DNA from: Bacteroidia bacterium
GTDB lineage: Bacteria; Bacteroidota; Bacteroidia; UKL13-3
Length of the DNA stretch: 64,000 bases
Reading direction: 5' to 3'
Assembly (NCBI GenBank): GCA_021740845.1
Contig: JAIOYZ010000007.1
Coordinates: 62,001-126,000, forward strand
Below the pieces are notes generated by a model. The model had not been told where the DNA came from and ran no database searches. It worked only from the letters and a program-made list of their open reading frames with translations. This document shows, in pieces, positions 1-64,000 of this stretch. Each line of letters begins with the position of its first letter. Position 1 is the first letter of the stretch. Position numbers and translations under genes: made by a program.

Positions 1-926
1 TTGATGCTGGAAAAATTGAACTAGAAAAAATAAATTTCAACCTTCACGAATTATTAGATCATTTGGTTTCAATTTTCGAAAAAAAAGCAATCAATGGGGG
101 ATTAAACTTTAAATATTGTTTGAACCCAATAGTACCAAAATTTATTTTAGGTGACCCTACTCGACTAAATCAAATCTTAATAAACCTATTAGGCAATGCA
201 ATTAAATTTACTGAAAATGGTTCTGTTATAATGACTGTGGAAAGTGAAATAATAGGAGAAAATAAACACAAAATATCCTTTTCAATTAAGGATTCTGGAA
301 TTGGTATTGCACCTGAAAATCAAAATAAAATTTTTGAGTTGTTTACTCAAGAAAGCAAAAGGATAGTTAGAAAATTTGGAGGAACCGGGTTGGGATTAAC
401 CATTACTAAACATTTGGTTGATTTATTCCAAGGCGAAATAAAACTTAAAAGCTCACCAGGAATGGGAAGCAACTTTATAGTAGAAATCCCTTTTGAAATT
501 GGGAATTTTACAGAAAAAATTGCATTGGAAAACACAAATAGCCACGATATAACAAACACAAAAATTTTAGTGGCTGAAGACAACCTAATTAATCAGAAGG
601 TGATTAGGATGATATTGGAAAAAATGGGAGTAACAGTTGTAATCGCGAATCATGGAATGGAAGCGATTTCTTTATTAAGGGATAATGATTTTGATTTAAT
701 CCTAATGGACATTCAAATGCCTATTTTAGATGGAATTGAGACAACCATTAAAATAAGAAAAATGGAGGGAATAAAATCTAAAATACCTATTATTGCTCTG
801 ACTGCCGATGCCTATCCGGAAATAAGAGAACAATCCCTAAAAGCTGGAATGGATGATTACATTTCTAAGCCCTTTAAAAATGAAATCCTTCGTCAGAAAA
901 TTAGTCAGCTAATAAATAAAAATTAG
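1..926 (+). CDS. Hybrid sensor histidine kinase, C-terminal part (5' truncated by window edge)
   Basis: This is the end of a hybrid two-component kinase. The reading frame is open from base 3, and the residues before the first possible start (TTG at 63) look like the linker after a HisKA domain, so the gene begins upstream of the window. An HATPase_c domain follows, with N-box RLNQILINLLGNAIKF, G1 box DSGIGIAPENQ, an F box and G2 GGTGLGLTI. A receiver domain comes next, with the acidic pair in AEDN, the phospho-acceptor Asp in LMDIQMP (codon 708-710), the switch Thr in ALTAD and the Lys in ISKPF. It therefore keeps all residues needed for ATP binding and phosphorelay. The next kinase gene starts 10 bp after its stop, so the two are probably co-transcribed. 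Its input domain lies outside the window. Confidence 0.93.
   Translation, partial: DAGKIELEKINFNLHELLDHLVSIFEKKAINGGLNFKYCLNPIVPKFILGDPTRLNQILINLLGNAIKFTENGSVIMTVESEIIGENKHKISFSIKDSGIGIAPENQNKIFELFTQESKRIVRKFGGTGLGLTITKHLVDLFQGEIKLKSSPGMGSNFIVEIPFEIGNFTEKIALENTNSHDITNTKILVAEDNLINQKVIRMILEKMGVTVVIANHGMEAISLLRDNDFDLILMDIQMPILDGIETTIKIRKMEGIKSKIPIIALTADAYPEIREQSLKAGMDDYISKPFKNEILRQKISQLINKN
118..126 (+). repeat. 9/10 copy of the GGTTTGAACC motif (TGTTTGAACC)
   Basis: Lies inside the hybrid kinase and is read as Leu-Asn-Pro codons. The first base of the 10-mer is T instead of G. Five other copies with this same substitution start at 16890, 21618, 28084, 43208 and 46678 (coordinates of the shared 9-mer). 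Confidence 0.5.
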
Positions 927-936
927 AAAATCTCCT

Positions 937-3900
937 ATGCACAGATTACTAAAAAGGCAAATAAAAAAGTTGTTTGGAGAAATTGTTCCCCAGGTTGCCG
1001 AAATTTCCCCATTATTAAATTTGGTTGATGAAAGTTATTATCAATTTCAGGAAGATTATAATAAATTAGAGAGAATTCTTGAATTAAGTTCTAAAGAATC
1101 ATTCAAAGAATTAAGCAATTTCAAAAACGCAATTGATACCGCATCCCTTGTTTCTTTAACGGATGCAAAGGCCACAATAATTATGGCCAACGAAAACTTT
1201 TGCAAAATATCTGGCTTTTCATTAGGAGAGTTAGTTGGGCAAAACCATAATATTATTAATAGCGAATACCACCCAAAATCATTTTGGAAAGAAGTATGGC
1301 AAACAATTGGATCTGGAAATATTTGGCAAGGTGAAATTTGTAACAAAACAAAAAGTGGTGAATTGTATTGGGTAGATTCAACCATTATTCCCTTTTTAGA
1401 TGATTTGGGTAAGCCATATCAATACCTTTCTATAAGGTTTGATATTACAAACCGCAAAAAAATTGAGGAGGAAATAAAAACACTAGCATTGGTTGCTCAA
1501 AAAACCCAAAATGCAGTAATTATAACAGATACCGCTGGTGTTGCAATTTGGGCAAATGAAGGTTTTGAGAGAATTACAGAATATTCGGTAAGCGATTTAA
1601 TAGGTAAAAAACCTGGTCAACTTTTACAAGGAAAAAATACTGACCCAGAAACTAAAGCACAAATTTCAATGGCTCTCAGGGAAGGCAAACCCTTTAGTGG
1701 GGAAATCTTAAACTATAGCAAAACAAAAAGACCCTATTGGATTTCATTATCTATTACCCCAATGATGGATAATGATAAACACATGGGATTTATTGCTATT
1801 GAAGGGGATATTTCGGAGAGGAAAAAAATTGAGTTTAAATTAAGAGAAAACGAAAAATTATTAAAGGCGATCAATGATGCTTCTGCCGAATTATTAGCTA
1901 ATACCAATTTTGAGAATTCGGTAAGTAAAGCAATAGAAATAATAGGAAAAGCATTCAAAGTAAATCGAGTTCATATATTTAAAAACAATTCTGATTTAAA
2001 TGGAATTCCACAATCATTTAGCCAAAGATTTGTTTGGTTAAATGATAATAATCAAATAATAATAGATAACCCTGAACTGCAAAACATACCTTATATCGAA
2101 ACGGGTATGGTAAGATGGAGAGATGAATTTACAGATAACAAAATAGTTAAAGGAGTAGTTTCAGACTTTCCTATAATTGAACAACCACGACTTTTACAAG
2201 ATGGTTTGGCCTCAATTATTGCATTGCCAGTTTTCCTATTTGATTCCTTTTGGGGATTTCTTGCTTTGGATTCAAAAGACGAAGACTCGGTTTGGAATGA
2301 AAACCATGAGCAAATGCTATTAAATGTTGTCAGGAATATTGCTTCTACATTTGAAAGAAATGATTCTGAATTAAGACTCAAAGAAAACGAGGAAAAATTT
2401 AGATTGTTGATTGAGTCTGCAACAGATATTTTTTATTATACCGATGGTTTTGGAAATTTTACTTATGTAAATGATATTTCCACACAAATAACAGGTTATT
2501 CCACTGAAGAACTACTTCGAATGAACTACTTGGATTTGGTTCAACCAGACAACAGAAATAGAGTAGAATCTTTTTATAAAAAACAATCCCTTTTAGGAAA
2601 CAAGGTTACTTATAATGAATTTCCAATTATCACTAAAAGCGGCAAAAAAGCCTGGATTGGACAAAATGTTCAACTGATCCAAAATGCTAACAATGTCAAC
2701 GGAATTCAAGCAATAGCAAGGGATATAACTACCCTTAAAAACGCTCAAATTGAAATTGAAAACTCTCATAATTTCTTAAATGAGATTATTGATTCCATTC
2801 CTAACCCTCTTTTTGTTAAAAACAGAAATCATGAATGGATTATGGTTAATAATGCCTACACCCAATTAACAGGGATTTCCAAAAAGAAAATTATAGGAAA
2901 AAAAGACAATGATTTCCTTACGGAGATAGAGGCAAACAAATTCATATTACAAGATGAGGAACAATTTAAAAACCAAAATGAAAGAGTAGACGAGGTTATC
3001 TACAAAAACGAAGAAGATAAGGAGAAAATCCTATTGGTAAAAAAATCTATTTACCAAAATCAAACAGACTTTTTTCTTATAGCACTTATCACAGATATCA
3101 CAGAAATTAAAGAAAGAGAAAAAGAAATTCTTCTATACAATAAAATTTCTGATCAAATAAGCGATGCCATTTCAGTAGCTGATTATGAAGGTAATTTAAT
3201 ATATGTAAATGAAGCTCACGCTAATAACCTACAAAAATCAAAAGAAAATTTAATTGGCAGTTCCATTGTTAATATGGAAAAATCTTTTCCAACTCTAGCT
3301 GACTGGCAAAAGCATTATAATGAAGTTAAGTATCAAGGAGAACAACTAATTGAAGGAGTTAATAAAAGAGCCAATGGAACTGAATTTCCTGTTGAAGCCA
3401 GCGTAAAATACGTAAACATTGAAAATAAAGGATATGTTGTAGCAGCTATTAGAGATATTACTGAACGAAAAAAATCTGAGGAAAAAATACGAGAAGGTGA
3501 AAACAGGTTTAAATCATTGGTACAAAATGCCACAGATATTACAACAGTTTTAGATATAAATGGGAATGTTACTTATGAAAGTCCTTCGTTTTATAGGGTT
3601 TTTGGATATGATGAGGAAGAGGTGGTTGGGAAATCCATTTTTAGCTTTATTCATCAAGATGATGTTGAAAGAGTTCAAATTGAATTTAAGAAAGGTGTAG
3701 TTAAGGGAGGAATATCAGACCCTGTAATCTTTAGGTTCAAAAGGAAAGATGGGAAAAATATTACCATTGAAACTATAGGAAATAACTTGCTAAATGAGCC
3801 AGGAATAAATGGAATTGTTGTAAACTCACGTGATATTTCAGAAAGGATTAAAGCTGAAGAAGAAGTTAGAAATCTGAAAGAATTTTACGAAAATGTTCTA

Positions 3901-5724
3901 AACAAAATTCCATCTGATGTTGTGGTATTTAATAAGGACCATAAATATTTATTTATAAATGAAATTGCTGTTAGAGACGTAGAGAAAAGGAAATGGTTAA
4001 TAGGTCATGATGATTATGAATATTGTGAACATTATAACAAAGACATTAAGCTAGCTGATGGAAGGAGAAACTTGTTTAATACGGTTCTAAACAATAAAAA
4101 GCAATTGGAGTTTGAGGAGAAAATAGTTAAAGCAGGTGAAAAACCAGTTTGGGTGTTAAGGAGATTTTATCCTGTTTTAGATAAAGAAGGCGAAATAAAC
4201 ACCGTGATAGGTTTTGGAATAGATATTACAACAAGAAAGGAAGCAGAAGATAAAATAAAGGAAAGCGAAGAAAGATTATCACTTGCCACATCCTCTGCAA
4301 ATTTGGGCATTTGGGATTGGAACCTAAAAGACAATTCCCTGATATGGGATTCTAGTATGTATAGGATTTTTGATGTAAATCCTAATGATTTTACTAGCGA
4401 CTATGATGCCTTTGAAAAAACACTACATGTTGAGGATAAAGAAAGAGTAAACCAAGAAATTAAGGACGCACTAGCAAACAATTATGATTTTAAAGGTCTA
4501 TTCAGAATTGTTAGTCATGATGGTAGTATCAAATACATTAGTGCAGTTTCAAAAACCTTTAGAGATTCTCAACAACAACCTATAAGAATGATAGGTGTAA
4601 ATTTTGATGTAACTGAAACGACTTTAATTCAGCACAAAATTTTAAAACAACAAAAAGATTTGGAAGAGGCTCAACATATTGCAAGAGTTGGGGGTTGGGA
4701 AATTGATGTTTTAGCAAGAACTATATTATGGTCGAAAGAAATGTTTAGTATTTGTGAAATAGCAGACGAAAAACAACCTTCCCTAAATGAAACATATGAT
4801 TTTTTTACCAGTGAGACAAGGGAATTGGTTATTCAATCCTTTTTCAATGCAATTGAAAAACACCAAGAATTTGAAATTGAATCTAAACTAAAGACTGGCA
4901 AAGGAAAAATAATAGACGTTAAAACCAAAGGAATTCCTTTTAGCCAAAATGGAAAAGTTGTTGCAATACGAGGAATTTTACAAGATATATCCCAAGAAAA
5001 AGAGGCAAGCAGGTTAATGGTTCAATACACCGAAGAGCTTGAAAAGAAAAATAAAGAACTAGATCAATTTGCATATGTTGTTTCCCACGATTTAAAAGCA
5101 CCACTCAGGGGAATAAATAATTTGAGTATGTGGATTGAAGAAGATATGGAAGGAAAGATCGAAATTGATACAAAAAACAATCTCGATTTAATGCGTAAGC
5201 GAGTTAAACGAATGGAAGGCTTAATTGATGGCATTTTGCAATATTCAAGAGCTGGCAGAATTAAACACGAATCTGTTACATTTAACTTAAAAGAGTCTAT
5301 TGAAGAGTTAATAACAAATATGTCTCCATCCGAAAACTTCAAAATTTCTATTCAAGAAGATTTGCCAACCCTAACAACAGAAAAAATAGCAATTGAGCAA
5401 GTATTTGCAAACTATATAAGCAATGCTATTAAATACAATTCCAATCCTGAACCAACAATTGCAGTTACTTGTAATAAAACAGAAAGCTTTTATGAGTTCT
5501 GTGTTGCAGATAATGGCCCAGGAATAGAAAAAGAGTTCTTCGAAAAAGTTTTCGTGATATTTCAAACCCTTCAAGCAAGAGATACTTTTGAAAGTACAGG
5601 AGTTGGTTTAGCTATCGTAAAAAAAATGGTTGAGGACAAAGGCGGAAAAGTTTGGATTGAATCTGAAATGGGAAAAGGCTCTAAGTTCTATTTCAGTTGG
5701 CCTATTATTGATACCCAAGAATAA
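937..5724 (+). CDS. Multi-PAS/GAF sensor histidine kinase, 1595 aa
   Basis: A very large sensor kinase without transmembrane segments, so probably cytoplasmic. I count nine PAS units, most ending in the typical D-I-(T/S)-x-(R/K) exit motif (DITNRKK, DISERKK, DITERKK, DISERIK, DITTRKE). They lie roughly at residues 64-175, 178-298, 480-600, 605-725, 730-850, 855-975, 980-1105, 1110-1235 and 1240-1360. A GAF-like domain lies at about 310-475, between PAS2 and PAS3. The C-terminus has a HisKA box, VVSHDLKAPLRG, with His1384 (5086-5088) as phospho-acceptor. The HATPase_c domain follows, with N-box NYISNAIKYN, G1 ADNGPGIE and G2 STGVGLAIV. There is no receiver domain, unlike the kinase just upstream, so it needs a partner in trans. 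The next gene starts inside its stop codon (TAATG), indicating one transcript. Several PAS units contain aromatic or charged pockets, but I cannot assign a ligand. Confidence 0.93.
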   Translation: MHRLLKRQIKKLFGEIVPQVAEISPLLNLVDESYYQFQEDYNKLERILELSSKESFKELSNFKNAIDTASLVSLTDAKATIIMANENFCKISGFSLGELVGQNHNIINSEYHPKSFWKEVWQTIGSGNIWQGEICNKTKSGELYWVDSTIIPFLDDLGKPYQYLSIRFDITNRKKIEEEIKTLALVAQKTQNAVIITDTAGVAIWANEGFERITEYSVSDLIGKKPGQLLQGKNTDPETKAQISMALREGKPFSGEILNYSKTKRPYWISLSITPMMDNDKHMGFIAIEGDISERKKIEFKLRENEKLLKAINDASAELLANTNFENSVSKAIEIIGKAFKVNRVHIFKNNSDLNGIPQSFSQRFVWLNDNNQIIIDNPELQNIPYIETGMVRWRDEFTDNKIVKGVVSDFPIIEQPRLLQDGLASIIALPVFLFDSFWGFLALDSKDEDSVWNENHEQMLLNVVRNIASTFERNDSELRLKENEEKFRLLIESATDIFYYTDGFGNFTYVNDISTQITGYSTEELLRMNYLDLVQPDNRNRVESFYKKQSLLGNKVTYNEFPIITKSGKKAWIGQNVQLIQNANNVNGIQAIARDITTLKNAQIEIENSHNFLNEIIDSIPNPLFVKNRNHEWIMVNNAYTQLTGISKKKIIGKKDNDFLTEIEANKFILQDEEQFKNQNERVDEVIYKNEEDKEKILLVKKSIYQNQTDFFLIALITDITEIKEREKEILLYNKISDQISDAISVADYEGNLIYVNEAHANNLQKSKENLIGSSIVNMEKSFPTLADWQKHYNEVKYQGEQLIEGVNKRANGTEFPVEASVKYVNIENKGYVVAAIRDITERKKSEEKIREGENRFKSLVQNATDITTVLDINGNVTYESPSFYRVFGYDEEEVVGKSIFSFIHQDDVERVQIEFKKGVVKGGISDPVIFRFKRKDGKNITIETIGNNLLNEPGINGIVVNSRDISERIKAEEEVRNLKEFYENVLNKIPSDVVVFNKDHKYLFINEIAVRDVEKRKWLIGHDDYEYCEHYNKDIKLADGRRNLFNTVLNNKKQLEFEEKIVKAGEKPVWVLRRFYPVLDKEGEINTVIGFGIDITTRKEAEDKIKESEERLSLATSSANLGIWDWNLKDNSLIWDSSMYRIFDVNPNDFTSDYDAFEKTLHVEDKERVNQEIKDALANNYDFKGLFRIVSHDGSIKYISAVSKTFRDSQQQPIRMIGVNFDVTETTLIQHKILKQQKDLEEAQHIARVGGWEIDVLARTILWSKEMFSICEIADEKQPSLNETYDFFTSETRELVIQSFFNAIEKHQEFEIESKLKTGKGKIIDVKTKGIPFSQNGKVVAIRGILQDISQEKEASRLMVQYTEELEKKNKELDQFAYVVSHDLKAPLRGINNLSMWIEEDMEGKIEIDTKNNLDLMRKRVKRMEGLIDGILQYSRAGRIKHESVTFNLKESIEELITNMSPSENFKISIQEDLPTLTTEKIAIEQVFANYISNAIKYNSNPEPTIAVTCNKTESFYEFCVADNGPGIEKEFFEKVFVIFQTLQARDTFESTGVGLAIVKKMVEDKGGKVWIESEMGKGSKFYFSWPIIDTQE

Positions 5725-6212
5725 TGAAAGTTTGTCTTCTCAAAATATTTGCAATTATTATTTTCGGTTTGAACCAAGCCAATGCACAATGTATAGATCC
5801 TTTGGCTATTTCTCCAGGCTTCCCATGTCCAGATCCCACTTACCATCCTGTGTGCGGATGCGATGGAGAAACATACAGACATAGTTGTGATGCTCAATAC
5901 AAACATGGTGTACAATATTGGTCTGACGGCCCGTGCAGCGGGCTTGAGTTTGATATTATTCCAACATTTGTTGGCCCATTAGAGAATTTAACATTTTCAT
6001 TCTCCCAAAATAAAGGAGTTACAGCTACCCTATATATTTTGGATTATTATGGCAAACGAGTTCATCAACAAATTTTACCGGCACTCAGCAACTTCAACCC
6101 GCCAGAATATCAAATTACGTTTGATTTGAGTTCTTATAGACCCGGCGTTTATATTATGGCCATAACTAATTCAAAAGGTGATTATCGCTATAAAAAATTC
6201 GTGAAATATTAA
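5724..6212 (+). CDS. Secreted Kazal-type protease-inhibitor-like protein with T9SS C-terminal sorting domain, 162 aa
   Basis: Residues 1-21 are a signal peptide (cleavage near ANA-QC). Residues 23-71 form a Kazal-like module with six cysteines (C23, C35, C44, C46, C55, C71) and the signature PVCGCDGETY. Kazal domains are canonical serine-protease inhibitors. The remaining ~90 residues resemble a type IX secretion (Por) C-terminal sorting domain: LYILDYYGKRV, then GVYIMAITNSKG and a terminal KKFVKY. The likely fate is export by Sec, then T9SS delivery to the surface or medium. The start codon overlaps the stop of the giant kinase by one base, an unusual coupling of a cytoplasmic sensor with a secreted inhibitor. 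Inhibitory activity is inferred from the fold; the reactive-site loop cannot be checked here. Confidence 0.82.
   Translation: MKVCLLKIFAIIIFGLNQANAQCIDPLAISPGFPCPDPTYHPVCGCDGETYRHSCDAQYKHGVQYWSDGPCSGLEFDIIPTFVGPLENLTFSFSQNKGVTATLYILDYYGKRVHQQILPALSNFNPPEYQITFDLSSYRPGVYIMAITNSKGDYRYKKFVKY
5766..5775 (+). repeat. GGTTTGAACC motif copy
   Basis: Exact 10-mer inside the signal-peptide coding region of the Kazal protein, read as Gly-Leu-Asn-Gln. Flanks TTTTC / AAG match the extended consensus. Confidence 0.8.
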
Positions 6213-6431
6213 AAATACCAATTAAACCAAATTTATTTTTCTCCTCAACTTGCTAATAACCATGGCTTGGAAATTTTCTATTACAATCCAAAATCAAAAT
6301 AGGTGAAAAGCTAAATCGCGTTCAACCAATAATTTCCTTAAAATAATTTGAGCAAAAAGGTGCTTTTATTGAAAATAAAAGCCTACTTTTGCCCTCCATT
6401 TATGGCGCAGAAAGATTTTTTTCACATTTAG

Positions 6432-6462
6432 TTGTGAATTAAATAAACATGCCCTATTTTTG
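6432..6462 (+). promoter_or_regulatory. Promoter of the rplM-rpsI-rpsB group
   Basis: Bacteroidota-type elements: -33 TTG at 6432-6434 and -7 TATTTTTG at 6455-6462, with a 20-base spacer. Transcription would start about 7 bases later, giving a leader of some 20 bases before the GTG of rplM. A second -7-like box, TACTTTTG, lies at 6384-6391 but lacks a well-placed -33. A small hairpin (TTCAC / GTGAA, 6421-6438) overlaps the -33. Confidence 0.65.
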
Positions 6463-6489
6463 CAACCCCTTTAATAAAACTGTACGAGC

Positions 6490-6933
6490 GTGGACGCATT
6501 GAGTTACAAAACAATTTCAGCAAATAAGGCAAGCACAACCAAAAACTGGTTTGTGATTGATGCTGAAGGACAAACCTTAGGAAGATTTGCCAGCAAAGTG
6601 GCAAACATTTTACGTGGCAAACATAAGCCATCTTTTACACCTCATTCAGATTGTGGTGATTACGTAATTATTATCAACGCTGATAAGATTCGTTTCACTG
6701 GCAACAAGTTGAATGATAAAGAGTATAAATTCTTCTCTGGATACCCAGGAGGATTGCGTTACGAAGTGGCAAAAGATATTTTGGTACGCCGCCCAACTTA
6801 CGTTGTAGAACATGCCATCAAAGGAATGTTGCCAAAAAATAAATTGGGATCTGAGTTGTTCCGCAACATGCATGTTTATGCAGGTGCAGAGCATCCTCAT
6901 GGCGCACAACAACCTAAAGATTTAAAATTCTAA
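6490..6933 (+). CDS. rplM: 50S ribosomal protein L13
   Basis: Large-subunit protein L13, 147 aa, a normal length. Recognised by [16 protein letters not shown] near the N-terminus, then [13 protein letters not shown], the KxxSGYPGG region and the C-terminal [15 protein letters not shown]. The chosen start is GTG at 6490: the N-terminal sequence [14 protein letters not shown] matches the usual Bacteroidota L13 start, and there is no ATG nearby. rpsI follows after 3 bp, in the conserved L13-S9 pair. A -33/-7 promoter lies just upstream. Confidence 0.97.
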
Positions 6934-6936
6934 AAG

Positions 6937-7323
6937 ATGGAAATTAATAACGCATTAGGCAGAAGAAAAACAGCTGTTGCACGTGTATACATCACTGCAG
7001 GAACTGGTAACATGGTTGTAAACAAGAAAGATTACAAAACCTACTTCCCTACATTAAGTTTGCAAATTGCTGCAACAAAAGCTTTCGAAATTACCAATAC
7101 AGTTGGTCAATTTGATGCTACCATCCATGTAGATGGTGGTGGACAAACTGGTCAAGCAGATGCTATTAAGCTTGCTATTTCTAGAGCATTAGTTAAATAC
7201 AATGCAGAATTAAAGCCTGCTTTAAAGGTTGCTGGGTTATTAACTCGTGATCCTAGAATGGTTGAACGTAAAAAGCCTGGTCAGAAGAAGGCTCGTAAAC
7301 GTTTCCAATTCGTAAAACGTTAA
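6937..7323 (+). CDS. rpsI: 30S ribosomal protein S9
   Basis: Small-subunit protein S9, 128 aa. It shows the N-terminal GRRKTAVARVYI, the central GGGQTGQADAIKLAISRAL and the C-terminal basic tail GQKKARKRFQFVKR, which reaches the P-site tRNA in ribosomes. The conserved terminal Lys-Arg is present. It lies 3 bp after rplM and 19 bp before rpsB and is almost certainly translated from the same message. Confidence 0.98.
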   Translation: MEINNALGRRKTAVARVYITAGTGNMVVNKKDYKTYFPTLSLQIAATKAFEITNTVGQFDATIHVDGGGQTGQADAIKLAISRALVKYNAELKPALKVAGLLTRDPRMVERKKPGQKKARKRFQFVKR

Positions 7324-7342
7324 TCAGAATTTATCTATTTAT

Positions 7343-8086
7343 ATGTCAAAAATCACGCACGAAGAGTTGCTGGAAGCGGGAGTGCACTTTGGTCACTTAA
7401 CTCGCAAATGGAATCCGAAAATGGCACCATATATTTTTATGGAGAAAAACGGAATCCACCTCATCGATTTACACAAAACAGCTGTTAAGCTGGATGAGGC
7501 CGCCCAAGCCATTAAAAACATAGTAAAATCAGGACGTAAAGTTCTTTATGTTGCTACAAAAAAGCAAGCTAAAGAAATTATGGAAACTGAAGCCAAACGA
7601 GTTAACATGCCTTATGTTTGCGATCGTTGGTTAGGCGGAATGCTTACCAACTTTGGAACTGTAAGAAAAAGCATTAAGAAAATGCAAACTCTAGAAAAAT
7701 TGGCACAAGATGGTACTTATACCAATATCAACAAAAAAGAGCGCTTGATGATCGATCGCGAAAAAATTAAGTTGAATAAAGTATTAGGTGGAATCTCTGA
7801 TTTAAATCGTTTACCTGCTGCCTTGTTAATAGTGGATATTAAACGCGAACACATTGCAGTAGCAGAAGCTACTAAATTAAACATCCCTACTTTTGGTATT
7901 GTTGATACCAATTCAGATCCAACAGTAGTGGATTTCCCAATTCCTGCAAATGATGATGCAGCAAAATCAATCGCATTGATTACTCGCTACATTACTGATG
8001 CAATAGTTGAAGGTTTATCTGAACGCAAACGCGAAAAGGAAGAAACTGTAGACAAAGAAGCAGTTGCTGAGAAAGAGGAAGCATAA
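7343..8086 (+). CDS. rpsB: 30S ribosomal protein S2
   Basis: Small-subunit protein S2, 247 aa. Diagnostic segments are the start ELLEAGVHFGH, RKWNPKMAPYIF, then VCDRWLGGMLTNF and the later GIVDTNSDPTVVDFPIPAND. The C-terminus carries a Glu/Lys-rich tail (about the last 25 residues), a variable region in this family. It is followed by a strong hairpin terminator before tsf. Confidence 0.98.
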   Translation: MSKITHEELLEAGVHFGHLTRKWNPKMAPYIFMEKNGIHLIDLHKTAVKLDEAAQAIKNIVKSGRKVLYVATKKQAKEIMETEAKRVNMPYVCDRWLGGMLTNFGTVRKSIKKMQTLEKLAQDGTYTNINKKERLMIDREKIKLNKVLGGISDLNRLPAALLIVDIKREHIAVAEATKLNIPTFGIVDTNSDPTVVDFPIPANDDAAKSIALITRYITDAIVEGLSERKREKEETVDKEAVAEKEEA

Positions 8087-8100
8087 AATTAAATAAAAAA

Positions 8101-8138
8101 GCCTCCGTTCACCAGCTGGAGAACGGAGGCTTTTTTTA
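8101..8138 (+). terminator. Rho-independent terminator between rpsB and tsf
   Basis: A perfect 10-bp stem GCCTCCGTTC / GAACGGAGGC (8101-8110 and 8121-8130) is followed by seven T. It is GC-rich in otherwise AT-rich DNA. It should end or strongly attenuate the ribosomal-protein transcript before tsf. Confidence 0.93.
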
Positions 8139-8172
8139 GTAAATAATTCATCCATTTAATAAAACAGAACTC

Positions 8173-9009
8173 ATGAGTACAAATACAATTAGTGCTGCAG
8201 ACGTAAATAAACTTCGCCAAATGACTGGTGCTGGTATGATGGACTGCAAAAAAGCATTGCAAGAAACCAATGGCGATATGGAAGCCGCTGTAGATTTCTT
8301 GCGTAAAAAAGGAGCTAAAATTTCTGCAAATCGTGCTGATCGCGATGCAAAAGAAGGCGCCATCATTGCAAAAGTTTCAGAAAACAAGAAACTTGGTGTA
8401 ATCGTTCAATTAAGCTGCGAAACTGATTTCGTTGCTAAAAATGATGACTTTGTAGCTTTCACGCATAGATTAGCAGATATCGCTATTGAAAATAAAGCCG
8501 CTTCAATTGATGCGTTAAAAGCATTACCAATGGATGGACTAACCGTTGGAGATAAAATTATCGAACAAGTTGGTAAAATTGGCGAGAAAATAGACGTAGT
8601 TAAGTATGAAATTATGGAAGGTGAAAACCTTGTTCCATATATTCATGCCGGAAACAAACTAAGTGTTTTAGTTTCATTAAATTTAGAATCTAATGAATCT
8701 AATTTTGTTGCTGGAAAAGATGTGGCCATGCAAATAGCTGCTTTAAATCCAGTTGCATTAGATAAAGATGATGTTGATCCTACTATAGTTGAACGCGAAA
8801 TTGCAATTGGAATGGACCAGGCTCGTGCAGAAGGAAAGCCTGAAGCAATGCTTGAAAAAATTGCACAAGGTAAACTTGGAAAATTCTATAAAGAAAACAC
8901 TTTATTGAACCAAGAGTTTGTAAAAGACAGCAGTAAAACAATAGCTCAAATGCTTGATGGAGTGGAAAAAGGACTCACAGTTAATGCATTTAAACGAGTT
9001 TCTTTATAA
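8173..9009 (+). CDS. tsf: Elongation factor Ts
   Basis: Guanine-nucleotide exchange factor for EF-Tu, 278 aa. The N-terminal UBA-like module has VNKLRQMTGAGMMDCKKAL. It is followed by the conserved KKGAKIS and the core-domain signature ETDFVAKNDDFVAF. TDF in that stretch is the EF-Tu-contacting motif known from other EF-Ts. Although tsf is next to rpsB as in many bacteria, a strong terminator separates them. I see no clear -33/-7 pair in the 34 bp between that terminator and the ATG, so expression may depend on read-through. Confidence 0.97.
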   Translation: MSTNTISAADVNKLRQMTGAGMMDCKKALQETNGDMEAAVDFLRKKGAKISANRADRDAKEGAIIAKVSENKKLGVIVQLSCETDFVAKNDDFVAFTHRLADIAIENKAASIDALKALPMDGLTVGDKIIEQVGKIGEKIDVVKYEIMEGENLVPYIHAGNKLSVLVSLNLESNESNFVAGKDVAMQIAALNPVALDKDDVDPTIVEREIAIGMDQARAEGKPEAMLEKIAQGKLGKFYKENTLLNQEFVKDSSKTIAQMLDGVEKGLTVNAFKRVSL

Positions 9010-9021
9010 TATAATTCATTC

Positions 9022-9053
9022 AAAATCCTCATCGTAAGATGGGGATTTTTTTT
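9022..9053 (+). terminator. Rho-independent terminator after tsf
   Basis: The stem AATCCTCATC / GATGGGGATT (one G-T pair) with a 4-base loop runs into eight T. It begins about 13 bases after the tsf stop. Confidence 0.88.
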
Positions 9054-9069
9054 GTCAAAATTTTTAATC

Positions 9070-9079
9070 GGTTCAAACC
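9070..9079 (-). repeat. GGTTTGAACC motif copy (intergenic)
   Basis: Exact copy between the tsf terminator and the pyrH promoter. On the minus strand it reads GTTTTC-GGTTTGAACC-GATTAA. Confidence 0.8.
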
Positions 9080-9098
9080 GAAAACTAATAATAATAAG

Positions 9099-9129
9099 TT
9101 TGCAAAAAGATTGCTGTGGCGTTATTTTG
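9099..9129 (+). promoter_or_regulatory. pyrH promoter
   Basis: -33 TTTG at 9099-9102 and a -7 of the form TATTTTG at 9123-9129 (one T short of TAnnTTTG), with a 20-base spacer. The expected leader before the ATG at 9174 is about 37 bases. Confidence 0.55.
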
Positions 9130-9173
9130 CAAAAGAAATATTTCTCTATTCTTAAAACTAAAAGTCATCCAAA

Positions 9174-9881
9174 ATGAAATACAAACGCGTTCTATTAAAA
9201 CTAAGTGGCGAAGCATTGCTAGGTGAAATGCAATATGGTATTGATCCTAAAATTTTAGAACAATACGCACTGGATGTAAAATCAGTGGTGGACGCTGGAG
9301 TAGAGGTTGCGATTGTAATTGGTGGTGGCAACATTTTTAGAGGTGTTCAAGGTGTAGCTGGAGGATTAGTAGAAAGAGCTCAAGGAGATTATATGGGAAT
9401 GCTTGCAACTGTTATTAACAGCATGGCCTTACAAGGAGCTTTAGAAAAACTTGGCCTAAAATCTCGTTTACTTACTGCAATCCATATGGAACAAATTGCA
9501 GAACCCTTCATTAGAAGAAGGGCAATAAGGCATTTAGAAAAAGGCAGGGTTGTTATTTTTGGTGCAGGAACTGGGAATCCCTATTTTACAACAGATTCAG
9601 CTGCTGCTTTACGTTCGGTAGAAATTGATGCCAATTTAGTTCTTAAAGGTACCCGTGTGGATGGTATTTATACAGCTGATCCTGAGAAAGACAAGAATGC
9701 AGTTAGATTCGATAAAATTTCCTTTGAGGAAGTTTACGAAAGAGGACTAAATGTAATGGACATGACTGCAATTACGCTTTGCCAAGAAAACAAAATGCCA
9801 ATTGTGGTTTTTGACATGAATAAACAAGGAAATTTTCTTCGCGTATGTAATGGCGAGGATGTTGGTACAACCGTTAGCTAA
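9174..9881 (+). CDS. pyrH: UMP kinase (uridylate kinase)
   Basis: Phosphorylates UMP to UDP in pyrimidine nucleotide synthesis; hexameric amino-acid-kinase-fold enzyme. 235 aa, the usual length. Motifs: [10 protein letters not shown] at the N-terminus (phosphate-binding lysine), GGGNIFRG (UMP loop), [19 protein letters not shown] and the ATP-site segment [11 protein letters not shown]. It has its own promoter and terminates convergently with dxs, 8 bp away. The common pyrH-frr pairing is absent here. Confidence 0.97.
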
Positions 9882-9889
9882 GCATTAGT

Positions 9890-11818
9890 TTATGCTTTTT
9901 GTCTAACCCCAAGAACAGATTTAACCATTCTTTGTATTCCTTTTGCGTCGAAACCACATTCGGCATATAATTCTGACTGTTCACCATGCTCTATAATTTT
10001 ATCAGGCATTCCCATTCTTACAACATTAGATTGGTAATGATGATCAGCCATAAACTCTAAAACAGCAGAACCAAATCCTCCTAAAATGGTTCCGTCTTCC
10101 ACGGTAACAATATGTTTAAATTTGTTGAATACCTCATGTAGGATTTCTTCGTCAAGAGGTTTTGCAAAACGCATATCATAATGTGCGCCATAAACGCCTT
10201 CTTTTTCTAATAAATTTAAAGCGGTTTGAGCCAAAATTCCTGCCGTTCCAAAAGATAAAATTGCAATATCATCCCCGTCTCGTAGCTTTCTGCCTTTACC
10301 AATTTCTATTTCAGCAAATGGTCTTTTCCAATCAATCATAACACCATTTCCCCTCGGATAACGAATTGAAAAAGGGCCAGCATTTTTTTCTAAGGTTGAG
10401 GTAAACATTAAATTTCTTAACTCTTCCTCGTTCATAGGTGCTGATACAACCATATTTGGTACACAACGCATAAAAGGAACATCAAGCATTCCATGATGAG
10501 TTGGTCCATCTGCGCCTGCTAATCCTGCTCTATCCATGCAAAAAACCACATGCAATTTTTGTAAGGCAACATCATGCACAACCTGGTCAAATGCCCTTTG
10601 CATAAAAGTTGAGTAAATATTGCAAAAAGGAATCATACCTTGAGTAGCTAGCCCGGCACTAAAAGTAACAGCATGTTGCTCTGCAATACCAACATCGAAA
10701 GCTCTGTCTGGCATTGCCTTCATCATAATATTCATACTGCTTCCTGAAGGCATTGCTGGCGTTACACCAACAATTTTCTCGTTTAACTCTGCCAATTCAA
10801 CCAAGGTATTTCCAAATACATCTTGAAATTTTGGGGGTTGTGGAACCAAAACTGGAACTTTAATTATCTCACCACTTACTTTGTCAAATAAACCTGGGGC
10901 ATGCCACTTTGTTTGGTCTTTTTCTGCTGGTGCAAAGCCCTTGCCTTTAACTGTAACACAATGTAATAACTTTGGTCCAGGAATTTTTTTAAGATCATTA
11001 AAAATTTTAACCATATGGTTTACATCATGCCCATCCACTGGTCCAAAATATCTAAATCCTAATGCCTCAAAAAGGTTGCTATGCCTCAACAATCCTCCTT
11101 TCAAAGTATCGTGAACTTTTGAAAGTATATCTTGTGAAATTTGACCAACCTTACTTAACCTATCTAAGGTTTTCCAAATATCATCTTTAAATTTATTATA
11201 GGTAGGTGATGTAGTAATATCCGTTAAATATTCTTTTAAGGCACCAACATTAGGATCAATAGACATACAATTATCGTTGAGAACAACAATAATATTAGCG
11301 TTTGCTACGCCTGCATGGTTTAAACCCTCGAAAGCCATACCTCCAGTTAACGCTCCATCTCCAATAACTGCAATATGCTGTTTATCATGCTCACCTTTTA
11401 ATTTGGAAGCAACTGCCATTCCAAGTGCAGCCGAAATAGAAGTGGACGAATGCCCAACTCCAAAAGAGTCATATTCACTCTCGGTTCTCTTAGGAAACCC
11501 TGAGATTCCTTTATACAACCTGTTAGTATGAAAAATATCTCTACGTCCCGTTAAAATTTTATGACCATATGCCTGATGTCCAACATCAAATATTAGTTGA
11601 TCAACAGGGGTATTAAAAGCATAATGTAGAGCCACAGTGAGTTCAACAACACCTAAACTTGCCCCAAAATGCCCCCCATAAACAGAAACAACATCAATAA
11701 TATATTGGCGTAATTCAGCACTAATTTTCACCAAATCTTCCTCAGCAACATTCCTTAAATCAGAAGGCAATAATATCTTTTCAAGATTTGGTCCAGGTAG
11801 AATTTTCATCTTTTGCAT
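9890..11818 (-). CDS. dxs: 1-deoxy-D-xylulose-5-phosphate synthase
   Basis: Thiamine-diphosphate enzyme that condenses pyruvate and glyceraldehyde-3-phosphate, the entry step of the MEP isoprenoid pathway. 642 aa. Seen: FDVGHQAYGHKILTGR, the ThDP motif beginning GDGALTGG and ending near NDNCMSI, the catalytic-Glu region DVGIAEQHAVTFSAG, and the transketolase C-domain with GxxDxxxxHG. Two in-frame ATGs exist (11818 and 11809); the upstream one is used here, and either gives a complete enzyme. It uses ThDP, whose precursor import may be served by the riboswitch-controlled receptor near 25 kb. Confidence 0.96.
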   Translation of the reverse strand: MQKMKILPGPNLEKILLPSDLRNVAEEDLVKISAELRQYIIDVVSVYGGHFGASLGVVELTVALHYAFNTPVDQLIFDVGHQAYGHKILTGRRDIFHTNRLYKGISGFPKRTESEYDSFGVGHSSTSISAALGMAVASKLKGEHDKQHIAVIGDGALTGGMAFEGLNHAGVANANIIVVLNDNCMSIDPNVGALKEYLTDITTSPTYNKFKDDIWKTLDRLSKVGQISQDILSKVHDTLKGGLLRHSNLFEALGFRYFGPVDGHDVNHMVKIFNDLKKIPGPKLLHCVTVKGKGFAPAEKDQTKWHAPGLFDKVSGEIIKVPVLVPQPPKFQDVFGNTLVELAELNEKIVGVTPAMPSGSSMNIMMKAMPDRAFDVGIAEQHAVTFSAGLATQGMIPFCNIYSTFMQRAFDQVVHDVALQKLHVVFCMDRAGLAGADGPTHHGMLDVPFMRCVPNMVVSAPMNEEELRNLMFTSTLEKNAGPFSIRYPRGNGVMIDWKRPFAEIEIGKGRKLRDGDDIAILSFGTAGILAQTALNLLEKEGVYGAHYDMRFAKPLDEEILHEVFNKFKHIVTVEDGTILGGFGSAVLEFMADHHYQSNVVRMGMPDKIIEHGEQSELYAECGFDAKGIQRMVKSVLGVRQKA

Positions 11819-11968
11819 ACAAGCGGGTTCGTTAAAAATAAATCAGGTTAATACCATATAACAATAAATAATTCTCTTGGTTTTTACCATGAAATAATCT
11901 GGGTAAAATTAAAGCATTTATACTAAAATATTATCCCAACGAACTAAACTTTATTTAATTGCCAGTTC

Positions 11969-12733
11969 TTATAACCTAGCCTCACTAACTATCAAATCTT
12001 TGGGATGAATAGAAAGAACAGGAATTGTAGAATTTTTAACCATCTGCTGGCTGTACTTTCCTGAAAAGAAGGAAGTAAGATTGGCCTCTTGTTCTGTCAT
12101 AATTACAATCATCCCACCATTAATTTCAACAGAGTATTCCAAAACTTGCTGTGTAGGGTTCCCGCCTAATCTCAACTCAGAAAAAACAGAAACACCTTTT
12201 TCTTCAATATTATTCGTTACCTGACGGATATAATTATTAATCAATACCTCACTGTCTTTACTTTTATCATTAGATACCCCTAAAACATAAATTGCACCAC
12301 CAAAAGCCTTAGCCATCGAAATGGCATATGGAACTTTTTGACGTGTTTCAAAACTTGTATCAATTGGAACAATAATTTTGCTAAAATTATATCCACCCTT
12401 GTTACATGGAATTGTTAAAACCATTCTTTCTATATGGTCTATTAACTTATTTGCTTCTTGAGGAGTAACCAAACCTAAATTAGGATCTGTCATCGTTAAT
12501 GGTAGCAAAACCAAATCACTTTCCGAAGCAACAAATGCTTTAGCTATATCCTTAACTGAGGCTAAAGTTTCAATTGCAAACCCTGGAGGAATTCCACCCC
12601 TTTCCTCTCCATTCAGGTAAACAACCACTTTGGACCGAAAATAGGCCTGCAGTTTTTCTGCAATTTGTATTGGAATATTGCAAGAATTTGCATCTTTTAA
12701 TGCTACACAAAAATTCGATATTGAAATTGCCAT
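11969..12733 (-). CDS. Universal stress protein family protein, 254 aa
   Basis: The C-terminal half (from about residue 115) matches a UspA domain: NFSKIIVPIDTSFETRQKV at the start, the mid-domain GAIYVLGVSND, and a closing NSTIPVLSIHP. The usual nucleotide-binding G-x2-G-x9-G(S/T) is replaced by MTEQEANLTSFFSGKYSQQ, so ATP binding is uncertain. The N-terminal half also has alternating strand/helix character, consistent with a tandem, diverged Usp repeat. No operon partner is evident: 186 bp separate it from the upstream gene and 150 bp from dxs. Confidence 0.75.
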   Translation of the reverse strand: MAISISNFCVALKDANSCNIPIQIAEKLQAYFRSKVVVYLNGEERGGIPPGFAIETLASVKDIAKAFVASESDLVLLPLTMTDPNLGLVTPQEANKLIDHIERMVLTIPCNKGGYNFSKIIVPIDTSFETRQKVPYAISMAKAFGGAIYVLGVSNDKSKDSEVLINNYIRQVTNNIEEKGVSVFSELRLGGNPTQQVLEYSVEINGGMIVIMTEQEANLTSFFSGKYSQQMVKNSTIPVLSIHPKDLIVSEARL

Positions 12734-12919
12734 ATGACTTAAATTTGATACAATATATCAAAATAAATTAATAAAAAAATAAATTCATAGCTTTTCTGAA
12801 CAAATAATCCAAATAAATAACCTGATAATTCATTTTTTTAAATAAATATTAAGAAATTATAAAACCTAGAAAAAAATTATGTAGAAGAAAATCAAGAAAA
12901 ATTGCCACAAAACAAATAT

Positions 12920-13702
12920 TTACCTTCCAGTAAAATTTGCTTTTCTCTTTTCAACAAAAGCAGTTACACCTTCATGGTAATCTTCACTTCTACCAGCAAT
13001 CTCTTGACAAAAAGCCTCATATTCTAACATAGTATCCAAATCGCTAGAAAAGGATTTATTCAACATTTTCTTCATTAAACCGATTGCTTTTGTAGGGGCG
13101 GTGGAGTAATAATCAGCAACCTTATTAACTTCAGTGTCTAATTCCTCCAATTTAACTACTTTGTTTATCATACCCCAATCAGCAGCTTGTTGAGCACTAA
13201 CCTTTGAACCTAAAGTAGCTAATTCAAAAGCTCGTGCCGAACCAATCAAACGAGGTAAAAAATAAGAAGAGCCTGAATCTAATACTAGACCAACATTTAC
13301 AAAGACCTCAATTAGACTGGCATTCTCAGAAGCATAAATCAAATCACAAGCCAATGCTAAAGAACAACCAGCCCCAGCTGCAACACCGTTTAGTTTACAA
13401 ACTACTGGAATCGGTAAATTTCTAATCGCTTTAATCATAGGATTGTATCGTTTGTACAAACTTTCACTTAAACTCCTATTTTTACTTCCTGATATCGACT
13501 TCAAATCTTGGCCACTACAAAACGCTTTACCGGCACCGGTAATAATTAAAACCCTAATAGATTTATCCTTAGCAGTTTTCTTTAATGCATCGTTAACATC
13601 GCTGCTTAACTGCTCGTTAAAGGCATTATAAACATCTGGTCTATTAAGTGTAAGAGTTGCTACACCATTATTTACATCAAATAAAATAGTTTCGTAATTC
13701 AT
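12920..13702 (-). CDS. Enoyl-CoA hydratase/isomerase family protein, PaaG-like
   Basis: Crotonase-fold protein, 260 aa. Seen: NGVATLTLNRPDVYNAF, the oxyanion-hole regions GAGKAFCSGQDLK and LNGVAAGAGCSLALACDL, and the PaaG-style EVFVNVGLVLDSGSSYFLPRL. This last carries Asp rather than a hydratase Glu at the usual position, as in 1,2-epoxyphenylacetyl-CoA isomerases. The C-terminal helix ending FVEKRKANFTGR is standard. Family members act on CoA esters in fatty-acid or phenylacetate catabolism. A 3-hydroxyacyl-CoA dehydrogenase lies 3 kb away on the same strand, but no other paa genes are in the window, so the exact substrate is unproven. Confidence 0.85.
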   Translation of the reverse strand: MNYETILFDVNNGVATLTLNRPDVYNAFNEQLSSDVNDALKKTAKDKSIRVLIITGAGKAFCSGQDLKSISGSKNRSLSESLYKRYNPMIKAIRNLPIPVVCKLNGVAAGAGCSLALACDLIYASENASLIEVFVNVGLVLDSGSSYFLPRLIGSARAFELATLGSKVSAQQAADWGMINKVVKLEELDTEVNKVADYYSTAPTKAIGLMKKMLNKSFSSDLDTMLEYEAFCQEIAGRSEDYHEGVTAFVEKRKANFTGR

Positions 13703-13714
13703 ATAATTAGTTAT

Positions 13715-14341
13715 TTAAAAATTGTAATATGATAAATTTAATATTATAAACATAAACGCAAAACCCAAAACAAAACCTGAATAAATTTGCTGTGGATAAT
13801 GAGCCTGCAAACTAACACGAGCTGAACCAACAAGTCCACTAAAAATGATAGCTATAAACAATAATGCACGTAAATCTGAGAATCCAATAAAACCAATCAT
13901 TGCTATCATTCCACAAAAGGCTCCTAGGGTAGCCATATGTATACTAATCTTATTGAAATAATTAATAATTAAAACTCCCAAAATTATTGCACCGCAAGCA
14001 ATTAAATATCCCAGTATCAATGGATGAGTAGTAGGAGTCTTCAAAAAATTATAATAATTAAAAATATATAAAGAAAAGGTAATCAAATATGGCACATGTC
14101 TTTCTTCCTTTGTCCTTAATGTTAAACTCCTTATATTGCCAATTAGCCTCATAGCAACAACTAAAATCAACGGAATAATACTTGTTGAAATAAAAATAAA
14201 AGTAATATAGAACCATTGAATCCTTTCCGGCATTCCGTGACTAAGAGTTGGATTAAGTTGAAATAATAAGTACAAACACAAAAGGTTTATAAATACTGGA
14301 TGAGCCAGCACAGAAAAGAAGTTGGCTATGCCCTTATTCAT
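13715..14341 (-). CDS. PAP2-like integral membrane protein, 208 aa
   Basis: About six hydrophobic segments. Near the C-terminus SARVSLQAHYPQQIYSGFVLG resembles the last phosphatase motif of PAP2 lipid phosphatases (S-R-x5-H-x3-D/Q). The segment KISIHMATLGAFCG could be the preceding S/G-H element. The first KxxxxxxRP motif is not clear, so activity is uncertain. It lies 5 bp downstream of ridA and 12 bp upstream of the enoyl-CoA hydratase gene, all on the minus strand, suggesting one transcript. Confidence 0.6.
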   Translation of the reverse strand: MNKGIANFFSVLAHPVFINLLCLYLLFQLNPTLSHGMPERIQWFYITFIFISTSIIPLILVVAMRLIGNIRSLTLRTKEERHVPYLITFSLYIFNYYNFLKTPTTHPLILGYLIACGAIILGVLIINYFNKISIHMATLGAFCGMIAMIGFIGFSDLRALLFIAIIFSGLVGSARVSLQAHYPQQIYSGFVLGFAFMFIILNLSYYNF

Positions 14342-14346
14342 AAACT

Positions 14347-14727
14347 TTAGCTTACAGCGATTACACTAATTTCAACATTAGCATTTAAAGGTAGTTTTAC
14401 CACTTGAACAGTTTCTCTAGCAGGAAAATTAGAGAAAAAATAACTTCCGTAAACTTCATTGATGGCAGCAAAATCCCCTAGATTAACACAAAATATTGTG
14501 GATTTTACAACATTATTAAAGTCCATACCAGCTTCACCAAGAATAGCTTGAAGATTCTCCATTACTTTTTTTGTCTCTAACTTAATATCTCCCATAACCA
14601 TTTCTCCTGTATGTGCATCCTTTGGAACTTGGCCACTTATATACAAAGTCCCATTTACTAAAACTGCATGACTATAAGGCCCAATTGGTTCAGGCGCATT
14701 CTTACTTGTAATAATTTTCTTTTCCAT
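14347..14727 (-). CDS. ridA: RidA family reactive-intermediate deaminase
   Basis: Hydrolyses reactive enamines/imines such as 2-aminoacrylate. 126 aa, the standard length. Signature segments: APEPIGPYSHAVLVNGTLYISGQ near the N-terminus, the middle part with MENLQAILGEAGMDFNNVVK, and PARETVQVVKLPLNANVEI, which contains the conserved active-site Arg. It is the first gene of a likely three-gene minus-strand unit with the PAP2-like protein and the enoyl-CoA hydratase. Confidence 0.95.
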   Translation of the reverse strand: MEKKIITSKNAPEPIGPYSHAVLVNGTLYISGQVPKDAHTGEMVMGDIKLETKKVMENLQAILGEAGMDFNNVVKSTIFCVNLGDFAAINEVYGSYFFSNFPARETVQVVKLPLNANVEISVIAVS

Positions 14728-14776
14728 GATTGTTGGCTTGTTATATTTGTTAGGTTAAAAAGTTGAGACTGCGAAT

Positions 14777-15454
14777 ATGAAAATTTTGGCGAGAGGTTCA
14801 AAGAACCGAATAAAAGAATTGAAAGAAAAATTGCAAAATGTGGCTTGCGACCTGGTTAGCGTGGACCATGATGATCTGTTTAGTAAAAATATTCACGACT
14901 TTGATGTCATTTTTGACCTCAAATTTGATGAAAAAAGTGAACAACTCCACTATTTTGCTGGATTAAAAAGTATCCCTGTTTTTGTTTGTGCTGTAAAACA
15001 ACAACTAGCGAAAGCACAATTTGATTTTGGGAGAAAAATCGAATGTCATTTATTTGGTATCAATTCACTACCAACATTTATAAATAGGTCTCTTGTAGAA
15101 ATATCCATTTTAAACAATGCGGATTATCAAATTTTAGATGATCTAATGAAAAAATTCAATTGGGAATATAAGGTCGTTGAGGATAGAGTTGGTATGGTAA
15201 CTCCAAGAATTATTTTTATGATAATTAATGAGGCGTGTTATACTCTTCAGGAAGGAACTGCAACCAAAGAAGATATAGATATAAGTATGAAACTTGGCAC
15301 TAATTATCCATTTGGTCCCTTTGAATGGGCTAATTTAATTGGCATCAAGCATGTATATGAAACTTTGGAAGCGATATATCAAGATACCCATGATGAACGC
15401 TATAAAATCTGTCCTTTGCTTAAAACCAAATATTTAAAGGGAGAGGAATTTTAA
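14777..15454 (+). CDS. 3-hydroxyacyl-CoA dehydrogenase family protein with degenerate N-terminal domain, 225 aa
   Basis: The second half (from about residue 125) is a recognisable 3-HCDH C-terminal domain: VEDRVGMVTPRIIFMIINEA, then SMKLGTNYPFGPFEW with the conserved N-Y-P-x-G-P. The N-terminal ~120 residues replace the ~180-residue NAD-binding Rossmann fold and lack a GxGxxG loop; the start reads MKILARGSKNRIKELK. It may therefore be non-catalytic or a dimerisation/substrate-binding partner. A complete 3-HCDH is encoded 1.1 kb away on the other strand. A -7-like TATATTTG lies at 14742-14749, about 27 bases before the ATG. Transcription is divergent from ridA. Confidence 0.75.
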   Translation: MKILARGSKNRIKELKEKLQNVACDLVSVDHDDLFSKNIHDFDVIFDLKFDEKSEQLHYFAGLKSIPVFVCAVKQQLAKAQFDFGRKIECHLFGINSLPTFINRSLVEISILNNADYQILDDLMKKFNWEYKVVEDRVGMVTPRIIFMIINEACYTLQEGTATKEDIDISMKLGTNYPFGPFEWANLIGIKHVYETLEAIYQDTHDERYKICPLLKTKYLKGEEF

Positions 15455-15456
15455 TC

Positions 15457-15963
15457 CTAAAAAGGAGTGTTTCTAACGTATAAGGTTTTACCTGATTGGA
15501 AAACATAATATTGCCTTAAAGGTCTGTCAGCTAAACCCTCTAATTGATAACCAGTACTTGCTAAAAACTTGGAGTTACAACAAGGACTAAATTTCCCCCC
15601 AACTCCTGTAAATTGACCACACCTAAAATACAAAGTGGAACTGTCAACACTTACATAACTGCAGCTACTATCAACTTTATAAGGGCAGGATCTATCAAAA
15701 GCAACATATTGATCTGGCCCAGAAAACCCTGTATTGTAAACCACTACACCTCTTTGTTTATATCCTTGGTTTTTTTCATAAACATATCCATTCGGGAAAT
15801 TTAAATCTGCATATAATGGCAAATCCATATTAATGGAAAAATCTACATTTACTGGAGTAAAAAAATCAAGATTAGCCACGTTCTTTGAGTCTTTTTTACA
15901 ATTATTAAAACTAATAACTGCTACAAATAACAAAGGCAAAAACATTTTTTTTTTCAATTTCAT
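15457..15963 (-). CDS. Rieske-like lipoprotein lacking the histidine ligands, 168 aa
   Basis: The lipoprotein signal peptide ends in SFNNCKKD, with Cys22 as the probable lipidation site, so it is envelope-anchored. The C-terminal half follows the pattern of Rieske-fold lipoproteins common in Bacteroidota: YVAFDRSCPYKVDSSC, then FRCGQFTGVGGKFSPCCNSKF, then LADRPLRQYYVF. A true Rieske [2Fe-2S] site needs two Cys-x-His motifs; here the histidines are missing and several cysteines remain, so cluster binding as in Rieske proteins is unlikely. It converges with the upstream plus-strand gene (2 bp gap). Assignment rests on pattern resemblance only. Confidence 0.55.
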   Translation of the reverse strand: MKLKKKMFLPLLFVAVISFNNCKKDSKNVANLDFFTPVNVDFSINMDLPLYADLNFPNGYVYEKNQGYKQRGVVVYNTGFSGPDQYVAFDRSCPYKVDSSCSYVSVDSSTLYFRCGQFTGVGGKFSPCCNSKFLASTGYQLEGLADRPLRQYYVFQSGKTLYVRNTPF

Positions 15964-15979
15964 ATTATCCTATTTTTTC

Positions 15980-15989
15980 GGTTTGAACC
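15980..15989 (+). repeat. GGTTTGAACC motif copy (intergenic)
   Basis: Exact copy 26 bases after the stop of the GNAT gene (minus strand) and just upstream of the Rieske-like gene. Flanks are TTTTTTC / AACG. Confidence 0.8.
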
Positions 15990-16014
15990 AACGAATTCAA
16001 ATTATTTAAATCCC

Positions 16015-16527
16015 TTAATTTTTTAACACCTTTTCCATTAATGTAACATCTAAATAGGAACAAAACTTATGCCCTACTTCATGCATTACTCCAACCAAAC
16101 TAAAACCATTTCTTATGTGCAAATTTATACTCGTTTCGTTACCTTGAGTAATCCTTGATAATAAATAATGTAACCCTAGGCTTTCGGATAGAGAAACTAA
16201 TTCAGCAAACAATATACTACCTACTCCCATATCCCTAAATTCTTGGTGAACATAAATTGAAACCTCTGCTGTACCATCATAAGCCGCTCTATCACTCCAT
16301 TTACTTAAAGAGGCCCACGCAACAACTTTCCCTTCAAAACAAGCAACTAAAACTGGATGCTTTTTACCATGCTGATTTAGCCAAACAATTCTATCCTCAA
16401 TTGATTTAATTTCGGTATCAAACGTGGCTACGCCATTTGTTATAGCTTCATTATAAATATCTGTAATAGCTGCTACATCGCTTAAACCAGCATTTCTGAT
16501 TTGCAATTCACTTATGTCAATACGCAT
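16015..16527 (-). CDS. GNAT family N-acetyltransferase, phosphinothricin/L-amino-acid acetyltransferase-like
   Basis: 170 aa, close to the Pat/MnaT subfamily. The N-terminal IRNAGLSDVAAITDIYNEAI, the acidic FDTEIKS and the acetyl-CoA-binding turn YVHQEFRDMGVGSILFAEL are typical, followed by HIRNGFSLVGVMHEVGHKF. Members acetylate the amino group of small substrates such as methionine sulfone or phosphinothricin. The natural substrate here is unknown. Its ATG lies 11 bp inside the end of the 3-hydroxyacyl-CoA dehydrogenase gene, so translation is probably coupled. Confidence 0.9.
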   Translation of the reverse strand: MRIDISELQIRNAGLSDVAAITDIYNEAITNGVATFDTEIKSIEDRIVWLNQHGKKHPVLVACFEGKVVAWASLSKWSDRAAYDGTAEVSIYVHQEFRDMGVGSILFAELVSLSESLGLHYLLSRITQGNETSINLHIRNGFSLVGVMHEVGHKFCSYLDVTLMEKVLKN

Positions 16528-17365
16528 AAAACCCTTTTTTCGATTTTTTTCCGTTCATTCCTGCATCAACTTTTTGTTGTTGAATTCTACTTGGTCGAAA
16601 TTTACCATCCTGATGAAACAGATTAAAAACACTATTGGTGACAGAAAAATTAGTGTCCACTCCTATCAAATCCATTAATCTAAATGGACCCATTTTAAAA
16701 CCAGAACTTTCCATCAATTGATCAATAGTTTCAAAACTAGCCACATTCTCTTCTAATACTTTTAAACCTTCAACATAAAAATGACGTGCAACCCTATTTA
16801 CAATAAAACCAGGAGCATCATTTGCCATTACACAGGTTTTTCCCATCCCCTCAATAAGTTGTTTACAAGTTTGTGCTACCACTAAATCTGTTTGAACCCC
16901 ACTAATTATTTCTACAAGTTTCATTATGGGTGCAGGATTGAAAAAATGAATCCCAACGACTCTTTCTGGAAATGGAATTTTAGCGGCAATTTGAGTTACT
17001 GGAATAGATGAAGTATTAGTTGCCAAAATTGTGTCCTCGCCATTTATTGCCGCAACAGATTGAAAAAACTGATGCTTTACATCTAATCTTTCAACAACTG
17101 CCTCAATAATTAAATCGGCAACCAAATCAGCAATATTAGAGGTATACTTTATTAGAGATTGTATCTTCTCACTTTGAATAATATCAATCTTTTGCTTTTC
17201 TACCAAATATTGAAGGGACTTTGAAATAGCTAATTTTGCTTTCTCCAGCATTTCAGAATTTATGTCGAACAATATTGTATTAAAGCCCGAACTTGCGGTA
17301 ACTTGAGCAATTCCACTCCCCATTGTTCCCGCTCCAGCAATCGCAATAGTATTTATTTTTTTCAT
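16517..17365 (-). CDS. 3-hydroxyacyl-CoA (3-hydroxybutyryl-CoA) dehydrogenase
   Basis: NAD-dependent oxidation of 3-hydroxyacyl-CoA; about 282 aa. The N-terminal Rossmann motif IAGAGTMGSGIAQV is followed by ATNTSSIPVTQIA and the catalytic-His region VGIHFFNPAPIMKLVEI. The C-terminal domain has NDAPGFIVNRVARHFYVEGLKVL and GPFRLMDLIGVD. I start it at ATG 17365; the frame extends to a TTG at 17389, but ATG followed by MKKINTIAIAGAG fits the family. It ends FYAY, typical of PaaH/FadB-like single-domain enzymes. Overlaps the GNAT gene by 11 bp and is divergent from the IscA-type gene. Confidence 0.92.
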   Translation of the reverse strand: MKKINTIAIAGAGTMGSGIAQVTASSGFNTILFDINSEMLEKAKLAISKSLQYLVEKQKIDIIQSEKIQSLIKYTSNIADLVADLIIEAVVERLDVKHQFFQSVAAINGEDTILATNTSSIPVTQIAAKIPFPERVVGIHFFNPAPIMKLVEIISGVQTDLVVAQTCKQLIEGMGKTCVMANDAPGFIVNRVARHFYVEGLKVLEENVASFETIDQLMESSGFKMGPFRLMDLIGVDTNFSVTNSVFNLFHQDGKFRPSRIQQQKVDAGMNGKKSKKGFYAY

Positions 17366-17414
17366 GTTCAATTGATTAATCCTTGTCAAATTTACTGAAA
17401 ATCTGTACAGGTCC

Positions 17415-17447
17415 TTGCACGTGTATGAATTTTATAGTGTAATTTTG
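17415..17447 (+). promoter_or_regulatory. Promoter of the IscA-type gene
   Basis: -33 TTG at 17415-17417 and -7 TAATTTTG at 17440-17447. The 22-base spacer is slightly long. Predicted leader is about 13 bases. Confidence 0.45.
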
Positions 17448-17466
17448 TAGTTCAATCCTGTTAAAC

Positions 17467-17793
17467 ATGATTACAGTTAGTGAAAAAGCAAAGACAAGAA
17501 TTGCTCAATTAATGGTAGAGCAAAATTACGATAACACATTTTTCTTAAGAGTTGGTGTGGAAAGTGGTGGATGCTCCGGATTATCCTATAAATTAGATTT
17601 TGACAACCAATCTAAATCAGACGATGAAACCTTTGACGACAATGGAGTAAAAGTTGTAACAGACAAACGTTCAGTTCTTTATTTGTTTGGAACCGAATTA
17701 GACTTTACAGATGGTTTAAATGGAAAAGGATTTACTTTCAACAATCCAAACGCCTCACGTACTTGTAGTTGTGGTGAAAGTTTCTCTGTTTGA
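17467..17793 (+). CDS. IscA/ErpA-type iron-sulfur cluster carrier
   Basis: A-type Fe-S assembly/carrier protein, 108 aa. The three conserved cysteines are present: one in ESGGCSGLSY and two in the C-terminal CSCGESF. The segment FNNPNASRTC is also characteristic. A-type carriers receive clusters from a scaffold and pass them to apo-enzymes. It stands alone, with no suf or isc genes nearby. IscA, SufA and ErpA cannot be told apart from sequence alone. Confidence 0.93.
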   Translation: MITVSEKAKTRIAQLMVEQNYDNTFFLRVGVESGGCSGLSYKLDFDNQSKSDDETFDDNGVKVVTDKRSVLYLFGTELDFTDGLNGKGFTFNNPNASRTCSCGESFSV

Positions 17794-17813
17794 GGATAAT
17801 TTTTTTTCTAACT

Positions 17814-17843
17814 TTTGATTTTATTCACAAATACCTATATTTG
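17814..17843 (+). promoter_or_regulatory. rpsT promoter
   Basis: -33 TTTG at 17814-17817 and -7 TATATTTG at 17836-17843, with an 18-base spacer. The leader of about 46 bases before rpsT is long enough for S20 autoregulation, but I see no defined structure in it. Confidence 0.65.
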
Positions 17844-17896
17844 CCCTCCCTTTTAAGGACACTTATCAGGAAATATAAAAGAAAAGTAATTAGAAA

Positions 17897-18220
17897 ATGG
17901 CAAATCATAAATCAGCTAAAAAGAGAATTAGAAATAACGCAACTAAGCGTTTACGTAATCGTTATCAAGCTAAAACTACTCGTACATTGGCAAAACGCCT
18001 ACGTGAGAGTACAGTAAAAAGTGAAGCAGAAGCTTTGCTTAAAGAAGTTAGTTCAATGTTAGACAAATTGGCTAAACGCAGTATTATTCATAAAAATAAA
18101 GCGTCTAACCAAAAATCAAAATTGGCTAAAGTTGTAAATAAAGTTGGAACTGTGGTTGCCGTTGTTAAAAAAGCTGCACCAAAGAAAGTTGTTAAAAAAG
18201 CTACTTCTAAAAAGAAGTAA
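17897..18220 (+). CDS. rpsT: 30S ribosomal protein S20 with basic C-terminal extension
   Basis: Primary 16S rRNA-binding protein. MANHKSAKKRIRNNATKRLRNR and the later SIIHKNKASNQKSKLAK are diagnostic. At 107 aa it is about 20 residues longer than the usual S20 (around 85 aa). The extra tail is Ala/Val/Lys-rich and repetitive (AAPKKVVKKA, TSKKK), probably a disordered RNA-contacting extension. It is monocistronic, bracketed by its own promoter and terminator. Confidence 0.95.
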   Translation: MANHKSAKKRIRNNATKRLRNRYQAKTTRTLAKRLRESTVKSEAEALLKEVSSMLDKLAKRSIIHKNKASNQKSKLAKVVNKVGTVVAVVKKAAPKKVVKKATSKKK

Positions 18221-18239
18221 TTTATAAATCATATTTTAA

Positions 18240-18270
18240 AAAGACTACCAATATGGTAGTCTTTTTTTTT
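18240..18270 (+). terminator. Rho-independent terminator after rpsT
   Basis: Stem AAGACTACC / GGTAGTCTT with a 5-base loop (AATAT), followed by a run of T, 20 bases after the rpsT stop. Confidence 0.92.
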
Positions 18271-18394
18271 GTGCTTTTTTACAGATTGAAAAATAAAATC
18301 AATCCAGAAGAACAAGGCATTACAAAAAATTTTTTCCCATTATTGGTGATGAACCAATGAATAGAAGCGTAGCTGATTTCTTCTTTCAACACTT

Positions 18395-18404
18395 GGTTCA
18401 AACC
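18395..18404 (-). repeat. GGTTTGAACC motif copy (intergenic)
   Basis: Exact copy between the rpsT terminator and the radC promoter. On the minus strand the flanks are ATAAAT / AAGTGT. Confidence 0.8.
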
Positions 18405-18467
18405 ATTTATAAACCAAATAAATTTTAACAACTAATGCCAAAAACCTGATTTAGTTTTCATAAAAAC

Positions 18468-18498
18468 TTGGTGTAAAATCTTTCTGGGAATATATTTG
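18468..18498 (+). promoter_or_regulatory. radC promoter abutting the start codon
   Basis: -33 TTG at 18468-18470 and -7 TATATTTG at 18491-18498, with a 20-base spacer. The ATG of radC at 18503 begins only four bases after the -7 box, about where transcription should start, so the message may be leaderless. Confidence 0.6.
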
Positions 18499-18502
18499 AT
18501 AT

Positions 18503-19204
18503 ATGGAACATCAAACAACCCCCTTCTTTGGCATTAAACAATTAGCTGAAGATGAAAGACCTAGAGAAAAAATGAAAATTTTTGGTGGCTCAAATTTGTC
18601 TTATGCAGAATTGCTAGCCATATTAATTGGAAGTGGAAATAAAAACGCCTCAGCACTTCAACTAGCGCAGGAAATTCTAAGGAGTGCAAATAACAATTTG
18701 TCTGATTTAAGCAGGATGACAATTTCTGACCTTACAAAAATTAAAGGAATTGGCCCAACAAAGGCAATAATCTTAAATGCAGCTCTAGAACTAGGAAAAA
18801 GAAGAAGGGAAGAGGAGGCAAAAAAAACGATTAAAATAACCTGTAGTAAAGATGCTTTTGGGTATTTTGAACATTTACTTGAAGATTACAGACATGAAGA
18901 ATTTTGGCTTTTACTTCTTAATAGAAACAACATTGTTCTTGCAAGAAAAAGAATCAGTATTGGGGGTGTTTCTGGTACTGTGGTGGACCCAAAAGTAATT
19001 TTTAAAATAGCTATTGATCATTTGGCGAGTTCAATTATACTTTGTCATAACCACCCTAGTGGTAACCTTAACCCAAGTAGACAAGATATTGAGATAACCA
19101 AAAAGCTAAAAGAGGCTGGCAAATTGCTAGAGATAGATATTTACGATCATATAATTATTGGAAATAAAGGGTTTTTTAGCCTATCCGATAACTTCTTACT
19201 TTAG
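18503..19204 (+). CDS. radC: RadC family (UPF0758) JAB-domain protein
   Basis: 233 aa. The N-terminal part has DERPREKM and LSYAELLAILIGSG, with a helix-hairpin-helix-like KIKGIGPTKAIIL. The C-terminal JAB/MPN domain carries the metal-binding LCHNHPSGNLNPSRQD (His-x-His and distal Asp). Family members are named RadC but a DNA-repair role has not held up in E. coli; the JAMM motif suggests a metalloprotease or hydrolase fold. Conserved N-terminal residues appear right after the first Met, supporting this start despite the very short leader. Confidence 0.93.
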   Translation: MEHQTTPFFGIKQLAEDERPREKMKIFGGSNLSYAELLAILIGSGNKNASALQLAQEILRSANNNLSDLSRMTISDLTKIKGIGPTKAIILNAALELGKRRREEEAKKTIKITCSKDAFGYFEHLLEDYRHEEFWLLLLNRNNIVLARKRISIGGVSGTVVDPKVIFKIAIDHLASSIILCHNHPSGNLNPSRQDIEITKKLKEAGKLLEIDIYDHIIIGNKGFFSLSDNFLL

Positions 19205-19277
19205 GTCCAAGTAATTATCTTGATAATTTTTGAGACCTTCTATTCTAGCTCAAATATTTTCTTATTTTTGACAGCAG

Positions 19278-19796
19278 ATGGTATTACATCAAATTCAAAA
19301 ATTTAGGATGTGGTTAAGACAATATCCTACAATGCGTAAATTTTTAAAATTTGGTATTGTGGGTGCCACTAGTGCTGGGGTGAGTCTGGGCGTATTCTAT
19401 CTTATATCCCTTCAGTATCCAGCATTAAATTTATTGTCGAAAGCAATTGGATACATTATGGGGTTTTTTGTTGGCTTTACCCTTAACAAATTTTGGACAT
19501 ATATTGACCAAACAGAAGAAGACGAAAAGTACCTACTAAAATATATTTTTGTTTACGGAATTACGTTTTTAGTTTACCTCTTGGTGAATTTTGTTTTTGA
19601 TCACTTTATTCATCCAAATGAATATTTTGCAAATTTTTCAGAGCAATTTAATTTTACAAAGGCAGCCTTTTGGCTTAGGGAAAATGGGCCTCTTGTTTCC
19701 AATTTATTGGCAATTTTTATTAATATTTTTCTAAATTTCTTTGGCACAAATAAATTGGTATTCAAAATACCTGAGCCAGACCATTTGTTTGATTAA
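19278..19796 (+). CDS. GtrA family membrane protein
   Basis: 172 aa with four predicted transmembrane helices. The N-terminal FLKFGIVGATSAGVSLGVFY and GYIMGFFVGFTLNKFWTY are typical of GtrA/DPMS proteins, which are thought to help flip undecaprenyl- or dolichol-linked sugars. A longer-than-usual loop (about residues 105-135) separates helices 3 and 4. A -7-like TATTTTTG sits at 19263-19270, so the leader is again only a few bases. Convergent with carB. Confidence 0.88.
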   Translation: MVLHQIQKFRMWLRQYPTMRKFLKFGIVGATSAGVSLGVFYLISLQYPALNLLSKAIGYIMGFFVGFTLNKFWTYIDQTEEDEKYLLKYIFVYGITFLVYLLVNFVFDHFIHPNEYFANFSEQFNFTKAAFWLRENGPLVSNLLAIFINIFLNFFGTNKLVFKIPEPDHLFD

Positions 19797-19811
19797 ACCC
19801 CAATAAAAAAG

Positions 19812-19857
19812 GAAGTGAATAAGTTTAGTCCCACTCGGGCTTAATCCTATTCACTTC
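19812..19857 (-). terminator. Hairpin terminator between gtrA-like gene and carB
   Basis: A perfect 10-bp outer stem GAAGTGAATA / TATTCACTTC (19812-19821, 19848-19857) has inner pairing AGTCCC / GGGCT. On the minus strand it is followed by CTTTTTTATTG, fitting a carB terminator. It may also serve the convergent plus-strand gene. Confidence 0.75.
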
Positions 19858-19907
19858 ATGAATTGCATTTTTTAATAAATTCTGATTTTCCAGAAAAGAA
19901 TACTCAT

Positions 19908-22727
19908 CTATTTACTTAAGTACATACTCTTTTCCTTGTACAAAAGTCTAAAATGAGGGTCTTGCAAATCTTTGATAAATCTAATTGCTTCACCAGTCGA
20001 CTTCATTTCTGGTCCTAGTTCTTTATTTACATTCGGGAACTTCTCGAATGAGAAAACCGGTTCCTTAATTGCATATCCAACCAATTTTCTTTCAAAAGTA
20101 AAGTCCTTTAATTTATTCACGCCCAACATAACTTTTGTGGCGATATTGATATACGGTATTTGATATGCCTTTGCAATAAACGGTACTGTCCTACTTGCTC
20201 TAGGATTGGCCTCAATAACATATACCTTTTCATTCTTTATGGCAAATTGAATATTAAGTAAACCTCTAATATTCATTTTTACAGCTAGATTACGGGCATA
20301 TTTCTCCATATCATCTTGCACTTTTTGGCTCAAGCTAAAAGGTGGCAAAACTGCACTACTATCTCCACTATGTATTCCAGCTGGCTCAATATGTTCCATC
20401 ATTCCAATAATGTGAACATCATCACCATCGCAAATCAAATCAATTTCTGCTTCCTCTGCCCTATCTAAGAAATGATCTATTAATACTCTGTTGCCAGGTA
20501 AATCACCTAATAATTCAATTACAGCATTCTCTAAATCTTCGTCATTGATTACAATCTTCATTCCTTGTCCCCCTAAAACATAACTTGGGCGAACCAAAAC
20601 TGGATATCCAACATTATTCGCCACAACAATTGCTTCGTCTGCATCTTCTGCAACACCGTAATCTGGGTAAGGAATATCAAGTTCTTTTAATAGGTCAGAA
20701 AAACTCCCGCGATCTTCCGAAATATCCATATCTGCGAAACTAGTTCCAATTATTTTAACACCAATTTCTTCAAGTTTTCGAGCAAGTTTTAGAGCTGTTT
20801 GGCCACCTAGTTGAACAATAACACCTTCTGGCTTTTCAAGTTCAATTATCTCTCTTAAATTTTCCCAGAAAACAGGTTCAAAATAAAGTTTATTGGCCAT
20901 GTCGAAATCAGTACTTACTGTTTCAGGGTTACAATTGAGCATTATGGCTTCAAAACCACTTTCTTTTGCAGCAAGAAGTCCATGAACACAGCTATAATCA
21001 AATTCAATACCTTGACCAATTCTATTGGGTCCAGAACCTAAAACAATTATTTTTTTCTTATCACTTACCACACTTTCGTTTTCTCCATCAAAAGAAGAAT
21101 AGAAATAATTTGTTGGAGAAGGGAATTCGGCAGCACAAGTGTCCACCATTTTATAAATTCGGTGCAAATCCATTTTCTTTCTTAAGTCCCATACTTGATC
21201 CTCTGTTGTATCTCCACCAAGTAAGTAGGCAATCTGAATATCGCTATAGCCCTTTTGCTTTAACTCTATCATTAACTCTTTAGGCAAATTGCCCAGGTTA
21301 AATCTTTTGGTATCACTTTCTAGGCGAACCATATCGTTAATTTGGGTTAAGAACCAACGATCAATCCTAGTAATTTTTTCTAATGAAGAAATTGGCATTC
21401 CAAGACTTAAAGCGTCTTTCACAGCAAAAATCCTATCCCAGCTTGGATTCTTCAGTTTCTCAACAATATCCTCTAGTTTTCTTTGTTGAAAGCCATCAGC
21501 TCCAAGACCATTTCTTTTTATCTCAAGACTTTGTGTTGCCTTTTGAAGTGCCTCAATAAAAGTTCTACCTATTCCCATTACCTCACCCACTGATTTCATT
21601 TGAAGTCCAAGGGTTTTGTTTGAACCTTTAAATTTATCGAAATTCCAACGAGGAATTTTCACTATAACATAATCTAATGCTGGTTCAAAATAAGCAGAAG
21701 TCGTTTTAGTTACTGGATTCTTCAATTCATCCAAATGGTACCCAATGGCCAACTTTGCCGCTACCTTAGCAATTGGATAACCTGTGGCTTTGCTCGCAAG
21801 TGCAGATGAACGAGAAACTCTTGGGTTAATTTCAACCGAAATAATTGATTCATCTTCTGGATTAACAGCAAATTGAACATTACAACCACCGGCAAAATTC
21901 CCAATTGATCGCATCATATGAATAGCCATGGTTCTCATTTCTTGGAAAACCTTATCACTTAATGTCATAGCAGGTGCAACCGTAATTGAGTCGCCAGTAT
22001 GAATGCCCATTGGGTCAAAATTCTCTATCGTACAAATTATAGCTACACTATCATTTGTATCCCTTAATAATTCAAGTTCATATTCTTTCCAACCAAAGAC
22101 AGCTTTTTCTACAAGAACTTCATGTGTAGGTGATGCCGATAAACCTCTTTGCAGAGCTGCATCCAATTCTTCCTTTACCCAAACAAACCCGCCTCCTGTG
22201 CCACCTAAAGTATAACTTGGGCGTATAACTAATGGAAATCCTATTCTTTGGGCAATTTCCTTTCCTTCCAAAAACGAGTTTGCCACTTTAGAATCCGCAA
22301 CTGGAACGCCAATATCAATCATCTTTTGGCGAAATTTTTCTCGGTTTTCAGTTGTATCAATGGCCGCAATATCAACTCCAATCATTCTAACATTATACTT
22401 CTTCCAAAGACCCATTTCATCGCATTCAATAGCTAAATTGAGTGCAGTTTGGCCACCCATTGTTGGCAACACGGCATCAATTTGATGTTCCTTCAGTATT
22501 TGTTCTATAGATTCTGGATTTAGAGGCAATAAATAAACATGATCAGCTGTTACAGGATCCGTCATGATTGTTGCAGGATTGCTATTAATCAAAATAACTT
22601 TTATTCCTTCCTCTTTTAGAGATCGAGCAGCTTGGCTCCCACTATAATCAAATTCACATGCTTGCCCAATAATAATTGGACCACTTCCAATAATTAGGAC
22701 CGAATGAATGCTGTTATCTTTTGGCAT
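19908..22727 (-). CDS. carB: Carbamoyl-phosphate synthase large subunit without the C-terminal MGS domain
   Basis: Makes carbamoyl phosphate from glutamine-derived ammonia, bicarbonate and two ATP for pyrimidine and arginine synthesis. 939 aa. Two ATP-grasp halves are visible: the first opens with LIIGSGPIIIGQACEFDYSG and the second with VLGSGPNRIGQGIEFDYSC, each with RPSYxLGGxGxxxV. Proteins of E. coli type are about 1070 aa with a final allosteric MGS-like domain. Here the chain ends shortly after the second half (TGEAIRFIKDLQDP, ending EKSMYLSK), so the domain binding UMP/ornithine-type effectors is missing. The reading frame shows no break, so this looks like a natural short form. No carA is adjacent. 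Confidence 0.96.
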   Translation of the reverse strand: MPKDNSIHSVLIIGSGPIIIGQACEFDYSGSQAARSLKEEGIKVILINSNPATIMTDPVTADHVYLLPLNPESIEQILKEHQIDAVLPTMGGQTALNLAIECDEMGLWKKYNVRMIGVDIAAIDTTENREKFRQKMIDIGVPVADSKVANSFLEGKEIAQRIGFPLVIRPSYTLGGTGGGFVWVKEELDAALQRGLSASPTHEVLVEKAVFGWKEYELELLRDTNDSVAIICTIENFDPMGIHTGDSITVAPAMTLSDKVFQEMRTMAIHMMRSIGNFAGGCNVQFAVNPEDESIISVEINPRVSRSSALASKATGYPIAKVAAKLAIGYHLDELKNPVTKTTSAYFEPALDYVIVKIPRWNFDKFKGSNKTLGLQMKSVGEVMGIGRTFIEALQKATQSLEIKRNGLGADGFQQRKLEDIVEKLKNPSWDRIFAVKDALSLGMPISSLEKITRIDRWFLTQINDMVRLESDTKRFNLGNLPKELMIELKQKGYSDIQIAYLLGGDTTEDQVWDLRKKMDLHRIYKMVDTCAAEFPSPTNYFYSSFDGENESVVSDKKKIIVLGSGPNRIGQGIEFDYSCVHGLLAAKESGFEAIMLNCNPETVSTDFDMANKLYFEPVFWENLREIIELEKPEGVIVQLGGQTALKLARKLEEIGVKIIGTSFADMDISEDRGSFSDLLKELDIPYPDYGVAEDADEAIVVANNVGYPVLVRPSYVLGGQGMKIVINDEDLENAVIELLGDLPGNRVLIDHFLDRAEEAEIDLICDGDDVHIIGMMEHIEPAGIHSGDSSAVLPPFSLSQKVQDDMEKYARNLAVKMNIRGLLNIQFAIKNEKVYVIEANPRASRTVPFIAKAYQIPYINIATKVMLGVNKLKDFTFERKLVGYAIKEPVFSFEKFPNVNKELGPEMKSTGEAIRFIKDLQDPHFRLLYKEKSMYLSK

Positions 22728-23511
22728 ATTAATAAACTAAAATTATGAGTTTTCAAATTTTCACACCCAATGAATGTATAGGTATAAATTATGCAAATGT
22801 AGCCTGCAAATTAGAATTACTAAAATTAACCTATACTTTTTTCTCAACATTCTGGTTTTCTGCCAAAAGACTTTTGCCCTACAAATTCTATGGATTCTGA
22901 GAAAATCCCAAAATCAAAATTCTAATACTATTGTCGCAATTTACCTTTCTTGACTTATTACTATCATCTGGTGTAATTCAAAAATGGAGCTGATTTTAAC
23001 AAAAAACTAAAAATGCTCCAATTAGGGAATTTTCAACAATTTGTAATGTTCTGATTTTCAACAAGCAAGTCAAATAAATCTTGGTTCCTTTTAATTACAG
23101 GTATAATAAAGTTAATCAAATTATCTGGTGCATTGAAAAACAAGAAAATTAAATATAATATTCTAAATTTCATTCATTTAGCTATCGCGACATATTCCAC
23201 AAATCGCGCTAAACAGTAATTCTGGGAAAACTAAATCGCTTTTTTTTTAATATTTCAAAAAACTTGGGAAAGATGGAACAAATTTTATTCATAAAAGCTC
23301 TTAAACCTTCCCTTATTCAAGTGACCGAAAACTCTGTTCAAATGGTGAAGCAATGCTTAAAATGTTAATAAATGTCGCAATACGGTCTTAAAATGGGCTC
23401 ATATCCCAAAAAAGGTCCATTTAAGTACACTTACCATAACAGCCTTACATTCATATAATTTCGATTCCTTTGGACAAATCCTTGATTATCTTCGTCCTCC
23501 AACCATACAAC
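22728..23511. other. Gene-free AT-rich stretch, 784 bp
   Basis: I find no convincing gene, RNA or strong terminator here. A minus-strand -7-like box (CAAATGTA on the plus strand, 22794-22801) may belong to carB but lacks a well-spaced -33. A 31-codon ORF (23273-23368) has no support. The phrase ATTTTCAACAA occurs twice within 40 bases near 23030. It is the longest unexplained gap in the window. Confidence 0.6.
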
Positions 23512-24075
23512 ATGTCAAAACTTTTATTCTTAATAACTTTTATTCTATTCGCTTTTGTGGCAACTTGGTTTTTAACCGAGCGAATGAAAGCACCTGAAGA
23601 TGCTTTGCAAAACTTGTATGAGGCAAATATTAAACCTCCAATGAATTATTGGACAACTGATCCAAGTTTCACAGACACCATAAGTTTGCAGGCTCAGGCA
23701 ATGAGCCTTTATGATAAAGGTGAATACACACTTGCCCTTGAAGCTTTTCAAAGGTATGAGCCTACTGAAAAAGATGAGGCTTTATACAATCTCTACTTAG
23801 GTTTATGTTATTTAAAGTCGGACTTTGGAAATTTAGCTGTTACACATTTTATTGAAGCAGGTGATTTGTTCAAAAAATTTGAAATGATACAAATGAGCAA
23901 ATGGTATTTAGCCTTAGCCTATTTGAAAGTTGGACAAGAAAAGGAAGCAGTAGATAATTTGAAAAAAATTGTTGAGGTAAACGCCTCCCAGAGATATAAG
24001 GCAGAGGAAATCTTGAAGCAAATCGATGTTGCAAGTAACCCTATCAAAAGTCTTATGTTGGTTTTAGCTGACTAA
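23512..24075 (+). CDS. Membrane-anchored TPR-like protein, 187 aa
   Basis: One N-terminal hydrophobic helix (SKLLFLITFILFAFVATWFL) is followed by a soluble helical region. Residues of TPR type are seen in AMSLYDKGEYTLALEAFQRYE, YNLYLGLCYLKSDFGNLAVTHF and WYLALAYLKVGQEKEAVDNL, about three repeats. Such proteins usually scaffold complexes; no partner is suggested by the neighbours. I start at ATG 23512 because the frame upstream only offers a TTG at 23470 and the anchor helix follows this Met. Convergent with the TonB receptor gene. Confidence 0.75.
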   Translation: MSKLLFLITFILFAFVATWFLTERMKAPEDALQNLYEANIKPPMNYWTTDPSFTDTISLQAQAMSLYDKGEYTLALEAFQRYEPTEKDEALYNLYLGLCYLKSDFGNLAVTHFIEAGDLFKKFEMIQMSKWYLALAYLKVGQEKEAVDNLKKIVEVNASQRYKAEEILKQIDVASNPIKSLMLVLAD

Positions 24076-24099
24076 GCCTTTTCATTTTAGGAACCTCCA

Positions 24100-26313
24100 T
24101 TAAAATTGCCACGTCAAGGTGCAAAAATAATTTCTTGTAGCTGAGGGGAAATATAAAGAATATTGCCCGCGGTTTCCTTTGGTATCAATTGAATTATACC
24201 CGCCTAAATTTCCGGAACTAGCGTAATTATTATTCAAAATATTATTAATTCTAAAACTTAGAATTGGCAACGGTTTTCTCAGAGTTTTTTGCAAGTTCAA
24301 CCCAAAAAGTAAATCAACCGTTTGAAACGAAGGAATTGAAAGGTTCTTGTCTCCAGTATTATCTAAATATTGCGTACCAACATATCTCGTTGAAAGATCT
24401 ATAGTAATAGCGTTCCTTACCCAAAAACTTTGTAAGCCAATTTGATGAATTTGATTGGGGCTAAGAGCTAATGGAGCATTGACATAGGATTTTACTTCGC
24501 TATTATTTAAATCTGTATTATAATATGTTTGATCCAACTTTTCAATCTGGTTTTTGCTAATTGAGGAATTAATCCAATAACCAAAGTGTTTTGTAAACTT
24601 TCCATGCAAGTCTGCTTCAATACCGCGCCTAAAACTTCTTCCAACATTGCCTGTTATTTGGTATCCAAAATTATTTAAGGCACCAGTACCAACAATCTGG
24701 TTACTAAACTCCATAAAATAGGCATTAATTTTTCCCTCAACCAAACCGTGAATTTCAGTGCCAAATTCAAGGTTTACAACTTGCTCAGGTTTAATTTCAT
24801 TTTGTTTAATGTCTCTTGGTGCAAAATCATCTTGCAAATAATCAAATCGTGTGGGCTCTCTTTGGCTATATCCAAGCATTAGATATCCAGTAAAATATTG
24901 GTTCAAAACAAGCTTTGAACCAAACCTTGGATTAAGAAACATCCAACTCATATTTTCAACCTTCCCAAACTCTGGTCTATATTCCAGGTTTTTGCCTATA
25001 TAACTAAATGTGCTTTGTCTTAACTGAACATCAAAAAAAACTAAAGCATTTTCATTCAGGTTATAATTCATTTTAACAAAAGCACTTGCTTCCTTTTTAT
25101 GCCCCGTATTAAAGTAAACTTGATGATTTTGATTTATATGTGAAGGAACAAAATTGGCCCAATTAACCTCCATAAAATGATCTGAACTAAAAGAATTTGC
25201 ATGAAACCCTCCAGTAAAATCAATTCTATTAGAATGGTATTGGTAGGTTGCAAAAGCACCATAAAATTTTTGATCTAACTTATAAGAGGCCATTACATTG
25301 CCGGGACTATAAATGGTATCCCCATTATTTAACGAGTATGAAGTTGATTCCATATTAAAAAAGTCGAATCCATAACCCCAACTTTCAGGAAATAAAAACT
25401 GAAATTTAGGGGCAGAACTTCTAACATAATAGGCCGATGCACTTATAGATTGCTTACTATTAATCTGATAACTATACTGAACTTGATTAAAGTATTGCTT
25501 AAACGCATCTGTTTCACCATTAATAAAATCATTGCTTTTTGGTTTGTTTTGAAAGGTAAATTTATCAATACCCAAATAAGAAAGCTGGTTGCTAGCATTT
25601 CCACCAAAAAAATTGAATTTAAGAATAGATTTCTCTTTAACGTAACCCAAACTAAAATGATAGGACTGCACCAATGATCCTGAGTGCCGGCGATATCCAT
25701 CCGTTTTAACTTGTCCTAACCTTGCATAAAACATCCAATGTTTGGATAGCAAACCAGACTGAATTTCTGCACTTAATCTACTTGAGTTAAAAGAGCCAAA
25801 ACCCGTATAAAGTCTAACTTCTGGACTTTCCTTTAAATTTCGTGTTAGAATTGAAACACTTCCGCCAAAAGCGGAGGTGCCATTGGTTGAAGTTCCAATT
25901 CCTCGCTGAACCTGTATTTGCTCTGCACTGCTGGCTAAATCTGCAAAATTATTAAAATAAACACCCTGATTTTCTGGATCGTTAACGGGTATTCCGTTAA
26001 TTGTGGTATTAATTCTGGTTTGGTCCATACCCCTTAAACGGAAAGCACTATAACCAATACCAGTACCATTATCGCTATACATATTAATTGATGGTGTAGC
26101 TGTCAAAATTGTTGGGATATCAGCTCCATAATACAATTTTTGAATCCGTTTACTGTCTAAAGTAGAAAATGTAATTGGCCTTTTATCCTGTGCCTGAATT
26201 CCACTTATTACCAATTCTTGCAATTGTTTATTGGAATTGCTGGTGTCTGTTTGACCCAAAACAAATTTTACAGCCAAAAAGAAAATTAAGAAAACTAAAG
26301 ATTTCTGAATCAT
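24100..26313 (-). CDS. TonB-dependent outer membrane receptor under TPP riboswitch control (probable thiamine-type transporter)
   Basis: 737 aa from ATG 26313; an in-frame TTG at 26370 lies inside the terminator hairpin and is rejected. It has a signal peptide ending VLGQ, a TonB-box-like LQELVISG, and a plug domain (about 45-160) with GYSAFRLRGMDQTRINTTI, NGIPVNDPENQGVYF and QVQRGIGTSTNGTSAFGGSV. A 22-strand-type barrel ends with the aromatic C-terminus LTWQF. It takes up a substrate with energy from TonB-ExbBD. The upstream TPP riboswitch and terminator indicate repression by thiamine diphosphate, so thiamine or a precursor is the likely substrate. This riboswitch-receptor pairing is known in Bacteroidota; substrate is inferred from regulation only. 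Confidence 0.9.
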   Translation of the reverse strand: MIQKSLVFLIFFLAVKFVLGQTDTSNSNKQLQELVISGIQAQDKRPITFSTLDSKRIQKLYYGADIPTILTATPSINMYSDNGTGIGYSAFRLRGMDQTRINTTINGIPVNDPENQGVYFNNFADLASSAEQIQVQRGIGTSTNGTSAFGGSVSILTRNLKESPEVRLYTGFGSFNSSRLSAEIQSGLLSKHWMFYARLGQVKTDGYRRHSGSLVQSYHFSLGYVKEKSILKFNFFGGNASNQLSYLGIDKFTFQNKPKSNDFINGETDAFKQYFNQVQYSYQINSKQSISASAYYVRSSAPKFQFLFPESWGYGFDFFNMESTSYSLNNGDTIYSPGNVMASYKLDQKFYGAFATYQYHSNRIDFTGGFHANSFSSDHFMEVNWANFVPSHINQNHQVYFNTGHKKEASAFVKMNYNLNENALVFFDVQLRQSTFSYIGKNLEYRPEFGKVENMSWMFLNPRFGSKLVLNQYFTGYLMLGYSQREPTRFDYLQDDFAPRDIKQNEIKPEQVVNLEFGTEIHGLVEGKINAYFMEFSNQIVGTGALNNFGYQITGNVGRSFRRGIEADLHGKFTKHFGYWINSSISKNQIEKLDQTYYNTDLNNSEVKSYVNAPLALSPNQIHQIGLQSFWVRNAITIDLSTRYVGTQYLDNTGDKNLSIPSFQTVDLLFGLNLQKTLRKPLPILSFRINNILNNNYASSGNLGGYNSIDTKGNRGQYSLYFPSATRNYFCTLTWQF

Positions 26314-26341
26314 AATGATTTCTAAGTTAAAATAAATAAAA

Positions 26342-26365
26342 ACGACAAGCAGAGGTGGCTTGTCG
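26342..26365 (-). terminator. Intrinsic terminator in the riboswitch leader
   Basis: On the minus strand, CGACAAGC-CACCTCT-GCTTGTCG is an 8-bp perfect stem followed by TTTTTATTTATTTT. It lies between the TPP aptamer and the receptor start codon, the position expected for a riboswitch expression platform. An extra hairpin (CACTTAT / ATAAGTG, 26412-26430) sits between aptamer and terminator. Confidence 0.82.
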
Positions 26366-26444
26366 ATCAAATTATTTTCCTAGAAAAGGCAATTGCCTAA
26401 AAAGAACAATTCACTTATAATGAATAAGTGGATTGATTTGGCTT

Positions 26445-26537
26445 TCTTTTTCCTTCGCAGGCATTATCCTGTTCAGGTTCCGAGGGTTTGATCTCAGCTT
26501 CTTTTTTGCAATAACAAAAAATAGGCACCCCTAAAGA
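26445..26537 (-). promoter_or_regulatory. TPP (THI-box) riboswitch
   Basis: Read on the minus strand, the conserved TPP aptamer elements appear in order: TTTAGGGGTGCC (26524-26535), GCTGAGATCAAACCCTCGGA, and GAACCTGAACAGGATAATGC followed by CTGCGAAGGAAAAAG. These match the CUGAGA pyrimidine-binding helix and the GAACCUGAUCNGGAUAAUGCC pyrophosphate-binding part. It lies 130-220 bases upstream of the receptor ATG. Confidence 0.95.
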
Positions 26538-26542
26538 CAGGG

Positions 26543-26571
26543 CAAATGTAATCAAGGGATTTAATAAGCAA
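26543..26571 (-). promoter_or_regulatory. Promoter of the riboswitch-receptor transcript
   Basis: On the minus strand, -33 TTG at 26569-26571 and -7 TACATTTG at 26543-26550, with an 18-base spacer. The predicted start is only a few bases before the aptamer, as expected. Confidence 0.7.
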
Positions 26572-26594
26572 GAAATATTTTGTAAAAAAATTTT

Positions 26595-26604
26595 GGTTCA
26601 AACC
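26595..26604 (-). repeat. GGTTTGAACC motif copy (intergenic)
   Basis: Exact copy 16 bases after the glycosyltransferase stop. With its flanks (AGGTTC-GGTTTGAACC-AAAATT on the minus strand) it is identical over 22 bases to the copy at 30574. Confidence 0.85.
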
Positions 26605-26620
26605 GAACCTTACTAAATAG

Positions 26621-27817
26621 CTAAAGCAATTTCTTGATTTCTGCTACCCTTTTCTCCCAAGTATTTCCTTGGCTTACCAGAATTCTAGCTTTTCTTTTTT
26701 CAATAGAATTTTCAAGCAAGGCCGATCTAACTAACTCAAGAAAATGCTTTTTATCATTTGCCAAATAAATAATTGAATCAAAATCAATAATGTCTTTTGA
26801 AAATTTTGTAGAAACAACAGGCAAACCAAGGGCTAAATATTCATTTATCTTTAATGGATAGATACCATTAGTAAGTGGGTTTAATAAAAAAGGAATAATT
26901 GCGCAATCCGAATACGCCAAATAATTCTTAAGCTCTGAAACCCTTTTCAAACCAATAAACTTCAAGTTATTATATTGGTTCAAACCATATTTTTCTATAT
27001 CATTTTTACTATATGGACCAATAATTAAAATCGTGTTCTTAATTTGGTCTTTACAAAGGGCAGCTATTAACTCATAATCAATTCTTAGTTGAGAAATATT
27101 ACCTGTAAGCAAAATTATTTTTCCCTCAAAACCTTCAAAGTCCTTTGGTTTCTCTGGTGCTTTTTGCTGCACATCAAACATTTTAAAATCAACAGCATTA
27201 GGAATCCTATGAACTACCTTTCCTGCTTTCTCCAGTTTTTCTTTAAGTCCATATGAAGTTGCAAGGCAAATATCTGCTATTCTTAATGCCTCTAATTCCA
27301 TTCTAACTCCATGTCTTGCTATATAACTTTCCTGACTAATGTCGTCACTCGAGCGGTACAATTTATAAATGGGTTGCAAAATATGATTTGGAAATACATC
27401 AAAATATTCCGGAATAAAACTGTTCAAAAAAACATAGGATTTAACATTGTAATCCTTAATTATTCTAGAAATAACCTCGCCAATTAATTTCTTGTTGAAG
27501 GCTAAAATTTTGTCGTAGAGTTTCCCTTCTGGAATAAAATTAATTGGCAAACTTAATCTTGGGGTAACTGCAACAAATTCCCCATCTTGAAACTTAACTG
27601 TATGGTAAATATCTTCCCCGAAAATTACTGCAGACTTTCTTTGAATAGCTTCCTTTTCTCTTTTTAAATAATAATCTTTTATAGAAAATGGCCTATCAAT
27701 ATAAAACACTCTGTTAGTTTTTGACCACTCTTTGGCAATATTCAATACAGAAGAGTTTAAGCTGCTATCCCAACGAGATAAACCGATTATGATAACGTCA
27801 TATTCTTGGTCTTGCAT
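26621..27817 (-). CDS. Glycosyltransferase, GT-B fold (GT4-like)
   Basis: About 398 aa. The N-terminal part starts DVIIIGLSRWDSSL and has no signal peptide. The C-terminal half has the donor-site pattern: GKIILLTGNISQLRIDYELIA, VSELKNYLAYSDCAIIPF, then LKINEYLALGLPVVST. The last carries the E-x7-E-like acidic region binding the nucleotide sugar. Such enzymes act at the cytoplasmic side in polysaccharide or glycolipid synthesis; no other sugar-locus genes adjoin it. ATG 27817 is preferred to the upstream TTG at 27832. It contains one GGTTTGAACC copy. Confidence 0.8.
   Translation of the reverse strand: MQDQEYDVIIIGLSRWDSSLNSSVLNIAKEWSKTNRVFYIDRPFSIKDYYLKREKEAIQRKSAVIFGEDIYHTVKFQDGEFVAVTPRLSLPINFIPEGKLYDKILAFNKKLIGEVISRIIKDYNVKSYVFLNSFIPEYFDVFPNHILQPIYKLYRSSDDISQESYIARHGVRMELEALRIADICLATSYGLKEKLEKAGKVVHRIPNAVDFKMFDVQQKAPEKPKDFEGFEGKIILLTGNISQLRIDYELIAALCKDQIKNTILIIGPYSKNDIEKYGLNQYNNLKFIGLKRVSELKNYLAYSDCAIIPFLLNPLTNGIYPLKINEYLALGLPVVSTKFSKDIIDFDSIIYLANDKKHFLELVRSALLENSIEKRKARILVSQGNTWEKRVAEIKKLL
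26977..26986 (-). repeat. GGTTTGAACC motif copy
   Basis: Exact copy within the glycosyltransferase gene, read as Gly-Leu-Asn-Gln on the minus strand. Confidence 0.8.
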
Positions 27818-27902
27818 TCCTTCAACCTTCAAATCCTGTATAAATAAATTTAAAGGTGAAATGTATTAATTTTTAGTTAATAAACAAGGTTTTGTAAAGC
27901 TT

Positions 27903-29885
27903 TTAATGCGCAATAACAATTTTTGAATTTTGTGAAATACCGTTTGCTGATCTAAATGACAATAAATAAATGCCATTGGTAATTGAGTTTGTTTCTAACT
28001 CATAATTACCCATAAATTTACCAGATTGAAGAACCTTTCCTTCCATATCCATTAGTAAAAAAGTCCAAAAATCTTTGGTATCTGTTTGAACCGAAATATG
28101 ATTTTGCGCTGGATTGGGGAAAACTGAGATTCCAAAATTTGATTTTATTTCATCAACCCCATTAAAACCTGGATTGTAAGTAATACTTTGGTTCTTTAAT
28201 ATCCAATTATTTTCATCCAAAATTATTTTAGTAACTTTATACTTTATTGGAACTAGAAAACTCTCCAATGAACTGCTTTGGTTCAAATAAATGGTGGTAT
28301 CACCAGTATTGGTTTGAACCAATATTGGCAATGGCAACTTAAACAAATTGTTTGCATCTTGAAGATTTTGTTGTTTCACCTCAATAGCTAAAACCGAATC
28401 TAGCTGATTCCATTGAATGGTATACGTTGGAAATCCTGCTCCATAAATCCATTGATCAAAAAAGTAATTGAAGTTCTTACCAGACAATTGATTCACAAGT
28501 TTATTCATGTCTGCTGTAGAAGCATTTCCTTTAGCAAATTGGCTTTGATACGTTTTTAATACTTCAAAAAACAGGCTGTCGCCTAGCAAATAATGGAGCA
28601 CTCTTATTGAAGAAGCTCCCTTAGAATAAGTTAATGAACTTGAAAATATTCTAGGAACATCCGTAGTATCAACAACATAAACAGAACCAATTCCTTTCTT
28701 TGCCTCTGTATGTAAATCAAACAGGTTTTGTTTAGCGTTAGTACCAGTGCTTAAATAAAGTAAATTAAGGTATTCACAATATGTTGCAAAACCTTCGTTC
28801 AACCAAATATCTTTCCAAGTGGCACAAGTAACATTATCTCCAAACCATTGATGAGCCAATTCATGTGCAACAAGGTCAATATTAAAAATGCCTAGACTAG
28901 TCATAGTTTGGTGTTCCATACCACCACTAAAAGGAGCCATAACATGCCCATATTTTTCCTTAGAAAAAGGATATAAACCAAACAAATCAGAAAAAAGTTC
29001 TAACTGCCCTTTTGTTGCATCAATGCTAACTTTGTTATTGGAATAAGCAAGAGGATTTGAATAAATATAATGCTGAATTAAGATACTGTCGGAGGTATTC
29101 TTTGGTTTGGCATAATCTAAATATTCTTTGTATTGCCCAACAGTAACCATAAGCAAATAATAATCCATTGGGTAAAAAGTTTTCCAATTATAGATATGCT
29201 TTCCACCACCAACTAATTCAATATTTTGAAGTAAACCGTTGGCTCCAACTTTGTTGCTTGTATCTGTTGTTACACTAATAAAAACAGAATCTATCTTATC
29301 TTGAAGAGATTGTTTACATGGCCACCATTCGTAAGCGCTATAAGGTTGACTTAAACTCCAAGTTATTTGATTAGAATAAGTGGGCGAAGCCTTATTACTA
29401 AAGCCATTTCCAATTGCGGCACTTGCACCACTAGGAGGAGTTCCATGGTAAAATATTCTAACCTCAAGCATTTCATTTTTGGTATAAATCTTATCCAACT
29501 TCACATAAGCAATATCAAGACCACGTGTAAAAGAAAGTTTGGTTTGGTTTGAACCTAGAACAGAATCTACTTGTAAATTTGCATGTAGCTGAAAAACGAA
29601 GGTATCCAAATTTTCAATCCGAGATAGCGCATTGGTTAATACATTTCCCTCAATATAAGTTGAGGTTCTTTCTACTTTAACACTTAGGTGATGAAAAACC
29701 ACATCATACTTTTCCATTTGCTCCATTTCAAAATCACTAGCATTGGCTTTGAGCAAATTTTTAGCGGCTGCATTTTGTTTTAGTTCAGAACAAAAATGCT
29801 GTGCATCAGCAGAAAACACAATATGCAAAAAGAAAATAAATACAAAAAAAGCTCTGCGTTTATTGGAATAAAAAAGGTTTATCAT
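27903..29885 (-). CDS. Secreted M1 family aminopeptidase with T9SS sorting domain
   Basis: About 660 aa. It has an N-terminal signal peptide ending ADAQ. The M1 N-terminal beta domain is followed by the catalytic module: SGGMEHQTMTSLG (GxMEN-like substrate motif), then HELAHQWFGD with a downstream NEGFATYCEY (the HExxH-x18-E zinc site). The last ~75 residues form a type IX sorting domain (GISVFPNPAQNHI, later NGIYLLSFRSANG). It is therefore a zinc exopeptidase sent to the surface or medium, presumably to degrade peptides for nutrition. Start taken at ATG 29885, as the 29900 start would be TTG. Three motif copies (two exact, one 9/10) lie inside. Confidence 0.92.
   Translation of the reverse strand: MINLFYSNKRRAFFVFIFFLHIVFSADAQHFCSELKQNAAAKNLLKANASDFEMEQMEKYDVVFHHLSVKVERTSTYIEGNVLTNALSRIENLDTFVFQLHANLQVDSVLGSNQTKLSFTRGLDIAYVKLDKIYTKNEMLEVRIFYHGTPPSGASAAIGNGFSNKASPTYSNQITWSLSQPYSAYEWWPCKQSLQDKIDSVFISVTTDTSNKVGANGLLQNIELVGGGKHIYNWKTFYPMDYYLLMVTVGQYKEYLDYAKPKNTSDSILIQHYIYSNPLAYSNNKVSIDATKGQLELFSDLFGLYPFSKEKYGHVMAPFSGGMEHQTMTSLGIFNIDLVAHELAHQWFGDNVTCATWKDIWLNEGFATYCEYLNLLYLSTGTNAKQNLFDLHTEAKKGIGSVYVVDTTDVPRIFSSSLTYSKGASSIRVLHYLLGDSLFFEVLKTYQSQFAKGNASTADMNKLVNQLSGKNFNYFFDQWIYGAGFPTYTIQWNQLDSVLAIEVKQQNLQDANNLFKLPLPILVQTNTGDTTIYLNQSSSLESFLVPIKYKVTKIILDENNWILKNQSITYNPGFNGVDEIKSNFGISVFPNPAQNHISVQTDTKDFWTFLLMDMEGKVLQSGKFMGNYELETNSITNGIYLLSFRSANGISQNSKIVIAH
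28311..28320 (+). repeat. GGTTTGAACC motif copy
   Basis: Exact copy inside the M1 peptidase gene, read on the minus strand as Val-Gln-Thr, a different frame from the copy at 29546 in the same gene. Confidence 0.8.
29546..29555 (+). repeat. GGTTTGAACC motif copy
   Basis: Exact copy inside the M1 peptidase gene, read on the minus strand as Gly-Ser-Asn-Gln. Confidence 0.8.
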
Positions 29886-29932
29886 TCTAGTTTTTTTCAA
29901 CTGTTAAATAGTTTTTCAATAAAAATAGGCCC

Positions 29933-29942
29933 GGTTTGAACC
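29933..29942 (+). repeat. GGTTTGAACC motif copy (intergenic)
   Basis: Exact copy about 50 bases upstream of the M1 peptidase start, with flanks GGCCC / AAAAG. Confidence 0.8.
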
Positions 29943-30056
29943 AAAAGTTATTTAACAACAAGCGGCAAATTAGGAAATAATTAGTCATTTCTTAGGCAAA
30001 TAAAACCATTAGAATTTATTCAACAAAAAAAGCAAACAAACCTTAAAATAATTTAC

Positions 30057-30086
30057 TTGCGTAATTCCTTTGTTTCTATACTTTTG
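30057..30086 (+). promoter_or_regulatory. tRNA-Ser promoter
   Basis: -33 TTG at 30057-30059 and -7 TACTTTTG at 30079-30086, with a 19-base spacer. The tRNA 5' end is 9 bases after the -7 box, which calibrates the distance from -7 box to transcription start for this genome. Confidence 0.75.
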
Positions 30087-30094
30087 CAGGCCTT

Positions 30095-30180
<86 letters not shown>

Positions 30181-30191
30181 TTTCAATCACC

Positions 30192-30301
30192 GAAGCTTTA
30201 ACGTAGGTGATTTTATTCAATTGAAAACTAAGCTATAGCATAGGAGATTTTTTCATTTGAAAACGAAGCTTTTTCGTAGGTGATTTTATTCATTTGGAAC
30301 C
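30192..30301 (+). repeat. Three tandem ~37-bp imperfect repeats downstream of tRNA-Ser
   Basis: Copies at 30192-30228, 30229-30264 and 30265-30301 share the pattern GAAGCTTT..CGTAGGTGATTTTATTCATTTGAAAAC. Copy 1 and copy 3 differ at only a few positions; copy 2 is more diverged. A weaker fourth likeness (CTAACTTTTAGGGTAGGTGTATTAATG) lies near 30330-30350. No coding potential is seen. The 415 bases between the tRNA and the next gene hold this array, a terminator and a motif copy. Confidence 0.75.
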
Positions 30302-30425
30302 TTAGCTTGCTATATTATTATTTCGCTAACTTTTAGGGTAGGTGTATTAATGTTTTTTCTCAATTCAACTTTCAAAACTTTTGAGAGGAAGGTCTTAACT
30401 AAAGATCATAGGTTAAAAACAAAAA

Positions 30426-30453
30426 AACCGAATAAAAGTAATTCTATTCGGTT
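30426..30453 (-). terminator. Terminator of the outer-membrane barrel gene
   Basis: A 9-bp stem AACCGAATA / TATTCGGTT has a 10-base loop. On the minus strand it is followed by TTTTTTT-G-TTTTT, so it ends transcripts coming from the gene at 30595-31482 after a 3' untranslated stretch of about 140 bases. Confidence 0.75.
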
Positions 30454-30573
30454 CAAATAGCCTAAGACTATTCTATTAATCTAAACGATTAAATCTAAAT
30501 AGTTGTCATCCTTAAATTATAGGGCGCTTTTAAAAATAGTTAAAATTTCACAAAGCAGAAACAAAGAAATTTT

Positions 30574-30583
30574 GGTTCAAACC
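30574..30583 (-). repeat. GGTTTGAACC motif copy (intergenic)
   Basis: Exact copy 11 bases after the stop of the barrel gene. It shares a 22-base identical core with the copy at 26595. Confidence 0.85.
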
Positions 30584-30594
30584 GAACCTTAATA

Positions 30595-31482
30595 TTAACC
30601 ATTTAATTTAAGACGAACACCCATTAAACCTGCAAAAGAAGAAATAACTTTGGTATCTAACTCTGGGGAAAACAGGAAATTAATTCCTGGGCGCATTTCA
30701 CTAAATAAATATATCTGATTCCACCCTGCAGCCTTTTTTGCTAATCGCAAAGAAACTCCCAACGGAATATAAGCTGCCAAATATTGCCCAGATTTGTTTT
30801 TGAAAATCTCTTCTTCCCTTTCTGAAGTCTGTTTTGAAAAATCGTAATAATAGTTTCTTGAGTCGCTTAAATAATAGTATGAACCTTCATTTATTCGAGT
30901 TTGAGCATTAAATGTTAGTCCAAAATTTAAACCCGCACCAAAAAAAACTGACAACCTTCTGCTTTCATCTGTTTGAAAAACGAACGAACCATCCAACCCA
31001 ATTGATTCAAAAGAATAGTTCATCGACCTATAAATAGTGGAAATAGAATCTATATAAAATTCCTTTCCGGTATTGGTTGATCGTAAGGTGTCGTAGGCAA
31101 ATTGGTCGGTTTTACTATAGGTTTTAGAATTGCTTCTTTTTCCACCGTAAAGCAAACCCGCTCTTAATTGTAGTGTGTTTTTGGTTCTATTTAGGGGTTT
31201 ACTTAATATTATTTGAGCAGAAAAATTTGAGCCTTCATTCATATCCCTACCATAAAAAAATCCGTCCTGAGAAAAGGATTCAAACCCTTTGTTTAAAATA
31301 GCAGAATTGGGCGCAAGTAACTTATAGTCCTGCATCCAATAAGAATCTCCAGAAGAACCAATTCCCCCAAATGAAACCTGTGCATGACTTAATTTAAATT
31401 TTTCTTCTCTGCCAATGGTTATAATTTGGGCATTGGATAAAAAAGAAATGCTGATAAATAAAAATACGATACTTTTTTTCAT
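30595..31482 (-). CDS. Outer-membrane beta-barrel-like protein of unknown function, 295 aa
   Basis: Signal peptide residues 1-18 (ending SNAQ). The mature part alternates short amphipathic strands rich in Tyr, Gly and Ser: FSAQIILSKPL, LQLRAGLLYGG, SVFFGAGLNFGLTF, YIPLGVSLRLAKK, GLMGVRLKLNG. This is the pattern of an 8-12 strand outer-membrane barrel. I do not recognise a specific family. It is monocistronic with its own terminator. metG starts 2.1 kb upstream and ends 47 bp before it, so it may also receive read-through. Confidence 0.65.
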   Translation of the reverse strand: MKKSIVFLFISISFLSNAQIITIGREEKFKLSHAQVSFGGIGSSGDSYWMQDYKLLAPNSAILNKGFESFSQDGFFYGRDMNEGSNFSAQIILSKPLNRTKNTLQLRAGLLYGGKRSNSKTYSKTDQFAYDTLRSTNTGKEFYIDSISTIYRSMNYSFESIGLDGSFVFQTDESRRLSVFFGAGLNFGLTFNAQTRINEGSYYYLSDSRNYYYDFSKQTSEREEEIFKNKSGQYLAAYIPLGVSLRLAKKAAGWNQIYLFSEMRPGINFLFSPELDTKVISSFAGLMGVRLKLNG

Positions 31483-31529
31483 ATAGATTTTAATAGTAAG
31501 ACCATAGAAACGCCAAATTGTTGAAACTA

Positions 31530-33623
31530 TTACTTCACCACACTTCCAGGCTCAATATCTTGGTCAGGACCTACACTAAATAATTTTCCAAAGTCGTTTC
31601 CGGCCATCAATAACATTCCTTGGCTTTCAATTCCTCTAATTTTTCGAGGGGCTAAATTTGCCACCACAGTTACAAGTTTTCCAAGAAGTTCTTCTGGTTG
31701 ATAGTATTCTGCTATTCCACTTAAAATGGTTCTTTTTTCAAAACCTAAATCTACAGTTAACTTCAATAATTTATCTGCTTTCGGAACCTTTTCTGCTTCC
31801 ACAACTTTACCAACTCTCAAATCTAGTTTTTCAAAATCCTCATAATGAATATGTGGTTTAAGTTCTTGCAAACTTTGTGTTATTGGAGCTTGTTGACTAT
31901 TTGCCTTCTTTATTTCATCCAAACGAATTAATTGTTTGTTGATTTCTTCATCTTCAACCTGTTTGTATAAGATTTCTGCTTTGCCTAATTGGTGACCAAA
32001 ATTCAAAATGGTTTCTTCATTTAGTTGATTCCAATTTAAATTATTCAAATTTAACATGCTTGTTAATTTCCCGGCAGTATGAGGGAGAAATGGTTTAGAA
32101 GCAATGGCTAATTTGGCACAAATTTGAAGTGCATCGAATAGTATTTTCTTTACACTTTCTTCGTCTGTTTTAATTAATTTCCAAGGTTCGGTATCTGCAA
32201 GAAATTTATTACCCGCTCTTGCTACATTAATGAAATTAGACAATGCATCACGTAGTTTAATTACCTCCAAATTTTCATTCATTTCTTGAAGGTTCTTTTG
32301 CACTTGATCCGAACAAAGGGAACTTGCTGCTACTAATTTTTCATCGGTATAATTTCCACTAACAGAAGGAACTATACCGCCATAATACTTGTCGCACAAA
32401 ACCAAAACACGGTTCACAAAATTTCCAAAAATGCTTACCAACTCGCTATTTACCCTAGTTTGATAATCTTTCCAAGTAAATTCGCTATCCTTTGTTTCTG
32501 GGGCGATGCTAGTAAGTACATATCTTAATTCATCTTGCCTTTCTGGAAAATCAATTAAATATTCGTGAAGCCATACAGCCCAATTTCTACTAGTTGAAAT
32601 TTTATCGCCTTCTAGGTTCAAAAATTCATTTGCAGGCACATTACTAGGAAGTATATACTCGCCGTGAGTCATTAACATCATTGGAAAAATAATAGCATGA
32701 AAAACTATATTATCTTTACCAATAAAGTGAACCAAAGCGGTTTCATCATCTTGCCACCATTTGATCCAAGGACCTTCCACAGAATCCGAATTTCCTTTTT
32801 CAAAAAATTCTTTGGTCGCACTTATATATCCAATAGGCGCATCAAACCAAACATAGAGAACTTTGCCATCTGCGCCTTCAATAGGAACAGGAACACCCCA
32901 GTCTAAATCACGAGTCATTGCTCGGTTTTGAAGCCCTTCATTTAACCAACTATTGCATTGCCCTTTGATATTGGATTTCCAGTTTTCAAACCTTTTTATA
33001 TACTGCTGAAATTGTTCTGTTTGTTGAATTTCACCCATTGGCAAAAACCAGTTCTTGGTATCTTTTAAAACTGGAACATTTCCACTTAATGCAGATTTTG
33101 GATTTATTAAATCGGTTGGACTTAAAGCTGTGCCGCATTTCTCACATTGATCGCCATATGCATTAGGGTTGCCACAACGAGGACAAGTACCTGTGATGTA
33201 TCTATCAGCCAAGAATTGGTTTGCATCAACATCAAAATATTGTTGCGTAATTTCTTCTTTGAAAACACCTTTATCATAAAGGGTTTTAAAAAATTCTTGC
33301 GCAGTATCATGGTGAGTTTTAGAACTTGTTCTACCGTAATAACTAAAATCTATCCCAAATTCTTTGAAGGCATTTTTCATAATGCCATCGTATTTATCTA
33401 CCACCTGTTGTGGGGTAATTCCTTCCTTTTTTGCTTTAATGGTAATTGGTACTCCATGCTCATCGCTACCACAAATAAAAACAACATCTTTTCCTTTTTC
33501 TTTTAGAAAACGAACATAAATATCTGCTGGTAAATAACAACCTGCCAAATGACCAATATGTACTGGTCCATTTGCATAAGGCAATGCGGCAGTAACTAAA
33601 TATCTTTTAACTTCTTTGCTCAT
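31530..33623 (-). CDS. metG: Methionyl-tRNA synthetase with C-terminal tRNA-binding domain
   Basis: Charges tRNA-Met. 697 aa. Class I signatures: AALPYANGPVHIGHLAG (HIGH) and the KMSKS variant GDKISTSRNWAVW. The zinc-knuckle CPRCGNPNAYGDQCEKCG is of the four-cysteine type. An anticodon-binding helical region follows. The final ~110 residues form an EMAP-II/Arc1p-like tRNA-binding domain (FEKLDLRVGKVVEAEKVPKA, then ILSGIAEYY). The start ATG lies 11 bases after a minus-strand -7 box TACCTTTG (33634-33641), which runs directly into TGATAT, giving the TTTGTGATAT element shared with the next promoter. Confidence 0.98.
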   Translation of the reverse strand: MSKEVKRYLVTAALPYANGPVHIGHLAGCYLPADIYVRFLKEKGKDVVFICGSDEHGVPITIKAKKEGITPQQVVDKYDGIMKNAFKEFGIDFSYYGRTSSKTHHDTAQEFFKTLYDKGVFKEEITQQYFDVDANQFLADRYITGTCPRCGNPNAYGDQCEKCGTALSPTDLINPKSALSGNVPVLKDTKNWFLPMGEIQQTEQFQQYIKRFENWKSNIKGQCNSWLNEGLQNRAMTRDLDWGVPVPIEGADGKVLYVWFDAPIGYISATKEFFEKGNSDSVEGPWIKWWQDDETALVHFIGKDNIVFHAIIFPMMLMTHGEYILPSNVPANEFLNLEGDKISTSRNWAVWLHEYLIDFPERQDELRYVLTSIAPETKDSEFTWKDYQTRVNSELVSIFGNFVNRVLVLCDKYYGGIVPSVSGNYTDEKLVAASSLCSDQVQKNLQEMNENLEVIKLRDALSNFINVARAGNKFLADTEPWKLIKTDEESVKKILFDALQICAKLAIASKPFLPHTAGKLTSMLNLNNLNWNQLNEETILNFGHQLGKAEILYKQVEDEEINKQLIRLDEIKKANSQQAPITQSLQELKPHIHYEDFEKLDLRVGKVVEAEKVPKADKLLKLTVDLGFEKRTILSGIAEYYQPEELLGKLVTVVANLAPRKIRGIESQGMLLMAGNDFGKLFSVGPDQDIEPGSVVK

Positions 33624-33627
33624 AAAT

Positions 33628-33637
33628 ATATCACAAA
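33628..33637 (-). promoter_or_regulatory. TTTGTGATAT element at the metG promoter
   Basis: Minus-strand TTTGTGATAT overlapping the metG -7 box (TACCTTTG, 33634-33641). It is identical to both arms of the inverted repeat at 33742-33768. Confidence 0.5.
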
Positions 33638-33712
33638 GGTAAGTTTACAATTGTGGTTTTGCATATTGAAATTATTTTTAGGATTTTGAAAACAAACAAA
33701 CAAAAGAAAAAA

Positions 33713-33745
33713 TTTGGATTTGAATATATTTTTTAAATATCTTTG
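33713..33745 (+). promoter_or_regulatory. Promoter of the SPFH operon
   Basis: -33 TTTG at 33713-33716 and -7 TATCTTTG at 33738-33745, with a 21-base spacer. The leader is about 19 bases. Confidence 0.6.
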
Positions 33746-33768
33746 TGATATCATTTTAATATCACAAA
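33742..33768 (+). promoter_or_regulatory. Perfect inverted repeat over the SPFH operon start (putative operator)
   Basis: TTTGTGATAT - CATTTTA - ATATCACAAA: 10-bp perfect arms and a 7-base spacer. It overlaps the end of the -7 box and the predicted transcription start and ends two bases before the ATG at 33771. There is no T-run, so it is not a terminator. A repressor site is the simplest reading, and the operon's own ribbon-helix-helix product is a candidate ligand. Confidence 0.6.
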
Positions 33769-33770
33769 AC

Positions 33771-34625
33771 ATGAAACAAGAAAAAGACATTCTACCAAAA
33801 TCTGGCTTTTTAATTCTAGGATTAAACCTCCTTTTAGTTGGCTCTTCAATAGCGCTAATTGTATCTGGAATGATAGTTCCAGCAATCTTATTAATAGTTC
33901 TTTTTTTCTTCATCCTTCCCGGCTTTTTTATAAATAACCCAAACGAATCAACGGTTCTGGTTTTGTTTGGTGAATACAAGGGTTCTGCAAAAGGCAATGG
34001 TTTCTTTTGGGCAAACCCATTTATGACCAAAGCCAAGTTCTCGCTTAGGGCTAGAAATTTAGATAGCCAACCAATTAAAGTAAATGATAAAATGGGCAAT
34101 CCAATAATGATTGGAATTGTATTGGTCTGGAGGGTTTCTGATACATTTAAAGCCGCATTTGAGGTGAATAATTACGAGGCATTTGTAAAAATTCAAAGTG
34201 AAGCTGCGATTAGAAAATTAGCGGGAACATACCCATATGATAACTTTGATGATGAACAAGAAGAAATCTCTTTGCGCTCAGGAAATAATGAGGTTCACGA
34301 GGAATTAATGAGAGAATTAACGGAGCGTTTATCCATTGCTGGAATAGAAGTAATGGAAGCTCGAATTAGCAATTTGGCCTATTCTCAAGAAATAGCGGGA
34401 GCAATGTTGCAACGCCAACAAGCAACTGCAATTGTAGCTGCTAGAACAAAAATTGTTGAAGGCGCTGTTGGTATGGTTGAATTGGCATTAAATGCCCTTT
34501 CACAAAAAAACATAATTGAGTTAGACGACGATAAAAAGGCAGCAATGGTAAGTAATTTAATGGTTGTACTTTGTAGTGATAAATCAGCAAATCCTGTTAT
34601 TAATACTGGCACTTTAAACCAATAA
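33771..34625 (+). CDS. SPFH/Band 7 domain membrane protein
   Basis: 284 aa from ATG 33771; the frame extends upstream but through the promoter. Two adjacent hydrophobic helices (about residues 10-55) are followed by an SPFH domain: NESTVLVLFGEYKGSAKGNGFFW, then VWRVSDTFKAAFEVNNYEAFV, and a helical segment SNLAYSQEIAGAMLQRQQATAIVAARTKIVEGA. SPFH proteins form large membrane-bound oligomers that organise membrane microdomains or protease partners. It heads a three-gene cassette with a small membrane protein and a ribbon-helix-helix protein, spaced by 2 and 5 bp. Confidence 0.9.
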   Translation: MKQEKDILPKSGFLILGLNLLLVGSSIALIVSGMIVPAILLIVLFFFILPGFFINNPNESTVLVLFGEYKGSAKGNGFFWANPFMTKAKFSLRARNLDSQPIKVNDKMGNPIMIGIVLVWRVSDTFKAAFEVNNYEAFVKIQSEAAIRKLAGTYPYDNFDDEQEEISLRSGNNEVHEELMRELTERLSIAGIEVMEARISNLAYSQEIAGAMLQRQQATAIVAARTKIVEGAVGMVELALNALSQKNIIELDDDKKAAMVSNLMVVLCSDKSANPVINTGTLNQ

Positions 34626-34627
34626 AA

Positions 34628-35125
34628 ATGAGCGATAACTATTACGAAATTCAAAAGTTCAACAAGTGGTGGATGAAACTATTACTTGCTTTACCAATCC
34701 TGCTTTTTATTTTCGGCGTTGTTTTGGGAAAAACAAATAGTCCAGAAGGTACTTCAATGCTAATTGCTACCGTGGTTGTAGTTTTTATTATTGTGCTGTT
34801 TTATTTTACCAAACTTGAAACAAGGGTGGATGAAACGGGCATAACGATTAGATTTTTTCCATTTCAAAGAGTTTATTACTATGTGCGCTGGGATGAAATT
34901 GAATCCGCTACAATTAGAAGTTATAACCCATTAATGGAATTTGGGGGCTGGGGCTTAAGATATAGCTTAAAAAACGGAAAAGCATTTAATGTTTCTGGAA
35001 CGTTTGGCTTGCAATTGGTTTTAAAAAGCGGAAAGAAATTTTTAATTGGCACCCAAAAACAAACCGATTTAAATAATTATTTAATCAATTTGAAAAAGGA
35101 ATTTCAAATTAGCTGCATCCAGTAA
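34628..35125 (+). CDS. Two-helix membrane protein with PH-like domain, 165 aa
   Basis: Two transmembrane helices (about 15-35 and 43-62) precede a ~100-residue beta-rich domain: ETRVDETGITIRFFPF, YVRWDEIESATIRSYNP, GLRYSLKNGKAFNVSG, and KKFLIGTQKQTDLNNYL. That is the layout of bacterial PH-like (bPH) membrane proteins. No catalytic residues are evident. Its place between the SPFH gene and the ribbon-helix-helix gene suggests it works with the SPFH protein. Specific family not recognised. Confidence 0.75.
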   Translation: MSDNYYEIQKFNKWWMKLLLALPILLFIFGVVLGKTNSPEGTSMLIATVVVVFIIVLFYFTKLETRVDETGITIRFFPFQRVYYYVRWDEIESATIRSYNPLMEFGGWGLRYSLKNGKAFNVSGTFGLQLVLKSGKKFLIGTQKQTDLNNYLINLKKEFQISCIQ

Positions 35126-35130
35126 ACAAC

Positions 35131-35298
35131 ATGGCCGACAAGGAAAAGAAACCTTTTGCTTTGCGACTGTCAAAGGAAACAATGGAAGCTATTGAAAAGT
35201 GGGCTTCAGATGAGTTTAGAAGCACGCATGGTCAATTGGAGTGGATCATTAATAAGGCCTTAAAAGATTCGGGTCGAACCAAAAAGAAGGAAAATTAA
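35131..35298 (+). CDS. Small ribbon-helix-helix (Arc-type) DNA-binding protein, 55 aa
   Basis: Too short for usual ORF cut-offs. The strand segment KKPFALRLSKETMEAIEKW matches the Arc/MetJ-type beta strand plus helix A. DEFRSTHGQLEWIINKALKD supplies the turn and helix B. A Lys-rich tail (GRTKKKEN) ends it. RHH proteins bind DNA as dimers through the paired strands. It starts 5 bp after the PH-like gene and its stop overlaps the convergent flavoprotein gene by 4 bp. Autoregulation through the inverted repeat at 33742-33768 is plausible but unproven. Confidence 0.85.
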   Translation: MADKEKKPFALRLSKETMEAIEKWASDEFRSTHGQLEWIINKALKDSGRTKKKEN

Positions 35299-36524
35299 AT
35301 TTCAACAGCAGCGGCTTTACCGGCAATAAACCCAGTTGTCCAAGCTGCTTGAAAGTTAAAGCCACCTGTTATTCCATCGATATCTAAAACTTCACCAGCA
35401 AAGTAAAGCCCTTTTAGTCGCTTACTTTCCATTGTTTTAAAATCTACATCATCAAGGTTTATGCCACCACAAGTAACAAATTCCTCCTTAAAAGTAGTTT
35501 TCCCTTTAACTTGATAGGTATCGTATAATAAACATTGAATAACCTTGTTCACATCTTCTTTACTGATATCACCCCAACTCGCATTTTCATCCACTCCAGC
35601 CTTTTCAAGCAAATAGGTATTTAATCGTTTAGGCAAACCAAAAGGAAAAAGACTAACTACACCTTTGGAAGGATTAGCAGCTTTTAGGTTGAATAATTCC
35701 TGTCTAACAGAATCCTCCTTTTTATTGTCTAACCATGAAATTTGAACTTCAAATTCATAATCCTTTTCGGCCAAAATTTTGGCACCTAAAGAAGATGTTT
35801 TCAAAATTGCAGGGCCACTTAAACCCCAGTGAGTAATTAAAACAGGGCCACTTACTTCTAGTTTAGTATTTAAAATTCTAACTCTGGCAGGATTAATGGC
35901 AATTCCCTGTAAATTAACAATTGGGTTATCGGGAATATTAAAAGTAAAAAGAGAGGGAACGGGTGTTTCAATTCTATGACCTAGTTCTTTTAGCCAATGT
36001 AAACCATCCTCTTTGGGGCTGCCACCAGAAGCAACAATCAATTTATTGCAGAACATTTTCTCCCCCGATTCTAAAACTAGATCAAAACCACCATGAAAAT
36101 TAGGCACAATTCGCTTTACGCCTTTACCCATTTCAACGGTAACCTTACTCTTTTTTATTTCCTTTTCTAAACAATCAATAATTGTTTGGGATTCATCAGA
36201 AACAGGAAACATACGACCATCCTTTTCGGTCTTTAATTTTACTTTTCTAGTCTCAAACCATTCAATGGTTTCTTTCGGGCTGAACCGAGCGAAGGCACTT
36301 TTTAACTGTTTTTCACCTCTAGGATAAGAGAGTGATAATTGTTTTAAATCAAAACAAGCATTGGTAACATTACACCTACCACCCCCCGAAACTTTTACCT
36401 TTTGAAGTACTTTTGAAGATTTTTCAAGAAGAATCACTTCTACATTTTTGTTGGTCTGTGCGCATTGAATTGCAGAAAAATATCCTGCAGCACCCCCTCC
36501 TATTACAATTACTTTATGTGACAC
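35295..36524 (-). CDS. HI0933-family NAD(P)/FAD-dependent oxidoreductase
   Basis: 409 aa flavoprotein. The N-terminal FAD-binding loop is VIVIGGGAAGYFSAIQCA, followed by KVKVSGGGRCNVTNAC. It ends with TCGGINLDDVDFKTMESK, GLYFAGEVLDIDGITGGFNFQAAW and GFIAGKAAA, the hallmarks of the HI0933/YhiN family. Physiological substrate unknown. The start is GTG (36522-36524), with a purine-rich AAGGAGAAAAAG just upstream that resembles a ribosome-binding site, unusual here. A minus-strand -7-like TACTTTTG lies at 36555-36562. Confidence 0.92.
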   Translation of the reverse strand: MSHKVIVIGGGAAGYFSAIQCAQTNKNVEVILLEKSSKVLQKVKVSGGGRCNVTNACFDLKQLSLSYPRGEKQLKSAFARFSPKETIEWFETRKVKLKTEKDGRMFPVSDESQTIIDCLEKEIKKSKVTVEMGKGVKRIVPNFHGGFDLVLESGEKMFCNKLIVASGGSPKEDGLHWLKELGHRIETPVPSLFTFNIPDNPIVNLQGIAINPARVRILNTKLEVSGPVLITHWGLSGPAILKTSSLGAKILAEKDYEFEVQISWLDNKKEDSVRQELFNLKAANPSKGVVSLFPFGLPKRLNTYLLEKAGVDENASWGDISKEDVNKVIQCLLYDTYQVKGKTTFKEEFVTCGGINLDDVDFKTMESKRLKGLYFAGEVLDIDGITGGFNFQAAWTTGFIAGKAAAVEI

Positions 36525-36744
36525 TAATCTTTTTCTCCTTATTTTTTGAAGCTACAAAAGTAAGCAGACTTTTGCAGTTTTCCGCTTAAACATCCTTGAA
36601 ATCAATAATGAAACCTGAAATTTTATACTTGTCTGTTTATCCTAAAAACCTAATAATTAAATAAAATTGGTCTTTAAATTACCAAAAAAGCCATTCATCT
36701 AAAGTTTCATCCCGTTGCCAAAGCCATAAATTCTATTATAATTA

Positions 36745-36754
36745 GGTTTGAACC
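36745..36754 (+). repeat. GGTTTGAACC motif copy (intergenic)
   Basis: Exact copy, flanks AATTA / AAAATT, about 50 bases upstream of the -33 box of the DUF2723 gene. Confidence 0.8.
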
Positions 36755-36802
36755 AAAATTGAGAAATTAGACAAAACTCTTAAATTTCACATAAGATAGT
36801 TG

Positions 36803-36833
36803 TTTGTTGGTTTCCTAAAATCATTTATGTTTG
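36803..36833 (+). promoter_or_regulatory. Promoter of the DUF2723 gene
   Basis: -33 TTTG at 36803-36806 and -7 TATGTTTG at 36826-36833, with a 19-base spacer. The leader is about 28 bases. Confidence 0.7.
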
Positions 36834-36868
36834 CCCATAAGCGTTAAGCTAAAAAAATTAGATAGAGA

Positions 36869-39800
36869 ATGAGTAAATACAATCAATTAAACAGCGTACT
36901 GGGATGGCTACTTTTTGCAGCATCATTAGCAACATATACGCTAACCTTAGAACCAACAGTAAGTTTTTGGGATTGCGGAGAGTTTATTTCTGCTTCTTAC
37001 CGTTTACAAATTTGCCATCCACCAGGAGCACCCTTGTTCTTAATGATAGGGCGTGTATTTAGTTTAATGGCATCAGACACAAGTAAAGTGGCGTTTTGGG
37101 TTAATATGGTTTCTGCCATAACCAGTGCATTAACGGTAATGTTTATGTTTTGGACTATTACCCATTTGGCAAAAAAGATATTAGCAAAAGGAGGCCAAGC
37201 ACTTGAGTCATGGCAGACTATTGCCATTATGGGAGCAGGTGCTGTTGGGGCTTTAACCTTAAACTTTTCGGATACCTTTTGGTTTTCGGCAGTGGAAGCT
37301 GAGGTTTATGCATCATCCAGCTTTTTTACTACTTTAACCTTCTGGTGTATTTTGAAATGGGAAAATGTTGCCAACGAACGCCACTCAAATAGATGGTTAG
37401 TGTTAATAGCTTATTTAATAGGCTTGGCAATTGGAGTCCATTTATTGAACTTATTGGTTATACCAGCAATTGTATATGTTTACTACTTCAAAAAATATAC
37501 CCCAACCAGAAACGGCTTCTTAGGTGCATCTGCTTTGGCAATTTTAACAATTGGAATAGTTCAGTTCGGCATCATCCCTGGCTTACCAGGTATTGCAACT
37601 AAATTGGATTATTTCTTGGTAAATAGCTTTGGCCTTGACTTTAACTCAGGTGCCTTGTTAATGATTTTCTTACTGGTTACACTTTTAGCTTCTTTTATTC
37701 ATTATACACATTCGCAGAGTAAGGTGAGTTTATATGTTGCTATAGGTTCATACGCAATCCTGGCTTTAAGTACTTTTGCTGTTAATAGTAATTTCTGGGG
37801 AATATTCTCTTGGGCTTTAATTACGGGGGTTTTATACTTTTTCATTTTTAAACGTAAAGCCGCAATGGATGTAGTTAACCTTGTAGTATTATGCTTTACA
37901 TTTGTTGTAATTGGTTATTCTTCATACTCCATGATTATAATTCGTTCTTTGGCCAACCCGCCAATAGATATGAACGACCCAGAACAACCTTTTTCATTAC
38001 TTAGTTATTTAAATCGCGAGCAATATGGTGAAAACCCACTTTTATACGGACAATATTTTTATGCCCGTGTTATCGATTATAAAAAAGGTGCCTACCAATA
38101 CGCTAAGGGTAGCGAGGGAAAATATATTGAGGTAGGTCAAAAAATTGAGCGAATTTACGATCCTAAAGATTGCACGATTCTTCCAAGAATGTGGGCAGAT
38201 AGGGCAGATTATCAAAACGCATACCGAGAGTGGGAAAAAATGCCTGGAGAGAAAAAAGCCAATATGGCTAAAAATATTGATTTCCTGTTGAGTTACCAGC
38301 TAGGATTTATGTATTGGAGGTACTTTTTCTGGAACTTTATAGGCAGACAAAATGATGATCAAGGTTATGGTGATATTACAAGAGGAAATTGGTTAAGTGG
38401 CATTAACTTTATTGATGAATGGCGTCTAGGCCCTCAAAAAACAATGCCTGATCCAATGAAAAATAATAGCGCCCATAACACCTATTTCTTTTTGCCTTTG
38501 ATTCTTGGTTTAATAGGTGTTTTCTATCATTTTAAAGTGGCCAAGGAAGACGCAACAGTTGTAATGACCCTATTCTTATTCACTGGATTTTTTATTATTC
38601 TTTATTTGAATTTCCCTGCTCATCAGCCACGTGAAAGAGACTATGCATATGTTGGATCATACCAAACTTTTATGATTTGGATTGGATTGGGTGTTTTAGC
38701 AATAATTGATTGGTTAGGTAAGAAAATGAACAAAACGGCTGCAGCCGCTGGTGCAACTATACTATCACTTGCAGCTGTGCCTGCAATTATGGGTTCTCAA
38801 AATTGGGATGATCATAATAGAAGTAACCGTTTTACAGCTTTGCATTTTGCAGAAGATTATTTGAACTCTTGTGAAAAAGATGCAATCTTATTTACTAATG
38901 GAGATAACGATACCTACCCGTTGTGGTATGCTCAAAATGTTGAAAATATTAGGAGCGATGTACGTGTAATTAACATGAGTTTGTTAAATACAGACTGGTA
39001 TACCGATGGATTAAAAAGACAGGCATACGATAGCAAGCCTATTGAATTTAGCATGAGACCAGACCAATATAAAACTGGCACACGTGATTATGTTGTTTTT
39101 TACGAAAACCCTGAATTAGCTAGACGTTATGGAATTAACAAGAACGACTACTATCCACTTAATAATGTTATAGCATTTATTAATGACGATAAAGATCCAA
39201 TGGGAACCGTTCAAACCCAAGGTGGAGAATCATTAAGATATTATCCTACAAAAAGATTTAGTTTGATTATTGACAAGGAAGCTTGTTTGAAAAATGGAGT
39301 TGTAAAAGCCAAAGATGCCCCTTACATGGTAGATTCTATCAAGTGGGAAATTGGAAATAACAACTTAATGAAAGCAGATTTAGTGTTATTAGATATCATT
39401 GCCACCAACATGAACAGTAGACCCATTTATTGGGCTATTACAACAGGGTCTGATGTTTATATGAATCTTCAAAGCTATTTCCAATTGGAGGGATTAACCT
39501 ATAGACTTGTTCCGATGTTAAATAACGTTCAAAGAGATGGAACTACGGGTAGAATTAACTCTGATATATTGTATGCCAATATCATGGAAAAATTCAAATG
39601 GGGAAATATGAACCAACCAGGCGTTTATTTGGATGAAACCATTTTACGTCAAACTAAAAACTTTAGAAATATTTTCTATCGTTTGGCAGAGCAATTAACA
39701 ATTGAAGGCAAAAGAGATTCAGCTATTAAAGTTCTAGACTATTGTTTGGAAGTAATGCCAAATGAAAAAGTTGCTTACGACGTGTTTGTTGTAAGATTGG

Positions 39801-40048
39801 TAGAAGGCTATTATCAAGCTGGTGCAACTGAAAAAGGGAATGCATTAGCCAAAGAATTAATGCGAGTGCATGAAGAAAAAACCCGTTATTTTATGAGCTT
39901 CAAAGGCAAACGAAATGCCGTTAAATCTGATATAGATGAAAATCTTCAAATTCTAAATTATATCCAACAAGTTGTAAAATATAATCACCAAGATGCATTG
40001 GCTGATGAATTTATGAAAACAATTACTGCCGCCCAAACAGGTATGTAG
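36869..40048 (+). CDS. DUF2723 (GT117-type) membrane glycosyltransferase-like protein, 1059 aa
   Basis: A GT-C-like protein typical of Bacteroidota. The N-terminal signature TLEPTVSFWDCGEFISASYRL and HPPGAPLFLMIGRVFSL are characteristic, with the acidic residues expected to serve catalysis. About 12-14 transmembrane helices fill residues 10 to 670, interrupted by a large loop (about 375-530). The C-terminal ~390 residues are soluble: HFAEDYLNSCEKDAILFTNGDNDTYPLWY begins a conserved extracytoplasmic domain, and a short TPR-like end (SAIKVLDYCLEVMPNEKVAY) closes it. Members are proposed protein O-mannosyl-transferase-like enzymes acting from lipid-linked sugars; the acceptor is unknown. Monocistronic, with its own promoter and terminator. 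Confidence 0.88.
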   Translation: MSKYNQLNSVLGWLLFAASLATYTLTLEPTVSFWDCGEFISASYRLQICHPPGAPLFLMIGRVFSLMASDTSKVAFWVNMVSAITSALTVMFMFWTITHLAKKILAKGGQALESWQTIAIMGAGAVGALTLNFSDTFWFSAVEAEVYASSSFFTTLTFWCILKWENVANERHSNRWLVLIAYLIGLAIGVHLLNLLVIPAIVYVYYFKKYTPTRNGFLGASALAILTIGIVQFGIIPGLPGIATKLDYFLVNSFGLDFNSGALLMIFLLVTLLASFIHYTHSQSKVSLYVAIGSYAILALSTFAVNSNFWGIFSWALITGVLYFFIFKRKAAMDVVNLVVLCFTFVVIGYSSYSMIIIRSLANPPIDMNDPEQPFSLLSYLNREQYGENPLLYGQYFYARVIDYKKGAYQYAKGSEGKYIEVGQKIERIYDPKDCTILPRMWADRADYQNAYREWEKMPGEKKANMAKNIDFLLSYQLGFMYWRYFFWNFIGRQNDDQGYGDITRGNWLSGINFIDEWRLGPQKTMPDPMKNNSAHNTYFFLPLILGLIGVFYHFKVAKEDATVVMTLFLFTGFFIILYLNFPAHQPRERDYAYVGSYQTFMIWIGLGVLAIIDWLGKKMNKTAAAAGATILSLAAVPAIMGSQNWDDHNRSNRFTALHFAEDYLNSCEKDAILFTNGDNDTYPLWYAQNVENIRSDVRVINMSLLNTDWYTDGLKRQAYDSKPIEFSMRPDQYKTGTRDYVVFYENPELARRYGINKNDYYPLNNVIAFINDDKDPMGTVQTQGGESLRYYPTKRFSLIIDKEACLKNGVVKAKDAPYMVDSIKWEIGNNNLMKADLVLLDIIATNMNSRPIYWAITTGSDVYMNLQSYFQLEGLTYRLVPMLNNVQRDGTTGRINSDILYANIMEKFKWGNMNQPGVYLDETILRQTKNFRNIFYRLAEQLTIEGKRDSAIKVLDYCLEVMPNEKVAYDVFVVRLVEGYYQAGATEKGNALAKELMRVHEEKTRYFMSFKGKRNAVKSDIDENLQILNYIQQVVKYNHQDALADEFMKTITAAQTGM

Positions 40049-40067
40049 TTCTAAAAAAAATAGAAAC

Positions 40068-40099
40068 AAAAAAAGCTGCTCGAAAGGGTGGCTTTTTTT
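40068..40099 (+). terminator. Terminator after the DUF2723 gene
   Basis: Hairpin AAAAGCTGCTC-GAAA-GGGTGGCTTTT (several G-T pairs) followed by T residues, 20 bases after the stop. The rlmB transcript must start just beyond it. Confidence 0.78.
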
Positions 40100-40126
40100 G
40101 TTTTCTTTGCACCCTAAGAAAAAAAG

Positions 40127-40867
40127 ATGAGTCAATCAACTATATATGGTGTTCATGCTATTAAAGAAGCATTTGATGCTGGAAGTGAGTTAAGCAAGGT
40201 TTTGGTTCAAAAAGGAATGCTTGGAGGAGGAATTGAAGATATTATTTCACTTTGCCGTAAAAGTCAAATACCAGTTCAATATGTTCCAAAGGAAAAATTC
40301 TACTCTTTTAAGAATAAGAACCATCAAGGTGTTGTAGCCTATATTTCACCTATAAGTTATTACAGTATTGAGCAAATTGTACCCAAAATATTTGAGGATG
40401 GAGAAACACCATTTATCCTTGTTTTGGACAGATTGACTGATGTTAGAAATTTAGGTGCAATTGCAAGAACTGCATTGTGCGCTGGTGTTCATGCAATTGT
40501 TATTCCCCAAACTGATTCGGCACCAGTAAACGAAGACGCAGTAAAAACCTCTGCTGGAGCATTATTAAAAATACCTGTTTGTCGCGAAAAAAACCTAAAA
40601 ACAGTAATGGAATATTTGAACCAAAGTGGATTTAATACTCTTGGTTGCACAGAAAAGGCAAGTGATGGATTAGACCAAATTGATTTAACAGGACCATTGG
40701 CTATTGTTATGGGAAATGAAGAAACGGGAATAAGCAATGATGTTTTGAAAAAATGTAGTGCTTTAGGTAAGATCCCTATGGATTTTGGAGTATCGTCTTT
40801 AAATGTTTCTGTTGCAGCAGGTATTGCAATGTATGAAGCACTTATGCAAAGAAAAATAGCCCATTAA
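40127..40867 (+). CDS. rlmB: 23S rRNA (guanosine-2'-O-)-methyltransferase, TrmH/SPOUT family
   Basis: 246 aa. The N-terminal substrate-binding domain begins STIYGVHAIKEAFDAG. The SPOUT domain has the three knot motifs: LVLDRLTDVRNLGAIARTA (motif 1), LAIVMGNEETGISNDVL (motif 2) and IPMDFGVSSLNVSVAAGIAMYE (motif 3). The conserved N-x-GAIxRTA and SLNVSxAxxI identify RlmB/TrmH-type methylases. RlmB modifies G2251 of 23S rRNA in E. coli; the target here is inferred. A T-rich -7-like TTTTCTTTG ends at 40109. Overlaps the convergent HTH gene by 4 bp. Confidence 0.93.
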   Translation: MSQSTIYGVHAIKEAFDAGSELSKVLVQKGMLGGGIEDIISLCRKSQIPVQYVPKEKFYSFKNKNHQGVVAYISPISYYSIEQIVPKIFEDGETPFILVLDRLTDVRNLGAIARTALCAGVHAIVIPQTDSAPVNEDAVKTSAGALLKIPVCREKNLKTVMEYLNQSGFNTLGCTEKASDGLDQIDLTGPLAIVMGNEETGISNDVLKKCSALGKIPMDFGVSSLNVSVAAGIAMYEALMQRKIAH

Positions 40868-41868
40868 CCCAAACTAATTTTCTGTTTAACTATTTCTACC
40901 TTTTCCCTAAGCACTCTAAAAAACTGATTTCTTTGTTTTTCACCTACTCCACTTATAAGGGTAGATTTCTTTAAAAGATTATTTAACCACAATTCGTTTT
41001 CATGGACAAAATCTGCACTAGTTGTGCTCATCATGTTAAAAGTATTATTACTCACATATGCAATTTTGGTTGAACCTATATTTGCTAAAATACTGTTGTT
41101 CCCAATCATTACTTCACTCTTATAAAGTTTAAAATTTTCTTTTTTAGATTCACCCTTTCCAATCAATTTACTGCTACTTGTAGCCTTCTTTTGAACCAAA
41201 TTCAACTCCTCTATATATAAATCACACATTCGCAATGCATCTTGCTTTTTATCAAAGAAACCTGATTCCCAAAAGTATTCAATTTGTTTAAGATTGCTAT
41301 TTAATGTGTCTTCAGTCCAAATTTCAACCGAGTTTATTTGATTGTAATTTTGAAGCATTTCTTTTGCGCTATTTACCATATCCTCATCAATAAGAGATGG
41401 ATCATAGTTTTTGTCTGCAAATTCTGGAGAATTTAGAATTGATTTTAACCAATAAAAAAGTTTAAAAGCAATTAGTTCTTTATCAAAGAAGTGATGCCAA
41501 ACGGGCACATCATCTGCACCATATAATATTTGATTATTGGGCGATGTTCCTATTTTTTTAACATCTGCTGAAAGAAACATTAACCACAACCTAAAATTTT
41601 CCTTCTTATCATCCAATTTTAGGTAATCAAACGTAACCTTATTACTCATATGCTGAACATCCGGGTCAAAAGAAACCCTAAAATGCTTGCATATCATGGT
41701 TATTTCCTCAATATTAAAAAGCGTTTCACACCTAATTCTTCTGTAAGCACTATCATTACTAAGCTTTAATAAATCTGCTAATTCATCTACAAAAGAAACA
41801 TTTGGAGCCACAGCAGATTTAACCCGCTGTAAAAATTGTTCTTGAATAATTTTAGATTTCTGTTCCAT
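40864..41868 (-). CDS. Putative HTH protein of unknown function, 334 aa
   Basis: I do not recognise the whole protein. Residues about 22-65 (FVDELADLLKLSNDSAYRRIRCETLFNIEEITMICKHFRVSFD in context) look like an N-terminal helix-turn-helix of the lambda-repressor/BetR kind: recognition helix near DSAYRRIRCET and following helix EITMICKHF. The remaining ~265 residues are mixed helical, with no membrane segment and no known catalytic motif, ending in a Lys-rich helix. Possibly a regulator with a sensory C-terminal domain. Stand-alone gene, 108 bp from phoD. Confidence 0.5.
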   Translation of the reverse strand: MEQKSKIIQEQFLQRVKSAVAPNVSFVDELADLLKLSNDSAYRRIRCETLFNIEEITMICKHFRVSFDPDVQHMSNKVTFDYLKLDDKKENFRLWLMFLSADVKKIGTSPNNQILYGADDVPVWHHFFDKELIAFKLFYWLKSILNSPEFADKNYDPSLIDEDMVNSAKEMLQNYNQINSVEIWTEDTLNSNLKQIEYFWESGFFDKKQDALRMCDLYIEELNLVQKKATSSSKLIGKGESKKENFKLYKSEVMIGNNSILANIGSTKIAYVSNNTFNMMSTTSADFVHENELWLNNLLKKSTLISGVGEKQRNQFFRVLREKVEIVKQKISLG

Positions 41869-41976
41869 GTTGTTGTTTAAAAAGTGTTACAGAAAAAACG
41901 CACTTGGTATCTGCAAAAAACAATTGAATTAAAAGCAAGTTATACAAATAATCTCATGTAAGCAAAAATGTGGCAT

Positions 41977-43350
41977 TTAATGAGCGGCCTTCAGGTCTTT
42001 TTCAAAAATGGTTTTCCCCCATTTTACAATCCCTTTCGAATCATAACAAGTAATAGTTAATACTCTTTCGCCCCTTTTTACCCCTGAAATTTGTATGGTG
42101 CAGAAATTATTTTCCGCAACTAATGTGCCTTCTACCCTTTGTGGGTTTTTAGCCTCGTTGCCTTTTAATACATCACTTGACCCAGCGGTTATGCTACTAG
42201 ATGTAAGGTCGTAAAGAGTGTAACCCAACTTATCCTTCTTTGAATCGTCAAGCAATAACTCTGTATGGTGTCTGTCGCCAGATAAAAACATAACACCACT
42301 AATTTTTTGATCAATAATAAATTGAATTATTTCTGCTCGCTCTCGTTTATATAAATTAAAAGATTCTTTGTCTGTGTGCTCATTTAAAAACTGCCCCCCT
42401 ACAACAACAAATTTAAAGGAGGCTCTACTGTGTTTCAACTTATCCTTTAACCAATTCAATTGAATTTCACCTAATTGACTTTTCAAAGTTTTGGCTTCAT
42501 CCAACTCAGATTCATCCCTAAACCATCTATCATCTAACAATATAAATTCGGCATCAGCAAACCTAAAATTAGAGTATATCCCTTCCCCACTTTGACCATA
42601 AATTTTGTTTCCCCAATAATTCTGAAATAATTGTATGGAACTCTCTTTTAGTTCAAAGCTTTTATTGGCATCGTTATCTCCATAATCATGGTCATCCCAA
42701 ATAGCATAATTGTTTCTTTTGGCCAATAATTCCTGCAATGATGGCTCCTTTCTGGTATGTAAATACCTATTGGCCATTCCAGAACTACTACTATAATCTG
42801 CCTCTCGAGAATATACATTATCACCCAACCAAAGCATAAAATCTGCGGGTGTCTTTGCCATTGTTTTCAGTATTTCTGTGCTGCCACCATATGGCTTTCC
42901 AGGTCTGTCGTATGCACTATCGTTAATATATAAACAAGACCCAAGCATAAAAGTAAAATTTGGTGGAGGTGTTCTCCACTCCCACAAAACTTTGGTTTTA
43001 AAAGTCAAGGGATAAGCAAATTTTTGAACCAATTCATCTACTAGAATTCGATATTCATATGTTCGTCCCATTTCTAAATTGGTAATTACAAATTTGGAAA
43101 TAAATGGGTCACAAATTTGCTTGCCATCATTGATTTTACTCAAGCTATTCCATGCAAAATCGGTTCCTTCCAAACGATATTGAATTGAAATCTTTTTTGC
43201 GCATTTTGTTTGAACCCAAACAAGTGTTTCTGTATGTTCCGCATATCCAAGCATGGGCCCAGAAATAATAGATCCTTGGTTAGGGTTCTTGTTTTGGGCA
43301 AATGCGGTTTGAACCAAAATTAGCAACAAAAAAATAAAGTGTTTTTTCAT
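41977..43350 (-). CDS. PhoD-like alkaline phosphatase family protein
   Basis: About 457 aa from ATG 43350 (the frame also offers a TTG at 43377). The signal peptide MKKHFIFLLLILVQTAFAQ gives export by Sec. The N-terminal PhoD domain (Ig-like strands, TLVWVQTKCAKKISIQYRL) is followed by the metallophosphatase core with FMLGSCLY, MLWLGDNVYSREAD, YAIWDDHDYGDND, GGQFLNEH and MFLSGDRHHTEL. These supply the Asp, Asn and His ligands of a binuclear metal centre. Substrates are probably phosphodiesters or phospholipids in the periplasm or at the surface. It contains an exact motif copy and one 9/10 copy. Confidence 0.9.
   Translation of the reverse strand: MKKHFIFLLLILVQTAFAQNKNPNQGSIISGPMLGYAEHTETLVWVQTKCAKKISIQYRLEGTDFAWNSLSKINDGKQICDPFISKFVITNLEMGRTYEYRILVDELVQKFAYPLTFKTKVLWEWRTPPPNFTFMLGSCLYINDSAYDRPGKPYGGSTEILKTMAKTPADFMLWLGDNVYSREADYSSSSGMANRYLHTRKEPSLQELLAKRNNYAIWDDHDYGDNDANKSFELKESSIQLFQNYWGNKIYGQSGEGIYSNFRFADAEFILLDDRWFRDESELDEAKTLKSQLGEIQLNWLKDKLKHSRASFKFVVVGGQFLNEHTDKESFNLYKRERAEIIQFIIDQKISGVMFLSGDRHHTELLLDDSKKDKLGYTLYDLTSSSITAGSSDVLKGNEAKNPQRVEGTLVAENNFCTIQISGVKRGERVLTITCYDSKGIVKWGKTIFEKDLKAAH
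43306..43315 (+). repeat. GGTTTGAACC motif copy
   Basis: Exact copy within the signal-peptide coding region of the PhoD gene, read on the minus strand as Val-Gln-Thr. Confidence 0.8.
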
Positions 43351-43427
43351 GGAAATAGCTTTTGTCAAATGTATCAATATATAAGAGAAATGGGAAAACT
43401 TTGAGTAGGTTTGTAAAGAATAAAAAC

Positions 43428-43835
43428 ATGGAAAATCAAGAAAAACCAGATAGCTACCAGGCCTATATTTTAGATGACATTACCAAAGGAAAATGGTATA
43501 AAATTGTGTTTCAATTAAAAAAAGATTTCGGCAAAAAACCAGACATGAATGGTATCCTTTTCCTTTTAGGGATGCGTGAACTTGGTCAGTCTAGGGTTTT
43601 TGAAAAACACGAAAAAATGGATTTAATGCATATTGCAACATGTAAATTATTAAGTTATGAAGGCTATTACAAACAAACTCATATTGATGAAGACGGCTGG
43701 CCCCATTATCAAATGATTAAAAATTTACCTTACTCCGATTTGATGAGTCAAGAAAACCGTTTGAGAAAATTAATTGTAACGTATTACGAAGAAAACGAAC
43801 TCTTTGAAAATTCGGTTCAAACCGAACTACCATAA
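43428..43835 (+). CDS. Conserved hypothetical protein, 135 aa
   Basis: Start at ATG 43428 (MENQEKPDSYQAY); the longer frame back to 43362 runs through the divergent control region. The protein is charged and soluble, with YILDDITKGKWYKIVFQLKK, then FLLGMRELGQ, MDLMHIATCKLLSYEGYY and DEDGWPHYQ. No signal peptide, membrane helix or known catalytic motif. It reads like an intact, conserved small protein but I cannot name its function. Its 3' end overlaps the convergent aminotransferase gene by 19 bp, and that overlap contains most of a motif copy. Confidence 0.7.
   Translation: MENQEKPDSYQAYILDDITKGKWYKIVFQLKKDFGKKPDMNGILFLLGMRELGQSRVFEKHEKMDLMHIATCKLLSYEGYYKQTHIDEDGWPHYQMIKNLPYSDLMSQENRLRKLIVTYYEENELFENSVQTELP
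43814..43823 (-). repeat. GGTTTGAACC motif copy
   Basis: Exact copy in the overlap of two convergent genes. It encodes Val-Gln-Thr near the end of the hypothetical gene and covers the stop-codon region of the aminotransferase gene. Confidence 0.85.
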
Positions 43836-45013
43836 ACTAAATTTAAAGCAGAAAGAATTATATTACATGCTTGTTCTATTTCGGATTCAGTAATTGTTAA
43901 AGGCGGTGCAATTCTAATTTTGGTGTTTGCAAATAAGAACCAGTCAGTAATTAATCCCTCTTTCAAACATTCTTGAATTACCTTCAAATTGTTTTCAAAG
44001 GAATCTAATTCCACCGCTAACATAAGCCCCTTTCCAGATATGCTTTTTATTGCGGGATGAACCAAAAGCGTTCTAAACAAATGCTCTTTTGCATCAACCT
44101 GACTAAGCCAATTGTTTTTTTCTAATACTTGTATTCCAGCTAATGCAGCAGAAGCAACCACAGGATGTCCACCAAAAGTACTTATATGCCCCAATAGAGG
44201 TTGATCTGCAAAAAGTATCATTTTTTCTCGAGAACAAACCACCGCTCCAATTGGCATTCCAGCCCCCAATGCTTTACCTAGCAACAGTATATCAGGTTTA
44301 ATTCCATAGTGTTCAAAGGCAAACATTTTTCCTGTTTTTCCCATTCCACTTTGTATTTCATCAAAAACTAAAAGTGTTCCTGTATCATCACACCTTTTTC
44401 TCAAAGCCAGAAAAAAATCTTGGTTTGCAGGAATATATCCCGCTTCACCCTGAATTACTTCTGTAAACACACAAGCCGTCTTTGTTGTTATTAAATTGAG
44501 GTCGTTTATACTGTTAAAATTAATGAAATTAATATCTGGCAATAAGGGCCGAAACGCTTGTTTATAATACTCATCACTATTTAAACTTAAAGCTGCGTGA
44601 GTACTTCCATGGTAGGCATTTTTGCATGCAATAATTTCTGACCTTTGGCTAACTCTTTTTGCTAATTTCATAGCAACGTCTGTAGCCTCGGCACCCGAAT
44701 TAAGAAAATAAACAGAATTTAAATTTTCTGGTAAAAGACTAGTTAATTTTTTAGCTAAAAGCGCCGGCTTGCTTTGAACAAATTCACCATAAACCATCAC
44801 GTGCTGGTGCAAATTCAATTGGTCAATTATGGCAGCCTTTACCTCTTCATTACCATGACCCAAATGATTAACGCTTATCCCAGAAATTAAATCCAAATAT
44901 CGATTTCCGTTAATATCTATTAGAAAACAACCCTCTGCCCTTTCAATTTCTAACATCATAGGAAAATGAGTAGTCTGGGCTTGATAGGTTAAAAATAATT
45001 GACGGTTATTCAT
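43817..45013 (-). CDS. Class III PLP aminotransferase, ArgD/acetylornithine aminotransferase-like
   Basis: 398 aa. Seen: DINGNRYLDLISGISVNHLGH at the N-terminus, FLNSGAEATDVAMKLAKR (phosphate-binding SGAEA), ACKNAYHGSTHAALSL, LLVFDEIQSGMGKTGKMFAF (Asp that binds the PLP ring N) and DILLLGKALGAGMPIGA with the Schiff-base Lys. The fold and the acidic/keto-acid motif fit acetylornithine or ornithine transamination, but many Bacteroidota carry paralogues of unclear substrate. No arg genes adjoin. A -7-like TATTTTTG (minus strand, 45034-45041) lies upstream of the ATG. Confidence 0.85.
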   Translation of the reverse strand: MNNRQLFLTYQAQTTHFPMMLEIERAEGCFLIDINGNRYLDLISGISVNHLGHGNEEVKAAIIDQLNLHQHVMVYGEFVQSKPALLAKKLTSLLPENLNSVYFLNSGAEATDVAMKLAKRVSQRSEIIACKNAYHGSTHAALSLNSDEYYKQAFRPLLPDINFINFNSINDLNLITTKTACVFTEVIQGEAGYIPANQDFFLALRKRCDDTGTLLVFDEIQSGMGKTGKMFAFEHYGIKPDILLLGKALGAGMPIGAVVCSREKMILFADQPLLGHISTFGGHPVVASAALAGIQVLEKNNWLSQVDAKEHLFRTLLVHPAIKSISGKGLMLAVELDSFENNLKVIQECLKEGLITDWFLFANTKIRIAPPLTITESEIEQACNIILSALNLVYGSSV

Positions 45014-45110
45014 TTCACTTCATGGATAGAGGGCAAAAATACTCCAATATCACCTCAAACAAAACCATTTGTAAAAAGGCTTTTTTACCTATAACCTATT
45101 GCGAATAAAA

Positions 45111-45143
45111 ATGACAAGAAAACTTCAAATGAAGGCTTGTCAT
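45111..45143. promoter_or_regulatory. Inverted repeat overlapping the icd -33 element
   Basis: ATGACAAG (45111-45118) and CTTGTCAT (45136-45143) are perfect 8-bp arms, with inner CTTC / GAAG also able to pair. The right arm contains the TTG of the icd -33 box. On the minus strand TTTTTATTCGC follows, so it could also act as a terminator, but no minus-strand gene lies directly upstream to need one. Confidence 0.5.
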
Positions 45144-45167
45144 AAAACCCTATTCAACTTAGATTTG
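45137..45167 (+). promoter_or_regulatory. icd promoter
   Basis: -33 TTG at 45137-45139 and -7 TAGATTTG at 45160-45167, with a 20-base spacer. The leader is about 8 bases. Confidence 0.65.
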
Positions 45168-45181
45168 CCGCACCTAAAAAA

Positions 45182-46642
45182 ATGAATAAAATTAAAATAG
45201 CTGTTGCCAAAGGCGACGGAATTGGACCAGAAATAATGGATGTGGTATTGTCAATTTTTGATGCTGCAAATGTTCCTTTAACCTATGAAATAATTGAAAT
45301 GGGCAAAAGCTTTTACGACAAAGGCTTTAGCACAGGAATGACTCAAGAGGCCAAAGAAACTGTAGAATCTCTAGGCGTATTGTTTAAAGGACCCATGGAA
45401 ACACCAAAAGGAAAAGGTGTAAAATCAATAAATGTTACCGCAAGAAAAACATGGAGTACTTACGCAAATAGACGTCATTTTAAATCACTAACTGGAGTAA
45501 ATACAGTATTTTCAAAAGCAGGAATCCCAATAGATTTAACCATAGTTAGAGAAAATATTGAAGGAACTTATGGGGGCATTGAACACATGCTTACGCAAGA
45601 CGTTGCCTTATGTAGAAGATTAATTTCTAGGCCAGGAAGCATGCAAGTTCATCGCTTTGCTTTTGAAATGGCAAAAAAAGAAGGCTTTAAAACCGTAACC
45701 TGTGCCCACAAGGCAAACATAATGAAACTCACAGACGGACTATTTCTTGACACCTTCTATGAAGTTGCCAAGGATTATCCAGAAATTTCTGCCAACGATA
45801 TTATAGTAGACGACCTTGCAATGAAATTAGTTAGTAAACCTCAAAGTTTTGAGCTTGTGGTTTTAACTAATTTACAAGGCGATATTATGAGCGACCTTTG
45901 TGCTGGCTTAGTAGGTGGTCTTGGATTTGCGCCATCAGCAAATATTGGCGATCAAATTTCAATTTTTGAGGCCGTGCATGGAACAGCCCCAGATATTATG
46001 GGGAAAAATATTGCTAACCCAACAGCACTTTTATTAAGTGGGTTTATGCTATTAAGGCATTTGGGTTTAATGGATTTTGCCGACAAAATTGAAAACGCTC
46101 TTCTTTTAACTCTTGAACAGGGAAATCATACTGGCGACTTTGGTGATAAATCTAATCCTTCGTTAAGTACAACCGAATTTGCTGAGAAAATTATTTCTAA
46201 TTTAGGAAAAGCCCCGTCAATTGGTCTAAATAGAAAAAGCCAAATACCATCCACCTTTCACTTGCCTGAAAAGCCTAGTGTTCAAAAAATGATGGCTAGT
46301 TCATTAAGAAAACAAGAAAAAGTAACCGGTTTAGACTTGTTTTTCGAATCACAGGATACCCCACAAAGTTGTGCTGAAATATTGAAAGGTTTTGAATCAA
46401 GTGATGTGAAATTAATAATGATTTCAAATAGGGGAACTCAAGTCTGGCCAAGCGGTTCTGTTTTTACAGAATGTGTTGACCAATATCGTGCAAGATTTGA
46501 ACTAAGTGTAGGAAAAGAAACAACCTTAAAAGAAATGATGGATTTAGCTACAAGAATTAGCGAAAAGGTTTTTGTTTCATCCATAGAAATATTAAGATAT
46601 TTCGATAATAACCCTGGTTACTCTTTAGCTCAAGGACAATAA
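45182..46642 (+). CDS. icd: NADP-type isocitrate dehydrogenase, long (Thermus/Rickettsia-like) form
   Basis: TCA-cycle oxidative decarboxylation of isocitrate. 486 aa. The N-terminal two thirds is a beta-decarboxylating dehydrogenase: IKIAVAKGDGIGPEIMDVVL, the substrate motif LTIVRENIEGTYGG, and NLQGDIMSDLCAGLVGGLGFAPSANIG with metal-binding Asp residues, then FEAVHGTAPDIMGKNIANP. The C-terminal ~130 residues (from about 355) form the extra domain known in Thermus and Rickettsia-type enzymes. Cofactor preference is inferred from family. Own promoter, and a hairpin-forming repeat covers its -33. Convergent with the DUF457-like gene. Confidence 0.93.
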   Translation: MNKIKIAVAKGDGIGPEIMDVVLSIFDAANVPLTYEIIEMGKSFYDKGFSTGMTQEAKETVESLGVLFKGPMETPKGKGVKSINVTARKTWSTYANRRHFKSLTGVNTVFSKAGIPIDLTIVRENIEGTYGGIEHMLTQDVALCRRLISRPGSMQVHRFAFEMAKKEGFKTVTCAHKANIMKLTDGLFLDTFYEVAKDYPEISANDIIVDDLAMKLVSKPQSFELVVLTNLQGDIMSDLCAGLVGGLGFAPSANIGDQISIFEAVHGTAPDIMGKNIANPTALLLSGFMLLRHLGLMDFADKIENALLLTLEQGNHTGDFGDKSNPSLSTTEFAEKIISNLGKAPSIGLNRKSQIPSTFHLPEKPSVQKMMASSLRKQEKVTGLDLFFESQDTPQSCAEILKGFESSDVKLIMISNRGTQVWPSGSVFTECVDQYRARFELSVGKETTLKEMMDLATRISEKVFVSSIEILRYFDNNPGYSLAQGQ

Positions 46643-46658
46643 ATGGGTTATCGCTTTC

Positions 46659-47192
46659 TCAGCGTTTATTAAATTTTGTTTGAACCAAATATCTTATAGA
46701 TAGAATTCCTAATAGTGGAATTCCTATCCAAATAAACTCGCTTTTTAGCACGGCTAATCCCTTTCCATAAATAAAGCTTTTTACATTTATTGGTGAAACC
46801 ATGATGGGTCGAAACGGGAAAAAGTAACGTGAATTATCAAAGGGCGAAAAAAATGCAACACCTAAACCGCCTGTTGTCATAGCGTCTAAAATGGAATGCG
46901 ACAAACAGGAAAGTAATAGGAAAAAGAAAACATTTACCTTTTTATTTGGTTCAAACCGAAAAATAATAGCGGTAAGAAATGAAACAATAAATGCAAATAG
47001 AATAGAATGAGAAAACCCTCTATGGCCCCAAAAGGAATCATAAGGAATGCCAAATAAAAATCCGATTGAATCAGCGTCTGGTAAAATAGCCAGAAGCATT
47101 CCCAATAGTAAAAGTTTCCAATTAGGTTTGGGTAAAATCCCTAAATAACCTAAGCTTATAGAAGCTGCTGCATGGCCAAATGCAGAGGCCAT
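46659..47192 (-). CDS. YdjM/DUF457-type membrane-bound metal-dependent hydrolase-like protein
   Basis: 177 aa with four to five hydrophobic segments. Seen: FGHAAASISLGYLG near the start, LLGMLLAILPDADSIGF, then WGHRGFSHSILFAF and LSHSILDAMTTGGLG. This arrangement of His/Asp residues is typical of LexA-binding inner-membrane hydrolase (YdjM) relatives, but enzymatic activity is not established. Its ATG overlaps the purQ stop by one base (TAATG), so it is co-translated with purQ. Confidence 0.85.
   Translation of the reverse strand: MASAFGHAAASISLGYLGILPKPNWKLLLLGMLLAILPDADSIGFLFGIPYDSFWGHRGFSHSILFAFIVSFLTAIIFRFEPNKKVNVFFFLLLSCLSHSILDAMTTGGLGVAFFSPFDNSRYFFPFRPIMVSPINVKSFIYGKGLAVLKSEFIWIGIPLLGILSIRYLVQTKFNKR
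46948..46957 (-). repeat. GGTTTGAACC motif copy
   Basis: Exact copy in the YdjM-like gene, read as Arg-Phe-Glu-Pro, a reading frame not used by the other coding copies. Confidence 0.8.
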
Positions 47193-47896
47193 TATGCAGT
47201 TTGAAACTCTTTTAATATGCTTTCAAACATGGCTCTACCATCAGTATTATACAAATCTGAATCTATAGCTCTTTCTGGATGTGGCATCATTCCAAAAACA
47301 TTTCTACCTGCATTACAAATTCCTGCTATATTTTCTAGGGCGCCATTAGGATTTGAACCCTCAGAGGCTATTCCTTTTTCGTCGCAATAAGTAAATAAAA
47401 TCTGATCATTAGCCTTAAGGTCACTCAAAGTAGCATCATCACAATAAAATCTTCCCTCACCATGAGCAACTGGAATTTTATATGCAACATTTAAATCAAG
47501 GCTATTAGTAATAAGGGAACTAGTAGTAGATGGCTTAATAAAAACATTTTTGCAGTTAAACTTTTGGTTTTCGTTATGCAACAATGCGCCTGGTAAAAGG
47601 TGGCTTTCGCATAAAATTTGAAACCCATTACAAACACCCCAAACCAAACCTCCTTTTGATGCAAACTCAATTACATTTTGCATAATTGGAGAAAAACGAG
47701 CAATGGCACCACTTCTAAGGTAATCTCCATAGCTAAAACCTCCTGGCAAAAACACCAAATCAACACCTTGTAAATCGTGATCTTTGTGCCATAAGGCTAC
47801 AGTTTCGCATCCAAATTGATTTTGAAATGCATAAATAGCGTCTTGATCGCAATTTGATCCAGGAAAAATAACTACTCCAACTTTCATTGTGCTCAT
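47192..47896 (-). CDS. purQ: Phosphoribosylformylglycinamidine synthase subunit I (glutaminase)
   Basis: Glutamine amidotransferase subunit of FGAM synthase in purine synthesis. 234 aa. KVGVVIFPGSNCDQDAIYAF at the N-terminus, LPGGFSYGDYLRSGAIA, nucleophile Cys in VWGVCNGFQIL, and the His/Glu pair in MMPHPERAID complete a class I triad. A separate purQ implies a small PurL and PurS elsewhere; neither is in this window. Start taken at ATG 47896, with ATG 47887 (MKVGVV) as an equally good alternative. Followed by the overlapping YdjM-like gene. Confidence 0.96.
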   Translation of the reverse strand: MSTMKVGVVIFPGSNCDQDAIYAFQNQFGCETVALWHKDHDLQGVDLVFLPGGFSYGDYLRSGAIARFSPIMQNVIEFASKGGLVWGVCNGFQILCESHLLPGALLHNENQKFNCKNVFIKPSTTSSLITNSLDLNVAYKIPVAHGEGRFYCDDATLSDLKANDQILFTYCDEKGIASEGSNPNGALENIAGICNAGRNVFGMMPHPERAIDSDLYNTDGRAMFESILKEFQTA

Positions 47897-47937
47897 TTTA
47901 TTAGTTGCACAAAATTAAAGTTTCCTATTCAAATCCC

Positions 47938-48435
47938 CTATTTAATGTATAAGAAAAATGCTATTGGTAAAACCCCAGGTGCCAATATATGTTTGGAGCC
48001 AGGTGCTTGCTGCACAGCTACTGGAAGGGTGGTGTTTAATTTTACCTCCATAAAAGTGATTTTACTTTCGCTAGGCAAAATGGTAATTAATTGTTTGCAA
48101 CCGCTTGTAAAAGCTGGTGATGGCGTTTGAAAAACCTTGTTTTGAATCTTCTGGTCGCTTGATTCAATAACAAGGGTAAAGGAATTTAATAAGTTCCTTT
48201 TTGATTTATCATTGATATCGTAAATAAGTAATTGGGGATTACCTAAATTAAAAAACTGCTTGTCAATACTTCCAACCTTCATCAAATCTATTTTCTCAAA
48301 TCCATTGTCTAGGATATAAGAAAATTTCTTAGCAATCTCAATGTTCTTTGGATTAGGTGTAGGCTCTTGCGCTCTCAGCATAAAACCGAATCCAAACAAG
48401 AGTATCATAATTAGAATTAATCTTTGTTTTTTCAT
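47938..48435 (-). CDS. Exported protein of unknown function, 165 aa
   Basis: Signal peptide residues 1-22 (ending LRAQ). The mature part has beta-strand-like segments (FNLGNPQLLIYDI, SFTLVIESS, LITILPSESKITFMEVKL) and two hydrophobic stretches near the end (ILAPGVLPIAFFLYIK). No motif recognised. It sits 41 bp upstream of purQ on the same strand and may share its transcript. Confidence 0.6.
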   Translation of the reverse strand: MKKQRLILIMILLFGFGFMLRAQEPTPNPKNIEIAKKFSYILDNGFEKIDLMKVGSIDKQFFNLGNPQLLIYDINDKSKRNLLNSFTLVIESSDQKIQNKVFQTPSPAFTSGCKQLITILPSESKITFMEVKLNTTLPVAVQQAPGSKHILAPGVLPIAFFLYIK

Positions 48436-48494
48436 AACTTCTTTCCTAACGCAAAATAAGTGCCTTTCTTTCTAAATTATATCTTTATTGTTTC

Positions 48495-48504
48495 GGTTTG
48501 AACC
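48495..48504 (+). repeat. GGTTTGAACC motif copy (at a stop codon)
   Basis: Exact copy. Its last base is part of the stop codon of the minus-strand AlbA_2 gene. Flanks are TTTC / TAAC. Confidence 0.8.
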
Positions 48505-49133
48505 TAACTTAGTGTGAAAAACTCTGTTTTCTCCGTTGTATGTGACCTCACAACGCCAGCACTAACAAGACTTACCAGCATTTTTTGGCAGCGCCATCTC
48601 GAAATATTTAAAAGTTTGCAAATTTCTTTTAATGTTCCTTTTTGGTTTTTTTCTAAAAACTTTAAAACACCTTTTTCGTGGTCGGTATATTGAATAATAT
48701 TTTGACCTTTACCGCTATTTCGTTTTAAAACCTCTACAACAATTTTGCTTGCTAATAAAGATTGGTCCTTTACCCGAATATGTGCCCACCATTTTCCATC
48801 CTCGTCCTTTGCATAATAGGGCTTGTTCTTTCCTTCAGGTATTATGGCTTCCAAAACAGACTTTTCGCCTAAATCCCATTCAACTATTTCCAAATCAATC
48901 TCTGGTTTTGTATAAAAATGAGCAGCCAAATCGAGCATATACTTTTCATCTTCGCTTCTCACTCCAGAAATTGTTTTATTATCATTTACGCCAATTAATA
49001 AGGTTCCACCTTTATGGTTTGCAAAAGCACTTATTGTTTTGGCAATTTTACTGGCCGACGAAATGGTTTTCTTAAAGTCTAAAACCTCACTTTCCCCCGC
49101 TGCTATTTTAAATAATAAAGGATGAATACCCAT
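48504..49133 (-). CDS. AlbA_2 (Schlafen-type) domain protein with C-terminal winged helix-like region
   Basis: 209 aa. The N-terminal AlbA_2 domain shows ESEVLDFKKTISSASKIAKT, ISAFANHKGGTLLIGV and NKTISGVRSEDEK, the nucleic-acid-binding pattern of divergent AAA-4/AlbA_2 proteins. The last ~60 residues (HEKGVLKFLEKNQKGTLKEI, LLNISRWRCQKMLVSLVSAGVV) look like a winged helix. Likely a transcription regulator or RNA/DNA-binding protein of unknown target. Stand-alone. Confidence 0.82.
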   Translation of the reverse strand: MGIHPLLFKIAAGESEVLDFKKTISSASKIAKTISAFANHKGGTLLIGVNDNKTISGVRSEDEKYMLDLAAHFYTKPEIDLEIVEWDLGEKSVLEAIIPEGKNKPYYAKDEDGKWWAHIRVKDQSLLASKIVVEVLKRNSGKGQNIIQYTDHEKGVLKFLEKNQKGTLKEICKLLNISRWRCQKMLVSLVSAGVVRSHTTEKTEFFTLS

Positions 49134-49197
49134 AAAATGAAGACAATTTTAGTTTAATAAATAAGAAATGAAGCCTTTTTGTTTTTAGGTAAAACTA

Positions 49198-50640
49198 TTA
49201 CCGCTTCTTAATTAGCCACAAACCGAAAAAGGTTAAACTACCATTAATTACCAATAATTCAATACCAATTTGGTAACTCCAATTAAAATAAACTGGAATA
49301 TAATTTTGAAATAAATAGCTGATAATTGGAGCCAACAAACATATTATTGGAGCAAGTTCATCTTTAATTCTATGCTTAGTTAAAATTCCAAAGGCGAACA
49401 AACCCAACAAAGGTCCATAAGTATAGCCAGCTATATCCAACAAAATTCCAATGATTGACTTGTTGTTTAATACCTTAAAATAGTAAACCATTAAAAGAAA
49501 TACCAAGGCAAAAACGAGATGTACCGTTTTTCTTGTTCGAGCTTGTTGATCCTCTGACCAATTCTTTTTTCTTTGAACGCCTAAAATATCTATACAAAAC
49601 GATGAGGTAAGCGCTGTAATTGCGCCGTCTGCAGATGGAAACAAAGCAGAAATTAAACCTATTATAAAAATAAGTGAAATAAAAACAGGCAAATAACTAA
49701 GTGCAATTGTTGGAAATAAATCGTCTCCCTTTACCGTAATTCCTTTGCTTTCTGCGTATAAATATAAAACACCACCCAAAAGCAGAAAAAGAAAATTAAC
49801 AATTACCATTACTGTGCTAAAAAACATCATGTTTTTTTGTGCGCCGCCAAGTGTTTTTACACTGATGTTCTTTTGCATCATTTCTTGGTCAAGACCTGTC
49901 ATTGCAATTGTAATAAAGGCACCTCCAATAATTTGTTTTAAGAAATATTTCTTTTCTAAAAAATTCCAATTAAAAATTTGCAAATGCCCACTTGCATCCA
50001 ATTTTGATAAGGTTTCTGAAAAGCTAAGGTTTAAATCACCCATAATATAAACCACACAAACTACTAAAGCCAATAACATAAAAAACGTTTGCAGAGTATC
50101 GGTCCAAACAATTGTTTTTACACCACCTTTAAAAGTATACAACAGTATCATAATAAGAATAACAAGGGTGGTAGTTTGAAAGCTTATATTAAGGCTATCT
50201 AAAACAAAAATCTGCAACACATTAATCACAAGATATAATCTAAGTGTTGCCCCTAAGGTTCTTGAAACAATAAAAAACAAGGCTCCTGTTTTATAGCTAG
50301 CTATTCCAAAACGCTGTCCTAAATAATTATAAATTGAGGTTAGTTTAAGTTTATAGTACAAGGGCAATAGCACAAAGGCCACAACAAAATACCCAATGAA
50401 ATAGCCAAGAACAACTTGAAAATAACTAAACTTTGCAAGTTCAACTGTGCCAGGTACAGAAACAAAGGTAACGCCAGATAGGGATGTTCCTATCATACCA
50501 AAAGCCACTAATGCCCAATGACTACTTTTATTCCCAATATAAAAGGTCTCATTATTGGCGTTTTTAGATGTAAAATATGCAACCCCTAAAAGCACCAGAA
50601 AGTAAATTATTATAACAGATAAAAACAAGGTCGACACCAT
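49198..50640 (-). CDS. Sodium:solute symporter (SSS family)
   Basis: 480 aa, about 13 transmembrane helices. Seen: the N-terminal VAYFTSKNANNETFYIGNKSSHW, the first Na+-site helix GMIGTSLSGVTFVSVPG, GYFIGYFVVAFVLLPLYYKL, FKGGVKTIVWTDTLQ, and SALFPSADGAITALTSSF (the Ser/Thr pair of the Na2 site). Family members import sugars, amino acids or sialic acids with Na+; the substrate cannot be read from the sequence. Upstream of it lie the M28 peptidase genes on the same strand (69 bp gap). Confidence 0.9.
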   Translation of the reverse strand: MVSTLFLSVIIIYFLVLLGVAYFTSKNANNETFYIGNKSSHWALVAFGMIGTSLSGVTFVSVPGTVELAKFSYFQVVLGYFIGYFVVAFVLLPLYYKLKLTSIYNYLGQRFGIASYKTGALFFIVSRTLGATLRLYLVINVLQIFVLDSLNISFQTTTLVILIMILLYTFKGGVKTIVWTDTLQTFFMLLALVVCVVYIMGDLNLSFSETLSKLDASGHLQIFNWNFLEKKYFLKQIIGGAFITIAMTGLDQEMMQKNISVKTLGGAQKNMMFFSTVMVIVNFLFLLLGGVLYLYAESKGITVKGDDLFPTIALSYLPVFISLIFIIGLISALFPSADGAITALTSSFCIDILGVQRKKNWSEDQQARTRKTVHLVFALVFLLMVYYFKVLNNKSIIGILLDIAGYTYGPLLGLFAFGILTKHRIKDELAPIICLLAPIISYLFQNYIPVYFNWSYQIGIELLVINGSLTFFGLWLIKKR

Positions 50641-50709
50641 AGTACAAATCTATTAAATGGTTTTTGGGGACAAAACGAAGTTAACCACAATTATAATCTT
50701 CCGTCTAGT

Positions 50710-51117
50710 TTAAAGCGCCTCTGGTGGAACTCCAATTAACATCGTTATAGTTATTAAAACTAAAAGGACAAATAGAGAATTTAATAGGGGCTTACGTATG
50801 CTCTTCTTGGGGAAGGTTTCTTCATTTTGAAAATAATTCCTGAAAATAAATTCTGATAATATTGCCGCCTGAATAAAGTTTGCTACAAAAGTGGTTCCTG
50901 GGCCCCTCAAGCTTGTTGTAGAAATTAGACCCGTAATAATGGTCATCAAAAGTGAAACCCCTAAGGCCAAATTTCCCTCTTTGATTTTGCCAATATCTTT
51001 AAGATTTTGACGAAGCATAAACCCTCCAAAAATTGGACTAAAAAAAACACAAAAGCCAATAATTGCTGCTTTTGAATATATTGGAGGCTTTGCCTCTTTT
51101 TCGATATCTAAACTCAT
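50710..51117 (-). CDS. Small integral membrane protein of unknown function, 135 aa
   Basis: Four hydrophobic segments (about residues 15-40, 50-70, 78-98 and 112-132). No motif recognised. The true start is ATG 51117, which overlaps the stop codon of the M28 peptidase gene as ATGA; the longer frame to 51141 lies inside the peptidase. Tight overlap implies translational coupling with that peptidase. Confidence 0.65.
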   Translation of the reverse strand: MSLDIEKEAKPPIYSKAAIIGFCVFFSPIFGGFMLRQNLKDIGKIKEGNLALGVSLLMTIITGLISTTSLRGPGTTFVANFIQAAILSEFIFRNYFQNEETFPKKSIRKPLLNSLFVLLVLITITMLIGVPPEAL

Positions 51118-52484
51118 AATCCGTATTCGCTTATCAACCAAACAAGAGCTGCAATGTTTGCTGCACCTAGCTCTAACTCCCTTTTACTAACTTTATCAAA
51201 TGTATCTACTGCAGTGTGGTGAATATCAAAATAGCGTTGTGAGTCTGGGCCAAAACCAATTAAAACAACACCTTGGTTCTTTAATGGACCAATATCAGCT
51301 CCACCGTGCCCTTGACTAATTTCTTCAATTCCGTATTGTTTAAGTAAGGGCTCCCATTTTTGCATGGCAAATAAGGAACTATCAGATGCTGTAGTGCTAA
51401 ATTTTCTGGGTGTAAAACCACCTGCATCCGTTTCTATGGCTGCAATATGCTTCTCAAAATTAGCTTTAGCCAATTCAGCATATTTTAGTCCACCTTTCAA
51501 ACCATTTTCCTCATTCATAAACAAAACGCATCGAATGGTTCTTTTAGGTCTAATTCCTAAAGTTTTAAAGGTATGAAGAACCTCCATACTTTGTACACAT
51601 CCCGCACCATCATCATGGGAGCCATCCCCATTGTCCCAAGAATCCAAATGCCCTCCTACTAAAATTATTTCATCCGGTTTTTCACTTCCCAAAATTTGAG
51701 CAACCACATTATAAGAAATTACATCTGGAAGTGTTTCACAACTCATTTTTAAGCTAAAGGTAGTTTGATTATCCTGTTTTAATTTTCCACTTAATAATTC
51801 GGCATCATAGGTACTAATTGCGCATGCTGGAATTTTAGAAACCCCATCTAAATACCGCATAGCACCTGTATGTGGGTTCTTATCTACATTGCTACCCATA
51901 GATCTAACCAAAACGGCTATTGCACCAAGTTTGGCAGCTTCAATTGCACCCATCGACCTTTGATCCACAGCATGACTATAGGCATCAAATGTTTCAATAA
52001 ACAAGGGGTCCATCGGTCTGTTAAAAAACACTATTTTACCTTTAATAATTGCTTCTCCTAAATTCTTAAGTTGATTAAAATCCTTTACTTCAACAACATT
52101 TCCACTAATAAATTTCTGATTTGTGCCCACCGAGCCACCCAGAGCACAAATTGCTACTTTGGTCTTTCCGGATTTTCCTGTAAAAAACCCTTCTTCTTTT
52201 GCCCCTCTTACCCAATGTGGTACAATTACCTCTTGAAGCCAAACACTATCAAACCCATCTTCTTTCAAGGTTTTTTGAGCCCAAACAACCGCTTGCTCAG
52301 CTTGTGGTGAACCACTAAGCCTCCCACCAATTGAATTACTTAAATAATCCAACCTACTATAACAAACCGAATTACTCAAAGTCTGGTTAACAATAGACCG
52401 AATATTCAAAGAATCGTTTTGTGCATTAGCAACAACAAAACTAGAAAAGAAAAAGGCAAGTATATATAAGCGTTTGATTTTCAT
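51114..52484 (-). CDS. Secreted M28 family metallopeptidase with PA-type insert
   Basis: 456 aa with signal peptide ending VANAQ. A PA-like region (about 110-230) precedes the M28 zinc core: GGHLDSWDNGDGSHDDGAGC (first His and bridging Asp), FMNEENGLKGG (general-base Glu pair), AIETDAGGFTP and a late DIHHTAVDTFDK (final His). All ligands expected for a two-zinc aminopeptidase or carboxypeptidase are present. Probably periplasmic or outer-membrane-associated peptide degradation. Coupled to the following small membrane protein. Confidence 0.92.
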   Translation of the reverse strand: MKIKRLYILAFFFSSFVVANAQNDSLNIRSIVNQTLSNSVCYSRLDYLSNSIGGRLSGSPQAEQAVVWAQKTLKEDGFDSVWLQEVIVPHWVRGAKEEGFFTGKSGKTKVAICALGGSVGTNQKFISGNVVEVKDFNQLKNLGEAIIKGKIVFFNRPMDPLFIETFDAYSHAVDQRSMGAIEAAKLGAIAVLVRSMGSNVDKNPHTGAMRYLDGVSKIPACAISTYDAELLSGKLKQDNQTTFSLKMSCETLPDVISYNVVAQILGSEKPDEIILVGGHLDSWDNGDGSHDDGAGCVQSMEVLHTFKTLGIRPKRTIRCVLFMNEENGLKGGLKYAELAKANFEKHIAAIETDAGGFTPRKFSTTASDSSLFAMQKWEPLLKQYGIEEISQGHGGADIGPLKNQGVVLIGFGPDSQRYFDIHHTAVDTFDKVSKRELELGAANIAALVWLISEYGL

Positions 52485-52495
52485 AAATTAATTTT

Positions 52496-52505
52496 GGTTC
52501 AAACC
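52496..52505 (-). repeat. GGTTTGAACC motif copy (intergenic)
   Basis: Exact copy between the rhomboid stop (8 bases away) and the M28 peptidase start. Minus-strand flanks are AGTATC / AAAATT. Confidence 0.85.
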
Positions 52506-52513
52506 GATACTGT

Positions 52514-53347
52514 TTAATAAAAGTTTTTTCGATTGCCTTTATTCCAAATTTTTATGAGAATGAAGCCAAACAACATTCCTCCTAAATGGGCAAAATGAGC
52601 CACATTATCGCCAGGATTGCTTTGAATTCCTTGATATAATTCAAGGCCTCCATATAACATAACAAAATACTTTGCTTTTATTGGAAAAGGGAAAAACAGC
52701 AAGAGAAGTTGAGTATTTGGAAATAACATACCAAATCCTAATAACAAGCCAAAAACGGCACCACTTGCTCCAACTACTGGTATATTCAGTTTTTTTAACA
52801 GCAAGAATTCAGTTATTTGTTTAGCGCCGGCAACATAGTCGGGATTATTAGGATTGGCCTTCCATTCTGTTAAAAAATCTGCAACATGTAAATCATTTGC
52901 AAAAAATGCATCTTTTTGAATGATGCCAAAAAAAGTATCGTAATCTGGATTGGCAGCAAAAAGAGAAATATTGGCTTTTATTTGGTGGATTTCATAAGCA
53001 TTAACCCCTAAGTGAAGCAAAGCTGCGCCAAATGCGGTTACAAAATAGAAAATGAAAAAGCGCTTTGGCCCCCAATAATTTTCCAATGTTGAACCAAACA
53101 TCCAAAGGGAAAACATATTAAACAATAAATGCGTGAAACTCCCATGCATAAACACATGAGTAATGAATTGGTATGGCCTAAAAAATGTGCTTTCTGGGTA
53201 GTATAAACCCAAGTGCTGATTCATATCGTAAATGCCCCTACTATCTAATACAATATTGGCCAAAAAACAAAGACCATTAATGATTAATAAGTTTTTTACA
53301 ACAGGGGGGAAATTAGAAAAATTACTTGGCCTATGTTGTTGATACAT
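52514..53347 (-). CDS. Rhomboid family intramembrane serine protease
   Basis: 277 aa. HVFMHGSFTHLLFNMFSLWMFG is the conserved TM2 segment. The catalytic Ser195 is in VVGASGAVFG and His254 in NVAHFAHLGGMLFGF, with E-x-Y-W-G-P-K-R in loop 1. About 70 mostly soluble residues (120-188) separate TM3 from the serine helix, where classic rhomboids have a short loop. It cleaves transmembrane substrates inside the membrane; substrates unknown. Confidence 0.92.
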   Translation of the reverse strand: MYQQHRPSNFSNFPPVVKNLLIINGLCFLANIVLDSRGIYDMNQHLGLYYPESTFFRPYQFITHVFMHGSFTHLLFNMFSLWMFGSTLENYWGPKRFFIFYFVTAFGAALLHLGVNAYEIHQIKANISLFAANPDYDTFFGIIQKDAFFANDLHVADFLTEWKANPNNPDYVAGAKQITEFLLLKKLNIPVVGASGAVFGLLLGFGMLFPNTQLLLLFFPFPIKAKYFVMLYGGLELYQGIQSNPGDNVAHFAHLGGMLFGFILIKIWNKGNRKNFY

Positions 53348-53418
53348 GCAATCGATTTTTTGGCAAAATACATCTAATAATTAAAAGGAGCCGTATTCCT
53401 TATCTAATTTTTACCGCC

Positions 53419-55224
53419 TTAAAACATCTTTGAAATATCTTGCAAGGTTAGTTTACTAACACATGGCTTTCCATCTGGCGAAAATTGGGGGTCTGAACAA
53501 GCAAACAACTCATCTACCAACCTATTCATTTCCTCTGGTTTTAACCTTAAACCAGCTTTTATCGCGGCCTTTTTTGCCAAAGTCTTTGCAACATTTTTAT
53601 GCTTATTCATTTCATTTTGCTTGTTACTTTTATAGGTTTCTAAAATTTCGGAGAGAAGCTCTTGCTCGTTTTCTAAATGCAATTCTGCTGGTAAACCATT
53701 AATAACAAATGCATTCTTACCAAAAGCATTTATTGTAAATCCCAAAGCTCCCATTTCTGGTAAAATCTCCTCCATAATAACCTCATCGCCTGGCAATAAA
53801 TTTATCACCTTTGGAAACAATAATTGCTGGCTAGCAATATGGTTTTGATCTAAAGCTAACAAGTATTTTTCAAACAAAATTCTTTCGTGAGCGGCCTGTT
53901 GGTTTACAAGCATTAAACCACTTTTAATAGGAGTAACAATATATTGATTGTTCAATTGAAAAAACACGCGGGTGTCCTGAATTTCATCGTTCTTGGGCAA
54001 TACTAATTCGGGCTGAACCGATTGCAGTTGGGGATTTGGCGCCTGAAATAAAGTTTGCCAATTTTGAGCACTCTCTTTTCTTTGTTGTTGATACAAGTCC
54101 TTGAAACTCCCCCAGTCGTTTTTGCCAACAGTTGCGCCAGAATTTGAATAAGGCTTTACCTCATCAATGGAAGGTGGATTTAGTTGCAAATTTATAAATC
54201 TATTATCATCAAAATCTGTGTTTTGTGGAGCCTGTATATGTGTCCCTAAAGCCTTACGAACCACTGCTCTTAATATTTGGTAAACATTTCTATCGTCTTC
54301 AAATTTAACCTCCGTTTTTGTGGGGTGCACATTAATATCAATCTGTGAGGGATCAATACTAATTTGAATAACATATAATGGAAACTGCTCTTTACTAATT
54401 GTGCCTTCAAAGGCATTGTTTACAGCGTGGTTTAAATAATTGTCCTTAAAAAACCTTTTATTTACAAAGAAATATTGTTCTCCTCTTAATCGTTTGGCAA
54501 GTTCTGGTTTACCAATAAACCCTTTAACATTTATTATACTTGTTTGCTCGTCTAATTCAATTAAATCGCCCTCTTTCTTGTCGCTAAATACAGACAAAAC
54601 TCTATCCATAAGTGTTTCGCCAACATAGTCTAGTTCTAGCTCTTCATTATGATATAAGGAAAAGCGAATTTCGGGATTGCTCAAAGCCGCTCTATTAAAT
54701 TCTTCTACCAAATGCTTCCACTCAACAGGATTTGATTTAAGAAAGTTTCTACGTGCCGGAATATTATAAAACAAGTTTTTAACCGAAATGCTTGTCCCAA
54801 TAGGCGTTGCTGTAGGCTCTTGCTTTTTAACTTCAGAACCCTCAATCAAAATATGTGTTCCTAGCTCATCCTCATCCCTCCTAGATTTCATTTCCACTTG
54901 TGCAACAGAGGCAATACTAGCTAAAGCTTCACCCCTAAAACCCATAGTATTAATGCTAAAAATATCTTCTGTCATTCTTATCTTGGATGTTGCATGTCGC
55001 TCCCAGCACATTCTTGCATCCATCGCACTCATTCCTATACCGTTATCAATAACTTGGATCAGACCTTTACCTGCATCTTTTACATAAAGAATTATTTCTG
55101 TGCTAGCAGCATCTATTGCGTTATCAAGCAATTCTTTTACCACAGAAGACGGCCTTTGAATTACTTCGCCTGCTGCAATTTGACTGGCAACATGATCTGG
55201 TAAAAGTTTTATTATATCACTCAT
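53419..55224 (-). CDS. mutL: DNA mismatch repair protein MutL
   Basis: 601 aa. The GHKL ATPase N-terminus has IAAGEVIQRPSSVVKELLDNAIDA, IDNGIGM, RHATSKI and GFRGEALASIASV. The C-terminal dimerisation domain includes QQAAHERILFEKYL, and the tail region has ACSDPQFSPDGKPCVSKL. An endonuclease motif DQHAAxERxxYE-like is present as VNQQAAHERILFE. The metal-binding DMHAAxxRxxxE form is only partly kept, so nicking activity is uncertain. Divergent from the GH3-fusion gene. Confidence 0.95.
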   Translation of the reverse strand: MSDIIKLLPDHVASQIAAGEVIQRPSSVVKELLDNAIDAASTEIILYVKDAGKGLIQVIDNGIGMSAMDARMCWERHATSKIRMTEDIFSINTMGFRGEALASIASVAQVEMKSRRDEDELGTHILIEGSEVKKQEPTATPIGTSISVKNLFYNIPARRNFLKSNPVEWKHLVEEFNRAALSNPEIRFSLYHNEELELDYVGETLMDRVLSVFSDKKEGDLIELDEQTSIINVKGFIGKPELAKRLRGEQYFFVNKRFFKDNYLNHAVNNAFEGTISKEQFPLYVIQISIDPSQIDINVHPTKTEVKFEDDRNVYQILRAVVRKALGTHIQAPQNTDFDDNRFINLQLNPPSIDEVKPYSNSGATVGKNDWGSFKDLYQQQRKESAQNWQTLFQAPNPQLQSVQPELVLPKNDEIQDTRVFFQLNNQYIVTPIKSGLMLVNQQAAHERILFEKYLLALDQNHIASQQLLFPKVINLLPGDEVIMEEILPEMGALGFTINAFGKNAFVINGLPAELHLENEQELLSEILETYKSNKQNEMNKHKNVAKTLAKKAAIKAGLRLKPEEMNRLVDELFACSDPQFSPDGKPCVSKLTLQDISKMF

Positions 55225-55355
55225 TCTATTTACAAATCACTCTATTTTTAACCGGAATTTTCATACTGTGGAGAACTTTCAACTAGAACTAAGTGAATAA
55301 ATTAATCCCATAATGGGTGCTTATGTGCTTGTTATTGTGCTTTTTTGCAGTACTA

Positions 55356-58283
55356 ATGAATCGTAAAACCAAATCCATTTTTTTTGTGCTTTTTAGCCTC
55401 TTTTTCTCAAATAGTATTTGGGCTCAAAGCCACGCAATAAATTGGAAAAAAAACAATCCTTGGGTAGATTCAATTATGAATACCTTGAGCTTAGACGAAA
55501 AAATTGCTCAATTAATGACTGTTGCTGTTTGGACCCAACGTGATAGCAATTATTTGAAGGAAATTGAATTGCTGATTAGAGATTGTAAGATTGGTGGAAT
55601 AATGTTTATGAAAGGTACTCCTCATAAACAGGCCGTTTTGACAAACAGGTATCAAAAGATTTCGAAAGTTCCTTTATTAGTTAGTATTGACGGGGAGTGG
55701 GGTTTAAACATGCGTCTTGACAGCACGCCTGTTTTTCCTAGACAAATGATTTTAGGTGCTGCAGACAATGTGGAGTTAACAGAAGAAATGGGTTTAGAAA
55801 TCGCTAAACACTGTAAACGCCTCGGAATTCACGTAAACTTTGCTCCAGATATTGATGTAAATAATAATCCCGCAAACCCAGTAATAAACGATAGAAGCTT
55901 TGGCGAAAACAAATATGTAGTTGCTCGTCACGGAATAGCATATACAAAAGGTTTACAATCCATGCATGTTCTGGCTACGGCAAAACATTTTCCTGGCCAT
56001 GGAGATACAGAATCAGATTCACATCTAGCCCTTCCTATAATTAATGCAACAAGAAAACGACTTGATTCTTTGGAGTTATTTCCATTTAAAGAGTTAATTA
56101 AAAACGATGTTGGGGGAATAATGGTTGGCCACCTATTTGTTCCAGCAATAGACACAGGGAATAATATTGCAACTTCAATCTCCCCAATTGCTATAAAAAA
56201 ATTATTGCGCGACGAATTAAATTTTGAAGGATTAATTGTTTCGGATGGATTAAACATGAAGGGGGTTGCTAATTATGCTGCATCCGGTGAAGTTAGCGCA
56301 AAGGCATTAGCAGCTGGAAACGAGTTGTTGCTATTTGTTGAGGATGTTCCTCAAAGTATTTTTTGGATAAGAGAATACATGAATAAAGGGCTAATTTCAG
56401 AAACAGATGTAAATAATGCTTGTAGAAAAATATTAATAACAAAACAATGGGCTGGTTTGAACCAATATTCCCCCGTTGATTTGAAAAACCTAAACTCAGA
56501 TTTAAATTGCTGCTCAACGGATTTACTAATAAAAAAAGTAGTGAAGCAGGGAATAGTTGTTGCCAAAAACTTAGACAATTTAATTCCTCTAGAAGACCCT
56601 CAAAACTACAAAATTGCTAGCATTGCTGTAGGTAACAACCTCTTTACTGTTTTCCAACAAACATTGAACAATTACCTTAATGCAGACTTTTATTCAATAG
56701 ATAAGAATGAAAGTCAAATTGCTTTTGATTCTATGTTTTCTGTCCTACAGCATTATAGCCTAGTTATTATTAGCTTACAAAGTACAAGCAGATTTGTTAG
56801 TAAAAAACTGGGTCTAACAAATCTTGAAATAGATTTTATTAATCGATTACTATTAGATCGGAAGTGTATTTTAGTTAACCATGGAAATCCATATATACTC
56901 CAGCATTTTGCAAATGCAAGAAATGTTTTGCTCGCTTATGAAGACCTTCCTTTATATAATAACCTTGCAGCACAAGCCTTAATGGGTGCATATGGAACCA
57001 CCGGGAAAATGCCCGTTTCAGTCCAACCTTCGTTTCCTTTAGCATTCGGAATAAAAACCACCCCTATTCCAAGATTTGAATATGTAATTCCAGAAGAAGT
57101 AGGTATTGAAAGTACACCCCTAAATTATATCGACACTATTGTATTGGCGGGTATTAAAGATAAAGCCATGCCTGGATGCCAAATATTTGTAGCAAAAGAG
57201 GGAAAAGTAATTTATCAAAAATCATTTGGACGTTATACTTATGATTCAACCTCAGCTAAAGTAAAAGACTATAATTTATATGATCTAGCATCCTTAACCA
57301 AAGTGCTATCAACCACTTTAGCGATTATGAAGCTTTATGAGGATAAAGCAATTGGGCTAAACGACAAGTTAGGCATTTACTTGCCATTTCTTAGAGGTAC
57401 GGCAAAAGAAAAAATTACAATTAAAGAGGTCCTTTTACATCAGGCTGGATTCCCAGCATTTATTCCTTTTTATAAGAAGGCAATGGAAAAACCTCTACCA
57501 GACACCACTTGGTTTAGCCCTGTAAAAACAAATCGACATTCATTACAAATTGCAGATTCTATTTGGATTGATAAAATAATTGAGCAAGATATATTTAACA
57601 CCATCGCAATGACTGATATGAAAAGTAGTGGCGAATATTTATACAGTGATTTAGGCTTTGTTCTACTTAGAAAATTAGTTGAAAATGTTAGTAATCAAAC
57701 CTTCGATAACTTTATGCAAACCAATTTCTATAAACCCCTAAATCTTGGAAGTCTGTGTTTTACTCCATTATCCAAAGGGGTTTCTTTAAAAAATATTGCC
57801 CCAACAGAAAATGATTTAGAGTTTAGAAGACAAATAATTAGAGGTTATGTTCATGATCCAACAGCAGCGATGTTAGGAGGTATTAGTGGCCATGCGGGGC
57901 TATTTTCAAATGCAAATGATGTTGGTGTTATTATGCAAATGCTATTAAATGGTGGAACATATGGAAATGTAAGATTATTAAAAGAGTCTACCGTGGATTT
58001 GTTTACCAAAAGACAAAATAAAACGAACCGAAGAGGTTTGGGATTTGATAAGCCCGAAACCAATCCTTTAAAAGCAACGCCTTGCGGCAAATATTGTTCA
58101 CCATTAACATTTGGACATACTGGATTTACAGGAACATGTGCTTGGGCGGATCCCAAAACACAACTTGTTTATGTTTTTCTTTCAAATAGAGTCTATCCAA
58201 ATGCCGAAAACAATAAATTAGCACAAACAAATATTAGAACTCGCATTCAAGATTTGATATATGTGGCAACTAAAAAACATTAA
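55356..58283 (+). CDS. Bifunctional GH3 beta-N-acetylglucosaminidase-like / beta-lactamase-family serine hydrolase
   Basis: About 975 aa from ATG 55356. The signal peptide ends IWAQ. The N-terminal GH3 domain (about 30-370) has FAPDIDVNNNPANPVI, the NagZ-type KHFPGHGDTESDSHLALP and nucleophile Asp297 in GLIVSDGLNMKG. A GH3 C-terminal alpha/beta segment follows (to about 560). The last ~380 residues are a class C beta-lactamase/PBP-type hydrolase: SLTK (Ser646, S-x-x-K), YSD (Y-x-N variant) and HTG (K-T-G equivalent). Such fusions are known in Bacteroidota and likely act on peptidoglycan fragments. The upstream -7-like box (CTTTTTTG, ending 55347) leaves almost no leader. Confidence 0.92.
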   Translation: MNRKTKSIFFVLFSLFFSNSIWAQSHAINWKKNNPWVDSIMNTLSLDEKIAQLMTVAVWTQRDSNYLKEIELLIRDCKIGGIMFMKGTPHKQAVLTNRYQKISKVPLLVSIDGEWGLNMRLDSTPVFPRQMILGAADNVELTEEMGLEIAKHCKRLGIHVNFAPDIDVNNNPANPVINDRSFGENKYVVARHGIAYTKGLQSMHVLATAKHFPGHGDTESDSHLALPIINATRKRLDSLELFPFKELIKNDVGGIMVGHLFVPAIDTGNNIATSISPIAIKKLLRDELNFEGLIVSDGLNMKGVANYAASGEVSAKALAAGNELLLFVEDVPQSIFWIREYMNKGLISETDVNNACRKILITKQWAGLNQYSPVDLKNLNSDLNCCSTDLLIKKVVKQGIVVAKNLDNLIPLEDPQNYKIASIAVGNNLFTVFQQTLNNYLNADFYSIDKNESQIAFDSMFSVLQHYSLVIISLQSTSRFVSKKLGLTNLEIDFINRLLLDRKCILVNHGNPYILQHFANARNVLLAYEDLPLYNNLAAQALMGAYGTTGKMPVSVQPSFPLAFGIKTTPIPRFEYVIPEEVGIESTPLNYIDTIVLAGIKDKAMPGCQIFVAKEGKVIYQKSFGRYTYDSTSAKVKDYNLYDLASLTKVLSTTLAIMKLYEDKAIGLNDKLGIYLPFLRGTAKEKITIKEVLLHQAGFPAFIPFYKKAMEKPLPDTTWFSPVKTNRHSLQIADSIWIDKIIEQDIFNTIAMTDMKSSGEYLYSDLGFVLLRKLVENVSNQTFDNFMQTNFYKPLNLGSLCFTPLSKGVSLKNIAPTENDLEFRRQIIRGYVHDPTAAMLGGISGHAGLFSNANDVGVIMQMLLNGGTYGNVRLLKESTVDLFTKRQNKTNRRGLGFDKPETNPLKATPCGKYCSPLTFGHTGFTGTCAWADPKTQLVYVFLSNRVYPNAENNKLAQTNIRTRIQDLIYVATKKH
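56454..56463 (+). repeat. GGTTTGAACC motif copy
   Basis: Exact copy in the GH3-fusion gene, read as Gly-Leu-Asn-Gln. Confidence 0.8.
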
Positions 58284-58349
58284 CTAAGCATAATCGTCAA
58301 CTATTTATTGCAAAAAGTACAATTATTATTCATTCTAAAATGATTTTAC

Positions 58350-58379
58350 TTGGAAATGAACAAACTATGCTTACATTTG
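58350..58379 (+). promoter_or_regulatory. Promoter of the RRM protein gene
   Basis: -33 TTG at 58350-58352 and -7 TACATTTG at 58372-58379, with a 19-base spacer. The leader is about 16 bases. Confidence 0.7.
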
Positions 58380-58401
58380 ATGTTCTTATTTTATTTCATT
58401 C

Positions 58402-58710
58402 ATGAATATCTACATCGGAAATTTAAACTGGAGCACAACTGAAGATGAGTTGCGCGGCCTGTTTTCACAATTCGGCGAAGTGGCTTCAGTTAACATAGTT
58501 AACGACAAGTTTACAGGCCGTAGCAAAGGATTTGGTTTTGTTGAAATGTCAGATAACACTGGCGCACAAAACGCAATTAACTCTCTAAACGGTCAGTCTT
58601 TCAAAGACAGAAACATTACCGTTAACGAAGCTCGTCCACGCGAAGAAAGACCTAATCGCGAAAGAAGGTCTTTTAACAACAACGACAGAGGAGACAGAAG
58701 ATCTTATTAA
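58402..58710 (+). CDS. RRM-type RNA-binding protein, 102 aa
   Basis: A single RNA recognition motif fills residues 1-78: RNP2 IYIGNL at the start and RNP1 KGFGFVEM in the middle, with the aromatic residues that stack on RNA. An Arg/Glu/Asn-rich disordered tail follows (EERPNRERRSFNNNDRGDRR). Small RRM proteins of this type are widespread in Bacteroidota and cyanobacteria and have been linked to cold response or global post-transcriptional control. Its codon choice is more C/G-ending than its neighbours, consistent with high expression. Confidence 0.93.
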   Translation: MNIYIGNLNWSTTEDELRGLFSQFGEVASVNIVNDKFTGRSKGFGFVEMSDNTGAQNAINSLNGQSFKDRNITVNEARPREERPNRERRSFNNNDRGDRRSY

Positions 58711-58732
58711 TAATAGTTACTAAGAGCTCTTA

Positions 58733-58768
58733 AAAAAAGCCGTTCCAAGTAATTGGAGCGGCTTTTTT
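58733..58768 (+). terminator. Terminator after the RRM gene
   Basis: AAAAAAGCCGTTCCA / TGGAGCGGCTTTTTT: 15-bp stem with one mismatch or wobble and a 6-base loop. It is bidirectional in form and lies between convergent genes. Confidence 0.92.
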
Positions 58769-58787
58769 ATTTTAATGCTATCCCTAT

Positions 58788-60020
58788 TTAATCTCTGGCT
58801 TTGATTTTCTTCTTTTGTGCCGGAGTCATTTTATTAATTTTTTGATAATATCCAACCTTGCTTCCCTCAACCCATATTATCAATTTCTGGCCGTATTTCA
58901 AGCCATTATTTCTAAGTTTATTCCACGATTTTATTTCTGAGATATTAACATCAAACCAATCGGCAACATCACCTAAGTTATCTCCCTTTTTTACAACATA
59001 AATTATCTTCTTTTTACTGAATTTTTGGTTAGGTGGCGTTTTTACACCAATAACACTATCAATGGTATTTTCATTAAGCTTTTGAATAGGGTCTGCCTCT
59101 ATTTCACTCGAATTAATTGGTCTGTATACCGAATCTTTTAAAAGAATAAAGTTTTTTGACCTGCTTTTTGGAACACGAACAAAATACCCTTCTATGTTAA
59201 ATGGTATTATGTCTTTTCTAAACACAGGATTTAATTCTCTAAGGTCCTCAACACTAACTGTAGTTACAGATGAAATTTGCTGAAACGAAAGCCATTTATT
59301 AACTAAAATACTATCTGTTTCAGTTTCAAATTTTGGTTCGGCAGTAGATATTCCATGCTCTTTATAAAAGTTCATAATATATGCCGTAGCAACCACTTGG
59401 GGGTAAAGATCCTTACAAAATGACGGCATATGAGGATATATGTCCCAAAAATAAAGACTATTATTACTCATGTGAATGCACTTGTTTAAGGTTACTGGGG
59501 AACAACCATAACTTGCAATCGCTAAAGGCCAGCTTTTATAAATACTAAACAAGTCCTTAAAATGTTGAGCCGCAACAGCACTTGATTTACCTGGATCTCT
59601 TCTTTCGTCTACATAGGTATTAACTTTGAGCTTATACATTTTGCTAACAGGATAAGCCATCATCCAAATTCCACTAGCACCAGAACTATTTACAGCAGAT
59701 GGATCTAAACCAGAAACCGTGGCGGCTAAATATTTTAACTCGGTGGGTAATCCTTTTGCTTTAAGATTCCTTTCGAGCATTGGAAAATAATATTTACTTC
59801 TACCAATTAAGGCCCTAGTTTTTTCAGGGTTTTGTATATAATCCTCTATAAAGCCCCTTACGGCAGGATTATAGGTTAATTCCAAAGGACTTTTTAGAGT
59901 AGCTAATCTGGCTTGATAAATTTCATCAACACCTGCATTTACCTGATTAATAAAACCAAGAAAAATCACCAATAAACATAAACGAAAATTTTTCACCGCC
60001 ATACCTCGCAAAATAAACAT
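58788..60020 (-). CDS. Lytic-transglycosylase-like protein with LysM domain; catalytic Glu apparently lost
   Basis: 410 aa (ATG 60020; ATG 60002 is also possible), with signal peptide ending VNAG. Residues about 85-200 align with MltD-type SLT domains: KGLPTELKYLAATVSGLDPS, SSGASGIWMMAYPVSKMYKL, NTYVDERRDPGKSSAVAAQH, WPLAIASYGCSPVTLNK. In active relatives the first segment reads V-I-E-S-A-L-N-P, with Glu as the only catalytic acid; here it is T-V-S-G-L-D-P (Val102). The AYNxGPG segment is also altered, to SYGCSPV. A LysM domain (VVKKGDNLGDVADWF to LIIWV) follows. It probably binds peptidoglycan without cleaving it. Confidence 0.85.
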   Translation of the reverse strand: MFILRGMAVKNFRLCLLVIFLGFINQVNAGVDEIYQARLATLKSPLELTYNPAVRGFIEDYIQNPEKTRALIGRSKYYFPMLERNLKAKGLPTELKYLAATVSGLDPSAVNSSGASGIWMMAYPVSKMYKLKVNTYVDERRDPGKSSAVAAQHFKDLFSIYKSWPLAIASYGCSPVTLNKCIHMSNNSLYFWDIYPHMPSFCKDLYPQVVATAYIMNFYKEHGISTAEPKFETETDSILVNKWLSFQQISSVTTVSVEDLRELNPVFRKDIIPFNIEGYFVRVPKSRSKNFILLKDSVYRPINSSEIEADPIQKLNENTIDSVIGVKTPPNQKFSKKKIIYVVKKGDNLGDVADWFDVNISEIKSWNKLRNNGLKYGQKLIIWVEGSKVGYYQKINKMTPAQKKKIKARD

Positions 60021-60078
60021 CCAACTCCACTTGCAGCTAGAAAGTAATTAAGATTTTAACACTAAAAATTAGGGTTTG

Positions 60079-60088
60079 GGTTCAAACC
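60079..60088 (-). repeat. GGTTTGAACC motif copy (intergenic)
   Basis: Exact copy 7 bases after the gatA stop. Minus-strand flanks are TGTTCC / CAAACC. Confidence 0.8.
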
Positions 60089-60095
60089 GGAACAC

Positions 60096-61508
60096 CTAAA
60101 AAAGGCTTTTTGCTAAAGATAATAATTTAGCATCTTCGCCCGAATTTGCCATAATTTGAAAACCTATTGGCATACCATTGCTGTCAACCCCATTTGGTAT
60201 GGTTAACGCCGGAACTCCAGCAATATTTGCATGGACCGTAAAAATATCTGCTAAATACATAGCAATTGGGTTGTCTGATTTTTCACCAATTTTAAAGGCT
60301 GTTGTTGGAGAAGTTGGTGATAAAATAAAATCATAGCTTTCAAAAATACTTGCTGTTCTATCTTGTACTAATCTTCTCACCTTTTGGGCCTTACTATAAT
60401 AAGCATCATAGTAACCAGCAGATAACACAAATGTTCCCAGCATAATCCTTCTTTTTACTTCTGGGCCAAAACCTTCGGATCTCGAATTTTTAATTGTCGT
60501 TTCTAAATCAACTGCCGAATTGCTTCTAAAACCATAGTGCATTCCTGCAAAACGAGATAAATTTGAGGATGCCTCTGCAGTTGTTAATGTATAATAAACC
60601 GGTATCAGCGAAGGCAATAAGTCAAAGCTAATTGGCTCTACCATATGGCCTTCTGATTTTAATTTTTCTATGAGTTTTTCGGTTGCTTCCTTTACTGCAG
60701 ATTCAACACCATCGGCTTCTAAGGTTTCTTTAATATAAGCGAATTTGTGCTTTTTATTCTCTAACAAAAATTCTGAAAAAGATTCTGATTTAACCTGCGA
60801 AGCGGTTGCATCGTAATCATCAGGCCCTGCAATCACATCCATTAATAGTTGCATATCTTCGATGGATTGGGTAATTGGTCCTATAATATCAAAGGAAGAG
60901 GCATATGCAATTAAGCCCCATCTGGAGATTTTTCCATAAGTAGGCTTAAATCCGTATAATCCGCAGAATGAAGCGGGTTGTCTGATACTCCCACCGGTAT
61001 CACTACCAAGACTTGCTAAGCACATTCCGGCTTGAACCGAAACCGCAGCCCCACCAGATGAACCTCCAGAAACCCTTGTAGAATCTGCAAAATTTAAAAC
61101 AGGGCCGAATGCTGAATTTTCATTTGAGGCTCCCATCGCAAATTCATCACAATTTAACCTGCCTATTATAATGGCATCTTGTTCCAATAATCTTTCAACA
61201 ACTGTTGATGAATATTCAGATACAAATCCATCTAAAATTTTTGAAGAAGCTGATACCCTATGGTCTTTGTAACAAATATTGTCTTTAATTCCAATTACCA
61301 TTCCAGCTAATTTACCTGCGTTTCCTGCTGATAATTTACTTTCAACCTCAATAGCTCGAATTTTAGCTTCCTCAGAAAACACTTCCAAAAAAGCATTCAA
61401 ATGCGTGTTTTCTTCAATGGTTTTCAGGTACTGACCAACTAATTCAGGCAAAGTAAGTTTGCCTGAAAATAAATCAGATTGAATATCCTTTAATTTTTGA
61501 TAGATCAT
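60096..61508 (-). CDS. gatA: Asp-tRNA(Asn)/Glu-tRNA(Gln) amidotransferase subunit A
   Basis: Glutaminase subunit of GatCAB, which converts misacylated Glu-tRNA(Gln) or Asp-tRNA(Asn). 470 aa. The amidase-signature triad is visible: Lys75 in GIKDNI, cis-Ser150 in GGSSGG and nucleophile Ser174 in GSDTGGSIRQP. The C-terminal IPNGVDSNGMPIGFQIMA is typical of GatA. gatB and gatC are not adjacent. tatA lies 17 bp upstream on the same strand, so the two probably share a transcript. Confidence 0.95.
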   Translation of the reverse strand: MIYQKLKDIQSDLFSGKLTLPELVGQYLKTIEENTHLNAFLEVFSEEAKIRAIEVESKLSAGNAGKLAGMVIGIKDNICYKDHRVSASSKILDGFVSEYSSTVVERLLEQDAIIIGRLNCDEFAMGASNENSAFGPVLNFADSTRVSGGSSGGAAVSVQAGMCLASLGSDTGGSIRQPASFCGLYGFKPTYGKISRWGLIAYASSFDIIGPITQSIEDMQLLMDVIAGPDDYDATASQVKSESFSEFLLENKKHKFAYIKETLEADGVESAVKEATEKLIEKLKSEGHMVEPISFDLLPSLIPVYYTLTTAEASSNLSRFAGMHYGFRSNSAVDLETTIKNSRSEGFGPEVKRRIMLGTFVLSAGYYDAYYSKAQKVRRLVQDRTASIFESYDFILSPTSPTTAFKIGEKSDNPIAMYLADIFTVHANIAGVPALTIPNGVDSNGMPIGFQIMANSGEDAKLLSLAKSLF

Positions 61509-61525
61509 TAACTAAACAGCAGAAA

Positions 61526-61735
61526 TTATTTGGTTTCTTGATCCTTAGACTTCATTCCTTCTTCTATTTGGTCTTTAACATTCTTCTTAGCGTCGTTAAA
61601 TTCACGAACACCTTGACCAATTCCTCTCATTAATTCTGGAATTTTTTTTCCTCCAAAAAGAAACACTATAGCCAATAATATTATAAGCCATTCTCCACCG
61701 CCTAGGTTGCCGATAAATAACAAGGTAAAGTTCAT
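61526..61735 (-). CDS. tatA: Twin-arginine translocase subunit TatA/E
   Basis: 69 aa. One N-terminal transmembrane helix (EWLIILLAIVFLFGGKKIPEL) carries the conserved FGxxKxPEL hinge. An amphipathic helix (MRGIGQGVREFNDAKK) and a charged tail follow. TatA polymerises to form the Tat pathway pore. Starts 62 bp after the pseudouridine synthase gene and precedes gatA. Confidence 0.95.
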   Translation of the reverse strand: MNFTLLFIGNLGGGEWLIILLAIVFLFGGKKIPELMRGIGQGVREFNDAKKNVKDQIEEGMKSKDQETK

Positions 61736-61797
61736 TTTAGTATGATTATTTGTTGCGAAATTAGTTTATTTTTTTTGTTTTGGGTTGTTGAAGAAAT

Positions 61798-63375
61798 TTA
61801 TTTTAAATGAAGGCTTCTCTTCAGTGCTTTTAACTCCTTATCGGTAAGCTCTCTCCACTCACCTCTTTTTAGCTGCCCTTTTTCTAACCCTGCATATAAA
61901 ACCCTATCCAGCTTATCTAAAGTATAACCCAAGTGCTCAAACATTCTATGAATTATTCGGTTTTTACCACTGTGGATTTCAACCCCAACGATTTCTTTGT
62001 TTTTAGGGTCTGGGCATGCTATTGCGTCTGGTCTAATAGGTCCATCTTCAAGCTCTACACCATTAGATAAAGTCCATAAATCTGCCGGTTTTAATGATTT
62101 GTTTAGGGTAGCTTTATAAACCTTTTTTATTTCATATTTCGGGTGCATCAAACGATTGGCTAATTCACCATCATTTGTCAATAGCAAAACACCTGTTGTA
62201 TTTCGATCTAATCGACCTACAGGGAAAATTCTTTCTTGGAGTTTACCGTGAAAAATATCCATAACGGTGTTTCTTCCTTCTGGGTCATCTGAAGTTGTAA
62301 TTGCATCTTTAGGTTTATTTAGAACAATATAAACCTTAGCCTCAACTGTTAGTTTTTCGCCATTAAACCTAACTACATCGCCAGATTTTACCTTTGTACC
62401 TAGCTCAGTAACCACAGTTCCATTTATGCTAACTAATCCCGCCCCTATTAATTCGTCTGCCTCTCTTCTAGAACAAACACCAGCATTTGAAATAAACCTA
62501 TTCACTCGAATCGATTCTCCAGATTTCAGTTCTTGTTCTGTTTGGCGCTCCTTCATCTGACTTTTCGATGTTGAAACAAATTCAGCAGGCTCATCCATTT
62601 TCACTTTTTTGCCTTTCGATCCTGGGTTCATAAACCTGAAATCAGTTTCTGGCTCACCTTTTCTAAATCTAGGTTTAAAGCCCTTTAATTCAGACTTTTT
62701 AGTAAACTTCCCTTTTCCTGGTCCATTTGTAGACAAATCATCCGTTTTTGAAAACCTCTTTTTAGGGCCATCTGTTTTTGAATAGCCGATTTCTTTTCCT
62801 CGAGCTGATGGTTTTTCAAAAGGAGTACTTGCTTTCCTTTCCTTGTAAGTATCTGCACTTCCGTATGCCTTCTTTTTCCTTAATGGCGTTTTTTCTGAAT
62901 CCTCCTTTTTGTATCCAGCAGACTTAAATCTTGGTTTAGTTTCGTTTCTTTCACCATCTTTTTTGTAAAAGGGCTTTTCATTTGAAAAACTCTTTCTATT
63001 TCGGTCTGAACCAAAACTTTTTTCTGGTTTCTCTACCCTAGTATAAGTTCTCTTAGGTGTGGTAGAATCAGGTCTTTGGGTACTAGATTTATATGCTCTT
63101 TTTAATGGTGTGGTTGATTCTGAGCCATCAGAAACTCTTTTGTAAGACCTTTTAACTGCACTGTTAAACCCATCGGAGCTTTGGCCTTTCCTCTCAACTT
63201 TTGGTCTTCCAACAAATTTTCCTGTCTTGGTTCTATTGTCGTTACTAGATGCTGATTTATATGATTTAGGTCTGTCTGAATTGGTCTTAGGGCCCTTTCC
63301 GAAAGGCTTATTTGTTCTAGGTTTCGCTCCTGAAGAAGGTCTTCCTGGTGTTTTGCTTGTACTTGGTCTTTTCAT
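61798..63375 (-). CDS. RsuA/RluB-family pseudouridine synthase with long basic N-terminal extension
   Basis: 525 aa. The first ~280 residues are low-complexity, rich in Lys, Ser, Arg, Gly and Thr, with repeated S-x-x-x-(T/S)-x-(K/R) and KRxY patterns, and should be disordered. The C-terminal ~245 residues are a complete enzyme: S4 domain (IRVNRFISNAGVCSRREADELI), catalytic segment FPVGRLDRNTTGVLLLTNDG with the nucleophile Asp, and later HSGKNRIIHRMFEHLG. It isomerises uridine in rRNA, most likely 23S (RluB/E/F-like). Family members of Bacteroidota often carry such tails, which probably bind rRNA. Confidence 0.93.
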   Translation of the reverse strand: MKRPSTSKTPGRPSSGAKPRTNKPFGKGPKTNSDRPKSYKSASSNDNRTKTGKFVGRPKVERKGQSSDGFNSAVKRSYKRVSDGSESTTPLKRAYKSSTQRPDSTTPKRTYTRVEKPEKSFGSDRNRKSFSNEKPFYKKDGERNETKPRFKSAGYKKEDSEKTPLRKKKAYGSADTYKERKASTPFEKPSARGKEIGYSKTDGPKKRFSKTDDLSTNGPGKGKFTKKSELKGFKPRFRKGEPETDFRFMNPGSKGKKVKMDEPAEFVSTSKSQMKERQTEQELKSGESIRVNRFISNAGVCSRREADELIGAGLVSINGTVVTELGTKVKSGDVVRFNGEKLTVEAKVYIVLNKPKDAITTSDDPEGRNTVMDIFHGKLQERIFPVGRLDRNTTGVLLLTNDGELANRLMHPKYEIKKVYKATLNKSLKPADLWTLSNGVELEDGPIRPDAIACPDPKNKEIVGVEIHSGKNRIIHRMFEHLGYTLDKLDRVLYAGLEKGQLKRGEWRELTDKELKALKRSLHLK

Positions 63376-63641
63376 TTGTTGAATTTCTACTCTTACTTCT
63401 TTGAATCCTTTAAAGCCAGCAACTGCGAATTGGACAAGAAAAATTGTTTTGTTTTTTTAGCCCACAAAGATAGCTATAGTTAAAGCATTTATCCTACTTT
63501 ATCCACAAAAAGACAAGGATATCCCCAAACTATTTTTCATTTACAATTTCAAATCGCGTAAAAGGTGAACAATAACTACTAAGTGACTCATTTCTCCCAA
63601 AGGCAATTCTTTTTTCGAACAAGGATTACTATGTTTGACCT
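63376..63641. other. Divergent intergenic region, 266 bp
   Basis: Contains a minus-strand -7-like box for the pseudouridine synthase (TATCTTTG, 63465-63472) and a plus-strand TATGTTTG at 63630-63637 just before the symporter ATG. A single perfect DnaA-box sequence (TTATCCACA, 63499-63507) stands alone. Confidence 0.5.
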
Positions 63642-64000
63642 ATGAAGGCTAAAAGACTATTAATTGCAACCCTCCTTGTATTGGGTTTATTTTCACTTTT
63701 ATTTATACTTAATCAAAATTTTTCAACCCAAATTCCGGGTGAAATATTTCAGATTTTAAAGTGGGTCGCACTCGGCCTTGCCACTTGGTTCGCAATAGAA
63801 AAGCAGAACCTAACCGCCTGGATACTGGTAGCAATGTTTATGGGTATTGCCTTAGGCAGTGACTTCCCAGAAATAAGCAAACCCTTGAAGGTTTTAAGTG
63901 ATATTTTCCTTAGGCTAATCAAAACGATTATTGCTCCTTTGCTTTTTAGTACACTTGTTGTTGGTATTGCGGGCCACTCCAACATTAAACAAGTTGGAAG
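63642..64000 (+). CDS. Dicarboxylate/amino acid:cation symporter (DAACS family), N-terminal part
   Basis: Cut by the window end, with at least 119 codons and no stop. Four hydrophobic segments are seen: LLIATLLVLGLFSLLFIL, LKWVALGLATWFA, LTAWILVAMFMGIALGS and LIKTIIAPLLFSTLVVGIAG. The last is the hallmark of GltP/DctA-type symporters (F-x-R-L-I-K-x-I-I-x-P-L-x-F). They take up glutamate, aspartate or C4-dicarboxylates with Na+ or H+. The -7-like TATGTTTG ends five bases before the ATG, so the leader would be nearly absent. Confidence 0.85.
   Translation, partial: MKAKRLLIATLLVLGLFSLLFILNQNFSTQIPGEIFQILKWVALGLATWFAIEKQNLTAWILVAMFMGIALGSDFPEISKPLKVLSDIFLRLIKTIIAPLLFSTLVVGIAGHSNIKQVG

Follow-up and report, generated by a model that had tools for sequence, protein, structure and literature searches.

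Autorepression by a ribbon-helix-helix (RHH) protein is known from RelB, which acts at relO, the operator of the relBE operon of Escherichia coli; according to the available text of PMC2812701, relO consists of 6-bp hexads in adjacent 12-bp half-sites, and the toxin serves as co-repressor. The SPFH operon described here resembles relBE in that a small RHH protein is encoded in the very operon that is repressed, an arrangement known for relBE (PMC2812701) and predicted here. Unlike relO, the SPFH operon has 8-bp palindromes every 11 bp, an SPFH membrane protein as the partner and no toxin that could be seen. The kind of circuit is a familiar one, as far as the RelB-relO account goes (PMC2812701, available text); for its location in an SPFH operon we found no description in the open-access literature.

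The Arc repressor of phage P22 provides the closest solved relatives of the RHH profile used here. The F-x-L-R strand aligns, and the likeness is weak: among the PDB matches, which are Arc repressor chains, the best is a double-Arc construct (E 4.1e-5), Arc itself follows at E 0.0081, and a further match, 9pio_G ('Arc family DNA-binding protein'), reaches E 0.012. Arc is a phage repressor with another operator sequence, and its dimers sit on adjacent half-sites, as would those of the RHH protein here.

Prokaryotic SPFH proteins have been divided into 12 subfamilies, with conserved NfeD operon partners, in the available text of PMC2636767. The operon studied here likewise has conserved partners, but these are the RHH protein and often a DUF6141-type protein. 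The terms 'ribbon', 'DNA-binding' and 'repressor' and the whole word 'arc' are absent from the main text of PMC2636767. One paper that contains both 'SPFH' and 'ribbon-helix-helix' (PMC8656257) has the second term in its reference list only, and the available text of a 2026 study of nine Pseudomonas aeruginosa SPFH proteins (PMC13086221) contains none of 'ribbon', 'Arc family', 'DNA-binding' and 'HicB'. Among the matches listed in a search of the open-access literature for the octamer described below, all look unrelated by title, and a search of the same literature returned no description of how this SPFH operon is controlled. A predicted regulator, operator and promoter geometry are now available for what is a widespread SPFH operon.

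Operon genes and the RHH protein

The features of the locus are collected in Table 1, with positions numbered along the window, by which we mean the whole 64-kb stretch of DNA that was analysed.

Table 1. Features of the metG/SPFH intergenic region and of the SPFH operon (window positions).
Feature	Position	Strand	Basis or remark
metG -7 box TACCTTTG followed by a single TGATATAT; third 10-mer copy	33628..33641	-	not conserved
Weak third operator octamer AAATATCT (predicted)	33735..33742	+	overlaps the -7 box
Bacteroidota-type -7 box TATCTTTG of the SPFH operon	33738..33745	+	sequence; predicted start ~33750
Inverted repeat of the earlier note, TTTGTGATAT-N7-ATATCACAAA	33742..33768	.	conserved portion is the inner TGATAT...ATATCA only
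Central operator octamer TGATATCA (predicted)	33746..33753	+	tandem in 155/157 RHH-containing loci; position profile
Second operator octamer TAATATCA (predicted), 11 bp downstream of the central one	33757..33764	+	same tandem comparison
SPFH / Band_7 domain membrane protein, 284 aa, first gene	33771..34625	+	Pfam PF01145 E 3.5e-23; orthologs
DUF6141-type protein, 165 aa, second gene	34628..35125	+	Pfam PF19638 E 2.9e-7
Arc-like RHH protein, 55 aa, predicted autorepressor	35131..35298	+	Arc profile matches

The DUF6141-type gene is not present in every cassette, since the RHH gene directly follows the SPFH gene in four loci (L014, L015, L023 and L024). At another locus (L019, 2373-3421), two tandem open reading frames between SPFH and RHH resemble, by eye, the second gene of the window. 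Searches of Pfam and NCBIfam at E 0.001 assigned the operon genes to SPFH and DUF6141 families and gave no toxin match; a type II toxin-antitoxin system, which calls for a toxin gene beside the RHH antitoxin, was accordingly set aside.

The window's own genome contains one match to the RHH profile, the only copy found. The Pfam Arc model matches 13 of 14 members of the RHH family (E up to 1; best 4e-6), and the window protein taken alone falls below the Pfam cut-off, with 14.6 of 20.4 bits. The strand mostly reads F-[VA]-L-R, and its arginine is aligned with Arc R13, a residue with a DNA-contact role, in 156/156 sequences. Judged by profile match and strand residues, the 55-aa protein family is thus a predicted member of the Arc-like RHH DNA-binding proteins. 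An AlphaFold model of the monomer was poor (pLDDT 72), with one long helix and no strand, and does not show the RHH fold.

The tandem octamer array and its promoter

An earlier note on this DNA had singled out a 10-mer, TTTGTGATAT, and an exact search confirms its three copies in the window, at 33628-33637 (-), 33742-33751 (+) and 33759-33768 (-); shuffled windows contain 0.43 copies on average, and three or more in 1 of 100 shuffles. The latter two copies can be read directly as perfect 10-bp inverted arms around a 7-bp spacer, just 5' of the SPFH start at 33771, and the remaining copy overlaps the metG -7 box. That the TTTG part of the 10-mer is the -7 box also holds. Over the genome as a whole there is no enrichment of the 10-mer, with 15 matches versus 14 for the reversed control.

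A search with the SPFH protein (E 0.001) gave matches in 20 of 60 genomes, the window's own included. Besides the window's own protein, 17 of these are orthologs with 56-86% identity, the remaining matches being weak paralogs. Counting the window's own, 13 of the 18 orthologs have the 5' arm TTTGTGATAT within 80 bp upstream; the complete 3' arm ATATCACAAA appears there in just one, the window itself. What the 18 upstream regions have in common is TATCTTTG or a similar sequence, followed by TGATATCA, three bases and TRATATCA. The conserved array is an octamer at an 11-bp period, TGATATCA-N3-TGATATCA, often with a third copy. An exact TRATATCA-N3-TRATATCA lies within 80 bp upstream of 16/18 orthologs, the window's own among them, and the other two (L023 and L025) have one changed base in the tandem site. 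In the window, the weak third octamer was scored as AAATATCTTTGTGATATCA, with two mismatches, where relatives show TGATATCT or similar. The inverted repeat of the earlier note is thus present in the window, but as conserved anatomy it gives way to tandem 8-bp palindromes with an 11-bp period. By this comparison the 10-mer is not the functional or conserved unit, and the unit, the number of sites and the link to metG were misread. A CRP- or FNR-like palindrome was also considered: the window has TGTGA and TCACA at a distance of 13 bp, but the outer CACA is not conserved.

The array is placed on the promoter. The Bacteroidota box TAnnTTTG is located at -12 to -5 in the available texts of PMC9723704 and PMC6847099; with the box of the window at 33738-33745, transcription is predicted to start at about 33750, so that the array would extend from about -15 to +15. 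The array at 33735-33764 covers both the -7 box and the predicted start site. A box with at least 5/6 bases is found at this offset in 86/154 aligned loci, compared with 58/154 for a box anywhere within an equally long, randomly chosen upstream window. When octamer match is plotted against offset, peaks appear at 0 and +11, with smaller ones at -11 (4.32) and +22 (3.31) over a background of 2.31 (sd 0.18), the -11 peak being partly forced by the -7 box in this class.

In 25 loci of other classes or phyla, three octamers at 11-bp steps match at a median of 20/24 positions, versus 12 in control windows; this comparison left out L253, which repeats L252, and two loci below the array threshold (L218 and L220). 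A TTGACA-like box (at least 5/6) begins 20 bp before the middle octamer in seven of the 25; in 11 it has another offset, and seven lack it. Direct reading of the seven with the box at 20 bp places the -10 hexamer inside the middle octamer. In Acetoanaerobium, a promoter-like TTGACA-16-TATCAT overlaps the array; the same promoter scan returned nothing in Qipengyuania (L216) or Deinococcus (L211).

Array and RHH gene across loci and genomes

Arrays were scored as the number of matching positions out of 16, with a threshold of 13/16; both consensus and threshold were fixed after the first 18 regions had been seen, and the same loci supplied the sequences for the RHH profile. In the class sample, 77/80 SPFH loci reach 13/16, and the three that fall under it (L100, L116 and L126) are also without an RHH gene. 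The sample was enlarged to 179 loci by adding to these 80 a further 80 Bacteroidota-titled loci (the best 80 of at least 580 relatives) and 19 from plasmid or phage records. Non-redundant loci with a readable upstream region numbered 172, after four with the upstream cut off (L150, L155, L209 and L225) and three duplicates (L157, L163 and L206) had been left out.

The earlier note had made its reading depend on the palindrome being found upstream of orthologous cassettes, and the array is there: 155/157 non-redundant loci with a profile-detected RHH gene score at least 13/16, as do 0/12 SPFH loci without one (at least 1.9 kb readable downstream), although these locus counts are not phylogenetically independent. 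The upstream region of one RHH-less locus, L227, is nearly identical to that of L223, which reduces the 12 to about 11 independent records. Another of the 12, L185, scores 12, just below threshold. Three loci whose contig ends before any RHH gene could show (L011, L146 and L194) were counted in neither group, and each scores 15; at L011 the element is present, no RHH gene is visible and the contig ends 125 bases past the SPFH match. Control windows drawn from 173 loci reach 13/16 in 5 of 3929 cases. An SPFH tree of 168 rows gave four independent contrasts with support; on average, presence of the operator goes with that of the RHH gene in 3.9 of these (sign test, p 0.125), which is consistent with co-occurrence and too few for significance alone.

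The nearly identical DNA upstream of the SPFH gene in the L227/L223 pair comes from the P. aeruginosa plasmid pHN232-2 and an 'Enterococcus phage' contig, which suggests contamination or misassignment in at least one of the two records.

A phylum-wide search matched 39/198 genomes, 13 of them already counted, and yielded 26 further loci (L253 repeating L252), 21 from other classes. All 26 reach 13/16, compared with 0/439 control windows; the RHH gene was seen at once in 25 and farther downstream in L245. Outside Bacteroidota, 5/7 RHH-containing loci reach the threshold, with scores of 14 in Nonomuraea, 13 in each of two Deinococcus loci, 15 in Qipengyuania and 16 in Acetoanaerobium, so that the array is also present in Actinomycetota, Deinococcota, Alphaproteobacteria and Bacillota; among RHH-less loci outside Bacteroidota, 0/8 reach 13/16. 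The two RHH-containing loci that miss the threshold are those of Rhizobium (L218, 10/16) and Bosea (L220, 12/16). In the Rhizobium locus (1767-1810), two octamer-like sites are seen by eye 25 bp apart instead of 11, possibly a spacing variant. For an operator to vary so little between Bacteroidota and Bacillota, Deinococcota, Actinomycetota or Alphaproteobacteria, and to do so with two promoter types, is unusual in our judgement.

Across 247 genomes of the class, we searched for exact matches to the pattern TRATATCANNNTRATATCA. It matches 48 rows, or 43 places in 41 genomes, and every one of the 43 falls at an SPFH gene, from 126 bp before its estimated start to 2 bp past it; the reversed-control pattern has one match in the same genomes. 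An SPFH gene was found in 70/247 genomes, and the 177 without one contain no exact match. Arrays in the 29 SPFH-positive genomes without an exact match are mostly degenerate, of those read, and absent in three. In the window's own genome the sole exact tandem match is 33746-33764; the next best, C51:19398, has one mismatch, coincides with the end of a coding frame and was taken as chance.

The RHH profile matches 68/247 genomes, once in each, and 67 of these are also SPFH-positive. Three genomes have SPFH without RHH (G170, G173 and G264) and one has RHH without SPFH (G174). Four genomes with an operator-less SPFH gene have no RHH match anywhere: at E 0.001, whole-genome profile searches gave none in G170, G173 and G264, where the window's own genome matched as positive control, and none in the genome of L185, a search run without a positive control. 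Beside the orphan RHH gene of G174 (L271, ~3881-4311), which has no SPFH gene at threshold, an operator-like site scoring 13/16 lies ~190 bp upstream; this is suggestive only.

Predicted autorepression and alternative readings

On the comparative evidence, 33735-33764 is very probably the operator of the SPFH-DUF6141-RHH operon, repressed by the operon's own RHH protein. Dimers of the 55-aa Arc-like protein would bind the 8-bp palindromes TGATATCA; since these are 11 bp apart, the dimers would share one face of the helix and could cooperate. We infer repression as the sign of regulation because protein bound to an array that spans the -7 box and the predicted start would keep RNA polymerase off the promoter, and the operon would repress itself. 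An operator on the operon's own promoter, conserved together with the regulator gene apart from L218 and L220, is the arrangement expected of an autoregulated RHH operon. Autoregulation by the 55-aa protein, as proposed in the earlier note, is in this way strongly supported as a prediction by the locus comparison (155/157 versus 0/12).

As to an inducing signal, it is conceivable, if rather doubtful, that the SPFH membrane assembly acts as the sensor: the RHH protein would be free at rest and captured by the SPFH cage under membrane stress, upon which the operon would open. Such a loop would work like PspA and PspF. If true, this would be a membrane-state feedback loop within one operon, its operator nearly unchanged across several phyla. 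Control of the operon is easy to test, and offers a route to asking to which signal the SPFH protein responds.

The array might instead be the target of a different, trans-encoded regulator, such as a membrane-stress factor, with the RHH protein serving another function. The Rhizobium and Bosea loci, which keep the RHH gene with a weak or altered array, would fit such a regulator. However, loci that lack the RHH gene lack the array as well, including those of the four genomes without any RHH match, and the exact pattern occurs at one locus per genome, fewer than one would expect for a general regulator. We regard this reading as unlikely.

Cross-control of metG by the RHH protein through the 33628-33637 copy, also raised in the earlier note, is not supported and highly unlikely. 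In its favour, an exact 10-mer overlaps the metG -7 box, and the divergent metG/SPFH layout (window 31530-33770) is kept, judged from coordinates by eye, in 7/18 genomes of the genus with metG. Against it, among 19 metG copies in 18 genomes of the genus the 10-mer lies within 60 bp upstream in the window's copy only (0/18 of the others), and no shared element was found at metG among the genomes with the divergent layout. At metG, moreover, one half-site stands alone, with no second copy in tandem; genome-wide the 10-mer shows no enrichment, and in the 247 genomes the exact tandem occurs only at SPFH starts. Most likely, the metG copy is a chance fusion of its -7 box with TGATAT, the TTTG of the box explaining the match well.

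That the inverted repeat folds over the start codon as an RNA hairpin or translational element of the 5' leader is extremely improbable. An inverted repeat does lie near the ATG in many Bacteroidota loci, and Acetoanaerobium has a 16-pair stem there. Yet the leader at 33750-33800 hardly folds (-0.2 kcal/mol, z 0.72), and with a start predicted at 33750 most of the first arm would be untranscribed. The Acetoanaerobium array itself ends ~140 bp before the first listed start codon, an argument that is not general, as the gap from array to annotated start is just 26 to 49 bp in L211, L212 and L216.

Chance likeness arising from common promoter boxes, which accounts well for the metG copy given that TTTG is the -7 box, has next to no probability for the SPFH array, which is conserved across classes and phyla with different promoter types and is rarely matched at threshold in control windows. 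Predicted autorepression by the RHH protein stands as the preferred reading. At one SPFH promoter (L107, G097:C44:88864-88904), four TAATATCA octamers are arranged head to tail in 11-bp steps, an expanded operator.
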